A stretch of DNA of 64,000 bases from the NCBI RefSeq assembly GCF_000746025.2, contig NZ_CP045798.1:3331501-3395500 (forward strand), in the 5' to 3' direction. Shown here in pieces: positions 1 through 64,000 of this stretch. Source of the stretch: Thermanaerosceptrum fracticalcis. Lineage in GTDB: Bacteria; Bacillota; Peptococcia; DRI-13. The translations under genes were made by a program, and so were the position numbers. Every line of letters starts with the position of its first letter. Position 1 is the first letter of the stretch. The notes under the pieces were generated by a model that was given only the letters and a program-made list of their open reading frames with translations, was not told where the DNA came from and did not search any database.

Positions 1-350
1 CATTCATCCTCTAGGATAGAGTGGAATGACTCTATATAGGCATTCATATTAGGTGTTTTGACAGGAATTCTTTCATGATCGATATTCCATTTATCGCAAG
101 TTTCCTTAAACAGTTTAGCAATGAATTGGGGCCCATTGTCCGTTCTTATCACCGGCATTTTCACACCGGGAGTTAAGTTACGTTTTTTAAGGGCATTTAT
201 AAGTACCCTGCAGGCATCCTTTGCTGTGGCGCTTAATCCTACATGGTAACCTACTATTGATCTATCAAATACATCTATGGCTGAAAGTTGGAAGAAAAAT
301 TGACCGGTCCCGGCAATATAGCCATATTTTATATCCATTTGCCAGAGCTA
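1..350 (-). pseudogene. IS3-family transposase orfB fragment (rve integrase core)
   Basis: Read on the minus strand, the segment encodes part of an IS3-type DDE integrase core, with LWQMDIKYGY near the right end, then VIRTDNGPQF and FHSILEDE. The DDE aspartates and the glutamate typical of rve domains are visible. The frame meets a stop codon just before LWQMD, so the 5' part is missing, and the left end is cut by the window. No orfA or inverted repeat is visible. The remnant abuts the truncated 5' end of the next gene, so it probably marks the insertion or deletion that beheaded that gene. Confidence 0.8.
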
Positions 351-370
351 AATAGACGGCTCTCAGACAT

Positions 371-3300
371 TTGCTCGTAGCCAGTCACTGTATCGGGCAG
401 TCGTTGCGAGGTACTAATCATGATTGGTATGAAGAAGCGCGGCAGAGTATCAACATACTTGTCCAGGCTGAACAAGGAGAAGGCGAAAGAATTTTCGAGT
501 CGATTGAGCTAATTAGAGAAGTACTGCAGTTGTCTATCGGCCTTCTTACTGAGCAGGTACAGAAGTACTTTCCAGAGCGTCTGAGTGAATGGGTCATGGG
601 CTTGGATTCCCTTCGTGACTCTATACTATGGAACACACATTTCGGAATAGGGGAATCCCGTCAAGATTATGATTTTGAGCTTCGGCTATGGGAAACCCTT
701 GCAAGGATTCCGCAGGTGGGCTCCAAGCTTGCCCCAATATTAAAACGGTGTGCTGAAACCTATGAGAAATCGACATTGCTTAAAGGAGGCTCCCGTTCGG
801 ATCATTTTATTTGGCTTTCAGCTATTATGGCTAAATGCGGTATGCGTGATGATGCTGATAAGTGGCTCCGCTATGGCATACGGTCATCGCACATATACGG
901 GTACCACAAGGATATCAATCTTTTATACCTTGTCGATGTCCTCAATCTCGTCAATCAGCGCCAGCCTGAACTGGCACTTGAACGGTGTGCTCGCGTGCTG
1001 TCAATGGTTGACTGGATGCCGCATCTTACGGATGGCAGGGAGACCAAGTGGTTTCCCCAGAAAGCTTTCGCAGCAGTTTTAAAAGTCAATCGGCAGGCCG
1101 CGTTTGATTTGCTAACTCATTTCTCCCGGTCTATAGCAAGATGGAAGATGCAGGATTGCCTTGAGGAATACATTCTTAGTATGGAAGAGGGCGACCCTGA
1201 GTACCTCTGGTGTCTTACGGAGCTCTTTGCCAATCACTTTAGCGAAGATGGTAGGCATTGTAATCAAATTATGGAAACCAGGCAGCACATCGTCGATTTG
1301 GTGCACGAATCCTGTTCAGTAGAAATCTACAATGAATTCGAAAACCGCTTCCGACGCTTCATACTAACGGAGATCACACCTAGGCACTGGCCCGAAGACC
1401 TGAAGAAAGAGCTCGGCATCCCTGGTAGCACTAATGTTAAGAATGACAATGCTGACTCATGGGCTAAGCCGCCATCAGAGTTCAAACTGGATGGTGAAAG
1501 CATAACCATTGAAGGCATAGCTGAGAAATGCCGGGTATCATTTACTGAGTTTCTGAAGACGCTTGACAAGCTGAAGAACCAGAATGAGCATTTTTACGAA
1601 CGAGATCTAGTAAATACCTCCTTAAGACATCATATAATGACCGCTAAGTCATTAGACGACCTTATCCCGATTAAGGAATATGCTGAGTCTGAAGGTCGTT
1701 GGCAGGATGCAGGTGTTATTGAACAATTGGCTGAACGTTTTGTGGAATTCGGAGATCATGCTAACGCCATATCGTGCTTTGGAATGGCTTATGCTTGCTA
1801 TGGAAGCTGGTCCCGTTGGCGAGATAACAGAAAATATCTGGCGGCAATAGCGGCAAGGGATAGACAAACTGCGAAGAAGTTTGTCCTAAAGGAATGCTAT
1901 GAATCAACATGCGGTTCCGGTGGTGGCTATGATACACCGCCTATTGCGGCTTCTGGACTGGATGTGCTGGATGAACCTCAAATGCTTGAGGATGTATTCA
2001 ATGACTTCCTGACGCATTGTGAAAGCATGTTTGCGCAATTGCCTAAGAATGATAACTATGCATGGCTGAAAGAGTACAAGGAACCGTCCGCCGATGCCAA
2101 CCAGCTCATTCTTAATTTTGTTGTGGACGAGTTGTCGACTTCTGAGATTGATCACGGCGAGAGATTGATCAGGGCAGTGACGAAGTTGGCGATTGCCAGA
2201 CCCGATGAGGCAATACCTGTGCTTATTACCAGGATGGTATCAGCTTCCGGAAGGATTCTGCGTCGTTTGCTGACGGTATTTTACTGTCTTGCTACCCATT
2301 GTCCCCAGCTCTTGGTGCCGCACCAGCAGGTGTTCGCCCAAATTCTTGAGAGGGAGGACTTTTTCTGCCGTCAAACAGTTCTGCGTATTCTTCGCCGTGT
2401 GGACGAAGCTTCTCCTCTTGAAGCTTCCGTTAACAGTTCTGTCCAGCGTATCGATAGGAATTACTCAGATGCCATATATTATTCGTCATATATACTTCCG
2501 TCTTGTTCTACTCCTGAATTCAAGCATTTTCTAAAACGAAACACCCTGTCTGATTTTTCCAAGCAGGTAGAGTTGATGGAGAAAATTCTTCAAGTACCTC
2601 CGGGGAGTCTTGTGGCTGCCATTGAAGAACGACTGATTGCCCAAAAATGGTCGATAGATGATGAGAGAGACCGTGTAAAAGATGACTGGTACGGCCATGT
2701 ACATCCGCAGGGCTGGCCTGTTGTCTGGATTACAACCGAATTTCAGGAACTTGTTACAGAGACTCTTTGGGGCATACTGGACGAAGTGGCTATAAAGCTG
2801 AAGATGAGCAAAGAACAGATTAACTGGCTTTGGCAGACAATCCAGCCTGCCGATCCGGAATATGTTTTCCGTGGTTTAATGCCGCGCCCTCTAGACATCG
2901 AGCCACTTAATGTCCATGACAAAGAGGCCTGGTTCAGCGAGCTGGACGCGTTCAAATCTCTGGAAATTGGAGATACAAGAATCCAGGGTGATGATGGAGA
3001 ATGGATAACAATATTTGAGAAGCGGAGAATGGCTCAGGAAGAAACGTACAATGTTCCATATAGACAAGAGATCTCCCTGCAAGGATTTCTGATCCCTCAA
3101 CAGGTGTACGGTGGATCCTATAGGTTAGATGAACTTGAATTATGGACCGAGAGAATCCTCCCAAATTCCTCAATGTCTGTCACAATTAAACAGACTCAGA
3201 CAGAACTATCTGGTAGAGGACACAGAGTCTTGGAAAAGTCAGACGAATGTATCCCGATTATCGCTGAGCACGAGAATCCTTTAACTTTTTTGGGGTACTT

Positions 3301-3625
3301 AAATGTGTGTACTCTGACATCTTTCATCATAAAGGAATTCAATCTGTCGTTTGAAGGGTTGAATCTTCTCAGAAATGGCGAAGTTGTTGCCAAGTATGAG
3401 GCATGGCAGGAAGGCTACCAGGATGAGTGTTACACACGGGAGAAACTGTCACTTGGCTTTAGACTTCGGGTGCGCCAAGACTTCTTAACCGAGATTTGTC
3501 GTTGTTATCGCAAATTACTGTGTATTTGTATTGATGAAAAACGGGAGTATTACGAGTCTATTTACCGTCCAGAACCTAATGATAGTCGATATTCAAGACG
3601 ATATGTATTGTATTATTGGAGCTAA
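371..3625 (+). CDS. Large uncharacterised alpha-helical protein, N-terminally truncated
   Basis: This is a 1084-codon open frame starting at a TTG with no ribosome-binding site. A stop lies 18 bases upstream, directly beside the IS3 remnant, so the true N-terminus is most likely lost. No catalytic motif is recognised: there is no Walker A, nuclease or protease signature. The sequence is rich in helices with repeat-like LERCARVL- and QDAGVIEQLAERF-type segments suggesting TPR/HEAT-like solenoids, and the C-terminal third is more beta-rich. Size, helical character and setting near IS elements would suit the sensor half of a STAND-type defence protein whose NTPase was removed, but that is speculation. 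Function unknown; probably non-functional as it stands. Confidence 0.55.
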   Translation: MLVASHCIGQSLRGTNHDWYEEARQSINILVQAEQGEGERIFESIELIREVLQLSIGLLTEQVQKYFPERLSEWVMGLDSLRDSILWNTHFGIGESRQDYDFELRLWETLARIPQVGSKLAPILKRCAETYEKSTLLKGGSRSDHFIWLSAIMAKCGMRDDADKWLRYGIRSSHIYGYHKDINLLYLVDVLNLVNQRQPELALERCARVLSMVDWMPHLTDGRETKWFPQKAFAAVLKVNRQAAFDLLTHFSRSIARWKMQDCLEEYILSMEEGDPEYLWCLTELFANHFSEDGRHCNQIMETRQHIVDLVHESCSVEIYNEFENRFRRFILTEITPRHWPEDLKKELGIPGSTNVKNDNADSWAKPPSEFKLDGESITIEGIAEKCRVSFTEFLKTLDKLKNQNEHFYERDLVNTSLRHHIMTAKSLDDLIPIKEYAESEGRWQDAGVIEQLAERFVEFGDHANAISCFGMAYACYGSWSRWRDNRKYLAAIAARDRQTAKKFVLKECYESTCGSGGGYDTPPIAASGLDVLDEPQMLEDVFNDFLTHCESMFAQLPKNDNYAWLKEYKEPSADANQLILNFVVDELSTSEIDHGERLIRAVTKLAIARPDEAIPVLITRMVSASGRILRRLLTVFYCLATHCPQLLVPHQQVFAQILEREDFFCRQTVLRILRRVDEASPLEASVNSSVQRIDRNYSDAIYYSSYILPSCSTPEFKHFLKRNTLSDFSKQVELMEKILQVPPGSLVAAIEERLIAQKWSIDDERDRVKDDWYGHVHPQGWPVVWITTEFQELVTETLWGILDEVAIKLKMSKEQINWLWQTIQPADPEYVFRGLMPRPLDIEPLNVHDKEAWFSELDAFKSLEIGDTRIQGDDGEWITIFEKRRMAQEETYNVPYRQEISLQGFLIPQQVYGGSYRLDELELWTERILPNSSMSVTIKQTQTELSGRGHRVLEKSDECIPIIAEHENPLTFLGYLNVCTLTSFIIKEFNLSFEGLNLLRNGEVVAKYEAWQEGYQDECYTREKLSLGFRLRVRQDFLTEICRCYRKLLCICIDEKREYYESIYRPEPNDSRYSRRYVLYYWS

Positions 3626-3821
3626 GTACCATGATACCAGCAGTAACAAGTACCCAATTTACCATCTATAGTTTTTAAAAAAGCGGAATTCTTACAGAGA
3701 GCCGAGATGTGTTGGTATCTCATAGTTGTTTTGATGATAAGTTGGGATGACTGTAAGTTATTTTTTGGAGACACTTACCATCTTTTTTGGTGTATTTTAC
3801 TGAGCAATTTATCTATTCCAT

Positions 3822-3946
3822 ACCATCAAGGCATACAGAAACCGTCGCGAGGATTGAGCGGGTGAAAGGTTGATAATTCAAGTGTTTGTGGCATTTTCTT
3901 TATTTTGTTGATTTTGAGTAACCCTTGAGTGTATAAAAAAGATATT
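3822..3946 (+). repeat. Hairpin repeat family, copy A
   Basis: This is one of five long copies of a roughly 135-bp repeat in the window. It has the core GCATACAGAAACCGTCGCGA, then GGGTGAAAGG, and the right end AACCCTTGAGTGTATAAAAA-AGATAT. In this copy the left arm of the terminal inverted repeat is degenerate. It lies in the 390-bp gene-free gap between the large truncated protein and the IS1182-like element. The rest of the gap shows nothing recognisable. Confidence 0.8.
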
Positions 3947-4016
3947 TATAAAAAATATCGCCAGTCTTCGAAAAGAATGGCGGTTTTATATGACTGCATG
4001 TTTTTGGCAGTAATTC

Positions 4017-5666
4017 GGGCTTGCTAACGGAAAGAAAAATTCAGTAATTACAAGGGTTTGAGGGCTCTTTCGTCAAAATTTAGTGCATGGAAAAACGGAT
4101 ATTCCCCCTTAAAACCGTGCACTTGGAGGCGATAAGATGTACCGCAAACCGAAACCTCAGCTAACAATCGATGATTTTATTCTCCCATTTTCCGGCAAAC
4201 TTGATGCGGAAAATCGCTGGGTTCAATTAGCAAAGATTATTCCTTGGGATGAATTAGAAAAGGACTATGCCTTCCTGTTTCCAAGTGACCGGGGGAATGT
4301 GGCCGCACCTGTCCGCATGGCGTTGGGTTCATTGATTATTCAGACTCGCTGCGGCTATACAGACCGAGAATTGGTCCAGCAGATCACTGAAAATCCCTAT
4401 CTCCAATATTTCATCGGCCTCAAGGAATACCAGGTGACTCCACCGTTTACTCCAGTAGCGTTAGTCAAATTCCGCAAGCGTTTTAAAAACGAGCGTCTGG
4501 CTAGAATCAACGAGCAGATTGCCTTGGCACAGCAACAAGCAGCGGATAAAACCAGTGAAACCAAGGATGATGATCACAACGATCCTCAAGGCGGTTCTGG
4601 CAGTTCAGATACAGAAACTCCAGCGGATCATCCAGTAAGTTCAGAATCTCCAGCCAACCAGGGCACGCTCATTCTCGATGCCACCTGCATCCCAGCTGAC
4701 ATCAAATATCCAACTGATCTGGGCTTGCTCAATGAAGCCCGTGAAAAGCTAGAAGAGATCATCGACACCCTTTATGAAGCCAACGGCAAACAGGGCAAAA
4801 AGCCGAGAACCTATCGTCAAAAAGCACGAAAGGCCTATCTGAGTGTTTCTAAACAGCGCAGCCCAAGAAGAATCCAGCTGCGTCAGGGTATTAAGCGTCA
4901 ATTGCAGTATTGCAAACGGAACCTTCGCACTGTAGACCGGATGTTGGAAGACAACCCCGCAGGGATGGAAGCCTTAAGCCGAAGACAAGCTCGGCTATTG
5001 AAAACCATCCGCATAGTGATTGAACAGCAGGAAACAATGTACAAAGCCAAAAGCCACCAAGTCGCAGACAGGATCGTCAGCCTTCATTAGCCGCATGTTC
5101 GGCCGATAGTGAGAGGAAAAGTGAGTGCGAGCGTCGAGCTCGGGGCGAAAGTCGCCATCAGCATTGAAAACGGGATTTGTCGCCTTGAAAAGCTATCCTG
5201 GGATGCTTATAACGAAGCCGGAACACTGATTGAAAGCGTAGAGCGCTACAAGGAGCGCAATGGAGTTTACCCCGAAGCCGTTCTGGCTGACCGAATATAC
5301 CGCAATCGTGAGAATCTAGCCTATTGCAAAGCGCACAACATCCGGCTCAGCGGGCCGAAGCTGGGACGGCCTGCAGCAAATGCCCAGATTCAGAAGGCAG
5401 AGAAAGCCTTGGAACGATTGGATGCCCGTATGCGCAATGCAGTCGAAGGGAAGTTTGGCGAAGGTAAACGAAAATACGGGCTTGATCGTATCTATGCCAA
5501 GTTAAAAGAGACGGCAGAGAGTATGATTGCTCTGCACTTTTTGGTGATGAACTTAGAGCGTCAGCTCAGAGTTCTTTTTGCCCAAATTTTATGGAGACTC
5601 TTAAGAAGACATCATGAAGTGATTAGTGCTTAGATTACTAAAAAACAGGGTTTGGCTAGCAAGCCC
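4017..5666 (+). mobile_element. IS1182-like insertion sequence
   Basis: The element is bounded by imperfect inverted repeats. The left end is GGGCTTGCTAACGG from 4017 and the right end is GGCTAGCAAGCCC ending at 5666, so 11 of the first 12 bases match. Its length of about 1.65 kb and single DUF772-type transposase fit the IS1182/IS5-like group. I see no clear target-site duplication (ATTC to the left, TAGA to the right). The copy is probably immobile because its transposase has an internal stop. Confidence 0.75.
4137..5633 (+). pseudogene. IS1182-like DDE transposase interrupted by an amber codon
   Basis: The product begins with a DUF772-type N-terminal domain (RMALGSLIIQTRCGYTDREL) followed by a DDE-type catalytic region (LILDATCIPADIKYP). 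One TAG at 5088-5090 splits the frame. The reading frame is otherwise continuous from 4137 to 5633, across RIVSLH-stop-PHVRPIVRGK. Relatives usually have glutamine at this position, so CAG to TAG is the simplest explanation. The downstream part includes VLADRIYRNREN. Nothing indicates readthrough, and this is best called a nonsense-mutated transposase. Confidence 0.85.
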
Positions 5667-5840
5667 TAGATATCTGATATAATCCTGTTGAGCCAATGCT
5701 AACATCCTCTTTTCTTTTCCTCCTGTCGAATTTGGCGGTTAACAGAAGGGTAATAATTTCTTGAGGTGTTGGCAAGGGCTCTTTTTTACCGCAAACTATG
5801 TATTTTTTGACTTCCGAAGTCTGTATTTTTATTTTGCCAT
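5667..5840. other. Gene-poor stretch with a small unidentified coding remnant
   Basis: No intact gene is visible. On the minus strand a short open stretch reads KKEPLPTPQEIITLLLTAKF, about 30 codons. It looks like the tail of a former protein, but I cannot name the family with confidence. Confidence 0.3.
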
Positions 5841-5844
5841 AAAG

Positions 5845-5955
5845 ACCCTATGGCCTATATGGTTCTCTGTGTACACTTCACCTTGCACTCGATATGGGTG
5901 GCTGGCTAGACCTTACCCAGCATGGACTTTCACCTCGCAAGAAATACTAAGTTTT
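5845..5955 (-). mobile_element. Probable 5' fragment of a group II intron
   Basis: On the minus strand the sequence begins GTGTGCC and continues GCGAGGTGAAAGTCC and GGTAAGGTCTAGCCAGCCAC. These resemble the 5' start and domain I of bacterial group II introns. Only about 110 nt are recognisable, and there is no reverse transcriptase gene or domain V. It is a dead remnant if the assignment is right. The neighbouring 5956-6190 bases show nothing I can identify. Confidence 0.4.
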
Positions 5956-6192
5956 CTTGGCACACTAACGTTCTGAGGATTCCCGACGCGTCCGAACAGC
6001 TTTTAACTAAGCAAAGTGTTGGGACTACGCTACTATATGACGGTGCCTTGAACCACTTAATTACCTTTTTCGTAAATCCTTCAACTGAAGTTCAATATAG
6101 TTTCTCATCCTCCGTCGTCAATTTCTACTTCATCCCAATCATGTCCGAACATAGATCCAATCATGGCTCTGAATCAGTGAATTAAATTCTAT

Positions 6193-6429
6193 TCATGGTT
6201 CTTCAATAATTAGAGTAAATACATAAGCCAATCGATTAACCATAAATTTATTTAGTGTTTTCATATCATCTTGAGATAGTTGACGATTTGCATGCATATT
6301 TTCGACAGGCCCATTCCGGAAGACAAAATGAGTTATAGCTTTAGCAATCGTACTTATATTTTCTTTTAGCAAAATCTCACTCGTTGCAGCTTCATTCAAA
6401 TTCTTTGCTTCATCGGATTTGCCAAGCAA
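6193..6429 (-). CDS. Small hypothetical protein
   Basis: This is a 78-codon frame starting at TTG, with no clear ribosome-binding site. The product is mixed alpha-helical, with the stretch FRNGPVENMHANRQLSQDDM followed by KTLNKFMVNRLAYVF. That looks like a genuine conserved protein rather than a chance frame. I do not recognise the family. The weak start suggests the 5' end may be damaged. It is convergent with acoR. Confidence 0.4.
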   Translation of the reverse strand: MLGKSDEAKNLNEAATSEILLKENISTIAKAITHFVFRNGPVENMHANRQLSQDDMKTLNKFMVNRLAYVFTLIIEEP

Positions 6430-6543
6430 GAATTCATCTATTATTATTTATTCTAATCTTGAATAGGAAATGCCAAGATCAGGCGGTTTATGGGTCACAT
6501 AAGAAGATTTTGGCGACAGATTTAACAGCGGGGGTAATAGGAG

Positions 6544-8520
6544 ATGGACATCGAGGAAAGGAACAGGGCTATTTTAAAAGCGTGGGAAGACTTCCTGGCC
6601 CAAGATGAAATCGATCCCGGAGTTGTCAGAAAGATGGTGGCTGATTCATGGAGACGCTGCAAAAATTTGGGGATATCGCCATACATCAAAAAGGGGAAAA
6701 TCATTTTAAAAGGTGAGTTACTCCTTAATAGAATCAAACAAAAGCAAGAGTTGATCGATGTCGCGCTCGGTGTAATGGACAATTTGTACGAATCTGTGAA
6801 GGGCTCGGGCTTTGTCGTCATTCTCTGTGATGAAGAAGGTTATCTGCTTCATGTGGTCGGTGATAAGCACGTCTTAGAATCGGCCAGCATCATAAATTTT
6901 ATGCCCGGAGCAAATTGGAGTGAGGAGTCTATCGGAACTAACGCCATTGGAACAGCCCTGGCCACAGACAGTCCGGTTCAACTCTTTGCTTCTGAACATT
7001 ACTGTGTGGGATGTAAAAGCTGGACTTGCTCCGCTGTACCGCTCCATGATGAAGAAGGGAAGAAGATTGGGGTCCTAAACTTATCCGGACACTATACCAA
7101 AGTAAACCAGCATACTCTGGGTATGGCGGTAGCCGCTGCTAATGCTATCGAAAATCTCCTGCGGCTCAAAAAAATATCCGACAATTTGAGTGTCACTAAC
7201 AATTTGTTGAATGCTATGATGGATTCCATGACGGACGGGGTCATTGCGACCGACACCGCCGGAAATATTACCAAGTTTAATTGGGCGGTTGAAGATATTC
7301 TAGGGATGACCGCAGACAAGATTGTCAATAAAAACATTAATGCTTTCATCTGTGATCAACTGGATTTTAATAATATTGTCCATGCCAACCTTTTTAATAC
7401 AGATCAGGAGGTATATCTCAGAACCGGCCGCGGCAAGATTCACTGTACGATGACTTTCCGCAACATTAAAGTTAACGGTCAAGTGACAGGAGTATTGTTT
7501 ATTCTCAAAAAGATGGAGAACGTTAAAAAGCTAGTGCATAAGATCGTCGGGGCCCGAGCAAGGTTTACTTTTCAGGATCTAAAAGGTAATAATCAACGTT
7601 TCCAAGAGAGCATCGAAATGGCGAGAAGGGCGGCCCTTGGTACATCCACCGTATTATTGTTGGGTGAGAGTGGCACAGGCAAAGAAATGTTTGCCCAAGC
7701 CATCCATAATGCAAGCCGGCGGCGCCAGGGCCCTTTTGTCGATCTCAATTGCGGAGCCATACCCCGAGAGTTGATTGGCAGCGAGTTATTTGGCTACTCG
7801 GCCGGGGCATTCACAGGTGCCAAAAAGGAGGGTAATCCTGGCAAGTTTGAGTTAGCTGACGGGGGTACCCTTTTCTTGGACGAGATTGGGGATATGCCCC
7901 TCGACATGCAGGTCAATTTGTTACGGGTTCTGGAAGAAAAACGTGTCCGGCGCATCGGTGGACAAACCGACATACTGGTTGATGTCCGAGTTATCGCGGC
8001 TACTAATAGAAATTTGCTGGAAATGGTTCAGAACGGGAAGTTTAGGGAAGATTTGTACTATCGCTTAAATGTATTAACAATACAGATGATTCCCCTTCGG
8101 AACCGCAAGGACGACCTTCCGACCCTGATTTGGTTTTTTATCGAAAAGTACAATCGCCTAATGGGTACGGAGGTGAAACGTATTGACGGTGAATTTCTCC
8201 GGATTTTGAGTGAGTATGATTGGCCAGGTAATGTCCGTGAGTTAGAAAATGTGATCGAGCGTGCAATCAATCTGGCGTTGGGCGAGACCCTTACTCCGGA
8301 CCTGTTACCTCCGGAAATTACTGGCTCCTTTAACAAGACCATAATTACCGAGGCAAACCGTAACAATTTCTGCTTGGAATTAGCGGCTGTGGAGAAACAA
8401 CTTATCCTACAGGTATTAAACGAATGTAACAATAATATGACCCAAGCAGCCAAGCGCCTGGGAATTGGGAGGACAACTTTGTATCGAAGGATTAAGGAAT
8501 ATAAAGATATGAAGCTGTAA
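6544..8520 (+). CDS. acoR: AcoR, sigma-54-dependent activator of the acetoin operon
   Basis: The 658-aa product is an enhancer-binding protein with three parts. An N-terminal GAF-like sensor holds cysteines in [17 protein letters not shown], and a PAS-like segment sits around residues 230-330. Next come an AAA+ domain with Walker A GESGTGKE, the sigma-54 contact loop GAFTGAKK and Walker [12 protein letters not shown], and a C-terminal Fis-type helix-turn-helix ([20 protein letters not shown]). The ATG follows GGGGG/AGGAG. It lies directly upstream of acoABCL and reads in the same direction, with a sigma-54 promoter and two dyad sites between them. Named by architecture plus context; the inducer is probably acetoin but is not shown by sequence. 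Confidence 0.9.
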
Positions 8521-8583
8521 GAAAGTGACTGCACACGCGGTAGAAAAGAAACAAAGTATTCTGTCTAAAGCAATAGTTGTGAA

Positions 8584-8633
8584 TGTTTCTAACTGAAACA
8601 ATATTTCATAATGGAACGTTTCAAAGTGAAACA
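8584..8633 (+). promoter_or_regulatory. Pair of AcoR-type upstream activator sites
   Basis: Two inverted repeats of the form (T/C)GTTTC-N5-GAAACA lie at 8584-8600 and 8617-8633. Their centres are 33 bp apart, about three helical turns, and 150-200 bp upstream of the sigma-54 promoter. This arrangement is typical for enhancer sites of AAA+ activators. Assignment to AcoR is inferred from position. Confidence 0.7.
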
Positions 8634-8670
8634 ATCATTGTAAGACAACTCTAGAAACCATTTGATTATG

Positions 8671-8703
8671 TCGGGAGACCAGCCTAGTCTCCCGATTTTT
8701 CTT
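8671..8703 (+). terminator. Rho-independent terminator after acoR
   Basis: A perfect 9-bp stem, TCGGGAGAC/GTCTCCCGA with a 7-nt loop, is followed by TTTTTCTT. It separates acoR transcription from the aco promoter. Confidence 0.9.
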
Positions 8704-8782
8704 AATCCAAGGGAGGGTAAGCTAATGCAATTAAGGGATAGGCCTGCGCCTGAGGGCTTGACCCAAGCCTGGTTGTCTGTGT

Positions 8783-8798
8783 TGGCACGAAATATGCA
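8783..8798 (+). promoter_or_regulatory. Sigma-54 (-24/-12) promoter of acoABCL
   Basis: TGGCACGAAATATGCA has GG at 8784-8785 and GC at 8796-8797, exactly 12 bp apart, against the consensus TGGCACG-N4-TTGCA. The predicted start is near 8809, 30 bp before acoA. It matches the adjacent sigma-54 activator gene. Confidence 0.85.
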
Positions 8799-8838
8799 TA
8801 TATAATTGAGCAAACGACTAAAGGAGGGATATTAATTA

Positions 8839-9813
8839 ATGGCAAAGTTGACCAAGGAAGAATTAATCAAAATGTATTCCCAAATGGTACTTATCCGGCT
8901 TTTTGAAAGCAAAATTGGAGAGATCTACGGCAAAGGCGCAATCCCAGGCGAAATGCACCTCTCTAATGGTCAAGAGGCTATCGCGGTAGGTGTCTGCGCC
9001 AACTTGCGGGCGGATGACGCTGTTTCCAGTACGCACCGCGCTCATGGACACATGATAGCCAAGGGTGTCGATCTGAAAAAGATGACGGCGGAATTGTTTG
9101 GCCGCAAAACCGGGCTTTGCAAGGGCAAAGGCGGACACATGCACCTATTTGATCCATCAATAAAATTTGGCTGCGGTGGAATTGTTGGGGCTGGTATGCC
9201 TTTGGCAGTTGGCTCCGGCTTGGCCTTTAAACGGAAAGGTCTGGATAGTGTATCGGTAGTTTTCTTTGGGGATGGGGCTGCTAACCAAGGAACATTCCAT
9301 GAAAGTTTAAACTTAGCTGCCTTGTGGAAGCTGCCGGTAATTTTTGTCTGCGAGGACAATCGTTACGGAATTTCCGTTACCAAAGAGATGTCAACCGCCA
9401 TCAACAGTAATGCGGATCGGGCAGTAAGTTATGGTATTCCTGGGGTTGCTGCCGATGGTAACGATGTGGCCGAGGTATATCAGGTTACCAAAGCTGCTGT
9501 GGAAAGGGCGCGGAAGGGAGAAGGACCGACGTTGCTTGAATTTACAACCTACCGTCTAATGGGGCACTTCGAGGGTGACCCGGAGGTGTACAAGCCCAAA
9601 GAAGAACAAGAGGAAGCCCTGAGAAATGAGCCGATCATCCGCCTGGAGAAGGTTCTCACTAAAGAATACGGGGTTAACGTTGAAGAGTTGGTGAAAATCA
9701 AAGAGGCACGCCAAGCGGAGATTGCGGAGGCCATAAAATTTGCGGAAACTTCACCGTGGCCCAAACCGGAAGAAGCCTTAGAAGATGTTTTCGTTGAAGG
9801 AGGTGTCAGATAA
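8839..9813 (+). CDS. acoA: Acetoin dehydrogenase E1 alpha subunit (TPP-dependent)
   Basis: The 324-aa product is the alpha chain of a thiamine-diphosphate-dependent 2-oxo acid/acetoin dehydrogenase E1, which cleaves acetoin to acetaldehyde plus an acetyl group passed to lipoyl-E2. The TPP motif is visible as FFGDGAANQG followed by the ENRYG-type segment CEDNRYGIS, and the substrate-channel segment is HRAHGHMIAKG. The length is typical. AGGAGG precedes the ATG. The gene follows the sigma-54 promoter, and its last base overlaps the acoB start (TAATG). A pyruvate dehydrogenase alpha chain is the alternative; the upstream acoR favours acetoin. Confidence 0.9.
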   Translation: MAKLTKEELIKMYSQMVLIRLFESKIGEIYGKGAIPGEMHLSNGQEAIAVGVCANLRADDAVSSTHRAHGHMIAKGVDLKKMTAELFGRKTGLCKGKGGHMHLFDPSIKFGCGGIVGAGMPLAVGSGLAFKRKGLDSVSVVFFGDGAANQGTFHESLNLAALWKLPVIFVCEDNRYGISVTKEMSTAINSNADRAVSYGIPGVAADGNDVAEVYQVTKAAVERARKGEGPTLLEFTTYRLMGHFEGDPEVYKPKEEQEEALRNEPIIRLEKVLTKEYGVNVEELVKIKEARQAEIAEAIKFAETSPWPKPEEALEDVFVEGGVR

Positions 9814-10814
9814 TGAGCCGGATATTGACCTTTGCCGAGGCGATTAGTGAAGCTATGGCCCAAGAGATGGAAAGGGATGAACGGGTATTTCTCATGGGCG
9901 AGGATGTCGGCCGCTACGGGGGAATCTTTGGCACGGATGTGGGGCTCTATGACAAGTTTGGTCCGAACCGTGTCATCGATACACCGATCTCGGAATCAGC
10001 TTTTATTGGCGCCGGCATAGGAGCAGCCATGGAAGGGTTGCGCCCGATTGTCGAGCTGATGTTTGTGGACTTTTTCGGCGTAGCCATGGACCAGATTTTT
10101 AACCACATGGCGAAAATAACCTATATGTCTGGTGGCAACTTCTCCGTTCCTATGGTTTTGCGGACAGCGATCGGAGGCGGTTACGGCGATGCAGCCCAGC
10201 ATTCCCAAATCCTATATTCGTTATTTGCCCATGTACCGGGAATCAAAGTTGTGGTTCCGTCGACTCCTTATGATGCCAAGGGGTTACTGATTAGTTCGAT
10301 CCGCGATGATAATCCGGTCATGTTCTTCGAACATAAGCTTTTGGCCGGCCTGGATTGGCTGCCGTTTGGAGTGAAAGGGGAAGTGCCGGAAGAACCCTAC
10401 ACCATTCCGCTCGGTAAAGCCGACATCAAGCGCTCCGGAAAAGATTTGACGATCGTGACTGCCTCCTTAATGGTTCATCGGGCGCTAGCAGCTGCTGAAA
10501 AATTGAGTGCTGAGGGTATTGAAGCGGAAATTATCGATCTGCGTTCCCTCGTGCCTCTCGATAAGGAAACAATCCTCACCTCGGTAGCTAAGACGCACCG
10601 CCTCCTGATTGTTGATGAAGATTATCTAAGTTACGGCATGAGCGGCGAGATTGCGGCTGTGGTCGCCGAAGAAGGTCTTTATGATCTGGAGGCTCCAATC
10701 AAACGCTTAGCTGTTCCCGATGTGCCGATTCCGTTTAGCCATCCGATGGAAGATTTCGTTCTTCCCAATGAAAAGAAAATCTACGCCGCGGCCAAAGCTC
10801 TTGTTCAAGAGTAA
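9813..10814 (+). CDS. acoB: Acetoin dehydrogenase E1 beta subunit
   Basis: The 333-aa product has the transketolase pyrimidine-binding domain (MGEDVGRYGGIFG, DTPISESAF) and the C-terminal transketolase domain (VTASLMVHRALAAAEKL, EIIDLRSLVPLD). With AcoA it forms the E1 heterotetramer. Translation is coupled to acoA through a one-base overlap. The length is normal and no damage is visible. A short degenerate copy of its 3' end is found after lipA. Confidence 0.92.
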   Translation: MSRILTFAEAISEAMAQEMERDERVFLMGEDVGRYGGIFGTDVGLYDKFGPNRVIDTPISESAFIGAGIGAAMEGLRPIVELMFVDFFGVAMDQIFNHMAKITYMSGGNFSVPMVLRTAIGGGYGDAAQHSQILYSLFAHVPGIKVVVPSTPYDAKGLLISSIRDDNPVMFFEHKLLAGLDWLPFGVKGEVPEEPYTIPLGKADIKRSGKDLTIVTASLMVHRALAAAEKLSAEGIEAEIIDLRSLVPLDKETILTSVAKTHRLLIVDEDYLSYGMSGEIAAVVAEEGLYDLEAPIKRLAVPDVPIPFSHPMEDFVLPNEKKIYAAAKALVQE

Positions 10815-10914
10815 CAGTAAACAGCTTGGGTAACAGTTGCCTACAGGTCTCGTAAAGGATGTAGCAATAAATCATAGTGTTTTAGGACTTATCAACAGGA
10901 AAGAGAAAGAACGG

Positions 10915-10952
10915 GATACCTCCAACGGCAAGTAGTTGGCGTTGGAGGTATC
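10915..10952 (+). promoter_or_regulatory. Intercistronic hairpin between acoB and acoC
   Basis: A 13-bp perfect stem, GATACCTCCAACG with CGTTGGAGGTATC, encloses about 12 nt. There is no T tract after it, so it is not an ordinary terminator. It lies in the only long gap (159 bp) of the operon. A diverged copy after lipA keeps the pairing, with a compensating change at the second base pair. It may be an RNA stability or processing element that sets E1:E2 ratios. Confidence 0.6.
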
Positions 10953-10973
10953 TTAAGCAGAAAGAAAAAGGGG

Positions 10974-12281
10974 TTGACATCTTTGAGCATTAAGATTGAG
11001 ATGCCAAAACTGGCCGCTACGATGGAAGAGGGAATAATCTCCCGGTGGTATAAAAAGGCCGGGGATAAAGTAAAAAAAGGGGAACCTCTGGTCGAAGTAC
11101 TCACAGGCAAGATTAACGCCGAAGTAGAATCACCGGCGGCAGGGATTTTGGAGAAGATCGTAGCGATGGACGGGGCGCTGGTACCTGTCGGAGAGGCTAT
11201 CGCCTTTTTAACAGAAGCCGCGGAACCGGAGAGTGCTGCTAAAGAGCCGGTTCAGAGTCTAGCGGACGTCGGAGTTCAGGAAGGACAGAAGACGATTGTT
11301 GCCACCCCAAGGGTGAAAAAACTGGCCAAAGAGCTGGGTATCGATTTGGCCGCTGTTTCAGGAAGCGGCCCGAACGGGCGTATTACTGAAGAGGATCTTG
11401 TTAAGTATCAAGAACTAGAAGATAGCGCCAAACAACAGAAGCTGACGGCTACCGCCCGCAAGATAGCGGAAGCCGAGGGTGTTTCCTTAGCTGATGTGCA
11501 AGGCAGCGGAGTATCCGGACGTATTCAGAAGGAAGACGTCCTGCGCAAACTCGAGGAGAAAACTCCCGAAAAGGCAGGGCATCTGGCCATGGACGACTTT
11601 ACTGTTCTTCCTCTAGCCGGATTGCGCAAGGTAATCGGCGAAAACATGTCGGCCAGCGCCTTTAAGGCTCCTCATGTCACCCTCACCACTGAAGTCGTGA
11701 TGGACAAAGCCGTCCAGCTGCGCAATGAATTAAAGGAAAAGTACAGGAAAGAAGCAAAAATTACTTTCACCGATTTTATCAATGCTATCGTGATTAAGGT
11801 CTTGCAGGAAATGCCGGAGGTAAATTGCACTCTGGAAGGTGACGAAATCAGGCAGTGGCACAAAGTAAACTTGGCCATAGCTGTAGCCAGGGGAAAGGGC
11901 TTAATCGTCCCGGTACTGAAGAATGCGGAACGTAAATCCCTGGTTGAGATTTCTCAAGAGTCCGCTGATCTCGTGCAACGGGCCAGGGCTGACCGCTTGA
12001 CGTTGGATGAAATACAAGGTGGAACCTTTACGGTCAGCAACTTGGGTATGTATGACATTGATGGTTTCACGCCGATCATCAATCCGCCCCAAGGGGCAAT
12101 TCTCGGGGTGGGACGGATTCTGGACCGTCCGGTGGCCGTCAAGCAAGAGGTTGTTGTCAAGCCGACTATGGTCCTCAGTATCTCTTTTGATCATAGGGTG
12201 ATGGATGGTGACGTAGCAGCCAGGTTCCTGAAGAGATTGAAGTATTTGTTGGAAAATCCCTACCAACCTGTGGTCGAGTAG
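10974..12281 (+). CDS. acoC: Dihydrolipoamide acetyltransferase (E2) of the acetoin dehydrogenase complex
   Basis: The 435-aa E2 has one N-terminal lipoyl domain (lysine in EVLTGKINAEVES, about residue 45). Two consecutive peripheral-subunit-binding domains follow (ATPRVKKLAKELGIDL with GPNGRITEEDL, and ATARKIAEAEGVSL with GVSGRIQKEDV), then the catalytic domain ending in SFDHRVMDGD with the acyltransferase His and Asp. It transfers the acetyl group to CoA. The start is uncertain: TTG at 10974, or TTG at 10983 nearer the lipoyl fold; no strong Shine-Dalgarno is seen except AAAAGGGG. The tandem binding domains are worth noting. The gene is followed by acoL after 18 bp. Confidence 0.9.
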   Translation: MTSLSIKIEMPKLAATMEEGIISRWYKKAGDKVKKGEPLVEVLTGKINAEVESPAAGILEKIVAMDGALVPVGEAIAFLTEAAEPESAAKEPVQSLADVGVQEGQKTIVATPRVKKLAKELGIDLAAVSGSGPNGRITEEDLVKYQELEDSAKQQKLTATARKIAEAEGVSLADVQGSGVSGRIQKEDVLRKLEEKTPEKAGHLAMDDFTVLPLAGLRKVIGENMSASAFKAPHVTLTTEVVMDKAVQLRNELKEKYRKEAKITFTDFINAIVIKVLQEMPEVNCTLEGDEIRQWHKVNLAIAVARGKGLIVPVLKNAERKSLVEISQESADLVQRARADRLTLDEIQGGTFTVSNLGMYDIDGFTPIINPPQGAILGVGRILDRPVAVKQEVVVKPTMVLSISFDHRVMDGDVAARFLKRLKYLLENPYQPVVE

Positions 12282-12299
12282 AGTTAGGAGGCAGTTGAC

Positions 12300-13703
12300 A
12301 TGGCAGAAAATATGATCAAGGCAGATCTGGCGATTATCGGTGGCGGACCAGGAGGTTATGTTGCTGCCATCAAAGGGGCTCAAATGGGAGCTCAGGTCGT
12401 TCTGATCGAAGAAGACCAATTAGGGGGTACATGCCTCAATCGGGGTTGTATTCCGACCAAGGCTTTGCTGGAAACAGCCCATGAATACAAAAAGCTGGAT
12501 TCTCTGTCTAAGCGGGGGATCAAGGTCACGGGAAAAGAACTGGACTGGAAACAGGCTTTGGCGCAAAAAGACAAAGCTGTTGCGACCTTGGTCGGAGGGG
12601 TCAGCTATCTGCTGCAACAGAACAAAGTAAAGGTACTAAAAGGGCATGGGCAATTTATAGATGCGCAGACCCTGCTTTGCCAACATAGTGACGGGACAAA
12701 GACCAAGATCCAAGCGGCAAAAATTATCATTGCCACGGGATCTAATCCCAAGAGAATCCCGGTTGAGGGTATTGACGGGAAGAGAATTTTGAGTAGTACC
12801 GAGTTGTTGAACATGCCAAGCATGCCGAACAGCTTGGCTATTATCGGGGCTGGTGCTGTTGGTGTAGAATTTGCCTCGATTTTCCATGCGCTGGGGGTTA
12901 AAGTGACCATAATCGAAGCCATGCCCGGTTTGTTGCCAACAATGGATATGGACTTGGGTAGTTTCTTACTTAAAAAGTTTAGCAAAGATGGGATAAGGGT
13001 TGAAGTAAACGCCTACGTACAAGGAATGCGGGATAATGGCAGTAGCGAGGAAATAAGGATTAAGAACCTCGACGGGCAAGAGCAAACGATCGAGGCGGAA
13101 TTCGTACTGCTGGCTGCCGGTCGCCAAGCTAATACTGCGGGCTTAAACTTAGAGGCGGTTGGTCTGAAGTTAAATGCCGGTTTTCTTCCGGTCAACGCGT
13201 ATATGGAAACAGAGATCTCCGGCATTTATGCGATTGGGGACGTAACCGGAGGCATCATGCTAGCCCATGTTGCTTCCCGGGAAGGCATCGTCGCGGTCGA
13301 GAATGCGCTTGGTCACAAGATTAAGATAGACTACCGCAGTGTACCGGCGTGCATCTATACGCATCCGGAAATTGCTTCTGTCGGTCTAACGGAGGCCGAA
13401 GCGAGCAAGCGCTATGACGTTGCCGTGCACCGCTTTCCTTTTCAAGCGAACGGCCGGGCGGTGGCGGTTGATGAAGCGGAAGGCTTCGTGAAACTCGTCT
13501 CCGATAAGAAATACGGTGAAATTCTGGGAATTCACATGGCTGGGCCGATGGTTACAGAACTTGTGGGCGAAGCAGGCTTAGCCATAACCTTGGAGTCCAC
13601 GGTGGAGGAACTGGCTAATACTATTCATGCTCATCCTACGTTCAATGAAGTGTTGATGGAGGTTGCGCACGCGGCAACAGGTCAGCCAATCCATAATGTC
13701 TAG
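12300..13703 (+). CDS. acoL: Dihydrolipoamide dehydrogenase (E3)
   Basis: The 467-aa flavoprotein has the N-terminal FAD motif (GGGPGGYVAAIKGAQMG), the redox disulfide GGTCLNRGCIPTK, an NAD-binding motif (GAGAVGVEFASIF) and a C-terminal dimerisation domain with HAHPTFNE, which holds the catalytic His. It reoxidises the dihydrolipoyl E2 with NAD. There is no fused lipoyl domain. TAGGAGG lies upstream of the ATG. It is the last structural subunit of the complex and is followed immediately by lipoate biosynthesis genes. Confidence 0.92.
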   Translation: MAENMIKADLAIIGGGPGGYVAAIKGAQMGAQVVLIEEDQLGGTCLNRGCIPTKALLETAHEYKKLDSLSKRGIKVTGKELDWKQALAQKDKAVATLVGGVSYLLQQNKVKVLKGHGQFIDAQTLLCQHSDGTKTKIQAAKIIIATGSNPKRIPVEGIDGKRILSSTELLNMPSMPNSLAIIGAGAVGVEFASIFHALGVKVTIIEAMPGLLPTMDMDLGSFLLKKFSKDGIRVEVNAYVQGMRDNGSSEEIRIKNLDGQEQTIEAEFVLLAAGRQANTAGLNLEAVGLKLNAGFLPVNAYMETEISGIYAIGDVTGGIMLAHVASREGIVAVENALGHKIKIDYRSVPACIYTHPEIASVGLTEAEASKRYDVAVHRFPFQANGRAVAVDEAEGFVKLVSDKKYGEILGIHMAGPMVTELVGEAGLAITLESTVEELANTIHAHPTFNEVLMEVAHAATGQPIHNV

Positions 13704-13713
13704 AGGTGATGGT

Positions 13714-14400
13714 GTGCAACTTAATCTGCTTAAGAGTTACGGGATGGATTACCGGCAGGCTTATCAGTTACAGCGCGAGCTTTTGACTTTGCGTCAAAAA
13801 GGGGAGATTGAAGATACCCTCTTTTTGACATCGCATCCCCATGTTATCACCATTGGCCGGGCGGGAAGCAGAGACAACCTGCTGGTGAGTGAAGCATTTC
13901 TTCAGACACGCAGGATCGAGGTGGTTCCCATCGAGAGAGGTGGTGATATCACCTATCATGGCCCCGGGCAGATCGTAGGGTATCCCATTCTTGACTTGGG
14001 CCGTTTAGGGAAAGATCTTCATCTTTATGTCTATAAGCTCGAACAGATGATCATTGATTTATTAAAGGAGTATGAAGTTAACGCCGGTAGAATAGAGGGT
14101 TTGACCGGAGTTTGGGTAGGCAATGAGAAAATTACAGCGATCGGGATTGCGGTGAGCAAGTGGGTGACTTGGCATGGTTTTGCTTTAAATATTGCTCCAA
14201 GCCTGTCCTATTTTAACTATATAATACCGTGTGGGATCTCGGACAAAGGGGTTACTTCCCTGCAAAAAATCCTTGGACGCGAGATAAGTAATGAAGAGGT
14301 TGAAAGAAAACTGATCGAAAAATTTAGGCATCAGTTCGGGTATAGCCGGGTTGAGGAGATTAAAGCTGGCATGCTGGGCAAGGAGGGCAAAAGTGCATGA
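13714..14400 (+). CDS. lipB: LipB octanoyltransferase
   Basis: The product transfers octanoyl groups from acyl carrier protein to lipoyl domains. The diagnostic motif GGDITYHGPGQIVGYPILDL and the catalytic PCGISDKGVTSL region (Cys and Lys) are present. I prefer the GTG at 13714, preceded by AGAGGTG. An in-frame ATG at 13696, overlapping the acoL stop, would add six residues. The gene ends in an ATGA overlap with lipA. Its place inside the aco operon makes sense, because E2 cannot work until lipoylated. Confidence 0.9.
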   Translation: MQLNLLKSYGMDYRQAYQLQRELLTLRQKGEIEDTLFLTSHPHVITIGRAGSRDNLLVSEAFLQTRRIEVVPIERGGDITYHGPGQIVGYPILDLGRLGKDLHLYVYKLEQMIIDLLKEYEVNAGRIEGLTGVWVGNEKITAIGIAVSKWVTWHGFALNIAPSLSYFNYIIPCGISDKGVTSLQKILGREISNEEVERKLIEKFRHQFGYSRVEEIKAGMLGKEGKSA

Positions 14401-15254
14401 CTCTAGCTCCGTGGTTGAAGATCGGAACACCTGATCAGCAAAAACTCAGGGACATGCTCGGATTGCTGGCTTCGTTAAATGTAAATACGATTTGTACCAG
14501 CGCAAAATGTCCCAACGCCGGGGAATGTTTTGCCCAGGGCACAGCAACCTTCCTCATCTTGGGACCTAATTGCACACGTAATTGCCGGTTTTGTGCGGTT
14601 AACCATGGTCGGTTGGCAGAACCTGACCCGTTGGAACCGGCTAAAGTCGCTCAGGCTGTGCAGATCCTGGATTTAAAATATGTAGTAATTACCTCTGTAA
14701 CCCGTGACGACCTGCCGGATTATGGAGCGGGCCAGTTTGCCGCTGTTATTCGGGAAATTAAAGCTCTGCACGAAGATACTTTAGTTGAAGTACTGATTCC
14801 GGACTTAACTGGGGAGGAAAAGGCTCTGGCACTTATTGTGCAGGCCAGGCCGGATGTTCTAGGACATAACTTAGAGACCGTCCCGAGGCTTTACGCTAAG
14901 GTTAGGCCACAAGCGTCTTACCGGCAATCTCTGAGAGTACTGAAGGCCGTCAAAGAGATGAAGCCGGGGATGCTCACGAAGAGCAGTTTAATGTTAGGAC
15001 TCGGCGAGACGGAAGGAGAGCTTAGAGAGGTATTTCAGGATTTAAAAGAAGTGGATTGTGACATTCTGACTCTCGGGCAGTATTTGCAACCTACCCCTCA
15101 ACAGCTACCGGTAGAAAGGTATGTAACTCCAGAGGAATTTAGCTATTACCGAGAAATAGCCTTAAGTTTGGGAATTAGAGAAGTTTACGCCGGGCCGTTA
15201 GTGAGAAGCTCGTACCATGCGCGCGAGGTCTTTAGGACATTAACCGATGTGTAA
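14397..15254 (+). CDS. lipA: LipA lipoyl synthase
   Basis: The 285-aa radical-SAM enzyme inserts two sulfur atoms into protein-bound octanoyl groups. The auxiliary cluster cysteines lie in CTSAKCPNAGECF and the radical-SAM cluster in CTRNCRFC; the C-terminal RSSYHA motif carries the conserved serine. The length is normal. It is translationally coupled to lipB (ATGA) and is the last intact gene of the aco-lip operon. Confidence 0.93.
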   Translation: MTLAPWLKIGTPDQQKLRDMLGLLASLNVNTICTSAKCPNAGECFAQGTATFLILGPNCTRNCRFCAVNHGRLAEPDPLEPAKVAQAVQILDLKYVVITSVTRDDLPDYGAGQFAAVIREIKALHEDTLVEVLIPDLTGEEKALALIVQARPDVLGHNLETVPRLYAKVRPQASYRQSLRVLKAVKEMKPGMLTKSSLMLGLGETEGELREVFQDLKEVDCDILTLGQYLQPTPQQLPVERYVTPEEFSYYREIALSLGIREVYAGPLVRSSYHAREVFRTLTDV

Positions 15255-15271
15255 GCGGCACTAATAGGATG

Positions 15272-15440
15272 CCGGTAGCCAAGACACACCGCCTGCAATT
15301 GTTAAACGAGTGCAATTGATTATAGCGCGTGTTGGACTTCTGTAACAGTAAGAAGGGGTACCTCCAACGACAAGTAGCTATCGCTGGAGGTACCTTAAGC
15401 ACCAAGGAAAAGGGTTTAAATTTTTGTAACTTAAGATTCT
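15272..15440 (+). pseudogene. Decayed duplicate of the acoB 3' end / acoC 5' junction
   Basis: Bases 15272-15300 (CGGTAGCCAAGACACACCGC) match the acoB stretch near 10577 that encodes VAKTHRLLIV. Bases 15325-15440 then match the acoB-acoC gap and the first bases of acoC (compare 10870-11000). They include GGACTT, the AACAG/AAGAA stretch, the hairpin at 15357-15394 and TTAAGATT. Most of the acoB 3' end between these two blocks is missing. No protein can be made. This is the scar of an ancient duplication of the operon or of part of it. Confidence 0.65.
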
Positions 15441-15513
15441 GCCGCCTATGCTGACTAAGCAGGATTTTTTCGTAAAACGTAGAAATAATACTAATCTCTA
15501 TTGTGATGATGAT

Positions 15514-15590
15514 AACATTCACGTTCGCTTGATGTTATGAAACCATTTGAGTAAAAACATTTACGCTCGTGTGATAATGCGAAACGATTA
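15514..15590 (+). promoter_or_regulatory. Tandem operator-like repeats upstream of the flavin oxidoreductase
   Basis: A roughly 34-bp unit occurs twice, starting at 15514 (AACATTCACGTTCGC) and 15556 (AACATTTACGCTCGT). The copies are 42 bp apart, four helical turns. The first contains inverted arms ATAACAT and ATGTTAT. It lies just before the ribosome-binding site of the next gene, so it is a plausible regulator site. The regulator is unknown. Confidence 0.5.
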
Positions 15591-15608
15591 CAGGATGGAG
15601 GATATAAA

Positions 15609-17552
15609 ATGAATGCATTTACCTTTGAAAAAATCTTAGAACCAATTCAAATTGGGCCAATGAAAGTAAGAAACAGGATTGTTATGCCTCCTATGGTGAC
15701 AAATTATGCTGCTACTGATGGGGCAGTTACCGAACGTTTTAAGGCCTATCATCAGGCTAGAGCTAAGGGCGGAGTCGGCTTTATTATTGTTGAAGCGGCA
15801 TATGTCCAGCCGAATGGTAAAGGTTTTCAAAACCAAGTGGGGATTTACAAAGATGAATTAATATCCGGTTTGAGGAACTTGACTGATGCAGTGCATAGCT
15901 ATGGAGCCAAAATTGCCGTGCAACTTTATCATGCCGGGAGACAGACAACTTCCAAAGTTACCGGAATGAGTATAGTTGCTCCTTCGCCTATTCCTTGTCC
16001 GGTAAAGCAAGAAATGCCCAAGGAATTATCATTGGAGGAAATAAAAGAGTTGGTAGAAGCTTTCGGACAAGCTGCGCGCCGTGCTAAGGAGGCAGGATTT
16101 GATGCGGTTGAGATCCATGGCGGCCATGGGTATCTAGTTAATCAATTCTTGTCGCCCTATAGCAACAAGCGAACCGACGAGTACGGCGGAACTTTCGAAA
16201 ACAGGATGAAATTCCCCCTGGAGGTTATCCAAAGGATAAGAAAAGAAGTTGGGGAAAGCTTCCCGATTATCTACCGCATGAGTGCTGAAGAATATGTGGC
16301 TGGAGGACTTACCCTCGATGATACCACAGTGTTTGCTAGAAAGCTGGTGGAGGCAGGAATTGATGCCCTGCACATTTCCGGAGGGGTTTATGAGACATCG
16401 GCCATGATTATTCAGCCGGCAGCTATTCCCCAAGGTTGTTTCGTAGAAAATGCTGCTGCTATCAAGAAAGCCATTAACGGAGAGGTACCCGTGCTTGTTG
16501 CCGGCCGTATCAAAGATCCGGTTATGGCTGAACAAATCATCCGGGAAGGCAAAGCTGATCTGGTATCGATGGGAAGGGCCTTGTTAGCCGATCCGGAATT
16601 ACCCAAAAAAGTGGCTGAAGGTAAGGCTGAAACGATAAGGAAATGCATCGCCTGTAACCAGGGTTGTATTGATCGCTTGTTCCTGGACATTGACATTGCC
16701 TGCCTGGCTAACGCAGCGACCGGACATGAAACGGAATTTAACACAGAAATTCCAGCAACGAATAAAAAGAAAGTGTTAGTGATTGGTGGTGGCCCCGGTG
16801 GATTAGAAGCAGCCAGGGTAGCAGCTTTGCGGGGACATGAAGTGATTCTTTATGAAAAGCAAGCGGAATTAGGTGGGCAACTGCGGATTGCTGCAGTACC
16901 GCCTTATAAAGAAGAGATAAATGATTTGGTGAATTATCTTATTGACCAAGTAGAGAAATCCGGTGTTGTGATTGAAAAAGGCAAGGAAGCAGATATAAAG
17001 ATTGTTCAAGAGCTTAAACCGGATGTGGTAATCGTAGCCACAGGATCTGAACCAATAATACCAAAGATTCCCGGGGTTGAGCAGAAAAAGGTTGTTACGG
17101 CGCATGAGGTTTTGATGGGTTCAGCTTCTGTTGGTGAAAAAGTAGTGGTTGTTGGCGGCGGGCTTGTAGGTTGCGAAACCGCAGAATATCTGGCAGAACA
17201 AGGCAAACAGGTTACAGTGGTGGAAATGCTGGACGATGTTGCGGTAGATGTTGGAGCCCTCACTAGAGCTCTATTACTAAATAGGATGGCTGAGAACAAA
17301 ATCCAGGTACTAACTAAGAGCAAAGTCCGAGAAATAACAGTAGATGGAGTTATTATAGAAAAAGAAGAAGGAACGGAAGAAATAACCGGCATAGATACTG
17401 TAGTAATCGCAGTTGGTTCTAAGTCCAAGAATGATTTATTTATGCTTATAGAAGGAGAAGGAATACCTGTTTTTGCTATCGGAGACTGTGTCAAACCCCG
17501 AAGAATTATAGAGGCCATTCACGAAGGCTTTCGTCGAGCTTATAGCTTGTAA
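15609..17552 (+). CDS. NADH:flavin oxidoreductase / 2,4-dienoyl-CoA reductase-like enzyme
   Basis: The 647-aa product belongs to the old-yellow-enzyme family with a fused FAD/NAD(P)-binding half. The N-terminal FMN barrel has VEIHGGHGYLVNQFLSPYSN with the usual HxxH-like substrate residues. A 4Fe-4S ligand set CIACNQGC...C follows near residues 345-365, then GGGPGGLEAARVAALRGHEV and GGGLVGCETAEYL nucleotide-binding motifs. Members reduce enoate or dienoyl-CoA C=C bonds; the substrate here cannot be told. A good GGAGG precedes the ATG. It is monocistronic, with its own operator repeats and terminator. Confidence 0.88.
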   Translation: MNAFTFEKILEPIQIGPMKVRNRIVMPPMVTNYAATDGAVTERFKAYHQARAKGGVGFIIVEAAYVQPNGKGFQNQVGIYKDELISGLRNLTDAVHSYGAKIAVQLYHAGRQTTSKVTGMSIVAPSPIPCPVKQEMPKELSLEEIKELVEAFGQAARRAKEAGFDAVEIHGGHGYLVNQFLSPYSNKRTDEYGGTFENRMKFPLEVIQRIRKEVGESFPIIYRMSAEEYVAGGLTLDDTTVFARKLVEAGIDALHISGGVYETSAMIIQPAAIPQGCFVENAAAIKKAINGEVPVLVAGRIKDPVMAEQIIREGKADLVSMGRALLADPELPKKVAEGKAETIRKCIACNQGCIDRLFLDIDIACLANAATGHETEFNTEIPATNKKKVLVIGGGPGGLEAARVAALRGHEVILYEKQAELGGQLRIAAVPPYKEEINDLVNYLIDQVEKSGVVIEKGKEADIKIVQELKPDVVIVATGSEPIIPKIPGVEQKKVVTAHEVLMGSASVGEKVVVVGGGLVGCETAEYLAEQGKQVTVVEMLDDVAVDVGALTRALLLNRMAENKIQVLTKSKVREITVDGVIIEKEEGTEEITGIDTVVIAVGSKSKNDLFMLIEGEGIPVFAIGDCVKPRRIIEAIHEGFRRAYSL

Positions 17553-17570
17553 TTCTGATGCTTCATTAAC

Positions 17571-17600
17571 AAAGCCCCTTCCGCAGGAAGGGGCTTTTGC
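17571..17600 (+). terminator. Terminator of the flavin oxidoreductase gene
   Basis: An 11-bp stem, AAGCCCCTTCC/GGAAGGGGCTT with a GCA loop, is followed by a short T run. It lies 20 bases after the stop. Confidence 0.9.
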
Positions 17601-17602
17601 GC

Positions 17603-17930
17603 GTGCGCCCGGCATGGGCGTTGTCTATAGAGTGAAAGTCCCGAACGGTGAAGGCAGCAGTAGCTGTAGCTTAAGGCAAGGCTGTCAGTTCCATTCATTG
17701 TGTCCCAAATGCGTATATCACTCAGGGCAAGGGCTACGCCTGCTTTCGGCACCCTAGACTGTTGTCCACATTTAGTAAAACAGTAATCAAGCAGTGACAA
17801 GGCAAAATGTGTAACGTGGCCTTAACAGGGAAATTTGTAACTTTCAAGGTTCACATCGAACGGCCGAAGGTCAAGGATCTTGAAGTGAACCAGGTGCAGG
17901 TGAACCGGATGAGTGTCAGGGGTTAAAATG
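17603..17930 (+). mobile_element. Group II intron 5' fragment without reverse transcriptase
   Basis: The segment starts GTGCGCCCGGCATGGGCG and continues AGAGTGAAAGTCCCGAACGG and GTAGCTTAAGGCAAGG. These are recognisable as the 5' end and domain I of bacterial group II introns. No intron-encoded protein or domain V/VI can be found, so the element is a relic of about 330 bp. It sits immediately after the terminator hairpin at 17571, which suits group II introns that insert next to terminators. It fills most of the 445-bp gap before hepT. Confidence 0.65.
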
Positions 17931-17997
17931 ATCAAGTTCCAAACTTCGATGGTACCGAATTTTGGTCTCTCCCAAGCGGTAAGCGCATAACGCTATG

Positions 17998-18429
17998 CTA
18001 TAGGTTATTCTTGTTTATATAAAGGGCCACTTGCTTCAGAAACAAATCTACATCTTTGAGATAGTTATGAATAATGTCATATACTACTTCTGGAGAAATA
18101 TCCCAATAGACATGGACTAACCGATTGCGAAACTTAGTCATTTCAGTCATTGCTGGCTCTAAACCTTGAGTGATTTTTTGTTTTTCTAATTCCCGAAAAA
18201 CATCTGCAAACGTTTTGGGAGCTTCAAACTGTTGATCAACTTGGAGCATGGAAATGAGCCGATTTCCAACATTGATGCAGGATTCTATGCATAACTGGAG
18301 GTAGCGCTCAGAGGCACTTTGCAAAATGGAATCTCGTAAATATTCTTCACGAGGGGTTTTAGCTACTTCCTTTAACCGTCCAAGATATTTGGAGATATGG
18401 CGCATTTGAAAGGCAAGTTTTTCATCCAT
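17998..18429 (-). CDS. hepT: HepT-like HEPN toxin (DUF86)
   Basis: This 143-aa protein is of the HEPN/DUF86 family, the toxin half of HepT/MntA pairs. The active-site motif R-x4-6-H is present as RNRLVHVYW. The start is an ATG overlapping the mntA stop by eight bases, with AGGGAGGG upstream. It lies downstream of the nucleotidyltransferase in a two-gene operon. HepT proteins are RNases, and the partner inactivates HepT by AMPylation near the RxxxxH motif. The genes look intact. Confidence 0.88.
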   Translation of the reverse strand: MDEKLAFQMRHISKYLGRLKEVAKTPREEYLRDSILQSASERYLQLCIESCINVGNRLISMLQVDQQFEAPKTFADVFRELEKQKITQGLEPAMTEMTKFRNRLVHVYWDISPEVVYDIIHNYLKDVDLFLKQVALYINKNNL

Positions 18430-18883
18430 GTACGGCCCTCCCTGCAAGAGTTTCAAGCAAGGTTTTATTGCATTCGTCTAAGAGAGGTTTAAAATCTAGG
18501 TATTGCTTAACCGTCTGTTCCCAAAAATCAATATATTCTTTTCTGTTATTCAGTAAAAGGATTTTCGATTGCTTAATAGCTCCATACTTCATGGAAAGAG
18601 GAGCAGTATTCAGATTGATCAGATCAATGTCATCCGTTTCGAGTAAGTCCGTAATTATTCCATAGACATGGCTATGAACCCTCGCAAGCTCATCATTATC
18701 TAGATTTCTTCTATACAATATAGCAAGATCTACATCGCTTAACGGGGTTTCCTTGCCCATAACCAAAGAGCCAAAGAGGATGACTGCACTGATCTGTTGA
18801 TTGAAGGGTTCTAATGATAGTGGCAAAGTTTTGAGCCTTTCGCGGATGAAACCAAAATCCAACGCTTTGTTGTCAAAGATCAT
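18422..18883 (-). CDS. mntA: MntA-like minimal nucleotidyltransferase antitoxin
   Basis: The 153-aa protein has the polymerase-beta-type motif GSLVMGKETPLSDVDLAI (GSx..G..SDxDL). It is the antitoxin of the HepT pair, thought to AMPylate the toxin. AGGAGGACT precedes the start. It is the first gene of the minus-strand operon and overlaps hepT. No other protein is obviously linked to it. Confidence 0.88.
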   Translation of the reverse strand: MIFDNKALDFGFIRERLKTLPLSLEPFNQQISAVILFGSLVMGKETPLSDVDLAILYRRNLDNDELARVHSHVYGIITDLLETDDIDLINLNTAPLSMKYGAIKQSKILLLNNRKEYIDFWEQTVKQYLDFKPLLDECNKTLLETLAGRAVHG

Positions 18884-19204
18884 GTTCAGTCCTCCTCGAG
18901 ACTATGTATACCAATTATTTCCTCTATAATCATAGCATGGACATAAGTGTAGAGCAAGTTGGTTGTTGGCCTATTTACTACTACTCAGCTACACCGGTAC
19001 CATAATTCCCTTCACATTTTGCCCGTTATTGCTTGGTTGTTCTAAGACTCAGTGGCTTTAATCCATTTTAAAAATGCGTGCATAGTTTTTATCCGGAACA
19101 TTTTAAAAGCTGCCCCACCATGAAACATGTAAAAGAAAAGCTTCATAACGTGAAAGGACTTTGATTTTGAATAAATTGCTGCCTTTGAAGTTATTAAGCT
19201 TAAT

Positions 19205-19258
19205 TTCATCACAAATTCATAACTCTTTCACGGCTTGTTCAAAGGTCCTTTTTATACT
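19205..19258 (+). promoter_or_regulatory. Four 11-bp direct repeats plus -10 box upstream of pspA
   Basis: TTCA starts recur exactly every 11 bp at 19205, 19216, 19227 and 19238 (TTCATCACAAA, TTCATAACTCT, TTCACGGCTTG, TTCAAAGGTCC). TATACT follows at 19253. Tandem 11-bp direct repeats abutting a -10 box without a good -35 are typical of PhoB/OmpR-family activators. The same array occurs at 24083. Confidence 0.75.
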
Positions 19259-19270
19259 TAAGACTGTCAA

Positions 19271-19290
19271 AGCGATTACGCTTAATCGCT
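19271..19290 (+). promoter_or_regulatory. Palindrome in the pspA leader
   Basis: AGCGATTA-CGCT-TAATCGCT forms a perfect 8-bp inverted repeat between the predicted start of transcription and the ribosome-binding site. It could be an operator or an RNA hairpin. The rest of the 435-bp gap before pspA shows no gene. Confidence 0.5.
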
Positions 19291-19318
19291 ATACAAAATT
19301 TTTAGGGAGGAAGGAAAA

Positions 19319-20020
19319 ATGGGAATAGTAAGTCGCCTAAAAAATGTTTTCGGAGCAAAGTTAGAAAAGGGGCTTAATGCTCTGGAAAACCCGAAAGAAA
19401 TGTTAGATTATAGCTTGGTCAAAATGGAAGAAGGGTTACATGCTCTTACTAGAAATGCTACGGAGCTTGGAACTGCCAAAAAACGCCTTGAGCTGCAAAG
19501 GGAGACTCTAAAGGCTACCATTCGCAAATATGAGGAGCAAGCTCAAAAAGCTTTGGAGTTTGGCCAAGAAGACTTGGCCAAAGAGGCACTAACAAGGAAA
19601 CTAGAAACAGAGCAGCGGATTACCGGCTTGGATGCTCAGATTGCTGATATGAATGGACATTTGCAGAAAATCGCCAAAAGCCAGGAAGAACTGCGCTACA
19701 AGATTCAAAACTTCCGCAGTCGGAAAGAAGAGCTTAAAGCAATTTATGCTGCATCCCAGGCTCAACTGAAGGTTAAGGAACTTGTAAGTTCCGTCGGTTT
19801 GGAGGCGGAAAGCATTGGGCGTACTGTGGAACGTGCGGAAGCTCGGATTCAGGAGATGCAAGCCAAAGGAAAGGCTATTGACGAGTTGGTCGACCAAGGA
19901 TTGATTACAGAAGTCTTTGCAGATACTCAGGATGATATTGATCGGAAGCTGAAGAAATTGAACGCAAACTCGGCTGTAGAAGCGGAATTAGAACGTTTAA
20001 AGAAAGGCCTGGCAGGCTGA
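19319..20020 (+). CDS. pspA: PspA/IM30-family membrane-stress protein
   Basis: The 233-aa product is almost entirely coiled coil and starts with the amphipathic helix MGIVSRLKNVFGAKLEKGLN, then ENPKEMLDYSLVKMEEGL. This is the classic PspA/Vipp1 (ESCRT-III-like) layout. Such proteins bind stressed membranes and maintain proton motive force. GGGAGG precedes the ATG. It is followed by a small SHOCT-like protein, and the locus is controlled by the 11-bp repeat operator upstream. Confidence 0.92.
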   Translation: MGIVSRLKNVFGAKLEKGLNALENPKEMLDYSLVKMEEGLHALTRNATELGTAKKRLELQRETLKATIRKYEEQAQKALEFGQEDLAKEALTRKLETEQRITGLDAQIADMNGHLQKIAKSQEELRYKIQNFRSRKEELKAIYAASQAQLKVKELVSSVGLEAESIGRTVERAEARIQEMQAKGKAIDELVDQGLITEVFADTQDDIDRKLKKLNANSAVEAELERLKKGLAG

Positions 20021-20062
20021 TCCTAAAAGAGATTACTTTTGACGAAAGGAGGGTGGAGAGAG

Positions 20063-20269
20063 ATGTTTGGTTTTGGGTGTGGAAGGAGGTTCTACGATCC
20101 TCATCTATACCGACATGGGCTGAGGCATAAGCGTTATTGCTACGACTCCGGCTGGGAAAGCCTTCGAGAAGAAGTACGATACATGTATGCTGCTGGAGAG
20201 ATCACGCGCAGTGACTACTATGATGTTGCCGTCGAACTAATATGGCACAAAGCTGACGGAATTGCCTGA
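20063..20269 (+). CDS. Small SHOCT-like protein of the psp locus
   Basis: The 68-aa protein begins MFGFGCGRRFYDPHLYRHGL and ends with a SHOCT-like helical pair, LREEVRYMYAAGEITRSDYY. SHOCT motifs are short C-terminal oligomerisation or membrane-association modules. I chose the ATG at 20063, seven bases after GGTGGAGAG and near AAAGGAGGG; an upstream in-frame start would overlap that site. It lies directly after pspA. A related SHOCT frame is found at 24196. Confidence 0.65.
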   Translation: MFGFGCGRRFYDPHLYRHGLRHKRYCYDSGWESLREEVRYMYAAGEITRSDYYDVAVELIWHKADGIA

Positions 20270-20380
20270 CCAGGAATTGCTGTATATAATGACCATATCA
20301 AATAGAAAGAAAAAGACGCCCCCGTTTTGATGTGTTACTGCGCCAACAGTAGCACTAGGAGCGTCCCCAATAAGCTTAAC

Positions 20381-20930
20381 ATGGTCATTGTAACAAAATA
20401 TAAGCTCATTGAGAATCCCCTTAAAGGTGTTTTTTGTTAGGAGCGAGGAACAGAATCTCTGTCCCTGCTGTAGCGAATCAATGGAAGTGATCGGAAGTCG
20501 CCGGCGGAACTGCATTAATAGTGCCGGAGAAAAAATGGTCCTAATGATTAGAAGACTTCAATGTAGTAATTGTAAGCGCATCCATCACGAACTTCCAGAT
20601 ATCCTTGTTCCATACAAGCGGCATTGCAGTGAAAGTATAGAGACTGTGATAGCCGGGAATACTCTCGCCGTTGCAGCAGATGAATCAACTATTACCCGTT
20701 GGCGGATCTGGTTTTTTGATTTAGTTAATCACTTTTTGGGTTGCCTAATATCTATAGCTATTATTCAGTATTCCAGAAATTCTGTGGAAGTACCATCCGA
20801 CCTTCCCCTGTCCCCGCTCCAAAGGATATGGCATTATGTAGGAGAATCTTACGGCTGGCTAGCCAGAGTTGTCCGAACCGTAGTTAATTCAAATAACTGG
20901 GTACAGACCCGTTCTGCCTTTTTGTCCTGA
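20381..20930 (+). pseudogene. DUF6431-like zinc-finger protein, frameshifted near its start
   Basis: The long frame from 20409 encodes LCPCCSESMEVIGSRRRN, RLQCSNCKRIHHELPD and VPYKRHCSESIE, a Cys4 zinc-binding and DNA-binding-like protein. The natural N-terminus appears to be the ATG at 20381 (MVIVTKYKLIENPLKG), which is in another frame. A T6 run at about 20429 joins them if one T is removed. This is either a frameshift mutation or programmed slippage. The protein is usually encoded upstream of this transposase type; its role in transposition is unknown. Confidence 0.6.
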
Positions 20931-20983
20931 TGTAGAGGTTATACACTCATGTTAGATTCCGAATATTAGGGAGGTAATCTAGC

Positions 20984-22330
20984 ATGAGAGACCAAAAAAA
21001 GGCCGAGGACGTTGCTACTCAACGAGTACAACTCATATCCCCACTTCTAACTGAAGGGTTGGACCCTGCCAAAGCCAGACAGATTAAAACCCAAATTTGC
21101 GAGCAGGCTGGAATTTCCGAACGTACTCTGCGCAGATATCTGTCAGAGTATAAGACACATGGCTTTGCCGGACTTAAGCCCAAAGGTAAAGCTCAGAGCA
21201 GAAGCGAAGATGCCATTCCGCCAAACATCCTGGAACAGGCCATATTATTGCGACGAGAGGTTCCAAAGCGCAGTGTGGCCCAAATCATACAGATTCTAGA
21301 ATGGGAAGGTCTGGCCCAGCCGGGTCAAATTAAGCGCAGTACACTGCAAGAGAAGCTAGCCGAACGTGGATACAGCGCCAGGCATATGCAGATGTATATG
21401 AGTACCGGTGTTGCTACTCGGCGGTATCAGCAGAAGTATCGTAACAAGCTTTGGCATTCCGACATTAAGTATGGACCCTACTTACCTATCGGCATAGATG
21501 GTACCAAGAAGCAGGTATACTTAGTAACATTTTTTGATGATTGCACTAGGTTTGTTCTTCACGGTCAGTTCTATCCAACCTTGGATCAGGTCATCGTTGA
21601 AGACTGTTTCCGTCAGGCTATCTTAAAATATGGAGTGCCGGAGGCAGTGTTCTTCGATAACGGCAGCCAGTACCGGACAAAATGGATGGGACGGGCCTGC
21701 GCCAAGATGGGGATTAGGCTACTATTTGCTAGGCCATATTCCCCAGAATCGACTGGGAAAGTGGAACGTTTTAACCGGGTGGTCGATTCCTTTCTCAGTG
21801 AAGTTGCCTTGGAGAAACCTCAGTCATTAGACAAACTCAATGAGCTGTTCTGGGTGTGGTTAGAGGAGTGTTATCAAAACAAGCCCCATTCTGCATTGGA
21901 AGGCAAAGCTAGCCCCGCCAGTGCCTATCGTAGCGACAAAAAAGCCCTAAAATTCCTGGACCCGGAAACAGTAGCCAACGCCTTTCTTCATTGCGAAGAA
22001 CGCAAAGTTGATAAAGCTGGATGTATCAGCTTCCAGGGGAAAAAGTATGAGGTCGGGCTTAGTTTCATCGGGTGTACCGTAGATGTCATCTATGATCCCG
22101 CTGACATTACTGAACTGACCATAGAATATGAGGGGCATACCCCTTGGAAGGCCCGGGAACTCGTTATCGGAGAAATGGTAGGCCAGCGACCTAAGCTACC
22201 TGAACATCTAAGGACACAACCAGCCGAATCCTCAAGACTCCTGGCTGCAGCTCTTGAGAAGAATCAGCAGAGAATAGAACAACAGGCTCCTGCCATTTCC
22301 TACAGAACCGTAAGAAAGGCAGGGAACTAA
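20984..22330 (+). CDS. DDE transposase (TniA/IS481-like integrase core)
   Basis: The 448-aa product has an N-terminal helix-turn-helix (ISERTLRRYLSEYKTHG) and an rve integrase core with the catalytic aspartates in WHSDIKYGPYL and VFFDNGSQY and the glutamate in STGKVERFNR. A C-terminal Mu-like beta domain follows (KVDKAGCISFQGKKYEV). GGGAGG lies upstream. The stop is two bases before the start of the partner ATPase. It appears intact, so this copy may still be active if the DUF6431 defect is tolerated. Confidence 0.88.
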   Translation: MRDQKKAEDVATQRVQLISPLLTEGLDPAKARQIKTQICEQAGISERTLRRYLSEYKTHGFAGLKPKGKAQSRSEDAIPPNILEQAILLRREVPKRSVAQIIQILEWEGLAQPGQIKRSTLQEKLAERGYSARHMQMYMSTGVATRRYQQKYRNKLWHSDIKYGPYLPIGIDGTKKQVYLVTFFDDCTRFVLHGQFYPTLDQVIVEDCFRQAILKYGVPEAVFFDNGSQYRTKWMGRACAKMGIRLLFARPYSPESTGKVERFNRVVDSFLSEVALEKPQSLDKLNELFWVWLEECYQNKPHSALEGKASPASAYRSDKKALKFLDPETVANAFLHCEERKVDKAGCISFQGKKYEVGLSFIGCTVDVIYDPADITELTIEYEGHTPWKARELVIGEMVGQRPKLPEHLRTQPAESSRLLAAALEKNQQRIEQQAPAISYRTVRKAGN

Positions 22331-22331
22331 G

Positions 22332-23132
22332 ATGTTTGAACCTTTCTACGGGCTATCTCAAACTCCGTTTTCACGGGATATCCCAACAAACGAGTTGTAT
22401 CAGTCACTCATGCTGGAAGAGACGTTAGGTCGCCTGGAATATGCTGCCCAGCGTCAGTTGTTCGCCGTTGTTACCGGTGACTGCGGGACTGGCAAGACTA
22501 CTACTATCCGTCGATTCAGGGATTCCTTAGACCCTGCTAAATTCATGGTGCTGTACCTGGCGGATTCCAAGCTGACACCCAGACATTTCTACAAGGGTCT
22601 CTTGGAGCAGCTAGGCTGTGAATCCAAATTTTATCGTGGTGATGCCAAGCGTCAACTGCATAGAGAAATCGAGCTTATGCGGGGTATCCAGCATCTTCAG
22701 CCTGTTGTCATCGTAGATGAAGCACATCTTCTGGACCGGGAGATGCTGGAGGAGGTCAGATTCCTTCTCAATTTCAAGATGGATGCGCAAAGTCCCATGG
22801 CTCTTATCCTCGTCGGTCAGACTGAACTTTGGGAGAAGTTTAAGCTTCAGGCCTATGCCGCTATCCGGCAACGCATTGATCTCCAGTGTAAACTGCCCCA
22901 CTTGGACCGCGCCCAGGTAGGGGATTATGTGAAACGACATCTTGCTTACGCTGGTGCCGACCATGATATATTTTCTGATGGTGCTTTGGATGAGATATTT
23001 CGGTTCTCTAGTGGTGTCCCTAGGCTAGTGAACAAGGTCTGTACTCACTGCTTGCTATATGGGGCACAGAATGGCCGCCGGATCATCGATGACCATATGG
23101 TTAAGTTGGTTATCCAGGGAGAATTGTCATGA
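22332..23132 (+). CDS. ExeA/TniB-like AAA+ transposition ATPase
   Basis: The 266-aa ATPase has Walker A GDCGTGKTT, Walker B VVIVDEAHLL and sensor segment MALILVGQTEL. The start MFEPFYGLSQTPFSRDIP is typical of ExeA-type ATPases paired with DDE transposases. By analogy with TnsC or MuB it would choose the target and activate the transposase. It is coupled to the upstream gene and overlaps the next start by four bases (ATGA). Confidence 0.85.
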   Translation: MFEPFYGLSQTPFSRDIPTNELYQSLMLEETLGRLEYAAQRQLFAVVTGDCGTGKTTTIRRFRDSLDPAKFMVLYLADSKLTPRHFYKGLLEQLGCESKFYRGDAKRQLHREIELMRGIQHLQPVVIVDEAHLLDREMLEEVRFLLNFKMDAQSPMALILVGQTELWEKFKLQAYAAIRQRIDLQCKLPHLDRAQVGDYVKRHLAYAGADHDIFSDGALDEIFRFSSGVPRLVNKVCTHCLLYGAQNGRRIIDDHMVKLVIQGELS

Positions 23133-23353
23133 AGCAGCAATGGTGCAAGATGACATACGACCACGAACAAGACCGCTGGATGGTGGATACGGGAGACTAC
23201 TGTTACGAACTCCATTGTGGAGAAGTTTTTGATTTGTTAATCGGTTCAACTAGTATTCCTTGCCGCATAGAGTACGATCATCAGTGGTATGTGATTATGC
23301 CGGGAGCCCGCTTCAATTTGCGGATCGGGAATTCGTACAAGGTGGAAATATAA
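23129..23353 (+). CDS. DUF5348 small protein of the transposon
   Basis: The 74-aa, beta-rich protein starts MKQQWCKMTYDHEQDRWMVD and contains HCGEVFDLLIGSTSIPCRIE. It resembles the DUF5348 family commonly encoded after ExeA-like ATPases. It overlaps the ATPase gene by four bases. The function is not known. Confidence 0.7.
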   Translation: MKQQWCKMTYDHEQDRWMVDTGDYCYELHCGEVFDLLIGSTSIPCRIEYDHQWYVIMPGARFNLRIGNSYKVEI

Positions 23354-23470
23354 CGGCATCCGGGAAGGTGGCGATAAAGTCGTCTCACCTTCTCGGCCAC
23401 TGGCCAAATTGTCCGTCATAAACTGGACACCATATACTGGCAGTTACAGGACATTATGAAGTGTCAGTAA

Positions 23471-23710
23471 CACTATGAAGCATTAGATCGATTAGAGCGG
23501 GGATTACTTACATGGTATGATCTGGGCGAGTTAAGGCGGCGCAGTGAGTATGCAAGAAGAGAAAGAGACTATTCCAAGGAAGAACGGCTTGCGGAGTATG
23601 AGCCCCTTTTAAGCCCGGAGGTTCGTAAGGAGATCGTGACCTTAGAACGGAAAAAGAGCCAGATTACCCGCATCAAAGGGGAAACAGAACGGGTGTTGTC
23701 TACAGCTTAA
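23471..23710 (+). pseudogene. 5'-truncated coiled-coil frame beside the transposon
   Basis: The open frame has no start codon. A TAA immediately precedes HYEALDRLERGLLTWYDLGE, and it ends ITRIKGETERVLSTA. It is highly charged and helical. A one-base shift joins it to the next frame at 23718, suggesting that both were one PspA-like coiled-coil gene whose 5' end was lost at the transposon junction. Confidence 0.5.
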
Positions 23711-23717
23711 AGATTCC

Positions 23718-23996
23718 GTGAATGACTTAAAAAAACAGATGACTCTAAAAGAGCAATTAGCCAAACAAGCCCTGAGTATAGATGAGGACCAAGCCAGAAC
23801 TCATCTTCGGCATCGGCAGCAGTTGGGTGAACAATTGGCCGGCTTAGAGGTAAGATTAGCTCAACTCGCTTCAGATTTGGAGGAAATGACCCACACGGAG
23901 AAACGTTTGGAAGCCAAACTCTTGGAATTGAAAGCCGTCGGTCATCGAGAAAAACTAGCCAGACTGGAGAAAGAACTTAAAATCTTAAAAGAATAG
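23718..23996 (+). CDS. PspA-like coiled-coil protein fragment
   Basis: The 92-aa product starts at GTG with no good ribosome-binding site and is wholly coiled coil. LAKQALSIDEDQARTHLRHR resembles the AxxALxxGxEDLAxxAL stretch of PspA, and LAGLEVRLAQLASDLEEM continues the heptads. It is probably the 3' part of a gene split by the frameshift just upstream. Expression is doubtful. Confidence 0.45.
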   Translation: MNDLKKQMTLKEQLAKQALSIDEDQARTHLRHRQQLGEQLAGLEVRLAQLASDLEEMTHTEKRLEAKLLELKAVGHREKLARLEKELKILKE

Positions 23997-24044
23997 CCGT
24001 TCGGGCGATTGTCTGAGCTCTCGGGAGCGGACCCTGTAGAATGG

Positions 24045-24065
24045 GCAGCGGAAAGCTGCCTTTCG
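24045..24065 (+). terminator. Terminator after the coiled-coil frame
   Basis: GGCAGC-GGAAA-GCTGCC, a perfect 6-bp stem, is followed by TTTCGTT. Confidence 0.6.
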
Positions 24066-24082
24066 TTAATGGCTTAATTAAA

Positions 24083-24136
24083 TTCACCGCAAATTCATAG
24101 GTCATTCACGGGTTTCTCAAATACAGGGGATATACT
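24083..24136 (+). promoter_or_regulatory. Second copy of the four 11-bp direct repeats plus -10 box
   Basis: Units start at 24083 (TTCACCGCAAA), 24094 (TTCATAGGTCA), 24105 (TTCACGGGTTT) and 24116 (CTCAAATACAG). TATACT follows at 24131. The 15-bp distance from the last unit to the -10 box equals that at pspA. The same activator must control both units. Confidence 0.75.
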
Positions 24137-24195
24137 TCATAATGTAAACACAATTATTCTTCACACACATTGTTATAACTAAGGAGGAATCTATC

Positions 24196-24457
24196 ATGAT
24201 GGGTTTTGGCAATATGATGGTATGGTCTGGGAGGAGGCTGGTGGGGAATCGGTCTCTTTGCTATGCTCCTTCAACTGATCTTCTGGATTGGGCTCATTTA
24301 CGTTGGTGTAAAATTGTTTAGACGCTTCAGTTATAGAGGGCATAGCTGCGGATGGGATCGTCGGGATTCCCTGGATATTTTAAGAGAACGTTATGCCCGG
24401 GGAGAAATCAGTACCGAAGAATACTTACACCGCAAAGAAGATCTGATGAGGTATTAA
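24196..24457 (+). pseudogene. SHOCT-domain membrane protein with an N-terminal frameshift
   Basis: AAGGAGG and an ATG at 24196 start MMGFGNMM. One base too many (or two missing) near 24220 shifts the frame. In the corrected frame it continues GLGGGWWGIGLFAMLLQLIF, a membrane segment, and ends in a SHOCT motif, LDILRERYARGEISTEEYLH. A shorter product from the ATG at 24263 (64 aa) is possible but lacks a ribosome-binding site. Placed after the 11-bp repeat operator, it belongs to the psp regulon. Confidence 0.7.
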
Positions 24458-24498
24458 GACAACTCATGGTTGTTCTCGTGTCAGTGGATTAAATAGGC

Positions 24499-24666
24499 GA
24501 GAGGACACATGATTATCCAATTACTTTTGGACAGGCCAACGTACGAGGCTTACATGTCAGAGGGAAAATGGACAAAGAATTTAATCAGCTAATGAGCCTG
24601 TATCCTCAACCAGTTCGACATAAAGCTTCTGTTGAATATCTGCCTTTGCCGAAGTTAAAAAAATAA
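24499..24666 (+). pseudogene. 3' remnant of an SDH-type serine protease gene
   Basis: The frame reads THDYPITFGQANVRGLHV and then MDKEFNQLMSLYPQPVRHKA to the stop. This matches the last 55 residues of the intact gene at 27017. Everything upstream, including the catalytic serine, is missing. Confidence 0.85.
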
Positions 24667-24703
24667 AAAACGCATACGTTTATAACATTTCATAAAATTC
24701 TAC

Positions 24704-24732
24704 TTGTTATTTTTTGTGGAATATGATAATAT
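24704..24732 (+). promoter_or_regulatory. Sigma-A-type promoter of the cold-shock gene
   Basis: TTGTTA, 17 bp, then TAATAT. The predicted leader is about 110 nt long, as is usual for cold-shock mRNAs. Confidence 0.5.
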
Positions 24733-24847
24733 AGATTGGAAGTTAAAGAGTGATTCGCAACAATTTCAAGTCCTTCTTCTGCAGAATAGGATATTGAGTT
24801 TTTGGGTTTTTAGCTTTTTGACTAATTCTGGAGAAGGAGGTTTTAAA

Positions 24848-25045
24848 ATGACAGGAAAAGTAAAGTGGTTCAACGCAGAAAAAGGTTTTGGATTTATCGA
24901 AACTAGCGAAGGTAACGATGTATTCGTTCATTTTTCGGCAATTCAAACAGACGGTTACAAAACGCTTGTAGAAGGCCAAGAAGTTTCCTTTGATGTTGTG
25001 GCGGGCAGTCGTGGTCCTCAAGCTGCAAATGTTGTCAGTAAATAA
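24848..25045 (+). CDS. cspA: Cold-shock protein
   Basis: The 65-aa CSD protein has both RNA-binding motifs, KGFGFIE (RNP1) and DVFVHFSAI (RNP2), and starts [13 protein letters not shown]. It is an RNA chaperone of full length. GAAGGAGG is placed well before this ATG. An in-frame upstream extension is less likely because it lacks family similarity. Confidence 0.95.
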
Positions 25046-25058
25046 TACTGAAAATTGT

Positions 25059-25093
25059 AACGGGTATTTCCTGTCGGAAGTGCCTGTTTTTTA
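25059..25093 (+). terminator. Terminator after cspA
   Basis: An imperfect stem, ACGGGTATTTCC with GGAAGTGCCTGT, is followed by TTTTTTATT. Confidence 0.6.
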
Positions 25094-25249
25094 TTTGATT
25101 ATTGTTCAGATTCCGTACGGTTAAGTTTCTTAAATTTCTTCATTAGTGTAAATACCCAATCGTTCAAGCTGTTCCTGTGCGATGCTTGAAAATGACATAG
25201 CCACGAGAACATTGAACTGGCTAACCTTTATCTGAGGAATCTCTGGTAG

Positions 25250-25255
25250 TATAAT
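25250..25255 (+). promoter_or_regulatory. -10 box of a Phd/RelE locus
   Basis: GTAGTATAATAAGAATACAA here is repeated at 34812-34831 before the intact paralogous pair. TATAAT is the likely -10 element. Confidence 0.55.
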
Positions 25256-25301
25256 AAGAATACAATAAAGCTATAATTTTACTACTCAGGGAGTTATCTT
25301 G

Positions 25302-25583
25302 ATGCATATAAAACCATCTACGGCAATAAGTAAAAACTTTAACGAAATCTCCGCACTCTGCAAGGCTACCAAAGAACCTGTTTTTCTGACGAAGAATGGC
25401 GAAGGAGATCTAGTGGTTATGGATATCGAAATTTATTCCCGGCGTGAAAGCATGCTGAGATTGAGGGAACAGCTAATTGCAGCTGAAGAGGACTGGTAGG
25501 CGGGTAAAAAGGGTTATTCCATTGAAGAAGTAGATGAGATGATGAAAAAAGCCATGGAGGCTGCCAATAAGTTGCGAAGGTAA
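25302..25583 (+). pseudogene. Phd/YefM antitoxin with internal stop
   Basis: The frame starts MHIKPSTAISKNFNEISALC and continues FLTKNGEGDLVVMDI, typical of Phd/YefM. It stops at a TAG (25497-25499) inside the toxin-binding tail and then continues AGKKGYSIEEVDEMMKKAME. The intact paralogue at 34871 shows what is lost. The change fits CGGCAG to TGGTAG, two C-to-T transitions. GGGAG precedes the ATG. Confidence 0.8.
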
Positions 25584-25883
25584 ACGGTATCATGTCATCA
25601 TCTCTGAAAGAGCGGATGAAATGCTGGTGCAGCATGCCGCTTTTTAGCGCAGGTCAGCACCCAGGCTGCCGACAAGCTCAGGAGGGATGTCATTGGGGCA
25701 GCAAAATCTCTGCAGGAGTTTCCGGAACGCGGTTCCTGGCTTACAGATTTGCTGCTGCCCGCAAACAAATATAGAAAACTGCTTGTGGATAAGCGGTATT
25801 TGCTCATCTATCAAATCAAGGATGACACGGTTTATATCGACTATATACTGGATTGCCGCCAGGATTATGGCTGGCTGATTTAA
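25567..25883 (+). pseudogene. RelE/ParE toxin, frameshifted and without a start codon
   Basis: By alignment to the intact toxin at 35142, the start codon is ATA (25567) rather than ATG. The frame runs YHVIISERADEMLVQHAAF and then needs one extra T in the T run near 25645. It continues AQVSTQAADKLRRDVIG and KYRKLLVDKRYLLIYQIKDD to the stop. Toxin and antitoxin decayed together. Confidence 0.75.
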
Positions 25884-26252
25884 ATAAAATACAGCAATTT
25901 TCCAACGTCCGGGATATGGGCGTTCCTTAAATATTTATTATCCTGAAGCTTGGCTAAATATAGAGGGCATCTGCTTGGAATAGGCGGATGTCCTTTAGCT
26001 TATGCTCTTTTCATCAGCCCTTTTATACATTTTTAAAGAAAATGAAAAGTGAGGGTACCATAAAAAATGAGAAATCTACAATTCCAAAAATGAACCGGGT
26101 GGCTGGCGTTGAAAAAAAGAGTGAGCTAAAGGAATAGGAAAATTCTTGTCGAATAGTAACATACATAATTGGGCCAGATTAAGGTTGATAGGAGATTTGT
26201 TCTATTTCCCGGTATAGCTGAGATTTGAAGAATGTGGAGGTGAGAACGAAGT
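25884..26252. other. Gene-free stretch with two hairpins
   Basis: No gene is visible. AACGTCC-GGGATAT-GGGCGTT (about 25907) and GGGCATCTGC with GGCGGATGTCC (about 25968-25992) could act as weak terminators. The last 50 bases hold the leader and ribosome-binding site of the rhomboid gene. Confidence 0.5.
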
Positions 26253-26981
26253 ATGATACCACTCAAAGATACAATCCCTCATAGGGATAAGCCATTTGTA
26301 ACCTGGTTGTTAATAACCATTAATATTTTTGTTTTTTTATTTCAGGTATTACTGCCTCCCGATATTTCAGAGTATTTTGTGTATAGCCTGGGGTTTGTGC
26401 CTCGCGATCTAACAACTCTTTGGAATTATGGTTTGAGACTGGAATTGGTGTTTTTTTTATGGCCTCTGATTACCAGTATGTTTCTTCATGGAAGCTGGAT
26501 GCATCTTATCGGCAATATGTGAAGCTTATGGCTGTTTGGCGATAATGTGGAAGACCGGGTTGGGCATCTCCGTTTTTTTGTTTTCTATCTTTTGAGCGGA
26601 ATCGTTGCATCTCTGACGCATTATGTTTTTAATATTCATTCTCCTGTCCCGACGATTGGAGCCTCAGGGGCTATTGCCGGAGTTATGGGCGCTTATTTTA
26701 TCATGTTCCCACTGGCTCGTATTGTCACGCTTGTTCCGGTGTTCTGGATTCCGTTTTTCTTTGAAATTCCAGCGGTTGTTTTTATCGGACTCTGGTTTAT
26801 TTCGCAGGTTTTTTCGGGAATTTTTGAACTGTTTGGACCGGTATTTGGGGGCGGGATCGCCTGGTGGGCCCATGTGGGAGGTTTTATCTTCGGAGCCGTG
26901 GCTATTCGTATATTTAAGAAAAAACGCAGTCGTTACCGCTTGTTTTTTGACGATGAATACTATTACTATCAATTTTATTAA
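26253..26981 (+). pseudogene. Rhomboid-family intramembrane serine protease with one in-frame TGA
   Basis: The frame is continuous apart from a TGA at 26520-26522, in GNM-stop-SLWLFGDNVEDR, where rhomboids have W, L or F. TGG to TGA is the simplest cause. The catalytic serine motif IGASGAIAG and the histidine in WWAHVGGF are both present, with several membrane helices and an N-terminal IPLKDTIPHRDKPFVTW typical of the family. It is followed by an SDH-type protease gene. The stop would remove both catalytic residues, so it is inactive unless the base call is wrong. Confidence 0.85.
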
Positions 26982-27016
26982 CCTTTAAGTTTGATTTTTA
27001 AAAAGGGGGTAGAAAA

Positions 27017-27832
27017 ATGGGGTTATTAGATCTATTCTGGATATTTATTGTCCTCACTTCGCTTCAACCAGTCATTAATCAGAGAATGGTTGAATCTGCA
27101 CGAAAAAAACTGATTGCCAAAATTGAACAGCGCAGAAATTCCAGAGTGATTCTGATGGTACACAGACAGGAAACGATGAGCATTCTTGGTTTTCCGGTCT
27201 ATCGTTATATTGACATTAATGATTCTGAAGAGGTTATCAGAGCTATTCATATGACAGATCCTTCTGTTCCCCTGGATATAATTCTGCATACTCCGGGAGG
27301 GTTGGTACTGGCTTCCTTGCAGATTGCCAGGGCAATTAAGCGCCACAAGGGAAAGGTAACAGTATATGTTCCGCATCATGCCATGTCTGGAGGTACTTTG
27401 ATTGCACTTGCGGCTGATGAGATCGTCATGGCCAGAGATGCTGTGTTGGGCCCTGTTGACCCACAGCTTGGGGAGTACCCGGCGGTTTCCGTTGTAAAAG
27501 TTGTCAGAGAAAAATCACGTGATGAAATTGATGACAAGACGTTAATCCTTGCAGATGTCGCTGAAAAAGCGATTAAACAGACTAAAGATGCAGTTAAGGA
27601 ATTATTAAGCGATAATTATCCTGAAGAATTGGCAGAGAATTTAGCGACTTTGCTTACTGAAGGTAAATGGACTCATGATTATCCGATCACTTTTGAAATG
27701 GCGCAGGAGCTGGGGTTGCGGGTCAGAGACGATATGGACAAAGAATTCCACCAGCTCATGAGTTTGTATCCTCAACCGGTCCGTCACAGAGCTTCTGTGG
27801 AATATTTGCCTTTTCCCAAGTTGAGAAAATAG
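27017..27832 (+). CDS. SDH-family (ClpP/SppA-like) membrane serine protease
   Basis: The 271-aa protein has one N-terminal membrane segment (LLDLFWIFIVLTSLQPV) and a ClpP-crotonase fold of the serine-dehydrogenase-proteinase family. HTPGGLVLASLQIA is the oxyanion region and HHAMSGGTLIALAADEI carries the nucleophilic serine. Such proteins are found in anaerobes beside membrane-quality genes; the substrate is unknown. AAGGGGG precedes the ATG. It is intact and has a strong terminator. A 3' fragment of a paralogue lies at 24499. Confidence 0.88.
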   Translation: MGLLDLFWIFIVLTSLQPVINQRMVESARKKLIAKIEQRRNSRVILMVHRQETMSILGFPVYRYIDINDSEEVIRAIHMTDPSVPLDIILHTPGGLVLASLQIARAIKRHKGKVTVYVPHHAMSGGTLIALAADEIVMARDAVLGPVDPQLGEYPAVSVVKVVREKSRDEIDDKTLILADVAEKAIKQTKDAVKELLSDNYPEELAENLATLLTEGKWTHDYPITFEMAQELGLRVRDDMDKEFHQLMSLYPQPVRHRASVEYLPFPKLRK

Positions 27833-27849
27833 ATAATGCTATAAAAGAC

Positions 27850-27893
27850 AAAAGGCTAAGGACATCGTCATCATCAGAAGTCCTTAGCCTTTT
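27850..27893. terminator. Bidirectional terminator between the SDH protease and hsp20
   Basis: AAAAGGCTAAGGAC pairs perfectly with GTCCTTAGCCTTTT, with A and T tracts on both sides. It serves the two convergent genes. Confidence 0.9.
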
Positions 27894-27916
27894 ATTGAAA
27901 CTCAAGGATATTTTTA

Positions 27917-28363
27917 TTAGGAGATTGGAATCCGATATCCGTTTGAATGAGCTTCTTTTTTCGGTAAAGTAACGGTTAACACACCGTTTTCATACCTGGC
28001 AGTAATTTTTTCACTGTCAATATTTTCAAAGACAAACGTTCGAGAGATGATGTTTAACGAGCGTTCTTTGCGTATATAATTTTCTTTCTTTTCTTCATGT
28101 TGCTCATTGTGCTCAACACCAATGGTGAGCTGATCATTTTTAAATTCAACGCGTATATTCTCTTTATTTACACCAGGAATGTCAGCTTCAAGAATGTAGG
28201 CGTTATCTGTATCTTTAATGTCCACATTCATAACTCCAGCATTGGGCATGAGAGCCGGGAAGAACGAATCATTGAAAAAATTCTCGAAAATATTTTCAAA
28301 ATCGAACAACGGTTGTACTTGTTGGATATTTCTGCGATAAGGTACTAAACCAAACATATTCAT
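27917..28363 (-). CDS. Hsp20-family small heat-shock protein
   Basis: The 148-aa protein has an N-terminal region MNMFGLVPYRRNIQQVQPLF and an alpha-crystallin domain (DIKDTDNAYILEADIPGVNK, YENGVLTVTLPKKE). The C-terminal IPI tail (YRIPIS) docks oligomers. It is an ATP-independent holdase. GGAGGTGC lies before the ATG. Confidence 0.95.
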   Translation of the reverse strand: MNMFGLVPYRRNIQQVQPLFDFENIFENFFNDSFFPALMPNAGVMNVDIKDTDNAYILEADIPGVNKENIRVEFKNDQLTIGVEHNEQHEEKKENYIRKERSLNIISRTFVFENIDSEKITARYENGVLTVTLPKKEAHSNGYRIPIS

Positions 28364-28551
28364 GCACCTCCATCTTTTTTTAGGTTGTGATTTGTTCTAT
28401 TTAGGTCAGACGAAGCACGTGGAGTGCGTGGTAAGGCTGCAAAGGAAAAACAGTTAGAAGCTTGATTTTATCAGGATTCTTTTTCTTATGCAGAAAATTA
28501 TTTGTTGCTTAAGACTATTTTAGGAAATTATATTTATTGGAAATGTTATGC

Positions 28552-28647
28552 ATGCCAAATATAAAACCAATATCAGATTTACGTAACTATAATAAAGTTT
28601 TAAAAGATTGTCAAAAAAGTGAACCGGTTTTTTTACCAAATTATTAA
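28552..28647 (+). pseudogene. N-terminal remnant of a Phd/YefM antitoxin
   Basis: MPNIKPISDLRNYNKVLKDC followed by EPVFLPNY and a stop is nearly the first 31 residues of the antitoxin at 37793. The rest is missing. The preceding 190 bases (28364-28551) show no gene. Confidence 0.75.
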
Positions 28648-28675
28648 TGTAGTAAAATATTAAAGGTGATATTTT

Positions 28676-28702
28676 CCTCTCCCTTACCAGGAGAGGTTTT
28701 TT
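28676..28702 (+). terminator. Terminator overlapping the ribosome-binding site of the kinase fragment
   Basis: CCTCTCC-CTTACCA-GGAGAGG is followed by TTTTTT and then ATG. The 3' arm GGAGAGG also lies at Shine-Dalgarno distance from the ATG. Confidence 0.65.
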
Positions 28703-29515
28703 ATGCTTACTGATTTTAATATAGATTATTTTGCCGATAATGAGCTTGGAAGACTTTGCGAAGCATTTAATGAAATGAAAAACGAACTTAAGGAGTCACT
28801 AATCTCACAGTGGAAAGCAGAGCAGGAAAGACATGAGATGGTTCAAGCCCTTGCCCATGACCTAAAAACACCACTTTCTGTAATACAAGGCTATGTTGAA
28901 TCACTTCTGGAAAGCAGTCATATTGATACTCAAAAGACAAAAAAATATTTACAAGTAATAAAAGATAATGCAAATAAGGGGGCCGAGCTCATCAAGGAAA
29001 TGCTTTACGCCGCAGAACTTGAAACGTCCGGCGTAGAGCTTAATATCGTCCCAGTGGATATATACTCTTTTTTAAAGCAGAAAAAAGAAAGTTATGAGAT
29101 GATGGCAAAAAATAAAAAGATAAATTTTAAGGTTGATGTAACATATGGAAATCAGGCTGAAATAATATGTCCTATTGATGCTGCAAAGCTTGAGCGCATT
29201 CTTGACAATATCGTTTCGAACAGCATCCGTTATGTGCCGGAACATGGGACAATAACAATTAATGCGGATATTGCCTGTGATAATATTCGTTTTAAAGTAT
29301 GTGATACAGGAAAGGGATTTAGTAGTAAAGATCTATCGAATCTTTTTAATAAATTTTATAGGGGAGATGAATCCCGTTCTTCTAAAGATGGTCATGCCGG
29401 ACTAGGACTCCATATTGCAAAAAGACTGGTAGAAATGCATGGTGGAAGTATTGTTGCCTTTAATGCAAGGGACAGTGGTGCATGTATTAAATTTGATTTG
29501 CATTTTCTAAAATAA
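28703..29515 (+). CDS. Truncated sensor histidine kinase (HAMP-HisKA-HATPase)
   Basis: The 270-aa frame starts inside a HAMP linker (DNELGRLCEAFNEMKNELKE). It has the phosphoacceptor box ALAHDLKTPLSVIQGYVES and the ATPase boxes N (RILDNIVSNSIRYVP), G1 (CDTGKGFS) and G2 (HAGLGLHIAKRL). No membrane helices or sensor domain precede it, and there is no response regulator nearby. It is the 3' part of a classical kinase gene that became joined to an antitoxin remnant. It may still be translated but cannot sense through a membrane. Confidence 0.8.
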   Translation: MLTDFNIDYFADNELGRLCEAFNEMKNELKESLISQWKAEQERHEMVQALAHDLKTPLSVIQGYVESLLESSHIDTQKTKKYLQVIKDNANKGAELIKEMLYAAELETSGVELNIVPVDIYSFLKQKKESYEMMAKNKKINFKVDVTYGNQAEIICPIDAAKLERILDNIVSNSIRYVPEHGTITINADIACDNIRFKVCDTGKGFSSKDLSNLFNKFYRGDESRSSKDGHAGLGLHIAKRLVEMHGGSIVAFNARDSGACIKFDLHFLK

Positions 29516-29540
29516 TAACACCGGGAATTTGGTATTTTTT

Positions 29541-29674
29541 ATCTTTTTCATGCACTCAAGGCATACAGAAAGCGTCGCGAGGGTCGAGAGGGTGAAAGGC
29601 TGATAGATAAAAGGTTTGAGACACCTTACTATATTTGTGACTAAGGGTAACCCTTGAGTGTGTAAAAAAGATAT
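29541..29674 (+). repeat. Hairpin repeat family, copy B
   Basis: Left arm ATCTTTTTCATGCACTC-AAGG and right arm CCCTTGAGTGTGTAAAAAAG-ATAT are inverted. The core GCGTCGCGAGGGTCGAG and GGGTGAAAGGCTGAT matches the family. Confidence 0.85.
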
Positions 29675-29740
29675 CGAGCCAAACGCGTGGAAATAGCGGG
29701 TGGTCTTAAAAAGAATGAATTTTGAAAGGAGGTTCTAAAA

Positions 29741-30577
29741 ATGATACATATTCTATTTGGACAATCACCATCTGGTTGTTTAAAAATAGTTCTGAAAAAA
29801 ATAGGTGTAACTAAAGAAGAACATGTCATTTCATTTTGGGAAATGTTTTCTATAGGGCCCATTTGGCATTTACAAGAAGAGATTGGGAAAGAAGCCAGAT
29901 TTGATTGGATGAAAAATATTTTAAATAATGAATATGATGAGTTTGATGAATATAAAAGCGGTTTCCTAAAAGCTATCAATCAAATAGCATGCATTCCAGA
30001 AGGCGAACCCATTACCATATGGATTGCTGAAAACTCACACGAGCAGACAGGATTACGATATGTTTTGTATTTATTGAAAGGTAGAACTAATGAAGTTAAA
30101 GTTATTAACACTACAAAGCTGTATGCTGAACTTTTTAGCCAACCTAATATAAAGTGCGTTGTACTGCATACAGGTGAAATATCACCAGAGAAACTTCAAA
30201 TAATTTATGAGGAAACTAAGGAGAAGCACCCTTTATCACATCTTGAAAGAGAGCAATTTGAACAAGAATGGCTCAACCTTGCTGATAATCGCGAAGTGTT
30301 AAGGATTTGGCAGAATGGAAGAATACAGAGTGTTCCTGAAGATTATTATGACCAATATATTATAAACAGAGCTAAACAGCTACATAAAAAACTAAAGACG
30401 CAGGAATTTATGAAATCAGCGAGATTAATCGGTGAAGTGCTGGGGCATTTAGAACAGTATGTAGGGGATGAGTTCTTGGAATATCGGTTAAAGAAGCTGA
30501 TTGAAAAAGGAGTTTTCGAAGTAGAGGGTAGTATGGAAGCCATGCGATTGTATAGTGTAAGGTTGAAAAATGATTAG
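29741..30577 (+). CDS. DUF1835 / DUF3658 domain protein
   Basis: The 278-aa cytosolic protein starts MIHILFGQSPSGCLKIVLKK, the DUF1835 signature region, with FSIGPIWHL. A helical C-terminal half (SHLEREQFEQEWLNLADNRE) resembles DUF3658. The biochemical function is unknown; members occur widely in Bacillota as single genes. AAAGGAGG precedes the ATG. It is intact and follows hairpin repeat B. Confidence 0.8.
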   Translation: MIHILFGQSPSGCLKIVLKKIGVTKEEHVISFWEMFSIGPIWHLQEEIGKEARFDWMKNILNNEYDEFDEYKSGFLKAINQIACIPEGEPITIWIAENSHEQTGLRYVLYLLKGRTNEVKVINTTKLYAELFSQPNIKCVVLHTGEISPEKLQIIYEETKEKHPLSHLEREQFEQEWLNLADNREVLRIWQNGRIQSVPEDYYDQYIINRAKQLHKKLKTQEFMKSARLIGEVLGHLEQYVGDEFLEYRLKKLIEKGVFEVEGSMEAMRLYSVRLKND

Positions 30578-30793
30578 TATTTTAGAAAGGTTTGCTCTTT
30601 CCTTCAGTAAGGTAGGCCAAGGAAGGTTGATGTTGATGCCCACATTATTTGGCGGCCACTTGATAACCGTCAGTGGCGGTTGTCATGGAACGCCAAGTAA
30701 GGTTGCCAGTAGGTTAGACATTTTCGCCAATGGCGGTGGTCGTTTTTTAAAGGTACCGGAAAGCACACCTCTGTTGGCGGTGGGCTAAACATA

Positions 30794-31596
30794 CTAAAAC
30801 TTGCGAAAGTCCTCAATTACCCTAAGCACCCCTTCCCGGTCAACCACATAGCTGGACTGAATCCGGGCATCAAGCATAGCTTGTATACATAAATTGTTAA
30901 TTACTCTAGGAATCCCTTTGGAAAAAGCAAATATCTCTTTAACGGCATCAACGCTGAAAATCTGACTGCGTGCTTTTACTACCTCCAAATGATGGGCTAT
31001 GTAGGCGCCGGTTTCTTCTAACGTCAGGCCACCCAAATGATAGCGGACCTGAATCCTTTGGGTTATAGCCTGGAAAATCTGCATGGCCAGGGTGCCCTTA
31101 AGTTCAGGTTGGCCTACCAGTATTAAGGCCATTGGAGAAAGGGAATCCATTTTGAAATTAGTTAAAAATCTGATTTCCTGCAGCATTTGGTGCGATAGCA
31201 GATGAGCCTCGTCGATAACGACCACGGGTGTAATCCGCCGTTTCTCAAAATAATCCAGAATTAGCTGGTTAAACTGCCGCTTAGCATCTATCCGCAAATA
31301 ACCGGGACTGGAGCCTAATTGGAACAATAACTCGCGGTAAAAATCCCGGGCTTCAGGTTGGAGTCGGATATATAAAGCAGTTTGTGCCGGTTTTCGTCCA
31401 GGTTCCGGGCCAGAAGACGAATAGCAGTTGATTTTCCTGCTCCAATATCCCCGGTCACCAGGCAAAAACAGCGCTTTTTCACACCGTAGTCCAAACGGGC
31501 CAATAATTCCTTAAACCGCAAGGACAGATAGAGATTTTCCGGCGAGATATTCTTGCCAAAAGGTTCGCCTGTCAAACCAAAGTATTCCTGGATCAC
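30794..31596 (-). pseudogene. ExeA-like AAA+ ATPase, frameshifted
   Basis: It starts MIQEYFGLTGEPFGKNISPE with Walker A GDIGAGKST. After LLYISDSNLKP near 31355 the frame shifts by one base and continues RDFYRELLFQLG, with Walker B VVVIDEAHLL to the end. A missing C in a CCC run explains it. Partner of the transposase at 31593, overlapping it by four bases. Confidence 0.8.
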
Positions 31597-32984
31597 CTGC
31601 CGTCACCTTCCCGGGCTTTTTCTTGAGCCGGTGTGCCCAGACAGGTATACGCCAGGTCTCCCAGAGTCTTGGCCAAGTTTTCATCGTAAGCCTTTTTCAA
31701 GAGTTCAAGGTAATTGAGTCCGCTGGTTGGTGGGGAATTTACCAAACAATCTTCTTTAGGCACTTTCGGATGATGTGGTTTGGATAAATCCAAAAGTTTA
31801 GCGTCAGCATACTGTTTCCCGCCAAACCAAACCTGAATCCGTGTAAGGTCAAAGGGGTCGTACTTAACGATAACTTTTTTGCCGGCCAGGACAGGGTCTA
31901 CCTCATAAATATTGCCTTCCAGGGAAAAACAGCAGGTTTTATCCACACTCCGTTCTTCCTGCCAGAGAAAAATTTGGTTAAGTACAGCGATATCAACCCG
32001 GCGCAGGGGATGGGTACAGTTGTTAAACCGGTTGACCGGTTTAACGGCTGTGGAGGAGTGTTTCTTTTGCTGATAAGCCATCTCCAGCCAGGACCAGAAG
32101 AAATTGTTCAAGTCTTTGAGAGTAGTGAGTTTCCCCTGTTCGATAAGGGCTTGGGCTTCAGGCCGGAAGCTCTTGTCTAAGTAACGGAAAAACACCTCAA
32201 CCTTGCCTCGGCCTTGGGGCTTGTAAGGGCGTGAGTGAATTAGGTGAATGCTCAACTCCCCGCAAATTCTGGCCAGATGCTGGGACCGGTAAACAGAACC
32301 GTTATCCACGTATAATTTTTCCGGCACCCCGCAACGGAGAATAGCCTTTTTCAGGCAGTCCTCAAGACGTGGCAATTTCTCATCGAAATAGTACTCAGCG
32401 TGGGTAATGTAGCGGCTATAGTCAATAAAGGCTACTAGGCGTACCGACTTTTTCCTGCCGGGTTCTGTGGGATGAGGCAGGTACAGGGTGGCATGGGTAT
32501 CGCCTTGCCAGCACTGGTTACGCTTGCTGTATGAGAACCGCCGGTGGGCGCTGGGTTCAGCTTTTATCTCCCGGGCCACTTCTTTAAGATAACGGCCCAG
32601 TGTGGTGCGTTTTAAGATACCAGGTTCCACCAGTTGGGATAATTCCAGGATCCTGATGATCTGGTCCACACTTCTTGTCGGTAATTCCTTTTTTAACTCC
32701 ACTGCCTTGGCCAGAATATTTTCAGGGATAGCTCTTGGTGTACATTTATCTTCCCGAACCTGGGGTTTAAGCCCTTCCAAGCCTTTTTTGCGATAGGCCG
32801 CCAGATAACGTTCAAGGGTGCGTAAGCCCGGTCGGAAGGGCTTCCCATCCGGGTCATTGTATTCCCTGGCAGCGATTTCGGCCAACAGCCGGGTCTGTTC
32901 GCCTTTTTCCAGCCTACGGCAGACCACCGGCGCAATCAGGCCATAGCGGAAATTGGCGATTTCCAGTCGTTTTTCTTCATCCAC
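31593..32984 (-). CDS. DDE transposase (TniA-like)
   Basis: The 463-aa transposase has an N-terminal helix-turn-helix region (RPGLRTLERYLAAYRKKGLE) and an rve core with WQGDTHATLYL, LYVDNGSVYRS and GRGKVEVFFRYLDKS carrying the DDE residues. A Mu-like C-terminal domain follows (RSVDKTCCFSLEGNIYEVD). It is homologous to but clearly diverged from the transposase at 20984. The frame is intact, though both partners are broken. Confidence 0.87.
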   Translation of the reverse strand: MDEEKRLEIANFRYGLIAPVVCRRLEKGEQTRLLAEIAAREYNDPDGKPFRPGLRTLERYLAAYRKKGLEGLKPQVREDKCTPRAIPENILAKAVELKKELPTRSVDQIIRILELSQLVEPGILKRTTLGRYLKEVAREIKAEPSAHRRFSYSKRNQCWQGDTHATLYLPHPTEPGRKKSVRLVAFIDYSRYITHAEYYFDEKLPRLEDCLKKAILRCGVPEKLYVDNGSVYRSQHLARICGELSIHLIHSRPYKPQGRGKVEVFFRYLDKSFRPEAQALIEQGKLTTLKDLNNFFWSWLEMAYQQKKHSSTAVKPVNRFNNCTHPLRRVDIAVLNQIFLWQEERSVDKTCCFSLEGNIYEVDPVLAGKKVIVKYDPFDLTRIQVWFGGKQYADAKLLDLSKPHHPKVPKEDCLVNSPPTSGLNYLELLKKAYDENLAKTLGDLAYTCLGTPAQEKAREGDGR

Positions 32985-33021
32985 AGTAATCTCTCCTCCC
33001 GAAATAGTCTCATTCTAATTA

Positions 33022-33640
33022 TTAGGGATGAGTACCGATACCGGGTAGAGACAAACTCTGTGGGATTTCGTAGGCGAATTTGACCCCAAAGAGGCTATGT
33101 AGTACGGAAAATACCGGAAGGTTAGCAATGTATGACCGGCTAGGCAACGCTGAGGCCAGAGCCTGTCTAAGAAAACGGCCCAATGACATGCCAACCGATA
33201 AATTAACCCTCCGGTCACCGGTTAAAACTGACGGGGGTAATGTTAAGCCGGGGAAGTATTTTAACAACAGGGACAACAGCTTAGTGTTAACCTCTTCAAA
33301 AGTTTTGGCTAAGGCCTTTACCCAACGCCTTACCGTTTTCCCAGAAAAAGGCCGGGACGAGAGTTAAGAATATAAACCAATTCATTCCAGGAAAGGCGGT
33401 CATCAACTCTAAGACAGACTGCCTTTTCAACAAATTCACTTAACATGCTACGAAAAGGCCACAGGAAACTCGGTAATAAAGATATGGTCTTGTCCTGATC
33501 TTTGGACTTGTTTTTATCCTGACATAAATATCTGTAAATTGGTATCAGAGACTCAGAATCGGCATCTACCGCCCACCTGTCAAAATGTCCGTGCCGGTGA
33601 GGTTTACAAGAGCCACAAATTGGACAATTCAGAAGGAAAA
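33022..33640 (-). pseudogene. DUF6431-like gene, frameshifted
   Basis: The frame begins near NCPICGSCKPHRHGHFDRWA and runs to LSWNELVYILNSR. It then shifts near 33350 into RPFSGKTVRRWVKALAKTFE and TLPPSVLTGDRRVNL to the stop at 33022. Cysteines and the helix-turn-helix-like RRWVKAL stretch match the equivalent gene of the other copy. No full-length product is possible. Confidence 0.65.
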
Positions 33641-33745
33641 ACCGGAGATTTTTCGCTGTAAAGGGCTAAATATTCTTTGACAGAAGCTCCTAGGAAAGTT
33701 ATCATAATCATAGAAACAGGACTCCCATGGGTTCTGTTTACAGGA

Positions 33746-33800
33746 GATGAGCTTTCGGGTTGTCTGTCGGGACGTTGGCCGAAAGCTCATTTTATTTTGC
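33746..33800 (+). terminator. Strong hairpin with T-rich tail
   Basis: ATGAGCTTTCGG pairs with CCGAAAGCTCAT around a 21-nt loop and is followed by TTTTATTTTG. No gene in the 33.65-33.95 kb gap can be assigned to it; it may belong to the transposon's outer end. Confidence 0.55.
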
Positions 33801-33956
33801 TCTCCGTAAACCAGAAAGGTAAAGTCAAGTTCTGATTCGATTAATTGGCGGAAATATCCTTCATTACCGACATATAATTTGGTCAAAATCCCAGGTGTTG
33901 CCGACAGATAATTCGGGCATTAACAGGTTGATCAAAATGTACAGGGGCACTTGAAA

Positions 33957-34092
33957 TTATTTTTTTCATGCGATCAAGGCATACAGAGACCGTCGCGAGG
34001 ATTGAGCGGGTGAAAGGTTGATGGATAAAGGGTTTGGGGCAATTTGTGAATTTGCTGATTTTAGGTAACCCTTGAGTGCACAAAAAAGATAT
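33957..34092 (+). repeat. Hairpin repeat family, copy C
   Basis: The core is GACCGTCGCGAGGATTGAGC and GGGTGAAAGGTTGATGGATA. The right end is AACCCTTGAGTGCACAAAAA-AGATAT. The left arm TTTTTTCATGCGATCAAGG is slightly degenerate. Confidence 0.85.
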
Positions 34093-34464
34093 CGGGCTAA
34101 ACGGATGGATATAGCAAAATTAGAAGAACGGATCGCAGCTAAAATCTCCACCGAATGAACAGGAAGCCAGACAAGACAGCTTTCTTTGGAATTATGTTTT
34201 GTGTATGTAAAACAAGAATAATTTTATCCGCCCAAAGGCATGGCTTTGATGCCAAGTTATATTTACCCACACCTGAGGATAAACAATGTTGTATCCAGGC
34301 AGAAGCCATGAACAAAGGGTTGATAGATGAAAATATAGGTAACCAAATATGGGCTAATATGCTATCAAAACAAAGGCTATTGCTGGCAGTAACTTTTTCT
34401 GATTATCTTAAATTTTGTTATTGATGGTTTAGTAAACGGTTTAGAAAGAGTGTAATGTTGGTTT
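34093..34464. other. Gene debris without identifiable product
   Basis: A short frame MDIAKLEERIAAKISTE at 34105 is followed by a shifted continuation QEARQDSFLWNYVL, suggesting the start of a broken gene. The 89-codon frame at 34155 overlaps it in another register and looks like chance. Nothing else is recognised. Confidence 0.35.
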
Positions 34465-34745
34465 AGTGACAGGGATTACCTCTCAAGCGGTACATCCATG
34501 AGCATGACTCCCTCGAACAGCTTAACATCCTGGGGTAAAACTTGAGAAAATGTCCGACAGGGATGCAGAGATATTCTCTGCTGTGCTGGACCAAAATCTA
34601 TACAAGGGTTACCACATCGAAGCCGCCACCCGTATCAATAACCTCGCACAGCGATATGAGGGAGGCTGCGAATACCCGGAGGGCAGCTTGTCCTCACCAT
34701 CTGTGCTGTGCTGCGGCAATTTTTATTTCCGCCGCCTTTGTCATT
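34465..34745 (+). pseudogene. Possible ArdA-like antirestriction gene remnant
   Basis: The frame reads IHEHDSLEQLNILG, then a stop and a one-base shift to KMSDRDAEIFSAVLDQN and EAATRINNLAQRYEGG. The pattern of a LEELNxLA motif, an acidic helix and an INL-type repeat resembles ArdA-family antirestriction proteins of conjugative elements. The similarity is from memory and moderate. It lies close to a conjugative ATPase remnant, which supports the reading. Confidence 0.35.
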
Positions 34746-34870
34746 AAGCTGACTGAGCTCATTGAGTACAGGAGGTAGCAAGGCATCATTAATTTACAAG
34801 ACCGTTTTAATGTAGTATAATAAGAATACAATAAGGATAAAATAATGCTACACAAAAAGGGGTGGTCAAG

Positions 34871-35158
34871 ATGATTAATATAAAGCCATCGGCTGCAATT
34901 CGAAAAAATTACAACGAGATTTCCGAGCTGTGCAAAAAGTCCGGACAGCCTGTGTACCTGACCAAAAACGGTGAGGGAGATTTGGTGGTGATGGATATTG
35001 AAGCCTTTGCAAGACGCGAAAGCATGCTGCGCCTCAGAGAAAATCTAGTTGCTGCCGAGGAAAGCCGGTTAAGCGGCAAAAGCGGTTATTCCATTGACGA
35101 GGTATCCTCTATGATGAAAGCAGCTGTCAAGGAGGTACTGGATGGACAGCGAGGGTAA
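34871..35158 (+). CDS. Phd/YefM antitoxin
   Basis: The 95-aa antitoxin is intact: MINIKPSAAIRKNYNEISEL, VYLTKNGEGDLVVMDIEAFA and the tail YSIDEVSSMMKAAVKE. The N-terminal half is the DNA-binding Phd/YefM fold and the tail should wrap the toxin. I chose the ATG at 34871 after GGGGTGG. The toxin gene overlaps by 17 bases. The -10 box is identical to that of the decayed pair at 25.3 kb. Confidence 0.88.
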   Translation: MINIKPSAAIRKNYNEISELCKKSGQPVYLTKNGEGDLVVMDIEAFARRESMLRLRENLVAAEESRLSGKSGYSIDEVSSMMKAAVKEVLDGQRG

Positions 35159-35459
35159 AATATACAAAGTGATTATCTCCGATGAGGCGGCGCAGATGCT
35201 GGTATCTCACTCCCGCTTTCTGGCCCAGGTCAGTGAAAAAGCCGCATTAGATCTCATAGCCGAGTTCAGCGCGAAAGCAAAAACTCTGGAGGAATTTCCA
35301 GAGCGAAATCCTTGGCTATCCGATCCTTTCATCCGTGCTGGTAAATATAGAAAGCTCCTTATGGGCAAACGTTATCTGCTCATTTATCAGATAAAAGGCG
35401 ATACCGTTTATGTGGATTATGTGGTGGACTGCAGGCAGGATTACGGCTGGCTGTTGTAA
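35142..35459 (+). CDS. RelE/ParE-type toxin
   Basis: The 105-aa toxin starts IYKVIISDEAAQMLVSHSRF and ends YLLIYQIKGDTVYVDYVVDC-RQDYGWLL, with the RKLLxGKRYLLIYQI core typical of RelE/ParE plasmid-stabilisation toxins. It is either a ribosome-dependent mRNase or a gyrase poison; sequence alone does not settle it. Translation is coupled to the antitoxin. Confidence 0.85.
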   Translation: MDSEGKIYKVIISDEAAQMLVSHSRFLAQVSEKAALDLIAEFSAKAKTLEEFPERNPWLSDPFIRAGKYRKLLMGKRYLLIYQIKGDTVYVDYVVDCRQDYGWLL

Positions 35460-35467
35460 CAAGCATA

Positions 35468-35578
35468 AAACTATATCGTAAATTAGCGCAGGATCATATC
35501 AACACCAACCACTTAATCTGCGGCAATACCTACCGATGCGTGTGGGCCTTGCGGGAATATCCTGCTTGTTTGTTATAG
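35468..35578 (+). pseudogene. Remnant of a conjugative-element ATPase
   Basis: KLYRKLAQDHINTNHLICGN followed by TYRCVWALREYP matches a well-conserved stretch of large VirB4-like ATP-binding proteins of clostridial integrative elements. It ends in ACLL and a stop, so only 36 codons survive. It suggests that an integrative conjugative element once occupied this region. Confidence 0.5.
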
Positions 35579-35620
35579 ACGAAGAAAATGACAGCGGCAT
35601 AAATGGTATGCAAAAAAGAT

Positions 35621-35648
35621 AACAGCGAGCTACAATAGACTCGCTGTT
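35621..35648 (+). terminator. Hairpin after the conjugative remnant
   Basis: AACAGCGAG pairs with CTCGCTGTT around 10 nt. There is no strong T tract on the plus strand. Confidence 0.4.
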
Positions 35649-35685
35649 GACTTTATAGCTATAACAAAAAAATAACCATTGCCTA

Positions 35686-35885
35686 TTACTTTTTCTTTAC
35701 TATAGGAAGCCATACCTCGGACCTGTATGTCGGAGATTGCTGATCTCCATCTGTATAAACTTCTATGTCGGGTGCATCGGCGTATTCATAACCGGAAGTG
35801 GGCAGCCATTCAGTAACAATACGTTATTGAAGCTCCTGAATTGCATAGGGCATAGGACCGATGCATTCAAAGATAGCCCAGGTGG
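35686..35885 (-). pseudogene. C-terminal remnant of an AraC/GyrI-type effector-binding protein
   Basis: The minus strand encodes STWAIFECIGPMPYAIQELQ, a stop, then RIVTEWLPTSGYEYADAPDI and YRSEVWLPIVKKK with the natural stop. This is the C-terminal part of a GyrI-like ligand-binding domain. The N-terminal part is replaced by the IS21 fragment at 35886. Confidence 0.7.
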
Positions 35886-36688
35886 AAGCTACCGTCAAAT
35901 ACTTTAAAAACAACTTTGCCAAGAACCGGCAGTTTATTAATCTCGACATCTGGAATGAAAGCTTCGGGGATTAGCTCATAAGGACCGGCAATGCTAAAGT
36001 GCATGGGATCACAAAAAAGGTACCGGCCGAAGTCTTTGAGCAAGAAAGACTTTTTCTCAAACCGGTACCCTCAACCAAAAGAACTATTGAAAATATTGTA
36101 ACAAGAGATATTCATAAGAACAATACAATATTTTACAAGGGTAACCGGTACACCCTTCCCCTGGGAACTTACAGGCCGGGCAGGAAGGTAAGTCTGGATG
36201 TTGAAGGGGAAATCCTTAAAATACGGGATGAATTCGATGGATATATCATCGCCGAGCATAAAATCTCCAAGAACAAAGGGGAATTAGTACAAAACAACCA
36301 CCACAAGCGGGATATCTCACAGAAGCTGGACAGCATTCAAGACAGTCTTCTTAAGGCTCTGGGTGCTAGTGAGAATGCTCATGTTTTTCTTACCCAGGTC
36401 CGCCGTTTGAAAACCCGCTATGCCCGGGACCATTTCAGCCTCATCGAAAAGACGTTAAACGAACATACCGGTATAGTTATTGATAAAGCCTTGAATTACT
36501 GTATCTTAAACAGTCTATTCAGCGCCGTAGAGTTTAGGAATGCAGTAGAGCATTTCGAGGCCTGTCTGGAAAAAGAACTGGAGGAAATGAGCAATAATCC
36601 GAAAACTGTCGTCTTAAAAACAACTGTAACCACAAAGAAAAGGCCACTTTCCGAGTATGAACGGGTTGTGAAGGGGGGTGATTTCTAA
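35886..36688 (+). pseudogene. istA: IS21 IstA transposase, N-terminally truncated, with one TAG
   Basis: The frame starts abruptly at VEATVKYFKNNFAKNRQF, meets a TAG at 35972-35974 (FGD-stop-LIRTGNAKVHG, where tryptophan is usual), then runs intact to the end. It includes KKVPAEVFEQERLFLKPVP and the Mu-like beta domain FYKGNRYTLPLGTYRPG. The catalytic DDE domain is missing. The stop overlaps the istB start (TAATG). Confidence 0.85.
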
Positions 36689-37455
36689 TGACCCTCCTTA
36701 AGGAAGTGCAAGAACAACTGATGGCATTATCCCTCTGTCATGCGGCCCGCAGTCTGGAAAAAACCCTGGAAAAAGCACAAGCAGAAGATTGGACGATCCT
36801 TAAGACATTAAACACCCTGCTTTCGGAAGAAAGGAACGCCCGAATGGACAAAGCCAGAGAAAAAAGGCTTAAAAATGCCGGCTTCCCATATATGGCAACG
36901 ATAGAAGAGTTTTACTTCGGGTTCCAAACCAGTATATCAAAAAAGCAGATGCACCAGCTGCTGGAGCTTACTTGGTTGGAAAGCGCCTTTAACATTATGT
37001 TTTTAGGTCCGCCAAGTGTGGGGAAAACACATCTGGCGGTATCCCTAGGGATCGCCGCCGTCAACGCAGGCTACAAGGTAATATTTATCCATATGGACCA
37101 ATTAATACATGTACTGAAAACTCAGGAAATATCTCCAAAGAGCAAGCACAAATTGAAAAAATTATATCAGGCTGATCTAGTCATAATTGATGAAGTCGGC
37201 TTCCAACTGGTGAACCGGAATGAAACCAACCTGTTGTTTGGCGTAATCAATCAACTTTACCAACAGACCTCCATTATTTTGACCTCCAACAAGGGTTTGG
37301 TAGAATGGGGAGAATTCATGGGAGACCCTGTTATTACTGCCGCCATGCTGGACAGGCTGATGCATAAATGTGAGATATCAACATGGAGGGTGACAGTTAC
37401 CGGCTTACACACCGCGAAAGGATACTCAAGGATTAGGAAGAAAAATTTCCAGTAA
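36688..37455 (+). CDS. istB: IS21 IstB helper ATPase
   Basis: The 255-aa AAA+ protein has Walker A FLGPPSVGKTHLAVSLGIAA, Walker B LVIIDEVGFQL and sensor I SIILTSNKGL, typical for DnaC-like IstB. It would assemble on target DNA and recruit IstA. It is intact, but its transposase is truncated, so the element cannot move on its own. Confidence 0.9.
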   Translation: MTLLKEVQEQLMALSLCHAARSLEKTLEKAQAEDWTILKTLNTLLSEERNARMDKAREKRLKNAGFPYMATIEEFYFGFQTSISKKQMHQLLELTWLESAFNIMFLGPPSVGKTHLAVSLGIAAVNAGYKVIFIHMDQLIHVLKTQEISPKSKHKLKKLYQADLVIIDEVGFQLVNRNETNLLFGVINQLYQQTSIILTSNKGLVEWGEFMGDPVITAAMLDRLMHKCEISTWRVTVTGLHTAKGYSRIRKKNFQ

Positions 37456-37555
37456 AACAGGTGGCTAAGTGCTGCATTTTATATGGCCGAAAATGATGTA
37501 TTTTTATTGACCGTTCACATTACTCAAATATAGTAAAAAAGTTTTGAGTTAAAAT

Positions 37556-37690
37556 TATCTTTTTTATACACTCGAAGCATACAGAATGCTGTGTGAGGAT
37601 TGAGCGGGTGAAAGGCTGATGAATAGAGGGTTTGGTGGACTTTAATATTTTGCTATTTTTGGGTAACCCTTGAGTGTATAAAAAAGATAT
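37556..37690 (+). repeat. Hairpin repeat family, copy D
   Basis: Left arm ATCTTTTTTATACACTCGAA and right arm TTGAGTGTATAAAAAAGAT form a near-perfect 20-bp inverted repeat. The 67 bases from 37522 to 37588 are identical to those at 58860-58926 (copy E), so the two share flanking sequence with a second small hairpin (ACTCAAA...TTTGAGT). Confidence 0.9.
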
Positions 37691-37792
37691 ATCGTCAAGG
37701 TAATAGGGCTGCATTTAATATTGTGATAAATTTGATGTAGTATTTTACGAATGAAAGGTGTATAATAATAGCAAAGAAGGAGGCGGTTATAA

Positions 37793-38047
37793 ATGCCAAA
37801 CATTAAACCCATATCAGATTTAAGAAATTACAACGAAATCCTGCGGGACATTGCCGTAGGTGAGCCAGTGTTTTTAACCAAAAATGGCAGAGGAAAATTT
37901 GCTATTGTTGATATTACTGAATATGAGAAATTAAAGGCTTCACTAAAGCTGATGTCACAGCTTGCCCAAGGAGAACTGGCCGGGAGAAAGAAAGGATGGA
38001 TGACAATAGAGGAAGTGGAAGCAGAACTGGGGATTGAGGATGTATAA
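37793..38047 (+). CDS. Phd/YefM antitoxin
   Basis: The 84-aa antitoxin starts MPNIKPISDLRNYNEILRDI and continues VFLTKNGRGKFAIVDITEYE, with an acidic tail WMTIEEVEAELGIEDV. AGGAGG lies upstream, with TATAAT near 37763. It overlaps the toxin by eight bases. It is of a different lineage from the antitoxin at 34871. A truncated sibling lies at 28552. Confidence 0.88.
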   Translation: MPNIKPISDLRNYNEILRDIAVGEPVFLTKNGRGKFAIVDITEYEKLKASLKLMSQLAQGELAGRKKGWMTIEEVEAELGIEDV

Positions 38048-38372
38048 GCTGAAAATTTCACCTGAAGCTAAAGATGATTTAGCAGAAATTAAAGACTATA
38101 TTTCTAAAGAACTTTGCAATCCACAGGCAGCTATAAATCTTGTTTCTAAAATCACCAAAAAGATACGTGGGTTGACAGAGTATCCCGGAATAGGTGCGCC
38201 ACTATCTTCCGTCCTAGATATACAAACAGATTACCGTTTCCTTGTTTGTGACAATTACTTGATATTTTACAGGTACGAAGATGGAATTGTTTTCGTGTCA
38301 AGAATCTTATACGGTAGACGGAATTATACGCGTATCCTATTCGGTGATTTGCTGGAGGATGAAGAAATATAG
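38040..38372 (+). CDS. ParE/RelE-type toxin
   Basis: The 110-aa toxin starts MYKLKISPEAKDDLAEIKDY with the ParE-type helix pair, then RGLTEYPGIGAPLSS, the YRFLVCDNYLIFYRYEDG core and ILYGRRNYTRIL at the end. I prefer the ATG at 38040 inside the antitoxin stop region. It is intact and followed by a terminator-like hairpin. Confidence 0.87.
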   Translation: MYKLKISPEAKDDLAEIKDYISKELCNPQAAINLVSKITKKIRGLTEYPGIGAPLSSVLDIQTDYRFLVCDNYLIFYRYEDGIVFVSRILYGRRNYTRILFGDLLEDEEI

Positions 38373-38399
38373 AATATAAAATTTTAAGTGCATCGTCAG

Positions 38400-38455
38400 T
38401 CAGCTTGAAGCTGGCATTTTTTCATGGTTCAAAGCATACGGAAATTGCGCCATGA
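38400..38455 (+). repeat. Toxin terminator followed by a truncated hairpin-repeat copy
   Basis: CAGCTTGAAGCTG followed by TTTTTT acts as a terminator. It merges into TTTTTTCATGGTTCAAAGCA-TACGGAAATTGCG, which matches the left end of the hairpin repeat (compare copy C). The rest of the repeat is missing. Confidence 0.55.
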
Positions 38456-38630
38456 AGATTATTGAACTTATGAGGCATAACAGTAGTATAACAATACAAG
38501 AATTTCTGAAATTATCGGAATATCAAAGAGAAATATTGGGGCAAACATATCAGACTTAAAAAAGAAAGGGATTGTTGAGCGGATAGGTCTAAGAAATGGG
38601 TATTGGGAAGTAAGGAAAGATGGAATATAA
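38452..38630 (+). pseudogene. Winged-helix fragment upstream of the TOTE gene
   Basis: MKIIELMRHNSSITIQE, then after a one-base shift SEIIGISKRNIGANISDLKK and GIVERIGLRNGYWEV to the stop. This is the C-terminal helix-turn-helix often found at the end of AlbA_2/ATP-binding HTH proteins. The gene body is missing. Confidence 0.6.
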
Positions 38631-41542
38631 TGAGCTTTTTGAAAAATACCGGAAGCTGCTGGAGGAAAATCAAAGATTAAAAAATGAAAACGAGGACTTT
38701 AGGAAAAGACTTGGATTGCCATTGCCATCACCCTATATAAAAAATGATGTTCAAGCCTCAATAGAGGTAAATGACATTCAGCTAGTTGAGGTAATCAAAC
38801 CAGGACACGTAACCAATAGTAGCTCCCCGGAGGATAAAATTAACCTGTTTATGTCATTGTTTAGAGGCAGGGATGATGTCTATGCAAAAAGGTGGCAAAA
38901 CAAAAGAGGGTAAATCGGGGTATTCTCCTGTATGTTTGAATGAGTGGGCAAGAGGAATTTGCAATAAGCCAAAGATTAAATGCTCCGAATGCGGTAATAG
39001 AAATTATGCAGTTTTGGACTTTGCAGCAATAGATAAGCATCTCAGGGGCAAAGACGTTTTTGGTGTATATCCTATGCTGCCTGATGAAACCTGTTATTTC
39101 CTAGCTATTGATTTCGATGATGAAGGCTGGGAAAAAGATATATCAGTTTTGAGAGATATCTGTGCAGGAAAAAATATTCCATTTGCAGTTGAACGTTCTC
39201 GTTCAGGGAATGGAGCACATGTATGGTTCTTTTTTGATGACAAGGTAAGTGCTGTATCGGCTAGAAAATTTGGTACAGCACTTCTTACGCACGCAATGGC
39301 CAAAAGACATGAAATAAAATTTACTTCATACGACCGCTTGTTTCCAAACCAGGATACACTTCCTAAAGGTGGTCTTGGGAATCTTATCGCCTTACCTTTA
39401 CAATTAAATGCACGCAGAAACAACAACAGTGTTTTTATAGATGAAAAATTCCAGCCCTATGATGACCAGTGGAGTTTTTTGAGCAGTATTCGAAAGCTCA
39501 GTGAAAGTGAAATTGACTTATACATTTCGCAACTATGCAGTGGTAGTGAATTAGGTGATTTAAGACAGAATGAAGATGAAGAGTGCAAGCCATGGGAGAG
39601 AAGCAATACGAATTATAAATTAAGCAAGTCTGATTTCCCGGACACTGTTTATGTAACCAAAGTAAATATGCTGTATGTTAGTAAAAATGGCTTTTCACAT
39701 AAAGCATTGAATATTATTAAACGTCTGGCAGCCTTTAGAAACCCTGACTTTTATAAGGCTCAAGCTATGAGATTGCCGACTTTTGATAAGCCCAGAATTA
39801 TTTCCTTATCTTACGAAACGCCTGAATACTTGTGTCTTCCAAGGGGATGTGAGCTTGATCTGATAAACCTGTTTAGTGCTCACAAGGTGGATGTTAAATG
39901 GGTTGATAAAAGCTATTCAGGAAAACAGATTGACGTTGAATTCAACGGACAGCTTCGTGATGAGCAAGAAGATGCTGTTGGTTCAATGCTACAACATGAC
40001 AATGGTGTATTATCAGCAACAACTGCATTTGGTAAAACCGTTATCGGAGCGAAAATTATATCAGTAAAAAAGGTAAATACTCTTATACTTGTTCATACTC
40101 AGCAATTATTAGAACAGTGGAAGGAGCGCTTGAACCAGTTTCTTGTAATCAACGAAGAGCTTCCTTCTGATGAGATTAAGAAAAGAGGCAGGAAAAAGAG
40201 CAGAAGTATTATAGGCCAGCTAGGGGGAGGAAAAAACAATCTAAGTGGCATTATTGATGTTGCTATTATGCAGTCATTGGTAAAGGGGGATGAGGTTAAG
40301 GAGTTTATCCGCAACTACGGCATGGTGATAGTAGATGAATGCCATCATGTTCCGGCATTTAGCTTCGAACAGATATTGAAAAATGTAGCCGGCAAATATG
40401 TTTATGGTCTAACGGCAACCCCGGTAAGGCAGGACGGACACCACCCCATCATATTCATGCATTGCGGTCCGGTCAGGTATAAAGTGGATGCAAGAAAGCA
40501 AGCTGAAAAAAGACCTTTTGAGCATTATGTCATTCCACGCTTTACTCCTTTCAGAAAGCCTGTCAGCCAGGATGAAAAGGAATGGTCTATTGGACAAATT
40601 TATGCTGAAATCAGCACCAGTCAAATCCGCAACAAATTAATCATAGATGATGTTATTAAAAGCGTAAATGAGGGCCGTAATCCCATTGTTCTAACTGAAA
40701 GAACTGCACATGTTGAAGTGATTGCAAACGCTTTAAAGGAAGTACTTCCGAATGTTATTACATTAACCGGAGGTATGTCTGCAAAGGAAAGAAAAGCTGC
40801 ACTTGAAAGACTTTCAAGTATACCGGCAGAGAGTAATATTGCCATAGTTGCAACCGGCAAATTTGTTGGCGAGGGTTTTGATGAACCAAGACTTGATACT
40901 TTGTTTCTTGCAATGCCTGTAGCTTGGAAGGGTACAGTTCAACAGTATGCGGGCAGGCTCCACAGATTATATCAGAATAAGAGTGAAGTTCAGATTTATG
41001 ATTATGTGGATGTTCATGTAGGTGTACTTGAAAGAATGTATCAAAAAAGATTGAAGGGATATGCCTCTATCGGATATTCGGCCAGGGGTGACAGCAGGCC
41101 TTTTGAATCTATTAATACGATTTTTGACAATAGCAACTTCCTGACAGTTTTCAGTAATGATATTTCGTTTGCTAAATCAGACATTATCATTGTCAGTCCT
41201 TATGTCACTAAAAAGCGTTTAAGCCAGATGTTAAGTATTCTTATGACCGGGATTAACAATGGTGCAAAGCTTACCGTCATTACCCGGCCTGAAACAGATT
41301 ATAAAGAAAGGGACAGGCTTACGTTTGAGGAGATGATTAGTTCCATAAAGAATACAGGAGCCAGTATTATTTTTAAATCAAATATACATCAAAAGTTTGC
41401 AGTAATTGATCAAAGGATTGTTTGGTATGGCAGCATAAATCTTTTGAGCTTCGGAAATTCTGAGGAGAGTATCATGAGGTTGGATAGCCTGAATATTGCA
41501 AATGAATTAATAGGTACGCTTGATGAAATATTGAATTTATAA
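38620..41542 (+). pseudogene. TOTE conflict-system protein: primase-helicase-PLD, one frameshift
   Basis: The frame from 38620 gives a coiled-coil start, MEYNELFEKYRKLLEENQRL, and reaches VYAKRWQNKRG. One extra T near 38912 then shifts it to KSGYSPVCLNEWARGICNKP, after which it is open to 41542. Domains in order: a Cys-containing linker, an archaeo-eukaryotic primase (YFLAIDFDDEGW with DxD, and SGNGAHVWFFF), an SF2 helicase (Walker A AFGKT, DECHH box, QYAGRLHR motif VI) and a PLD-like domain (HQKFAVIDQRIVWYGS). The joined product would be about 975 aa, the normal TOTE size. TOTE proteins are predicted anti-invader effectors; no mechanism can be read from sequence. Damaged unless the extra T is an error or slippage. 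Confidence 0.85.
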
Positions 41543-41588
41543 TGCAAGTAAGCAGCATATTGAAAAGTATCGGAAGGAAAAACAGCCT

Positions 41589-41897
41589 ATGAATAATGTT
41601 GAATTGAAGCGGAAGGTATACTCAGTCGTGAACAACATATTGAAAGAAAAGATTTATATATCTCCTGTAGATGTGTTAATGGGCGTAGGCATATTATCAG
41701 TCAAGGATTATGAAAGCTGGCGGTTTGGACATGTACCGTATCTAGAAAAGGTATGTAAATGCAACTTGAGCAAGCTGTCCTTTATAATGAGGGAGCTTAG
41801 GACATATGCGAGGCAGAATCATCTGAAGTCCTCATGGACTGCATATAAACAATGGGGTGTAAAACCTGCTTATACGGATGCGTCAGCAGATCATTGA
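41589..41897 (+). CDS. Small TOTE-associated protein of unknown function
   Basis: The 102-aa basic protein contains VYSVVNNILKEKIYISPVDV, the stretch YESWRFGHVPYLEKVCKCNL and SKLSFIMRELRTYARQNHLK, and ends near TAYKQWG. I recall this pattern in small unnamed bacterial proteins but cannot name the family. It starts 46 bp after the TOTE gene. The real frame may end earlier, because the tail overlaps the next ORF; the usual continuation after KQWG seems to be missing. Confidence 0.6.
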   Translation: MNNVELKRKVYSVVNNILKEKIYISPVDVLMGVGILSVKDYESWRFGHVPYLEKVCKCNLSKLSFIMRELRTYARQNHLKSSWTAYKQWGVKPAYTDASADH

Positions 41898-42036
41898 CAG
41901 GGATTACAGGGTATTGTTCGCCGTATGGCGAAAATATGGATTTGATGATGAATGTGATGGGAATGTTATACCAATTCCTCCAGATAAAAAATTGGGAAGG
42001 AATGTAGTGGAGCAATTTAAAAATATGCTTGATTGA
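41878..42036 (+). CDS. Very small ORF between TOTE-associated genes
   Basis: The 52-codon frame MRQQIIDRDYRVLFAVWRKY continues FDDECDGNVIPIPPDKKLGR. It overlaps the preceding ORF by 20 bases in another frame and ends 16 bp before the next gene. It may be the true C-terminal part of the preceding protein after a frameshift, or a separate small protein. No ribosome-binding site is obvious. Confidence 0.4.
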   Translation: MRQQIIDRDYRVLFAVWRKYGFDDECDGNVIPIPPDKKLGRNVVEQFKNMLD

Positions 42037-42052
42037 TAGGAGGATAATTAAT

Positions 42053-42742
42053 ATGGAACTAGATAGGATTTGCCAGAATTGCAGCAGCTTTTTTCAGGAC
42101 AGCAGAGATACAGATTTGGGAATATGCTTGAATGATGAGGTATTTGAACCTTTTCTGGATGAAATTATGGAAAATGCTGATTTTTCAAACTGCTATGATA
42201 TATACCTGAAAAAGCGGTTTGATGGCGAAAAGGAAGCCTGCGATCAATATGAAGAACCTGAAATTATTGAAATCCCAGATGATGAGGATATTAATGCCTA
42301 TATCCTTCATGAAAAACTGAAGCATCAAAATGTTGATGAAATTATCAAATACTTTAACAACTCCGATAAAGAAATTGTCAATAAAGCGATATCGTCGATT
42401 TCAACATATGTATTTATTGGAAATAGAGGTGCATATGAAGGTTTGATCAACTATTATATGGGCTTAGGTCCGGCAGAAAGCCTTGAGGATGTTTGCATGA
42501 GAATAAAAATAGTTGATATTCTTTCTACAAAGGAATTAGAAAGAAATACAATAGAAGCGTATGTGAACGAGCTTGCCAGGACTCCATCCAATAACACGAC
42601 CAGGCAATTGTATTCTTTAGTACTAAAGCGTTTAAGCATGTGTCCTGTGGAGATAGTACGGGAGTTGCTTTTGGAATTGCTTGGCAAGAGGCAATATAGT
42701 TATAAAATAAGAAAAAGGATCATGGAGATTGCAGGAATATAA
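42053..42742 (+). CDS. Cysteine-rich plus HEAT-like repeat protein
   Basis: The 229-aa protein has an N-terminal cysteine cluster (CQNCSSFF...GIC...C...C) that could bind zinc. An acidic linker follows, then a helical region with paired helices (EIVNKAISSISTYVFIGNRG, EIVRELLLELLGKR) like HEAT repeats. GGAGGATAATTAAT precedes the ATG at 42053, a good site. The last gene of the apparent TOTE operon. Function unknown; a scaffold or sensor role is only a guess. Confidence 0.65.
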   Translation: MELDRICQNCSSFFQDSRDTDLGICLNDEVFEPFLDEIMENADFSNCYDIYLKKRFDGEKEACDQYEEPEIIEIPDDEDINAYILHEKLKHQNVDEIIKYFNNSDKEIVNKAISSISTYVFIGNRGAYEGLINYYMGLGPAESLEDVCMRIKIVDILSTKELERNTIEAYVNELARTPSNNTTRQLYSLVLKRLSMCPVEIVRELLLELLGKRQYSYKIRKRIMEIAGI

Positions 42743-42889
42743 GAAACAGATATTTCACGGCACGTTGAGATCTATCAAATAATACCCTGCCGCCAAGGGG
42801 GTACCAGCTTCGAGCGGCATTATTTTTGTACAATCAAGGCACGTGGAGTGTGTAGTATCGCTCAAAAGAAAACACAGTTTATAAAGCCT

Positions 42890-43620
42890 TGCGCCGCAAG
42901 GCTTTATGGGCTTTTGGGGGGAATTGGATATGTTTCCGTGGGCGGGGAGAGAAAACAGCTTATTGTTATAAAATGAATACAGGAAAACTGGTGCAATTGC
43001 TAAATAACCCGACAGTAGTAGTGATTACCGATAGAAACGATCTGGACGACCAGCTCTTTGATACCTTTGCCGCCTCAGCGCAAATACTAAAACAGCCCCT
43101 GGTCCAGGCGGAGAGCAGGGAGCACTTAAAGGAACTCCTGCGGGTAGCCTCAGGCGGGATTATCTTTACTATCATCCAAAAGTTTCTACCTGTTTATGAT
43201 ATTGCCCAGGCGGTGGAAGATGGGGCAACCGTGCGTATATACTACGAAAGCAGGCTAGCCAAAGTCAACCTGGACGAAGAAGGGAGGCGCCTGATCGAGG
43301 AATTAGACGCCGAATTGGAGGAAACCGACGAATTGACCGAAGCCCAGAAGGCAAGGCCAAGTGGGCAAAACTGGAGGCCATTGTCGATCATCCTAAGCGT
43401 ATTTCCAACTTAGCCAGGGATATAGTTGAGCATTTTGAAGCAAGGCAGACGGCTCAAAGGAAAATGCTGGCGGACCGCATGAAAGATGAAAATGACCGTT
43501 AAAGATTGTGATTGTGCGTGATATGTGGCTGACAGGTTTTGATGTGCCTTGTCTGCATACCATGTATATATACTGCCCCGCCCGTGGTAGTAAGAAATGG
43601 AAAGAATTGTACAAAGAGCG
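42890..43620 (+). pseudogene. hsdR: Collapsed type I restriction HsdR gene
   Basis: The segments NPTVVVITDRNDLDDQLFDT, HLKELLRVASGGIIFTIIQK and QAVEDGATVRIYYESRLAKV come from the helicase region of HsdR. The later segments AKLEAIVDHPKRISNLARDI and [18 protein letters not shown] are in other frames. Large internal deletions and at least two frameshifts separate them, and the N-terminal nuclease is gone. No hsdM or hsdS is present in the window. Confidence 0.85.
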
Positions 43621-44130
43621 TATATGGGAAACGAAGATGAATTTGTTGAATGTGAAGCCGCCCGCAAAAGGGTGTTAGCCCTTTGCTACAATATCCGCCA
43701 CGCCTTGATGGGAGATAGGGAGATCGAATTTATAGACAATGGTATGGATGAAGAAAAAAAGAGGCGTTTGTCGATTCTTGCTCCGGATAAGAACGTATAC
43801 TTGAAGATATATGTTTTATGGTCGGAGATGCTGTTTATTACTATAGCGCTAAATGAATTTTTGGAACTTTACAATAGTTCCATAGCGCAAGTTCGTATGC
43901 TACAAGCCGCTGTAGCAGGATGTCTGAAACAAACTGTATCAGAAAACGTTTATGCAAGAATGCTAAACATAATGAATGGAAGGTATGTATATGTAAACGG
44001 ATACATTGCCCAGTATTTAGATATCCTCAACAACCAATTTTTAAAGATGAAAAAGGAAAATCGCGTGAAAAATTTATCAAATATCGCCAAGCGAATTGCA
44101 GAGCGTGGACGTGAATACCGCGAATTATAA
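43597..44130 (+). CDS. Hypothetical helical protein
   Basis: The 177-aa product is strongly helical, with [40 protein letters not shown] and [20 protein letters not shown]. There are no catalytic motifs or clear membrane signal. The first codons overlap hsdR debris, so a later ATG (43627) may be the real start. Unrecognised. The following 29-codon frame begins directly at its stop. Confidence 0.5.
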
Positions 44131-44220
44131 ATGGAATTAATGGAAGAGGCAAAGAAATATAACTGCAGTGTAGACGATTTGAGATTGGATTTGGATTTTC
44201 CTGAAGAGATTGAGTGGTAG
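44131..44220 (+). CDS. Tiny ORF following the helical protein
   Basis: The 29-codon frame starts MELMEEAKKYNCSVDDLRLD and ends PEEIEW. It begins immediately after the preceding stop, without a gap. It may be a real small partner or the end of a once larger gene. A further short frame MPKSTFVPLAKDILKKVGIS (44238-44360) lies in the gap before arsC and is not identifiable. Confidence 0.3.
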   Translation: MELMEEAKKYNCSVDDLRLDLDFPEEIEW

Positions 44221-44417
44221 GAACAGATTAAAAATATGCCATGCCTAAATCTACTTTTGTGCCTCTTGCCAAAGATATCCTGAAAAAAGTAGGTATTAGC
44301 GGCAAAGTTGTGACAGGGATAGACTGCCCAGGAGGCCGGAAGTATTTTACTGCCAGCTGAATTAATAAGCATGTGCAAAGAATAGCGACATGGATAGGTG
44401 AAAATTGAAACTGGAAT

Positions 44418-44789
44418 TTAGGTTGATACATTACTATATTTATCAAGAAAAGCCTGGTAGTCAGTTTCCTTAAAACCAATAATTAGGTTATGGCCATCAG
44501 TCAAGATAGGGCGAACCATAATCGAAGGATTATCCTGAATGAGGAGGATGACATCTTGTTCACTTAATGATTTCAAATCTGGTTTAAGCTTTTTGTAAGT
44601 CTGTCCTTTGATATTTACAAGCTGCTTGAGGGTAGTAAGGTTTCCAATTTGGGCTAATTTTTGTAATTCTTCTTCTGTAAGAGGTTCTTTAGAAATATTC
44701 CGGAAAGTAAAATTGACGTTATGTTGCGAAAGCCACGCTTTCGTTTTGCGACAGGTCTGTCATGTGGTGATGCAGTAGAAAAGAAGCAT
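44418..44789 (-). CDS. ArsC/Spx-family reductase, predicted selenoprotein (Sec at codon 10)
   Basis: The 123-aa ArsC/Spx-like thioredoxin-fold protein starts MLLFYCITT, has TGA as codon 10 (44762-44760), then QTCRKTKAWLSQHNV. The TGA takes the place of the first cysteine of the CxxC/CxxCRKA motif, giving UxxC. The frame is otherwise intact, with LTDGHNLIIGFKETDYQAFL at the end. GAGGTGAT precedes the ATG. A 7-bp hairpin follows the TGA. Second gene after the Sec-peroxiredoxin, 57 bp downstream. Family members reduce arsenate or small disulfides; the substrate is unknown. A catalytic-site-only TGA makes simple decay unlikely. Confidence 0.85.
44727..44743 (-). promoter_or_regulatory. Candidate bacterial SECIS hairpin in the ArsC-like gene
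   Basis: Read on the minus strand, CGAAAGC-GTG-GCTTTCG is a perfect 7-bp stem. It starts 16 nt after the TGA, so the loop begins 23 nt downstream. This lies inside the usual 16-37 nt range for SelB-binding loops. Confidence 0.6.
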
Positions 44790-44846
44790 TTTAATCACCT
44801 CGCGATGAGCATCAATTCAGATTTCATTAAGCGAAAAGAAACATAC

Positions 44847-45434
44847 TTATTTTGGCTGCCATTCTTTCCAGACGTTACCGGCGAGTGCAATAGAAGGCTT
44901 GAGGGTTTTACCTCCTTCTTGCCATCCGGAAGGCATTACTTCGCCTGTTTTCTGGTGATGCTGGAATGCCTTAATCTGGCGTACCAATTCTTGTGGGTTT
45001 CTTCCAACCGGCGGGGCAAGAATTTCCGCAGCCTGAACAATGCCTTCTTGATCGATAAGGAATCTTCCTCTGATATTTACACCGGCATTTTCATCGTATA
45101 CATCATAGAGCTTACCAATACTGCCGTTTTGGTCGGACAGCATCGGGAAGGGGACACCGCCTTCAACCATCTTTGACAATTCGGTGTCATTCCAGATTTT
45201 GTGAGAGAAAACACTGTCAACACTGATTGAGAGTACTTCTACATTCAATTTTTTTAGTTCTTCATAGCATACAGCTATGTGCGAGATCTCAGTGGGTCAG
45301 ACAAAAGTAAAGTCGCCGGGGTAAAAACAAAGCACAACCCACTGGCCCTTAAGCTTTTCCAGTGAAACATCAGTTATCTTGCCCTTATGAAAGGCCTTGG
45401 CAGTAAAATCAGGAGCTTTTTTTCCCACAAGCAT
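44847..45434 (-). CDS. Peroxiredoxin, predicted selenoprotein (Sec at codon 46)
   Basis: The 195-aa AhpC/Prx1-type peroxiredoxin starts MLVGKKAPDFTAKAFHKGKI. The active site reads YPGDFTFV-TGA-PTEISHIAV, with TGA (45299-45297) exactly at the peroxidatic cysteine of PxxxTxxC. The catalytic arginine is in NIRGRFLIDQEG. The C-terminal VCP resolving-cysteine motif is changed to GEVMPSGW, so no resolving cysteine is at the usual place. GGAGG lies upstream of the ATG, and a 6-bp hairpin follows the TGA. It would reduce peroxides with Sec as nucleophile and an external thiol as reductant. First gene of a two-gene selenoprotein operon. Confidence 0.88.
45263..45279 (-). promoter_or_regulatory. Candidate bacterial SECIS hairpin in the peroxiredoxin gene
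   Basis: Read on the minus strand, CATAGC-TGTAT-GCTATG forms a perfect 6-bp stem starting 17 nt after the TGA. The loop begins 23 nt downstream, the same as in the neighbouring gene, and contains GU as bacterial SECIS loops often do. Confidence 0.65.
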
Positions 45435-45477
45435 GTTTATAATTCCTCCTTTTTTATTATTTTGTTAAAAAAAGATA

Positions 45478-45558
45478 TTTGTTCTAAATTTTCTTCAAAT
45501 AGAGTCAAATATCCTTCATAAGTAAAAAAAATTTATTGTTCTAATTTATTTCAAATGA
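45478..45558 (-). promoter_or_regulatory. Duplicated motif upstream of the selenoprotein operon
   Basis: TTGTTCTAAATTTTCTTCAA (from 45479) and TTGTTCTAATTTATTTCAAA (from 45536) are near-identical and lie 40-125 bp before the peroxiredoxin start. They may be binding sites for a peroxide or metal regulator; the regulator is not known. Confidence 0.45.
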
Positions 45559-45665
45559 AACAGTTATGAAACTATCAGTTTACAGGCTATATTAAAAACG
45601 CCACAACATTTTCGTTAAAAAAGCATTATAAGACCCTGTGGTTATTTGATTATTTTTTATATTAC

Positions 45666-45692
45666 AAAAACCGCCCGGGAAGATGGGCGGTG
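45666..45692 (-). terminator. Minus-strand terminator-like hairpin
   Basis: ACCGCCC-ATCTTCC-CGGGCGGTTTTTG on the minus strand. No minus-strand gene precedes it, so it may be the remainder of a lost gene. Confidence 0.5.
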
Positions 45693-45938
45693 GGAATAGA
45701 ATTTGGGTAAGCTTTCAGGGCCCTGGCGGCTAGTGCGTAAAGGTGAACTTATTTCTAAAAAAATCCTACAGTGACTTGACACTATCAAATAAATTATTTT
45801 TCTTGCTAAATATTTTAAATGCTGTTATAATTAACTTGCTCGGAAATTGTCATCGAATACAAACCTTCTTTATTGCCCGTGGCCTAGGAAGCATTTGAAT
45901 TCATTTGGCAACGGGTAAATATATTTTTGGAGGTTTTT

Positions 45939-46235
45939 ATGTATAGTGACAAGGTTTTAAATTGCAGGGATTGTGGTGTAGAGTTTACCTTCACAACATC
46001 TGAGCAGGAGTTCTACCACGAAAAGGGTTTTACAAATGAACCGGGTCGATGCCCTGAGTGTCGTTCCGCGAGAAAAGCCCAAACTAGAAACAACAGTGGT
46101 TATGTGCGTTCAGAACGCGAAATGTTTACTGCAACATGTGCTTCTTGTGGTAAAACTGCAACTGTTCCTTTTAGACCCAGTGGTGATAAGCCTGTATATT
46201 GCAGAAATTGTTATCAACCCCGCGGCAGGAATTAA
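45939..46235 (+). CDS. Double zinc-ribbon protein
   Basis: The 98-aa protein carries two CxxC pairs at each end (CRDCGVEF...CPEC and CASCGKTA...CRNC), typical of the small CxxCxxCC/zinc-ribbon proteins of anaerobes that begin MYSDKVLNCRDCG. TTGGAGG precedes the ATG at 45939. Role unknown, probably nucleic-acid or protein binding. Two terminators follow. Confidence 0.8.
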   Translation: MYSDKVLNCRDCGVEFTFTTSEQEFYHEKGFTNEPGRCPECRSARKAQTRNNSGYVRSEREMFTATCASCGKTATVPFRPSGDKPVYCRNCYQPRGRN

Positions 46236-46248
46236 CTGGTTTCCGGTT

Positions 46249-46283
46249 AAACCTTCTTGAGTCATACTTAGGAAGGTTTTTCT
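46249..46283 (+). terminator. Terminator of the zinc-ribbon gene
   Basis: AACCTTC with GGAAGGTT, followed by TTTCTGTTTTC. Confidence 0.75.
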
Positions 46284-46357
46284 GTTTTCAATTCCACGGA
46301 AATCCACTTGCTGATACTTAATATCAGCGGACTTAGAGGTCCATGAAGTTTGTCTGA

Positions 46358-46383
46358 CCACAGCGAAAAAGCTGTGGTTTTTA
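46358..46383 (+). terminator. Second terminator-type hairpin
   Basis: CCACAGC-GAAAAA-GCTGTGG followed by TTTTTAT, a perfect 7-bp stem with no obvious gene between it and the previous terminator. Confidence 0.75.
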
Positions 46384-46414
46384 TATTTTCATATTTGAAG
46401 TTTGGAGGGATTTT

Positions 46415-46564
46415 GTGGAGAAGAACGGTAACAATATCGAGTATCTTATCAGTAGGTACCTATTAAAGAAGCTGCTGGCAGAAGGGTTTATTACGGATGT
46501 TGGTGTCAACCAAAAAGTTTACCACCGTGACAACCTAAAAATTGACCACCTTCCGAGGCGGTAA
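46415..46564 (+). pseudogene. 5' remnant of a SHOCT-like small protein cut by IS21
   Basis: A GTG start after TTTGGAGGG gives MEKNGNNIEYLISRYLLKKL followed by LAEGFITDVG. It resembles the short SHOCT-like proteins found before clostridial site-specific recombinases. The sequence after about 46505 belongs to the IS21 end, so the gene is truncated. Confidence 0.5.
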
Positions 46565-46574
46565 AATTGGTTGT

Positions 46575-47341
46575 TTAGGGTACTAACTCTTGTGTTTTAC
46601 GGCTCTTTTTAAACCGGTAAGACTCACCAATGAAGGTTATAACATGGGCATGATGGGTCAACCGGTCTAGTAGAGCTATGGTAATAGCATTATCTCCGAA
46701 CACCTCCCCCCAACGATCAAAATTAAGGTTGGTTGTAATGATGAGACTTCCCCGTTCATAACGTTCGGAGCAAAACTGGAATAACAAGGGGCTACCTGCT
46801 CCCAGGTTAACATACCCCAACTCATCTAAAATAACGAGATCATATTTGTGCCACGTTTTTATGAATCGGGGTAAACGGTACTCACTTTCCGCCTTTAATA
46901 GTTCCTGGATCAAATCGTAAACTTTAATAAATCTAACATTAAAACCTTGCTGGATGGCAGAAACACCAATGGCAGTAGCAATGTGGGTTTTACCAGCGCC
47001 CGATTGGCCTACACAGATGATGTTTTGTCGGTCCTTTATGAACTTACATTCTGCCAAAGAGATAATCTTTGTTTTTGGTAGCTTAGGAGCACTGGTGAAA
47101 TCAAGGATTCCAGGGTTTTCACCTCATGGAATTTGGCCTTCTTGAGGCGGCTGTTTAGTCTTTTTTGGTGACGTAAATCTACTTCTTTAGCCAAGCAAGC
47201 AGCCAGAAAAGAAACCGGTGTCTGGTTTTGCATCATGGCATCCCTGGCTAATTCCCGGAAAGATTGTTTGAGCCCCGGCAGCTTAAGCTGTTTACAGTAG
47301 ATATCTACCATAGCTTCTCTGGGATCTAATAATTCTGTCAT
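46575..47341 (-). pseudogene. istB: IS21 IstB helper ATPase, frameshifted
   Basis: The first part, MTELLDPREAMVDIYCKQLK to KFHEVKTLE, and the second part, from PKTKIISLAECKFIKDRQN with Walker A GQSGAGKTHIAT and Walker B LVILDELGYV, are in different frames. They join near 47095. The start overlaps the istA stop (ATGA). Diverged from the IstB at 36688. Confidence 0.82.
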
Positions 47342-47814
47342 GCTGTCACCCCACTTAAGAGCCAATTGTACTTGACGGGGTGATCGATGGGAATGTCCAG
47401 TCTTTCTAGCGTCTTAGGAGTTACACCTGAGTTATTGGTTTTAGTTTCCATTGGTTTTGCTGTTAGCAGTTGACGTATGTAAATCTCTAATCGGTCAACG
47501 AAGGCCTCAACACGTAACTTTCTATGGGCATATTCTATGGGGACAGAATAGTAATTACGGCTGAATTGGAAGAGGAGCAGCTTACTTACCGAAATCATAT
47601 GAGTGCTGGAACATTTAAACGGGGCTGATGGTAAGGGCCTTAGTTCTTGACGTTCCTGCTCCCAGTCTTTAATACGCAATTGCCGTTGTTTTTCGCACCA
47701 GTTCAGGAGCATACTGTTGAGTTCATCTAATGAGTTGACTTCGGGTACTGGTACTAGGGCATTTTGCCAGACATACTTGACCAGATTCTCCACCGTCCCC
47801 TTCTTATTTAAAGC
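47338..47814 (-). pseudogene. istA: IS21 IstA transposase, C-terminal part
   Basis: The minus-strand frame KALNKKGTVENLVKYVWQNA through the Mu-like C-terminal domain (FSRNYYSVPIEYAHRKLRVE) ends LLSGVTA. The catalytic region is missing because the gene meets an inverted second IS21 fragment at 47814. Confidence 0.82.
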
Positions 47815-48218
47815 TTTACATAAGAAGGGGACGGTAGAAAACCTGGTCGGGTACATACGGCGAAATGTGTCAGTGCCGATCCCGGAAGTACACAGTTGGG
47901 ACGAACTGAACCAATTGCTACAGGAGCGCTGTGAGCGATATCGGGATCAGCATCAGATCCGGGGCCGGGAACTGCCGGTACGGGAAGCCTCTGCCATCGA
48001 AAAAGGAGCCCTAACTCCAAGGCTGGGGTTATGAACAGTTTCTCTGCGAGATCCTAGCGAACGAAATCAGTCAACGGCAAGAAAATCAATTAAAACGAAG
48101 GATTCGAGCCGGTCATTTTCCGCTCAACAAGAGTCTGGATGAGTTTAAATTAAACCATCTGCCCCATGTACAGGAAGCCACGGTTTGGGAGTTAGCCACC
48201 GGTGGACTGCATCGCAAC
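47814..48218 (+). pseudogene. Second IS21 fragment (istA plus istB pieces), head to head with the first
   Basis: On the plus strand KALHKKGTVENLVGYIRRNV to PVREASAIEKGALTP is IstA. It is followed from 48030 in another frame by YEQFLCEILANEISQRQENQ and FPLNKSLDEFKL, the N-terminal part of IstB. The two IS21 pieces meet in a palindrome at 47793-47834 (CCGTCCCCTTCTTAT and its complement around AAGCTT). Confidence 0.75.
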
Positions 48219-48221
48219 CTT

Positions 48222-49556
48222 TTATTTTATATAATAAATGCAATAGGGTTCTGTATTCTGATCCGTTAAGATCGGATTACCCCAAATAATAAGTTTCAAT
48301 AATACCCTGTTCTTGGGCAAATATTTTAAAGGATTATTTTCAAAACTATAATTTATTTTCCTCAATCGAACACCCTGCTTATCTAATGTATTCAAAGCTG
48401 CGTCTAATAGAGTTTGTTTTACAGAGTCTATCTCTTCTACAGAATTAGCCACAATCATTTTTTGAGTCTCCCAACGAAACGGAGCGGTTAGTACTCCACT
48501 TGCTAAAACATGGGGTTCATTGGGAGCATTGGCAATTGGATAGCTGAAAACAGGCGAAGCATCTAATGTTTTGGAAAAGTTTACTAATGTAACAGGGCCA
48601 GGAAACGGATTTAGCAACTCTATCGCTTCCTCCCATTTTTTTCGATTGCTGGTGTTTTCAATTGTTATGGTCAAAGGATATCGCCCTGGAAGTTCTATGT
48701 CCTGAAATTTATTGACGCCTTCCGGAATTCTGGGGAGGTAGTCTTCGGTAACTCCCATCTTGATGCTCTGATCCTGCTCAAAAATAACTATAGTATCCTT
48801 ATTTTTTTGCCAGTGACTACCCGAAATTAAATAAATCGCTTCTTTGGCTCGCCATGTGGCCAAAGGATTTATTTCAGCCATCTTGCTACTAGCAAGGGTT
48901 CCGTCTCCTTTTAACAGATAAATCGGGGCAAAAATACCAACTTCATTCAACGATCTATCAATTTTTTCTAACAAAGCTTTCACAGTTTGACGTAACAGCA
49001 AATTAATCAACAAGTTATTTTCTCTCAACAAAAAATTAGCAGTGTTAAAAATGTCAGAAAAATAACAAGAGAATTGGCCCGGGCAAAATTGCTCTATTTT
49101 TTCGATTACCCTAGGCGCCGAAGAGTTATCAATTAAAGAAAACGTACTGTTAACGGCAACTTCTTTTATAGAAAGCGTAGTCAAAGTTTCTAAAGTTTTT
49201 CTTAGTCGCACATCAAAGTCAGACTTAATCGGCAGTGGCAAGTGAAAAGTATGGATTTTTACATTACTCTTTTGCATTAAACTAGCAACCGGCATAAACT
49301 CTAGTGGAGTAGGTGTAACTCTTAAATACCCAAAGCTCTTGTTGCTTTTCAGTTCTTGCGGGATTATTTCCGTTAAATCACGAACCAATATTACATTTTC
49401 TATTTGTCGAGGATCTATACCATTTCGGTTTAAGAATTGTTCCAAACTACTAATTGACAACGAAGAAATTCTCTCGGAAGCTACCACAACTTCGTTTACT
49501 CCATAGTTAATATCCACTTGTTTTTGTTGCCATATTAATACGATATTTCCGCCCAT
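48222..49556 (-). CDS. Degenerate HyuA-like (hydantoinase/oxoprolinase) protein
   Basis: The 444-aa product aligns by pattern to the HyuA protein at 55335. IFNTANFLLRENNLLINLLL corresponds to the ERENATILNSAL region, and APIYLLKGDGTLASSKMAEI to VYLCQNDGTLMSVDYAVK. The C-terminus KINYSFENNPLKYLPKNRV corresponds to VEDVPLAYLPGNATRI. The ATP-binding motifs IDVGGTNTDAV and LDVGGTTSDIG are not preserved, so it is probably a pseudoenzyme rather than an active ATP-dependent hydrolase. It is about 75 residues shorter. CCCACCTC (GAGGTGGG on the sense strand) lies before the ATG. It follows DUF917 and the sigma-54 regulator on the same strand. Confidence 0.65.
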   Translation of the reverse strand: MGGNIVLIWQQKQVDINYGVNEVVVASERISSLSISSLEQFLNRNGIDPRQIENVILVRDLTEIIPQELKSNKSFGYLRVTPTPLEFMPVASLMQKSNVKIHTFHLPLPIKSDFDVRLRKTLETLTTLSIKEVAVNSTFSLIDNSSAPRVIEKIEQFCPGQFSCYFSDIFNTANFLLRENNLLINLLLRQTVKALLEKIDRSLNEVGIFAPIYLLKGDGTLASSKMAEINPLATWRAKEAIYLISGSHWQKNKDTIVIFEQDQSIKMGVTEDYLPRIPEGVNKFQDIELPGRYPLTITIENTSNRKKWEEAIELLNPFPGPVTLVNFSKTLDASPVFSYPIANAPNEPHVLASGVLTAPFRWETQKMIVANSVEEIDSVKQTLLDAALNTLDKQGVRLRKINYSFENNPLKYLPKNRVLLKLIIWGNPILTDQNTEPYCIYYIK

Positions 49557-49602
49557 TTTCCCACCTCTTCAACCCAACGAACCAAGTTTTAATTAGCGTT
49601 AT

Positions 49603-50715
49603 TTAATCACCGAAATAATAAGAAAAGTATAGTTCCTCTAGGGATTTATATTTTGATTTGTACCCAAAATTTTGGGGTCCTATAAATTCAAGGGATTTTT
49701 TTGTTTTCAGCACCAAGGGTGCTGGCATCCCAATAACCGCTACCTCTGCACCAGCTGTTAGATTGCTGTTGCTAACAGGTTTTAGCGTTTCTAAATCAAT
49801 GATAGAAATTAAATCCGGCACCATCGCGGCAACCTGATTATTTCGATAAGCTATCAGGTTTTCGTTTTTTACAAGAATCTTAAATTCTTCCTTTTCATAA
49901 TAGCCCTTACCTTTGATGGCGATGGTATCCCATTCTAAAGTTTTGGTTCTGATATGGTTGCTGTTTTCCACCGTTCCAACAAACAATTCAATAACACTGG
50001 CATATAAGGAATTCTTAGAAGCAACGATTAGATCGTTTAACAATTCTGCATATGATTTGGATTCAAGAAACGTTCTACCTATATTTGCGGCAAAAGAAAT
50101 CGTTTTGGGAATTAGAATGCGTTTTAAGATATTTCCTGCTGTGGGATACCCCACAAAAAAGCCGACCCCTCCACCCTTATCGACAACTTGCCGAGTATTC
50201 AATTCCAATAAAAAAGTGTCTTCATCATGAAAATGATAGTTATTTCCAAGGCAATCTTTTAATACGAAAGGGGTACTTGGCAGATTGTTAAGATGAAACG
50301 TTGTCATTTGAAATTCCGGAAAAGCCCTCCCCATGGCATCACCGTTTATGAGAGGTCGTTTGGATAGCCCGGCCACGAGCAGCGGATATAGTATATTCAC
50401 CGATGCTGCTTCTAAGGGAAACAAACCTTGTATGCTATTATTTCGCAGATTATTCAGTTGGTCAAATAAATCTACTCCCTCAAAACCGGTAATATAATGT
50501 TCTCCTAACAACTCGGGAGAACCCATAATGCCAACCGCCAAATATTGGCCGGAAGGATCAATTTCGTTTAATTCAATCAAGTTTACCTCAAGGCTCTGAC
50601 GAAAGGTTTTTTCTAGTAATTTGGCGATATTTCTTTCCCCGCCACCTCCGCCAGAACTTAAAAACATACTGCCCCACATCAAGGGTTGAATCCACTCTTT
50701 ATTAATAACCTGCAC
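49603..50715 (-). CDS. DUF917-family protein (paralogue)
   Basis: The 370-aa protein of the DUF917 (S-methyl-thiohydantoin desulfurase-like) family has the glycine-rich start SSGGGGGERNIAKLLEK. AASVNILYPLLVAGLSKRPL then INGDAMGRAFPEFQMTTFHL corresponds to the conserved DADGMGRAFPELQM region. It is homologous to the protein at 54244 but clearly diverged. It lies between the sigma-54 regulator and the HyuA-like gene, 75 bp after the regulator, and probably forms one transcript with both. It could act on a ligand, or serve as a sensing partner of the regulator; the latter is only a hypothesis. Confidence 0.75.
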   Translation of the reverse strand: MQVINKEWIQPLMWGSMFLSSGGGGGERNIAKLLEKTFRQSLEVNLIELNEIDPSGQYLAVGIMGSPELLGEHYITGFEGVDLFDQLNNLRNNSIQGLFPLEAASVNILYPLLVAGLSKRPLINGDAMGRAFPEFQMTTFHLNNLPSTPFVLKDCLGNNYHFHDEDTFLLELNTRQVVDKGGGVGFFVGYPTAGNILKRILIPKTISFAANIGRTFLESKSYAELLNDLIVASKNSLYASVIELFVGTVENSNHIRTKTLEWDTIAIKGKGYYEKEEFKILVKNENLIAYRNNQVAAMVPDLISIIDLETLKPVSNSNLTAGAEVAVIGMPAPLVLKTKKSLEFIGPQNFGYKSKYKSLEELYFSYYFGD

Positions 50716-50790
50716 TTTATTCCCCCCAAGCTAAGTATCCCAATATTTCTTACGAAACAAGTCTGTAACATCTGAATAATCAGTAATCTG

Positions 50791-52482
50791 CTAAAGTTTA
50801 TATTTTTTGATCCACCGATACAAAGTAGCTAAACTAATACCTAAATTTCTGGCAATTTCCCGTTTGCCATCAGTTGTTTGACCAAATTGTTCTAATAAAC
50901 TTCGCAATTGTTCCCTATCTATTTCATGAGCCGTTTGTTTAGGCATAATTTGTAGTGATTGTCTTTCAGCCATAGTGGACTGAAACTGATTCGATAAATT
51001 TTCGATTCCTATTTCATCGGTTTTTGTAATAGCAACACTATATTCCACCGCGTTTTCCAATTCCCGCACGTTCCCAGGCCAAGAATACGACTTTAGCATT
51101 TCCATCGCTTCATAGGTAAATGTCATAAAATTTTTGTTTAGAAGAATACAGTACTTTCTAATAAAATAATTCAACAACAACTCGATATCTTCCGGCCTCT
51201 CCTTTAATGGCGGTATCTTTATAGGAATAACATTAATCCGATAAAACAAATCTTCCCGAAACTTATTTTCTTTAATCATTTCTTCTAGATTTCGGTGTGT
51301 AGCCGTAATTATCCGGGCATTTATTGGAATTTGTTTGGTGCCCCCTACTCTTTCAATGTTCTTATTTTGGAGTACCCTCAATAATTTAGCCTGTAAAGCC
51401 AAGGGCATATCTCCTATCTCATCTAGGAAGATGGTTCCATTGTTAGCAAGTTCCAATTTCCCCAGTTTTCCACCTTTTTTTGCTCCAGTAAAAGATCCTT
51501 CTTCATATCCAAACAGTTCACTTTCCAAAAGATTTTCTGGAATAGCCGCACAGTTAATAGCAATAAAAGGTCCATCTTTTCGCAGGCTTTCTTTGTGAAT
51601 GGCCCGGGCAAACATTTCTTTCCCCGTTCCGCTCTCCCCTCTTAACAATACCGTAGAGTCCGTCATTGCAACTATATGCGCGGTAGAAATTGCTTTTAAC
51701 ATTTGTGGATTAGTGCTAATGATGTTTTGAAAATTTATTGATTTCCTTGGTGTCAAAAAATCAACGTTTTTTGTTTTTAGTCCCGATTGATGGGTCATCA
51801 AGGTTTTCCCTAAGTATCTATCGGAATAATAATAGTGCCGCAAATAGGCGGGCAATGGATTGTTTTTATCCAGCACCAAATTCAACTTTGTTGCTTTCCC
51901 GTAATTTTGCTCCAAAGGAGTTTCTTTGTATTCCAAAAAACGTTGGTACAGGTTGAGTTCCTTAGCCTTTTCGTTTTGATATATTATTTTGTCTTGATCA
52001 TCAAACAATATAACCCCTTCTCCGTGAAGTTCGCCAAAAAACTCCGCAACCTGCCGGAAAAATTCACCCTGAAGATGTTCCTTTTGTTCTGACTCCAAGA
52101 AGGCCGCTATTTGCGAAAAATCTATGGCCGATTTCAACCATGATGCGGTGTCTACCGGCGATGAACCAAGGAATCGCCATAATACCCCCGCTGACTTCTG
52201 AGAAATTTCAACAGGAATAAAAATTTCTTGAGTACAACGACATCCTTCAGCCTCGATGCAATCGGAGCACAAGTGGTGACGTCCTTTATTTATGACGAGG
52301 GGATGCCGGTAATAAAGCAATCGTTTCAAATGAATCTGATCCGGAACCAAACCTTTTACTTCCGAATAATCGTCTGAAACAACTGTCCCATATATTTTTT
52401 CTTCACCCCACCAAGTAATCTGGCAATTGTAGAATTGGGCAAGATTACTGAGAAAAGAACTTGGGGTAATCCTATTTTCCAA
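50791..52482 (-). CDS. Sigma-54-dependent transcriptional activator
   Basis: The 563-aa enhancer-binding protein has an N-terminal sensor region with [12 protein letters not shown], which may bind metal or ligand. A PAS-like segment ([20 protein letters not shown]) and an AAA+ domain follow, with Walker [10 protein letters not shown], loop [10 protein letters not shown] and Walker [12 protein letters not shown] Fis-type helix-turn-helix ends the protein ([20 protein letters not shown]). It is divergent from the NCS1 permease gene, which has a sigma-54 promoter. It therefore most likely controls that cluster. Confidence 0.88.
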
Positions 52483-52563
52483 CGACAGTCACTCCAATTC
52501 GCGCAGATATTATCAATTTATTAATCTCAGTATAGCATGGTAATAACACGACAACAAGAAAAA

Positions 52564-52625
52564 TGCGAAAATTATAAGTTGTTTGAGAATATATGCGAAT
52601 TTATGTGAATTTATGCGAAATAAAT
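52564..52625 (+). promoter_or_regulatory. Cluster of ATGCGAAT-type repeats, candidate activator sites
   Basis: ATGCGAA occurs at about 52564, 52595 and 52615, with ATGTGAATTT between the last two, giving tandem 10-bp units. ATTTAT-GCGAA-ATAAAT forms a small palindrome. The cluster is 200-260 bp upstream of the sigma-54 promoter and near the start of the regulator gene, as expected for its enhancer. Confidence 0.5.
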
Positions 52626-52822
52626 AGATCTTATTGTTTATTAGTCAAATTCAGATGAGAAATCTTTGTGAAAATTCTCAAGGATGATAAGAAATATTTG
52701 CGAATAACTATTTTTGATAATGCAAAATCTAGTAGATTTTTCTCCCCTTCAAAAAATTTTGTTGATAAATTTCTGGGTCTTAGGGTTTTTAGTAGCAAAT
52801 ACTTGTTTTGGGGTTTATAGGT

Positions 52823-52839
52823 TGGCATGAATATTGCAT
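52823..52839 (+). promoter_or_regulatory. Sigma-54 (-24/-12) promoter of the permease operon
   Basis: TTGGCATGAATATTGCAT, with GG at 52824-52825 and GC at 52836-52837, exactly 12 bp apart, is close to the consensus. The predicted start is near 52849, 30 bp before the permease gene. Confidence 0.88.
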
Positions 52840-52878
52840 ATTAGGTGATGGAAAATACATAGGAGGTTATTTGATGTT

Positions 52879-54186
52879 ATGAGCAAAAACAATTCTGATG
52901 CAATTGAACGGTACGCGCTGGAAGCGGTACCCCAAAGTGATCGGCAGCCGTGGTTTACCATAGCGCTTATTTGGATTGGAACCATGATTTGTGTTCCAGG
53001 CTTGATGATCGGAGGAGCCTTAATAACAGGTTTGACGGTTATGCAGGCGTTTTGGGCCGGAGTAATTGGTTACAGTATCGTGGTGTTTTACATGAGTTTT
53101 CAAGGAATGCAAGCTGCCGACTTAGGTCGGCCAACGGTAAGTTTGGCTAGTTCGTCTTTTGGCGAAACAGGATCCAGAGTAGTTATTTCATTTGTTCTAG
53201 GAATTGCCACGTTGGGTTGGTTCGGTGTTCAGACAAATCTTTGCGGGGTAGCATTTAGCAATATCTTAGCTTCTTGGCTGGGAATTAACTTGCCGGTATG
53301 GATTTCATCTCTAATTTGGGGCGTAATTATGTTAACAACCGCCATTTACGGATTTAATGCCCTGAAGTATTTGAATTATATCGCGGTTCCCTCTCTCATT
53401 ATTTTATCGTTATATGGTACTTTTATTTCTCTTTCTACTTATGGTTCTGACATCTTATTTAGTTATCAACCACCGCAGCCGTTTCCCTTTATCCAAGGCG
53501 TAGCTTTGGCAGTTGGTACTTTTGCAGTTGGTGGCGTTATTGCAGGCGATTACTCCCGATATGCGGTCGGTCGAAAGGATGCTATTTTATCATCCGTACT
53601 TGGCGTACTCCCCGCTGGCGTTGGTATGCTGGTTATGGGTGGCGTTATGGCAGTTGTAGCAGGAACATACGATATTACTGTCATTCTTGCTAACCTAGGT
53701 GTTCCCCTAATCGGTTTAATTGTTTTGATTTTGGCAACATGGACAACCAATACAGTTAACGCTTATTCAGGTGGTTTGGCTATTACAAATATGTTCAATC
53801 TGGGTGATTCCAATAGAGCTTTGGCTACTGGTATTGCCGGTGCTCTAGGCACCCTTTTAGCTATTGCCGGCATCATTGATTATTTCATTAATTATCTGTT
53901 AGTACTAACATCCGCAATTCCTGCTGTAGCCGGGGTAATGATTGCTGATTATTGGATTGTTAAAAAAGGAGATGCTTCTAAGTGGAATAAAGTTCCCGGG
54001 GTTAACTGGGTTGGTATCATTTCTTGGCTATTAGGGGTTGTTGCTGGCAATGTTATTAAAGTTGGCGTTGGTCCTTTAAGCGGAATCGTGGTTTCCCTGG
54101 TCGCCTATATAATACTTCATTCCCTAGTTGCCTATATAATACTTCATTCCTTTGTCGCCAAAGAAGAACAATCCAATAAATCTTAA
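52879..54186 (+). CDS. NCS1-family cytosine/purine/hydantoin/allantoin-type permease
   Basis: The 435-aa membrane protein has about 12 helices and starts IERYALEAVPQSDRQPWFTI, with the NCS1 hallmarks GALITGLTVMQAFWAGVIGY and GGVIAGDYSRYAVGRKDAIL. It imports a nucleobase- or hydantoin-like compound with Na or H. The neighbours (DUF917, HyuA, racemase) point to a cyclic amide. AGGAGG precedes the ATG by a rather long gap. The C-terminal tail contains a 27-bp tandem duplication (LVAYIILHS twice). Confidence 0.88.
   Translation: MSKNNSDAIERYALEAVPQSDRQPWFTIALIWIGTMICVPGLMIGGALITGLTVMQAFWAGVIGYSIVVFYMSFQGMQAADLGRPTVSLASSSFGETGSRVVISFVLGIATLGWFGVQTNLCGVAFSNILASWLGINLPVWISSLIWGVIMLTTAIYGFNALKYLNYIAVPSLIILSLYGTFISLSTYGSDILFSYQPPQPFPFIQGVALAVGTFAVGGVIAGDYSRYAVGRKDAILSSVLGVLPAGVGMLVMGGVMAVVAGTYDITVILANLGVPLIGLIVLILATWTTNTVNAYSGGLAITNMFNLGDSNRALATGIAGALGTLLAIAGIIDYFINYLLVLTSAIPAVAGVMIADYWIVKKGDASKWNKVPGVNWVGIISWLLGVVAGNVIKVGVGPLSGIVVSLVAYIILHSLVAYIILHSFVAKEEQSNKS
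54100..54153 (+). repeat. 27-bp tandem duplication in the permease C-terminus
   Basis: GTCGCCTATATAATACTTCA (54100) is repeated as GTTGCCTATATAATACTTCA (54127). The nine-residue unit is duplicated in frame and lengthens the last membrane helix or tail. Confidence 0.9.
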
Positions 54187-54243
54187 AAAACTCTTTACTT
54201 CAAATAATAACCAACATTTATAAAAAGCAAAGGAGGCATTGTA

Positions 54244-55335
54244 ATGCGAAAAATTGATGAACAAGCGGTTGAAGATATTGCCCTAGGGGCCGCCCTTTTG
54301 GGTACTGGTGGTGGAGGAGACCCTTATATTGGAAAGTTAATGGCCAAACAGGCCATTGCTGAGTATGGCCCGGTAACTTTATTAAGTCCTGATGAGGTGC
54401 CGGAAGATGCTTTAGTGGTACCCTCAGCAATGATGGGGGCACCGACGGTCTTGGTGGAAAAACTAATGAACGGGGAAGAGCTAATTCGTTCATTTAAAGG
54501 ATTAGAAAATTATCTAGGCAAAAAAATATATGCCACTTTTCCAATTGAGGCAGGGGGAGTTAACTCCATGATCCCATTTGTGGTTGCTGCTCGCATGGGA
54601 ATCCCAGTAATTGATGCAGACGGTATGGGTCGTGCTTTTCCGGAACTTCAGATGTTAACCTTCCATTTAGCCGGACTAAATGCCACTCCTATGGTTCTGT
54701 CTGACGAAAAAGGCAATGATATTATCTTTAATACCATTAATAATTATTTTACCGAGAATGCTGCTAGAAGCGCAGTAGTATTAATGGGGGGATCGGCAAC
54801 GCTTAGTATCTACCCCATGACCGGGAAAGATGTAAAAGAACATGGTGTCACCGGGATTGTATCCTTTGCCGAAAAAATTGGTAAGGGAATAAAAGAGTCG
54901 CGTAAGAATGGCCAAAATCCCATAGAGGTGCTTCAACAATTAACGGGTGGTTTTGAATTATTTAGAGGAAAAGTTGTTGATGTCCTTCGAAAAACCGAGG
55001 GAGGTTTTAACCGGGGTGAAGCGGTAATTGAGGGTGTGGAAAGTTATAAAGATGAAACACTAGTTGTCGAGTTTCAAAATGAAAATTTGATTGCCCGCAA
55101 GGGAGGAAAAATTCTAGCCACTACTCCCGATCTGATTTGTATGGTAAACCTGGAAACTTGTATTCCGTTTACAACTGAAGCACTTAAATATGGCCAACGG
55201 GTTTTGGTATTAGGAATCCCCTGCGATCCTAAATTTAGAACTCCCAAAGGAATAGAAACGGTCGGACCCCGTTATTTTAAATATGATGTAGACTATGTAC
55301 CAATCGAAGAGCTGGTGAAAGGAGATGGCAAATAA
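54244..55335 (+). CDS. DUF917-family protein (S-methyl-thiohydantoin desulfurase-like)
   Basis: The 363-aa protein starts MRKIDEQAVEDIALGAALLG with TGGGGDPYIGKL, then AGGVNSMIPFVVAARMGIPV and DADGMGRAFPELQMLTFHLA, all typical of DUF917. It usually pairs with HyuA-type ATP-dependent hydrolases and probably helps to process a cyclic amide. AAAGGAGG precedes the ATG, and the stop overlaps the next start region (TAATGG). It is better conserved than its paralogue at 49603. Confidence 0.87.
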   Translation: MRKIDEQAVEDIALGAALLGTGGGGDPYIGKLMAKQAIAEYGPVTLLSPDEVPEDALVVPSAMMGAPTVLVEKLMNGEELIRSFKGLENYLGKKIYATFPIEAGGVNSMIPFVVAARMGIPVIDADGMGRAFPELQMLTFHLAGLNATPMVLSDEKGNDIIFNTINNYFTENAARSAVVLMGGSATLSIYPMTGKDVKEHGVTGIVSFAEKIGKGIKESRKNGQNPIEVLQQLTGGFELFRGKVVDVLRKTEGGFNRGEAVIEGVESYKDETLVVEFQNENLIARKGGKILATTPDLICMVNLETCIPFTTEALKYGQRVLVLGIPCDPKFRTPKGIETVGPRYFKYDVDYVPIEELVKGDGK

Positions 55336-56891
55336 TGGGCTACCGTATAGGAATTGATGTAGGCGGTACAAATACCGACGCCGTAATAGTTGATGATAAT
55401 TTAAATCTTGTTGAAAGCATAAAAACACCAACTACAACTGATGTTACAACTGGAATTTTCAACGCTCTCAGTGGTGTTATGGAAAAGTCGGGAATTGATA
55501 AAGACAAGATAACCTATGCTATGTTGGGTACCACCCATTGCACCAATGCAATCGTAGAGCGAAAAAGGCTTTGCAAAGTGGGAATTATCCGAATCGGCAA
55601 ACCTGCCTCGGCAGCGATCAGTGCTATGTCTGACTGGCCAGTTGATTTAAAAGAGGCTATGAGCGATAATTACTTCTTGGTTTCTGGCGGGCATGAATTT
55701 GATGGTCGGGAAATTTCCCCTCTGGATGAAGATGAAATCCGCACCGTGGCTAAAAGTCTTAAGGGCAAGGTTGATACTATTGCTGTTACCTCCGTTTTTT
55801 CCTTTGTTTCTTCAGACCACGAAAAACGGGTAGCCCAAATTTTACGAGAAGAATTAGGCGATATTCCCATATCTCTTTCCCACGAAATTGGCTCATTGGG
55901 ATTATTGGAAAGAGAAAATGCAACTATCTTAAATTCCGCTTTAACAGATGTGGCCAAAACCACGGCGTTGTCCTTTAAAGAGGGGCTAAGTCGAGAAGGC
56001 GTAAACAATGCAAAAGTCTATTTGTGCCAAAATGACGGGACTTTGATGTCTGTTGATTATGCCGTGAAATACCCAATCCTAACCATTGCCTGTGGCCCAA
56101 CAAATAGTATTCGCGGCGCATCCTTTTTAAGTAAAAAAAGCGATGCAATTGTATTAGATGTTGGGGGTACCACTAGCGATATCGGGGTAATCGTAAATGG
56201 TTTCCCCAGAGAATCTTCACTGGCAGTAACAATCGGCGGTGCCCGTACTAATTTCCGGATGCCTGACCTGATTTCCATCGGTTTAGGCGGAGGCACTATT
56301 ATTCAGGAAAAAGATGGGCAAATCCAAGTTGGCCCTCAAAGTGTTGGATACAGAATTACCGAAGAAGCCCTTGTTTTTGGTGGGAAAACCTTAACTGCTA
56401 CAGATATCGCAGTGCGTTTAGGAATAGCCCAGGTTGGGGATCCCCGAAAAGTATCACATATTGATAAAGGCTTTGCCAAAAGAGCCTTTGATAAAATGAT
56501 GCTGCTAGTTAGTGATAACATTGATAAAATGAAACTTTCTAACGAAGATGCTACGGTCATCTTGGTAGGAGGAGGAAGCATTCTTATTGGCGATAAATTA
56601 GACGGGGTTTCTGAAATCATCCGTCCTGAGAACTTTGCGGTTGCGAACGCTCTGGGCTCAGCCATCGCCCAAGTAAGCGGGCAAGTGGAACTAGTGTATA
56701 AGTTGGATACTATCAGTCGGGAAGCAGCTTTAGAAGAAACCAAAAAAGCGGCAATAAACGAAGCGATTAAGGCTGGCGCAGATCCGTCTACCATAAAAAT
56801 TGTTGAAGTAGAAGATGTTCCACTGGCATACCTACCGGGCAACGCTACCAGAATTCGAGCTAAAGCGGCTGGCGATCTTGCCAGTAACTAA
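55335..56891 (+). CDS. hyuA: Hydantoinase/oxoprolinase (HyuA-type) subunit
   Basis: The 518-aa ASKHA-fold ATPase has both phosphate-binding motifs (IGIDVGGTNTDAVIVDDN and IVLDVGGTTSDIGVIV) and the conserved LLERENATILNSALTDVAKT. It belongs to the ATP-dependent hydantoinase/5-oxoprolinase family, which opens cyclic amides. It overlaps DUF917 by one base. It is intact, in contrast to the degenerate copy at 48222. The substrate is not defined by sequence. Confidence 0.88.
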   Translation: MGYRIGIDVGGTNTDAVIVDDNLNLVESIKTPTTTDVTTGIFNALSGVMEKSGIDKDKITYAMLGTTHCTNAIVERKRLCKVGIIRIGKPASAAISAMSDWPVDLKEAMSDNYFLVSGGHEFDGREISPLDEDEIRTVAKSLKGKVDTIAVTSVFSFVSSDHEKRVAQILREELGDIPISLSHEIGSLGLLERENATILNSALTDVAKTTALSFKEGLSREGVNNAKVYLCQNDGTLMSVDYAVKYPILTIACGPTNSIRGASFLSKKSDAIVLDVGGTTSDIGVIVNGFPRESSLAVTIGGARTNFRMPDLISIGLGGGTIIQEKDGQIQVGPQSVGYRITEEALVFGGKTLTATDIAVRLGIAQVGDPRKVSHIDKGFAKRAFDKMMLLVSDNIDKMKLSNEDATVILVGGGSILIGDKLDGVSEIIRPENFAVANALGSAIAQVSGQVELVYKLDTISREAALEETKKAAINEAIKAGADPSTIKIVEVEDVPLAYLPGNATRIRAKAAGDLASN

Positions 56892-56912
56892 AAAAATAAG
56901 GGGGCATTTATT

Positions 56913-57641
56913 ATGAAAATCAAAGTAATTGTTCCGATAATCGGAACCTCATTCAACGACGAAGTGCGTCGGGAAGTAGCATCTTTGGCTACCCCAGGGG
57001 TAGAATATGATGTAGAGAGTCTGGACTATGGTCCTGCCTCAATCGAGTCCGAGTATGATGAAGCAATTGCAGTTCCTGATATTTTAAACAAGGTAAGGAA
57101 GGCCGAGGAAGAAGGTTTTGACGGTGCAATACTAGATTGTTTTGGCGATCCCGGTGTTCGAGCTGCCCGGGAAATCACCAATATAGTAGTATTTGGGGGT
57201 TTTGAACCTCCTATGCTGATCGCATCTGGTCTGGGAGACAAAATTGCAATTGTTACCGTGTTGCCAGAAGTTATTCCCATGATTGATGGCTTGATTGCTA
57301 AGGCAGGTTTAAAGGATCGGGTTGTCGCCGTGCGCCACGTAGATATTCCAGTGCTAGAACTTACTGATATTCAAAAATTAAAGGACGCTCTATTTGAACA
57401 AAGTGTAGAGGCAATTAAGCAAAACGGCGCTCAGGTTATTGTACTTGGTTGTACCGGTATGATGGGAGTTGCCAACGAAGTTATGGATAGACTGAAAGAA
57501 GCAGGTTATGATATTCCGGTAGTTGACGCTTTTGCTGCCGCTCTCCGAATGACCGAAGCAGTTGTTTCCTTAGGTCTAAGGCCCAGTAAACTCACCTACA
57601 TGCCAGTTCGAATGAAAGACCGAAAATGGTGGGGGGAATAA
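56913..57641 (+). CDS. Asp/Glu/hydantoin racemase
   Basis: The 242-aa protein has the two active-site cysteines, ILDCFGDPGVRAAREI and VLGCTGMMGVANEV, placed symmetrically as in hydantoin and Asp/Glu racemases. It would interconvert enantiomers of the imported cyclic amide for the stereospecific hydrolase. AGGGGGC is upstream. It is the last gene before a strong terminator. Confidence 0.88.
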   Translation: MKIKVIVPIIGTSFNDEVRREVASLATPGVEYDVESLDYGPASIESEYDEAIAVPDILNKVRKAEEEGFDGAILDCFGDPGVRAAREITNIVVFGGFEPPMLIASGLGDKIAIVTVLPEVIPMIDGLIAKAGLKDRVVAVRHVDIPVLELTDIQKLKDALFEQSVEAIKQNGAQVIVLGCTGMMGVANEVMDRLKEAGYDIPVVDAFAAALRMTEAVVSLGLRPSKLTYMPVRMKDRKWWGE

Positions 57642-57649
57642 AAAGACTA

Positions 57650-57680
57650 AAGGGTGCCTATATAAACGGCGCCCTTTTTT
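57650..57680 (+). terminator. Terminator of the permease-hyuA-racemase operon
   Basis: AAGGGTGCC-N9-GGCGCCCTT (one G-T pair) is followed by TTTTTTACTTTT. Confidence 0.9.
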
Positions 57681-57770
57681 ACTTTTCGAAGGTTTAAAGT
57701 AAAAAAAGGATAATAGTAACTGACAATGAATATATCCCCGTATATAAGTTTTGGGAATGGAGGAAAAAAC

Positions 57771-58823
57771 ATGCTTTTATCAGAAAATAAACTGCCGGAG
57801 TTAGTAAGCAAAATACAAAAAGACTGTGTGATTATTGACGCCCATTTTGATCTCCTATTTGATGTTGTTAGGAAAAGACAGTATGGGCAAAGAAAAGTAA
57901 TTGAAACAGATTATTTGCCAAGTTTGATCGAGGGTGGCGTCAACATTATTGTCGCCTCATTATATATTGATGATGAGTTTTTACCTGAAATGGCATTAAG
58001 ACGAGCACTCCAACAAATTAGTGCTTTGTACGAAGAAATAGACGAATCTTCCGGAAAGTTCGTATTATGCAAGAGTTTTCATGATATTGAACAGGCGATC
58101 AAGAATAATAAATTAGGAATCCTTCTTTCTTTTGAAGGAGTTGAACCTTTATATAATGATTTAAGTTTGTTGAAGATTTTCTATGAACTGGGAGTGAGAA
58201 TCCTTGGCCTGGTTTGGAGTCGGAGAAACTTTGCGGCAGACGGGTGCCATTTTAGCGCAGTAAAAACCTGTACCCAAGGGGGTCTTACTGATTTTGGGCT
58301 AAGACTGATTGAAAAAGCAGATCAGCTCGGCATGTTGGTTGATGTAAGCCATTTAAATGATGAGGGTTTTTGGGATGTCATTAAATTCTCAAAATCTGCT
58401 ATTATCGCCTCCCATTCTAACTGTAGAGCACTGGCAAGCACCATGCGAAATCTTACTGACCAGCAAATCTGGTCTATAGCTGAGAAAAACGGCGTTATTG
58501 GCATAAATGCCGTAAATTTAATCGTAGCCGATAAACCTGAGGATGCCACTTTAGAATATCTGGTAAAACATGTAAGCCACATGGTAAAACTGGTGGGAGC
58601 GGAACATGTTGGTCTAGGCTTTGACTTTTGTGAATCACTTATGGCATATCTTTCTCCCTTAACAATAAAAACTATGTCCCCCACTCCCTTTGATGTGTTA
58701 AAGGGACATAAGGACTTGAATAAATTTATTGAAGCACTCCTAGCAACAGGTTTAAAAGAAAGTCAGATTCACCAAATCTTGGGTCAGAATTTCTTAAGAG
58801 TCTTCAAGGACAGGTTTAAATAA
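57771..58823 (+). CDS. Membrane dipeptidase (peptidase M19, renal dipeptidase-like)
   Basis: The 350-aa amidohydrolase-fold protein has the M19 metal ligands: IIDAHFDLLFD (HxD), LLSFEGVEPLYND (Glu), DVSHLNDEGFWD and IASHSNCRAL (His). Despite the family name there is no signal peptide, so it is cytosolic. I chose the ATG at 57771 after TGGAGG rather than the upstream ATG at 57726. It cleaves dipeptides or related N-acyl amino acids and may act on the product of the upstream pathway. Confidence 0.88.
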   Translation: MLLSENKLPELVSKIQKDCVIIDAHFDLLFDVVRKRQYGQRKVIETDYLPSLIEGGVNIIVASLYIDDEFLPEMALRRALQQISALYEEIDESSGKFVLCKSFHDIEQAIKNNKLGILLSFEGVEPLYNDLSLLKIFYELGVRILGLVWSRRNFAADGCHFSAVKTCTQGGLTDFGLRLIEKADQLGMLVDVSHLNDEGFWDVIKFSKSAIIASHSNCRALASTMRNLTDQQIWSIAEKNGVIGINAVNLIVADKPEDATLEYLVKHVSHMVKLVGAEHVGLGFDFCESLMAYLSPLTIKTMSPTPFDVLKGHKDLNKFIEALLATGLKESQIHQILGQNFLRVFKDRFK

Positions 58824-58894
58824 ATTTTAAATAAATATAGAAATTACCCTTATTCCAGTTTACTCAAATATAGTAAAAAAGTTTTGAGTTAAAA

Positions 58895-59031
58895 TTATCT
58901 TTTTTATACACTCGAAGCATACAGAAACGGTTGTACTCCTGGAGAGGGTGAAGGGCTGATGGATAAAGGGTTTGCGGCACTTTTGGTACTTTGCTGATTT
59001 TGAGTAACCCTTGAGTGTATAAAAAAGATAT
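58895..59031 (+). repeat. Hairpin repeat family, copy E
   Basis: Left arm ATCTTTTTTATACACTCGAA and right arm TTGAGTGTATAAAAAAGAT. The middle (CGGTTGTACTCCTGGAGAGG) differs from the other copies, but GGGTGAAGGGCTGATGGATA is kept. Confidence 0.9.
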
Positions 59032-59126
59032 TTTATGCAAATCAAGATTGAATAGTAAAATAGAGGGAGGTATTATTGTGCTATCACCTGATAAACTAGA
59101 ACCTAAAGAAAGGGCGTGTTAAGCAA

Positions 59127-59393
59127 ATGACTGAAAAGAACAAATTTAGCGCTGATTACAAAAAAGAAAGCGTTAAGCTTATTACAGACCTTGGCAAGAA
59201 ACCCGTTAGTGTAGCAGAAGATATTGGCGTCAGTGCTACAACAATCCGGCGTTGGGTACAACAATACAACGCTCATGGCGACCAGGCCTTTCCCGGTAAA
59301 GGTAATCTCAAGAGTGATGATGCTGAACGAAAGGCTTTAGAAAGAAAGATCAAGGATCTTGAGGAGGAAAATGCACAGGAGCGCTTACTATGA
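59127..59393 (+). CDS. IS3-family orfA (helix-turn-helix)
   Basis: The 88-aa protein has the IS3 orfA helix-turn-helix (YKKESVKLITDLGKKPVSVA and IGVSATTIRRWVQQYNAHG) and a leucine-zipper-like tail, ERKALERKIKDLEEENAQER. In this element orfB is truncated, so orfA alone cannot mobilise it. Confidence 0.85.
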   Translation: MTEKNKFSADYKKESVKLITDLGKKPVSVAEDIGVSATTIRRWVQQYNAHGDQAFPGKGNLKSDDAERKALERKIKDLEEENAQERLL

Positions 59394-59700
59394 CTGGCTC
59401 AACCGGCCTATAACCATGCGGAGGCAGGAAGACCAAGATCTGACAGAAATCATTAAACAGATATTCGAAGAATCCAGACAGACCTATGGTCATCGAAGAA
59501 TAAAAAAGTGCTTAAAAGAAAAGGGATAAAATGTAGTAACCGGCGTATAGCACGACTGATGAAAGAAAACGGGTTAATCAGCCGCCTAAAAAAATACAAG
59601 GCTACTACCAACTCAAACCATGGCTACCCCGTAGCCCCTAACCTTTTAGAGAAAGACTTTAAAGCTGAGAGGCCTAACCAGAAATGGGTCGGCGATATCG
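59370..59700 (+). pseudogene. IS3 orfB N-terminal fragment
   Basis: From HRSAYYDWLNRPITMRRQED through IFEESRQTYGHRRIKKC, then after a frame change KGIKCSNRRIARLMKENGLI to NQKWVGDI. This is the HTH_21 part of an IS3 transposase. It stops where the rve catalytic domain should begin, joined to a regulator gene. Confidence 0.8.
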
Positions 59701-60188
59701 GGCTAACCCTAGAAGACTTATCGGCGATTTCCGGTGTTAGCAAAAGTATGCTTGGTGAAATAGAAAGAAGTAGTACCAATCCCACAATATTAGTGTTATG
59801 GAAAATTGCAGCTGGCTTAAAAATTCCACTTACAAGGCTAATCAAAGAAGAATTGGATTATTCAATAGTCAGAAATTATGAATTAAAAGTAATAGATAAA
59901 GAAGCAGAATACTGTATTTACAGTGTTTTCCCATATTACGATTTGCACAAATCCGAAATTTTGAAGCTTGAAATTGCACCACACTCCAAGCTTTCTAATA
60001 GTCGACATATGAATGGTGTCGATGAGTATATATTTGTAGTAAAAGGTAACGTAAAACTTATTTTGGACAGTGAAGAGTTTGTCTTACATGAAGGTGATTC
60101 AATACGTTTTAAAGGAGAACTTCCTCATGAATTTATCAATTGCTATGACAGTACGGTTAATCTAATAAATGTTTTGAATTATAAATAG
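59508..60188 (+). CDS. In-frame fusion of IS3 OrfB to an XRE/cupin regulator
   Basis: The 226-aa frame has about 64 residues of IS3 OrfB (to KWVGDI) followed directly by GLTLEDLSAISGVSKSMLGE and SSTNPTILVLWKIAAGL. That is most of an XRE helix-turn-helix, but its first helix is missing. A C-terminal cupin follows (EYIFVVKGNVKLILDSEEFV, HEGDSIRFKGELPHEF). The regulator gene lost its start and now has a transposase-derived N-terminus. Whether it is expressed or functional is unknown. Confidence 0.75.
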   Translation: MLKRKGIKCSNRRIARLMKENGLISRLKKYKATTNSNHGYPVAPNLLEKDFKAERPNQKWVGDIGLTLEDLSAISGVSKSMLGEIERSSTNPTILVLWKIAAGLKIPLTRLIKEELDYSIVRNYELKVIDKEAEYCIYSVFPYYDLHKSEILKLEIAPHSKLSNSRHMNGVDEYIFVVKGNVKLILDSEEFVLHEGDSIRFKGELPHEFINCYDSTVNLINVLNYK

Positions 60189-60398
60189 ATTAATCATATC
60201 AAATAAATATGATGTCAGACACAGAACATAATAAAATTCGAAAAATTCATAAAAGATATTCCCTACTTTTAATGTTGTAGCAATATATGCCGTATGCGTT
60301 CTTATAAAAAACCTAAATGAGAAGGCGCATAGTGGAGTCTCTAATTCCCATTCAATTTAGTTTGTTACCGTTTTGACCTGGAATGGAGGAGTTTTTAT

Positions 60399-61256
60399 AT
60401 GGAGAAAAAGTATTTTCTTACAATTTTATTACTCTTGATGGCCATTACAATTTCCATAGCAATCTATAAATCCCAAGAACTAAAAAGAACTTACAAGGCA
60501 CAAGTGTTACAGGGCTTAGAAAATATAAAGAAGTCACAGCAATCAGTGATTACTGAAGATGATATCAGGCACTTACCCCAACCCGTACATAAGTATCTAA
60601 GATATGTGGGCGTCATCGGCAAGGAAAAAATAGAAAGTGTTAGAGTAGTATGTGATGGTGAATTTAGACCTGCCCCCCAAAAAAACTGGGCAAAGGTGGA
60701 GACGGAACAATATAATTTCTTTACTGAGCCTACACGGATTTATTATATAGGCTTAAAAATGTCAGGTGTTCCTGTAGTGGGATTACATTCTTACAAGGAT
60801 GCTAAGGCGACTATGCTTATAAAACTAGCGGGTTTGTTTACGGTAGCAGATGGAAAAGGGCCGATCATGAACTCGGCTGAAACGGTAACTGTGTTTAATG
60901 ATATGTGCATACTGGCCCCTGCCACATTAATTGATAAGAGAATTGAGTGGGAAGAACTAGATTCCTTGACCGTAAAAGCCACCTTCAAGAATAAAGACAA
61001 TAAAATATCCGCATTATTATATTTCAATGAGAAAGGTGAATTAATCAATTTTATTTCCGACGATAGGTACTATTCGCCAACAGGCGATACTTATCGTAAG
61101 GCGAGATGGTCTACCCCTGTAGGTGATTATAAAGTAATAAACGGGCTAAGGCTCCCCACATATGGGGAAGCAATCTGGCAATTTCCAGAGGGCGATTATT
61201 GCTATGCAAAACTGCGGATTAAGGATGTTGAATATAATCCTAAAAGCTTTAGATAG
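60399..61256 (+). CDS. Membrane-anchored DUF6544-like protein
   Basis: The 285-aa protein starts with one hydrophobic helix (YFLTILLLLMAITISIAIY) and continues LPQPVHKYLRYVGVIGKEKI, FTEPTRIYYIGLKMSGVPVV and YSPTGDTYRKARWSTPVGDY. This pattern fits the DUF6544 (formerly DUF6920) family, beta-rich proteins of unknown function, probably extracytoplasmic. TGGAGGAG precedes the ATG. It stands alone. Confidence 0.7.
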   Translation: MEKKYFLTILLLLMAITISIAIYKSQELKRTYKAQVLQGLENIKKSQQSVITEDDIRHLPQPVHKYLRYVGVIGKEKIESVRVVCDGEFRPAPQKNWAKVETEQYNFFTEPTRIYYIGLKMSGVPVVGLHSYKDAKATMLIKLAGLFTVADGKGPIMNSAETVTVFNDMCILAPATLIDKRIEWEELDSLTVKATFKNKDNKISALLYFNEKGELINFISDDRYYSPTGDTYRKARWSTPVGDYKVINGLRLPTYGEAIWQFPEGDYCYAKLRIKDVEYNPKSFR

Positions 61257-61352
61257 CTATTGTTTAGATAATTAATACAAACATTTAGGTTCACCTAAAG
61301 ACACGACTAAACTATAAAGCTGGTATATCAGTGACAGATGGGAGATAGAAAA

Positions 61353-61898
61353 ATGGCTTTCCTTGAACTTGTTAGCAAGAGACAGAGCGTGCGGGATTAT
61401 CTGGAGAAACCCGTTGAAAGGGAGAAGATAGAGAGATGCCTGGAAGCGGCAAGGCTAGCGCCTTCTGCCTGCAACTCCCAACCATGGAAATTCATAGTTG
61501 TGGACGACCCCAACCTGAAAGAGGCAGTGGCCAGGGAAACCTTTAGCAGTGTTATTTCCTTTAACAGGTTTACCTTGAAAGCACCGGCAATAATCATAAT
61601 AGTTTCAGAGAACCGTAAGTTGCTTCCTCAAATAGGAGGAGCAATAAAAGATAAACCCTATCACCTTATAGACGTAGGAATAGCAGCAGAACACATCTGC
61701 CTTCAGGCCGTTGAGGAGGGGCTGGGTACCTGCATGGTCGGCTGGTTTAATGAGTCTCCTCTTAAAAAACTCCTTGGTATTCCAGAACGAAAAAGGATTG
61801 AACTCTTGATTACCATTGGTTACCCTTCTGCAGAGGCTATCCGTAAAAAGAATCGTATTGAACTGCCAGGAATCTATAGCTACAACAAGTATGAATAA
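61353..61898 (+). CDS. Nitroreductase-family FMN oxidoreductase
   Basis: The 181-aa protein has the FMN-binding start FLELVSKRQSVRDYLEKPVE and ARLAPSACNSQPWKFIVVDD, then ICLQAVEEGLGTCMVGWF and the C-terminal IGYP motif. It reduces nitro groups, quinones or other acceptors with NAD(P)H. I chose the ATG at 61353 behind GGGAGATAG. A MalY-type gene follows after 34 bp, suggesting an operon. Confidence 0.88.
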   Translation: MAFLELVSKRQSVRDYLEKPVEREKIERCLEAARLAPSACNSQPWKFIVVDDPNLKEAVARETFSSVISFNRFTLKAPAIIIIVSENRKLLPQIGGAIKDKPYHLIDVGIAAEHICLQAVEEGLGTCMVGWFNESPLKKLLGIPERKRIELLITIGYPSAEAIRKKNRIELPGIYSYNKYE

Positions 61899-61932
61899 GT
61901 CCGCTAATTTATATAGTAAGAGGGGGAGAGTA

Positions 61933-63102
61933 ATGAAATACGATTTTGACAGGATAATTAACAGGCATAACACCTATTCGGAAAAATGGGATCACCTGGA
62001 GGAACTCTTTGGGTCTAAGGACATACTTCCTATGTGGGTTGCCGATATGGATTTTCAGAGCCCTCCTGCAGTGGTTGAAGCTATAAAACGTCGTGCGGCG
62101 GAAGGTATTTACGGATATACCTTTATGGATAAGGCCTGTATAAATGCTTTTATGAACTGGTTTAGCCGCAGACATGGCTGGAAGATATCACCACAATGGA
62201 TTACAGAGTGCCCGGGAGTAGTTACGGCTTTAAGTATTGCTGTTGACTGTTTCACTAAACCAGGAGACAGGATTATCATTCAGCCACCTGTGTATTATCC
62301 TTTTTTTAATGTTGTAAAAATGAATGGACGAAGTGTGGTGACTAATTCCCTGGTTCTAAGAGATAATTTTTATACTATGGATTACACTCACCTCGAGACA
62401 TTAATGCAGGACGGAGCAACCATGCTTATCCTATCGAACCCCCATAATCCGGGCGGCAGGGTATGGTCAAGGGAGGAACTGGAGCGACTAGGGGAGCTTT
62501 GTCATAAGTATAAGGTTATGGTAATCTCTGATGAAATCCACTGTGATCTGGTTTTCCGCGACCACAAATATACTCCATTTGCCTCAGTTTCCAGTCAATT
62601 TGCAGAGAATTCTATTACCTGTGTAGCCCCCACTAAGACCTTCAACCTTCCTGGTATCCAGGCATCCTTTATTGTGATACCCAACGAGGAATATAAGCGG
62701 ATATTTGACTATAAACTTAAGACTCTGTCTTTGACCACACCAAACTTTTTTGTTCCCGTGGCAGTGAAGGCCTGCTATGAGCAGGGGGAAGAATGGTTAG
62801 AAGAGCTCCTACAATATGTGAAGGGTAATCTAGATTTTGCATTAGGATTTATAGCCAAGAATTTGCCTCAACTGGAGGCAATCGTGCCAGAAGGAACTTA
62901 CCTCCTCTGGGTTGACTGCCGTAAATTGGGTCTAGATGCTCAGGGAATGAAAGAGCTCATGTATCATAAAGCCAGGGTGGCCTTTAGCGAGGGTTCGGTG
63001 TTTGGCCCAGAGGGTGAAGGTTTTGTGCGCATTAACCTTGCCTGTCCCCAGTCAGTTTTGGAAGAAGGGCTAAAGAGGTTCTATGAGGCCGTTCGTAAAT
63101 AA
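61933..63102 (+). CDS. MalY/PatB-type PLP aminotransferase / cysteine-S-conjugate beta-lyase
   Basis: The 389-aa fold-type I PLP enzyme starts MKYDFDRIINRHNTYSEKWD, the classic MalY/PatB signature. The PLP lysine is in CVAPTKTFNLPGIQASF, the substrate-binding segment is SNPHNPGGRVWSREEL, and DEIHCDLVF carries the cofactor aspartate. Such enzymes cleave cystathionine or other S-conjugates, or transaminate. GGGGGAGAG precedes the ATG at 61933. A terminator follows. Confidence 0.9.
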   Translation: MKYDFDRIINRHNTYSEKWDHLEELFGSKDILPMWVADMDFQSPPAVVEAIKRRAAEGIYGYTFMDKACINAFMNWFSRRHGWKISPQWITECPGVVTALSIAVDCFTKPGDRIIIQPPVYYPFFNVVKMNGRSVVTNSLVLRDNFYTMDYTHLETLMQDGATMLILSNPHNPGGRVWSREELERLGELCHKYKVMVISDEIHCDLVFRDHKYTPFASVSSQFAENSITCVAPTKTFNLPGIQASFIVIPNEEYKRIFDYKLKTLSLTTPNFFVPVAVKACYEQGEEWLEELLQYVKGNLDFALGFIAKNLPQLEAIVPEGTYLLWVDCRKLGLDAQGMKELMYHKARVAFSEGSVFGPEGEGFVRINLACPQSVLEEGLKRFYEAVRK

Positions 63103-63169
63103 AAAATGCTTATCCATTCCAAGGTTCTTTTCATACCAGTGTTCTCTGGTCAATAGCCTATCAGAGTTG

Positions 63170-63198
63170 AGCTGGTGACAGAGATGTCGCCAGCTTTT
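63170..63198 (+). terminator. Terminator after the MalY-type gene
   Basis: AGCTGGTGACA-GAGA-TGTCGCCAGCT with one G-T pair, followed by TTTGC. Confidence 0.7.
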
Positions 63199-63320
63199 GC
63201 ATTTAGGTTGTGAAAAAAAAATATAAAGGAATTGAGGAGCAAACATAGAATATTTCGAAAAAGAAATATCGACCTTTTTTTGTATCTCGTAAAATAACAA
63301 AAATTGATGAGGTGTTTACA

Positions 63321-64000
63321 ATGGATCTTAGTTCTTTTAAGCAAAACAATGAGATTTTTCATACTATCTTAGGAGCCTTGCGCGAAGGTGTCAATGTCGT
63401 AGATAAAGACGGTATTATACTTTACGCTAACCAGAGTTCGGCTAATTATGCTAAAGCTCATATAGAGGAAATGATAGGCAAACACATAACTGTTTATTAT
63501 CCTAAAGCTGCACTTCTCGAGGTACTAGAAACACGGAATGCGGTATTTGACAGGAAAATTATTCATGAAACGAACAGAATATTTATAGTAAATGCCATTC
63601 CCCTTTATATCAAAGGTGAATTCGCCGGAGGTGTGGCTACTTTTAGGGATATAACAGAAATCGAGAGGCTGTCCAAACGATTGGAAAGCCTGGAGATGGA
63701 ATTGGCTCTTAGTAGAATGAATGATGTATTTGAAGCCATTATCGGTAGCGATGGCAGTTTGAAAAGTGCCATAGATAAAGCCCAACGAAGCATTGCCTCC
63801 TTAGGTGGGCCACGACATAGTGTAATTGTGGGGGAAACAGGGACTGGCAAAACCATGTTAGCCAAAGCAATGTACAGTTTCGCAGAGAGAATGGGAGTAA
63901 TAAAGCATGGAGCTCCTTTTGTTGAGATAAACTGTGCCCAATTCACCAACTCGGATATAGCTGCAATGGAGGTTTTCGGAACAGAAAAAGGTTCATTTAC
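63321..64000 (+). CDS. Sigma-54-dependent activator with PAS domain (cut by window end)
   Basis: The frame starts MDLSSFKQNNEIFHTILGAL and is open to the window edge. A PAS domain (GVNVVDKDGIILYANQSSAN) is followed by an AAA+ domain with Walker A GETGTGKTM and the beginning of the GSFT sigma-54 contact loop at the very end. The layout resembles RocR/BkdR-type regulators of amino-acid catabolism. The target may be the upstream nitroreductase/MalY genes or genes beyond the window. Confidence 0.85.
   Translation, partial: MDLSSFKQNNEIFHTILGALREGVNVVDKDGIILYANQSSANYAKAHIEEMIGKHITVYYPKAALLEVLETRNAVFDRKIIHETNRIFIVNAIPLYIKGEFAGGVATFRDITEIERLSKRLESLEMELALSRMNDVFEAIIGSDGSLKSAIDKAQRSIASLGGPRHSVIVGETGTGKTMLAKAMYSFAERMGVIKHGAPFVEINCAQFTNSDIAAMEVFGTEKGSF

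Follow-up and report, generated by a model that had tools for sequence, protein, structure and literature searches.

A probable remnant of a second acoB-acoC junction behind lipA in Thermanaerosceptrum fracticalcis

The window analysed here, 64,000 nucleotides of the Thermanaerosceptrum fracticalcis genome (NZ_CP045798.1, positions 3,331,501 to 3,395,500), contains a complete acoRABCL-lipBA operon, of which the part from acoA to lipA occupies 8839-15254. Between lipA and the next gene lies a spacer of 354 bases (15255-15608). A preliminary description proposed that much of this spacer, 15272-15440, is the fossil of a second acoB-acoC junction, left when a tandem duplication of the operon, or of a part of it, collapsed. 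The question is whether this resemblance is real and, if so, how a piece of the middle of an operon came to stand behind its end. The genes concerned are as follows.

6544-8520, plus strand: gene for an AcoR-like sigma-54 enhancer-binding regulator; matches sigma-54 activators, below equivalog cut-offs
8839-9813, plus strand: acoA, E1 alpha; best match pyruvate dehydrogenase (PDH) E1 alpha, below the equivalog cut-off
9813-10814, plus strand: acoB, E1 beta
10974-12281, plus strand: acoC, E2; open reading frame from TTG, downstream starts possible
12300-13703, plus strand: acoL, dihydrolipoyl dehydrogenase (E3); TIGR01350 above cut-off
13708-14400, plus strand: lipB, octanoyltransferase; TIGR00214 above cut-off
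14397-15254, plus strand: lipA, lipoyl synthase; TIGR00510 above cut-off, stop at 15254
15609-17552: gene encoding a BaiCD/OYE-type flavin Fe-S oxidoreductase, the next gene after lipA

The acetoin dehydrogenase operon acoABCL of Bacillus subtilis and Clostridium is controlled by AcoR and sigma-54 (PMC6615313). The operon in the window resembles it in the order E1 alpha, E1 beta, E2, E3, in the regulator of the sigma-54 activator class encoded upstream, and in a -24/-12-like sequence before acoA, TTGGCACGAAATATGCA, which was read by eye. It differs in having lipB and lipA appended. Its E1 alpha and E2 do not reach the NCBIfam equivalog cut-offs, and the naming as acetoin dehydrogenase is a prediction from gene order and regulator class. 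Two GTTTC-N-GAAAC palindromes, 33 nt apart, stand at 8581-8635 upstream of the promoter-like sequence and are candidate binding sites for the AcoR-like activator. Transposase genes are found on both sides of the operon region, at 4137-5633 and 20984-23132. The former is an IS transposase in two frames (a DUF772 part and a DDE part), probably a broken copy.

The sequence behind lipA aligns collinearly over some 180 bases, from 15273 to about 15453, with the active acoB-acoC junction at 10582-11012. The segments that correspond are given below.

10582-11012, plus strand: source segment, comprising the 3′ part of acoB, the acoB-acoC gap and the 5′ end of acoC
10914-10953, plus strand: active intercistronic stem-loop between acoB and acoC, near-perfect
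15273-15303, plus strand: remnant of acoB codons, (S)VAKTHRLLIV, 31 nt; counterpart 10582-10613
15304-15352, plus strand: left-gap remnant; counterpart about 10854-10901, with a deletion of ~240 nt at its left edge
15356-15395, plus strand: remnant stem-loop; counterpart 10914-10953
15394-15453, plus strand: right-gap remnant and probable first acoC codons; counterpart 10952-11012

The blocks keep the order of the source; a single internal deletion has removed about 240 nt, corresponding to 10614-10853. Their significance was judged piece by piece from the pairwise score against 2000 dinucleotide shuffles. None of the shuffles reached the real score for the acoB block (15270-15304; score 42, best shuffle 34), the left-gap block (15304-15352; 33 against 31) or the right-gap block (15393-15470; 50 against 46). 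The hairpin and its surroundings are 83% identical over 63 nt without gaps (10913-10975 vs. 15355-15417), and in a BLASTN comparison of the spacer with 10501-11060 the gap scored 74.3 bits and the acoB block 32.8 bits. The match to the VAKTHRLLIV codons and that to the gap with its hairpin, both claimed in the preliminary description, are thus confirmed, and its coordinates were about right. The left-gap block, which it had missed, is a third block and strengthens the case. The first acoC bases, which it had also included, stand on different ground: the acoC codons alone (15418-15475) were matched or beaten by 88 of the 2000 shuffles and are not significant by themselves, and the remnant is extended into acoC because of its collinearity.

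Within the acoB block the first three differences are synonymous (GCT/GCC, ACG/ACA, CTC/CTG), after which a 1-base deletion shifts the frame. With this deletion and that of ~240 nt, and with no aco open reading frame on the plus strand, the remnant has no intact reading frame and no coding role. Since the acoB differences before the frameshift are all synonymous, they hint that the copy may have been coding for some time, a weak hint drawn from three sites.

Dispersed repeats can take the form of such hairpins. The genome is a single contig of 3.8 Mb; the junction sequence was found at two places in it, both in this window, and a search of the whole genome for a third copy was negative. A pattern search of the genome for ACCTCCA-N6-24-TGGAGGT found one additional palindrome, the inner sequence of which is unrelated. 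A mobile hairpin element was therefore rejected, there being two copies genome-wide and none at unrelated loci. The matching blocks outside the hairpin and the shuffle results likewise refute chance similarity, and we give practically no weight to either explanation. An Rfam scan of 10500-15700 yielded no family at the gathering score.

The nearest operon was found in a Desulfosporosinus sp. MAG, GA_180221_E-2-1-MAG-50_16 (JAIMKP010000065.1; L012). Gene order is as in the window, including lipB-lipA behind acoL, and the acoB-acoC gap holds a stem-loop sharing the core GATACCTCCA...TGGAGGTATC. The encoded proteins are 94% (AcoB), 85% (AcoA), 74% (AcoC) and 74% (LipA) identical to those of the window; the higher value for AcoB indicates an unusually strong constraint on E1 beta. 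Because L012 has lipB and lipA in the same place, these genes are an ancestral part of the operon. They were not left between two copies, as had been supposed; the copy simply lies behind the operon. In L012 the operon is present once and the second junction is absent: lipA is followed by 65 nt of unrelated sequence and then, on the opposite strand, by a set of spore-germination-type genes. Unrelated sequence after lipA in a relative had been proposed as grounds for refuting the duplication; we read it as a sign of lineage-specificity, which leaves the duplication unrefuted. The second junction would have arisen in the lineage of the window or have been lost outside it.

Outside the hairpin, remnant and source differ by 0.25 substitutions per site, compared with 1.46 between the window and L012 at acoB four-fold sites. 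On this comparison the copy is probably younger than the split between the two lineages, and the duplication probably took place well after it, yet is old.

The operon is absent from one genome of the same genus (80% complete) and was missing from the other genomes searched in the order and class of the window and in the order of Desulfosporosinus. Plasmid and viral collections held nothing near, the best plasmid AcoB being 62% identical. Since almost the same operon occurs in one Desulfosporosinus MAG but is missing from these relatives, it probably moves between distant lineages by horizontal transfer. Inspection of relatives for tandem aco clusters gave a divided answer. Close tandem copies of this type of operon were found neither in the order or class of the window nor in the order of Desulfosporosinus. 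Genomes of the window's order do contain more distant aco-type clusters that are tandemly arranged or closely spaced (L126, L127, L128, L129), their pairs of AcoB being 53-79% identical, and for this reason operon-scale duplication is plausible for the family. Tandem acoAB(C)-acoAB clusters are seen in L127 (3109-8404) and L128 (2977-7533); the two AcoB copies of L128 are 79% identical.

Taken together, these results make it likely that 15273-15453 is what decay has left of a second copy comprising at least the acoB-acoC junction, the outcome of duplication and then deletion. This is the simplest reading because acoB codons, gap and hairpin follow one another in order directly behind the source operon. 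A direct tandem duplication would have joined sequence downstream of lipA to sequence within acoB or upstream of it. Deletions would then have removed almost the entire second copy, one of them inside the remnant (~240 nt) and one or more taking everything past the start of acoC. We infer that more than about 430 bp was duplicated, that the copy arose in tandem rather than as a short ectopic copy or from integrated related DNA, and that it was once functional. As to its extent, a decayed duplicate of the junction is well supported, while duplication of the whole operon, which the preliminary description had entertained, is no more than plausible, just ~430 bp of source (10582-11012) being witnessed. 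Remnants of acoA, acoL, lipB and lipA of a second copy were sought in 15466-15608, and none rose above shuffles; nor was an intact tandem copy found in relatives. A short match between the acoR-acoA gap and the tail of the spacer, GAAACCATTTGA (8654 and 15539), was rejected as no better than shuffles.

Other origins have to be weighed against tandem duplication. Another aco operon that differed slightly, for instance that of a relative, could have been integrated at the junction by homologous recombination in the manner of Campbell, the merodiploid being resolved later by deletion. The patchy distribution of an operon that is nevertheless nearly the same in a Desulfosporosinus MAG indicates that it travels, and the region is flanked by transposase genes. 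However, a divergence of 21% can build up in place, so a second donor is unneeded, and nothing else of a donor operon is left; we consider such an integration unlikely. It is doubtful, too, that a few hundred bases of the junction were copied ectopically, as by templated repair at a break, and that there never was a whole second operon. Such an event would account for the fact that bases 10582-11012 and nothing else are witnessed, but on its own gives little reason to expect the copy directly behind the operon of origin, and the changes in the acoB block, which look synonymous, hint that the copy was once coding.

Tandem duplication followed by deletion would explain how the sequence arose, and is compatible with a further proposal, that the stretch was kept for its stem-loop as a 3′ processing or stabilising structure at the end of the lipA mRNA, the rest being a relic. 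In the outer stem of 11 pairs pairing is kept, and the only two changes form one compensatory pair, A-U to G-C, compared with a difference of 21% in the flanks. The region folds with z = -3.8. The outer stem is followed by an A-C mismatch, which may be ancestral because L012 shares it. On the other side, the inner stem is partly lost, and the depletion of changes, two in about 24 stem bases against a background of 0.214, is weak (P about 0.09-0.1). As a sign of selection on the second stem-loop it is no more than suggestive, and selection could have acted only while a second operon was active. There is also no U-tract after the stem on the plus strand, where the tail reads CTTAAGCA, and the structure is not among the plus-strand terminators listed, so that an intrinsic terminator was not found at this stem-loop. 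The remnant stem-loop may serve as a 3′ end structure of the lip mRNA; that the stretch has been kept for this purpose seems improbable to us.

The active acoB-acoC gap folds with z = -3.4, and its stem-loop is conserved in L012 at 4140-4178. Most surveyed aco-type operons have short acoB-acoC gaps. Where the gap exceeds 45 nt, it often forms a strong stem-loop, distant phyla included. The z values range from -3.4 to -4.8 in the window, L012, L014, L019 and L021, and are weaker, -1.1 to -2.4, in six others. Besides those of the window and L012, the strong stem-loops between E1 beta and E2 are the following.

9563-9666 of L014
11003-11066 of L019
11000-11056 of L021

Across phyla these structures are alike in position and different in sequence. 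Terminator-like runs of T follow the gap stem-loops in some operons (L015, L016, L077). It is a reasonable guess that the recurring stem-loop is an element setting the expression of E1 against that of E2/E3. A bolder proposal, which we regard as improbable, is that the acoB-acoC stem-loop is a regulatory RNA setting E1 against E2, E3 and lipoylation expression, and that the copy after lipA, with its compensatory change, was kept to provide the same mRNA with its 3′ structure. If this were true, the distal segment of the operon would be bracketed by two matching hairpins, at 10914-10953 and 15356-15395. Neither an acoB-acoC stem-loop nor a remnant of this kind turned up in the literature searched.

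As a genomic fossil the remnant is real but of an ordinary kind, most likely the scar left by an old duplication that has been deleted for the most part. Like the pseudogene fragments that tandem gene or operon duplications leave in bacteria, it is short, collinear, frameshifted, internally deleted and placed behind its source operon; unlike them, it consists mostly of an intercistronic gap and a stem-loop rather than of a gene body. Short intergenic leftovers behind operons can thus bear witness to duplications of which no gene survives, and for this one a relative gives a rough date. The remnant also calls attention to the acoB-acoC hairpin, an intercistronic element conserved between two distant Firmicutes with this operon, the second copy of which is possibly still under selection.
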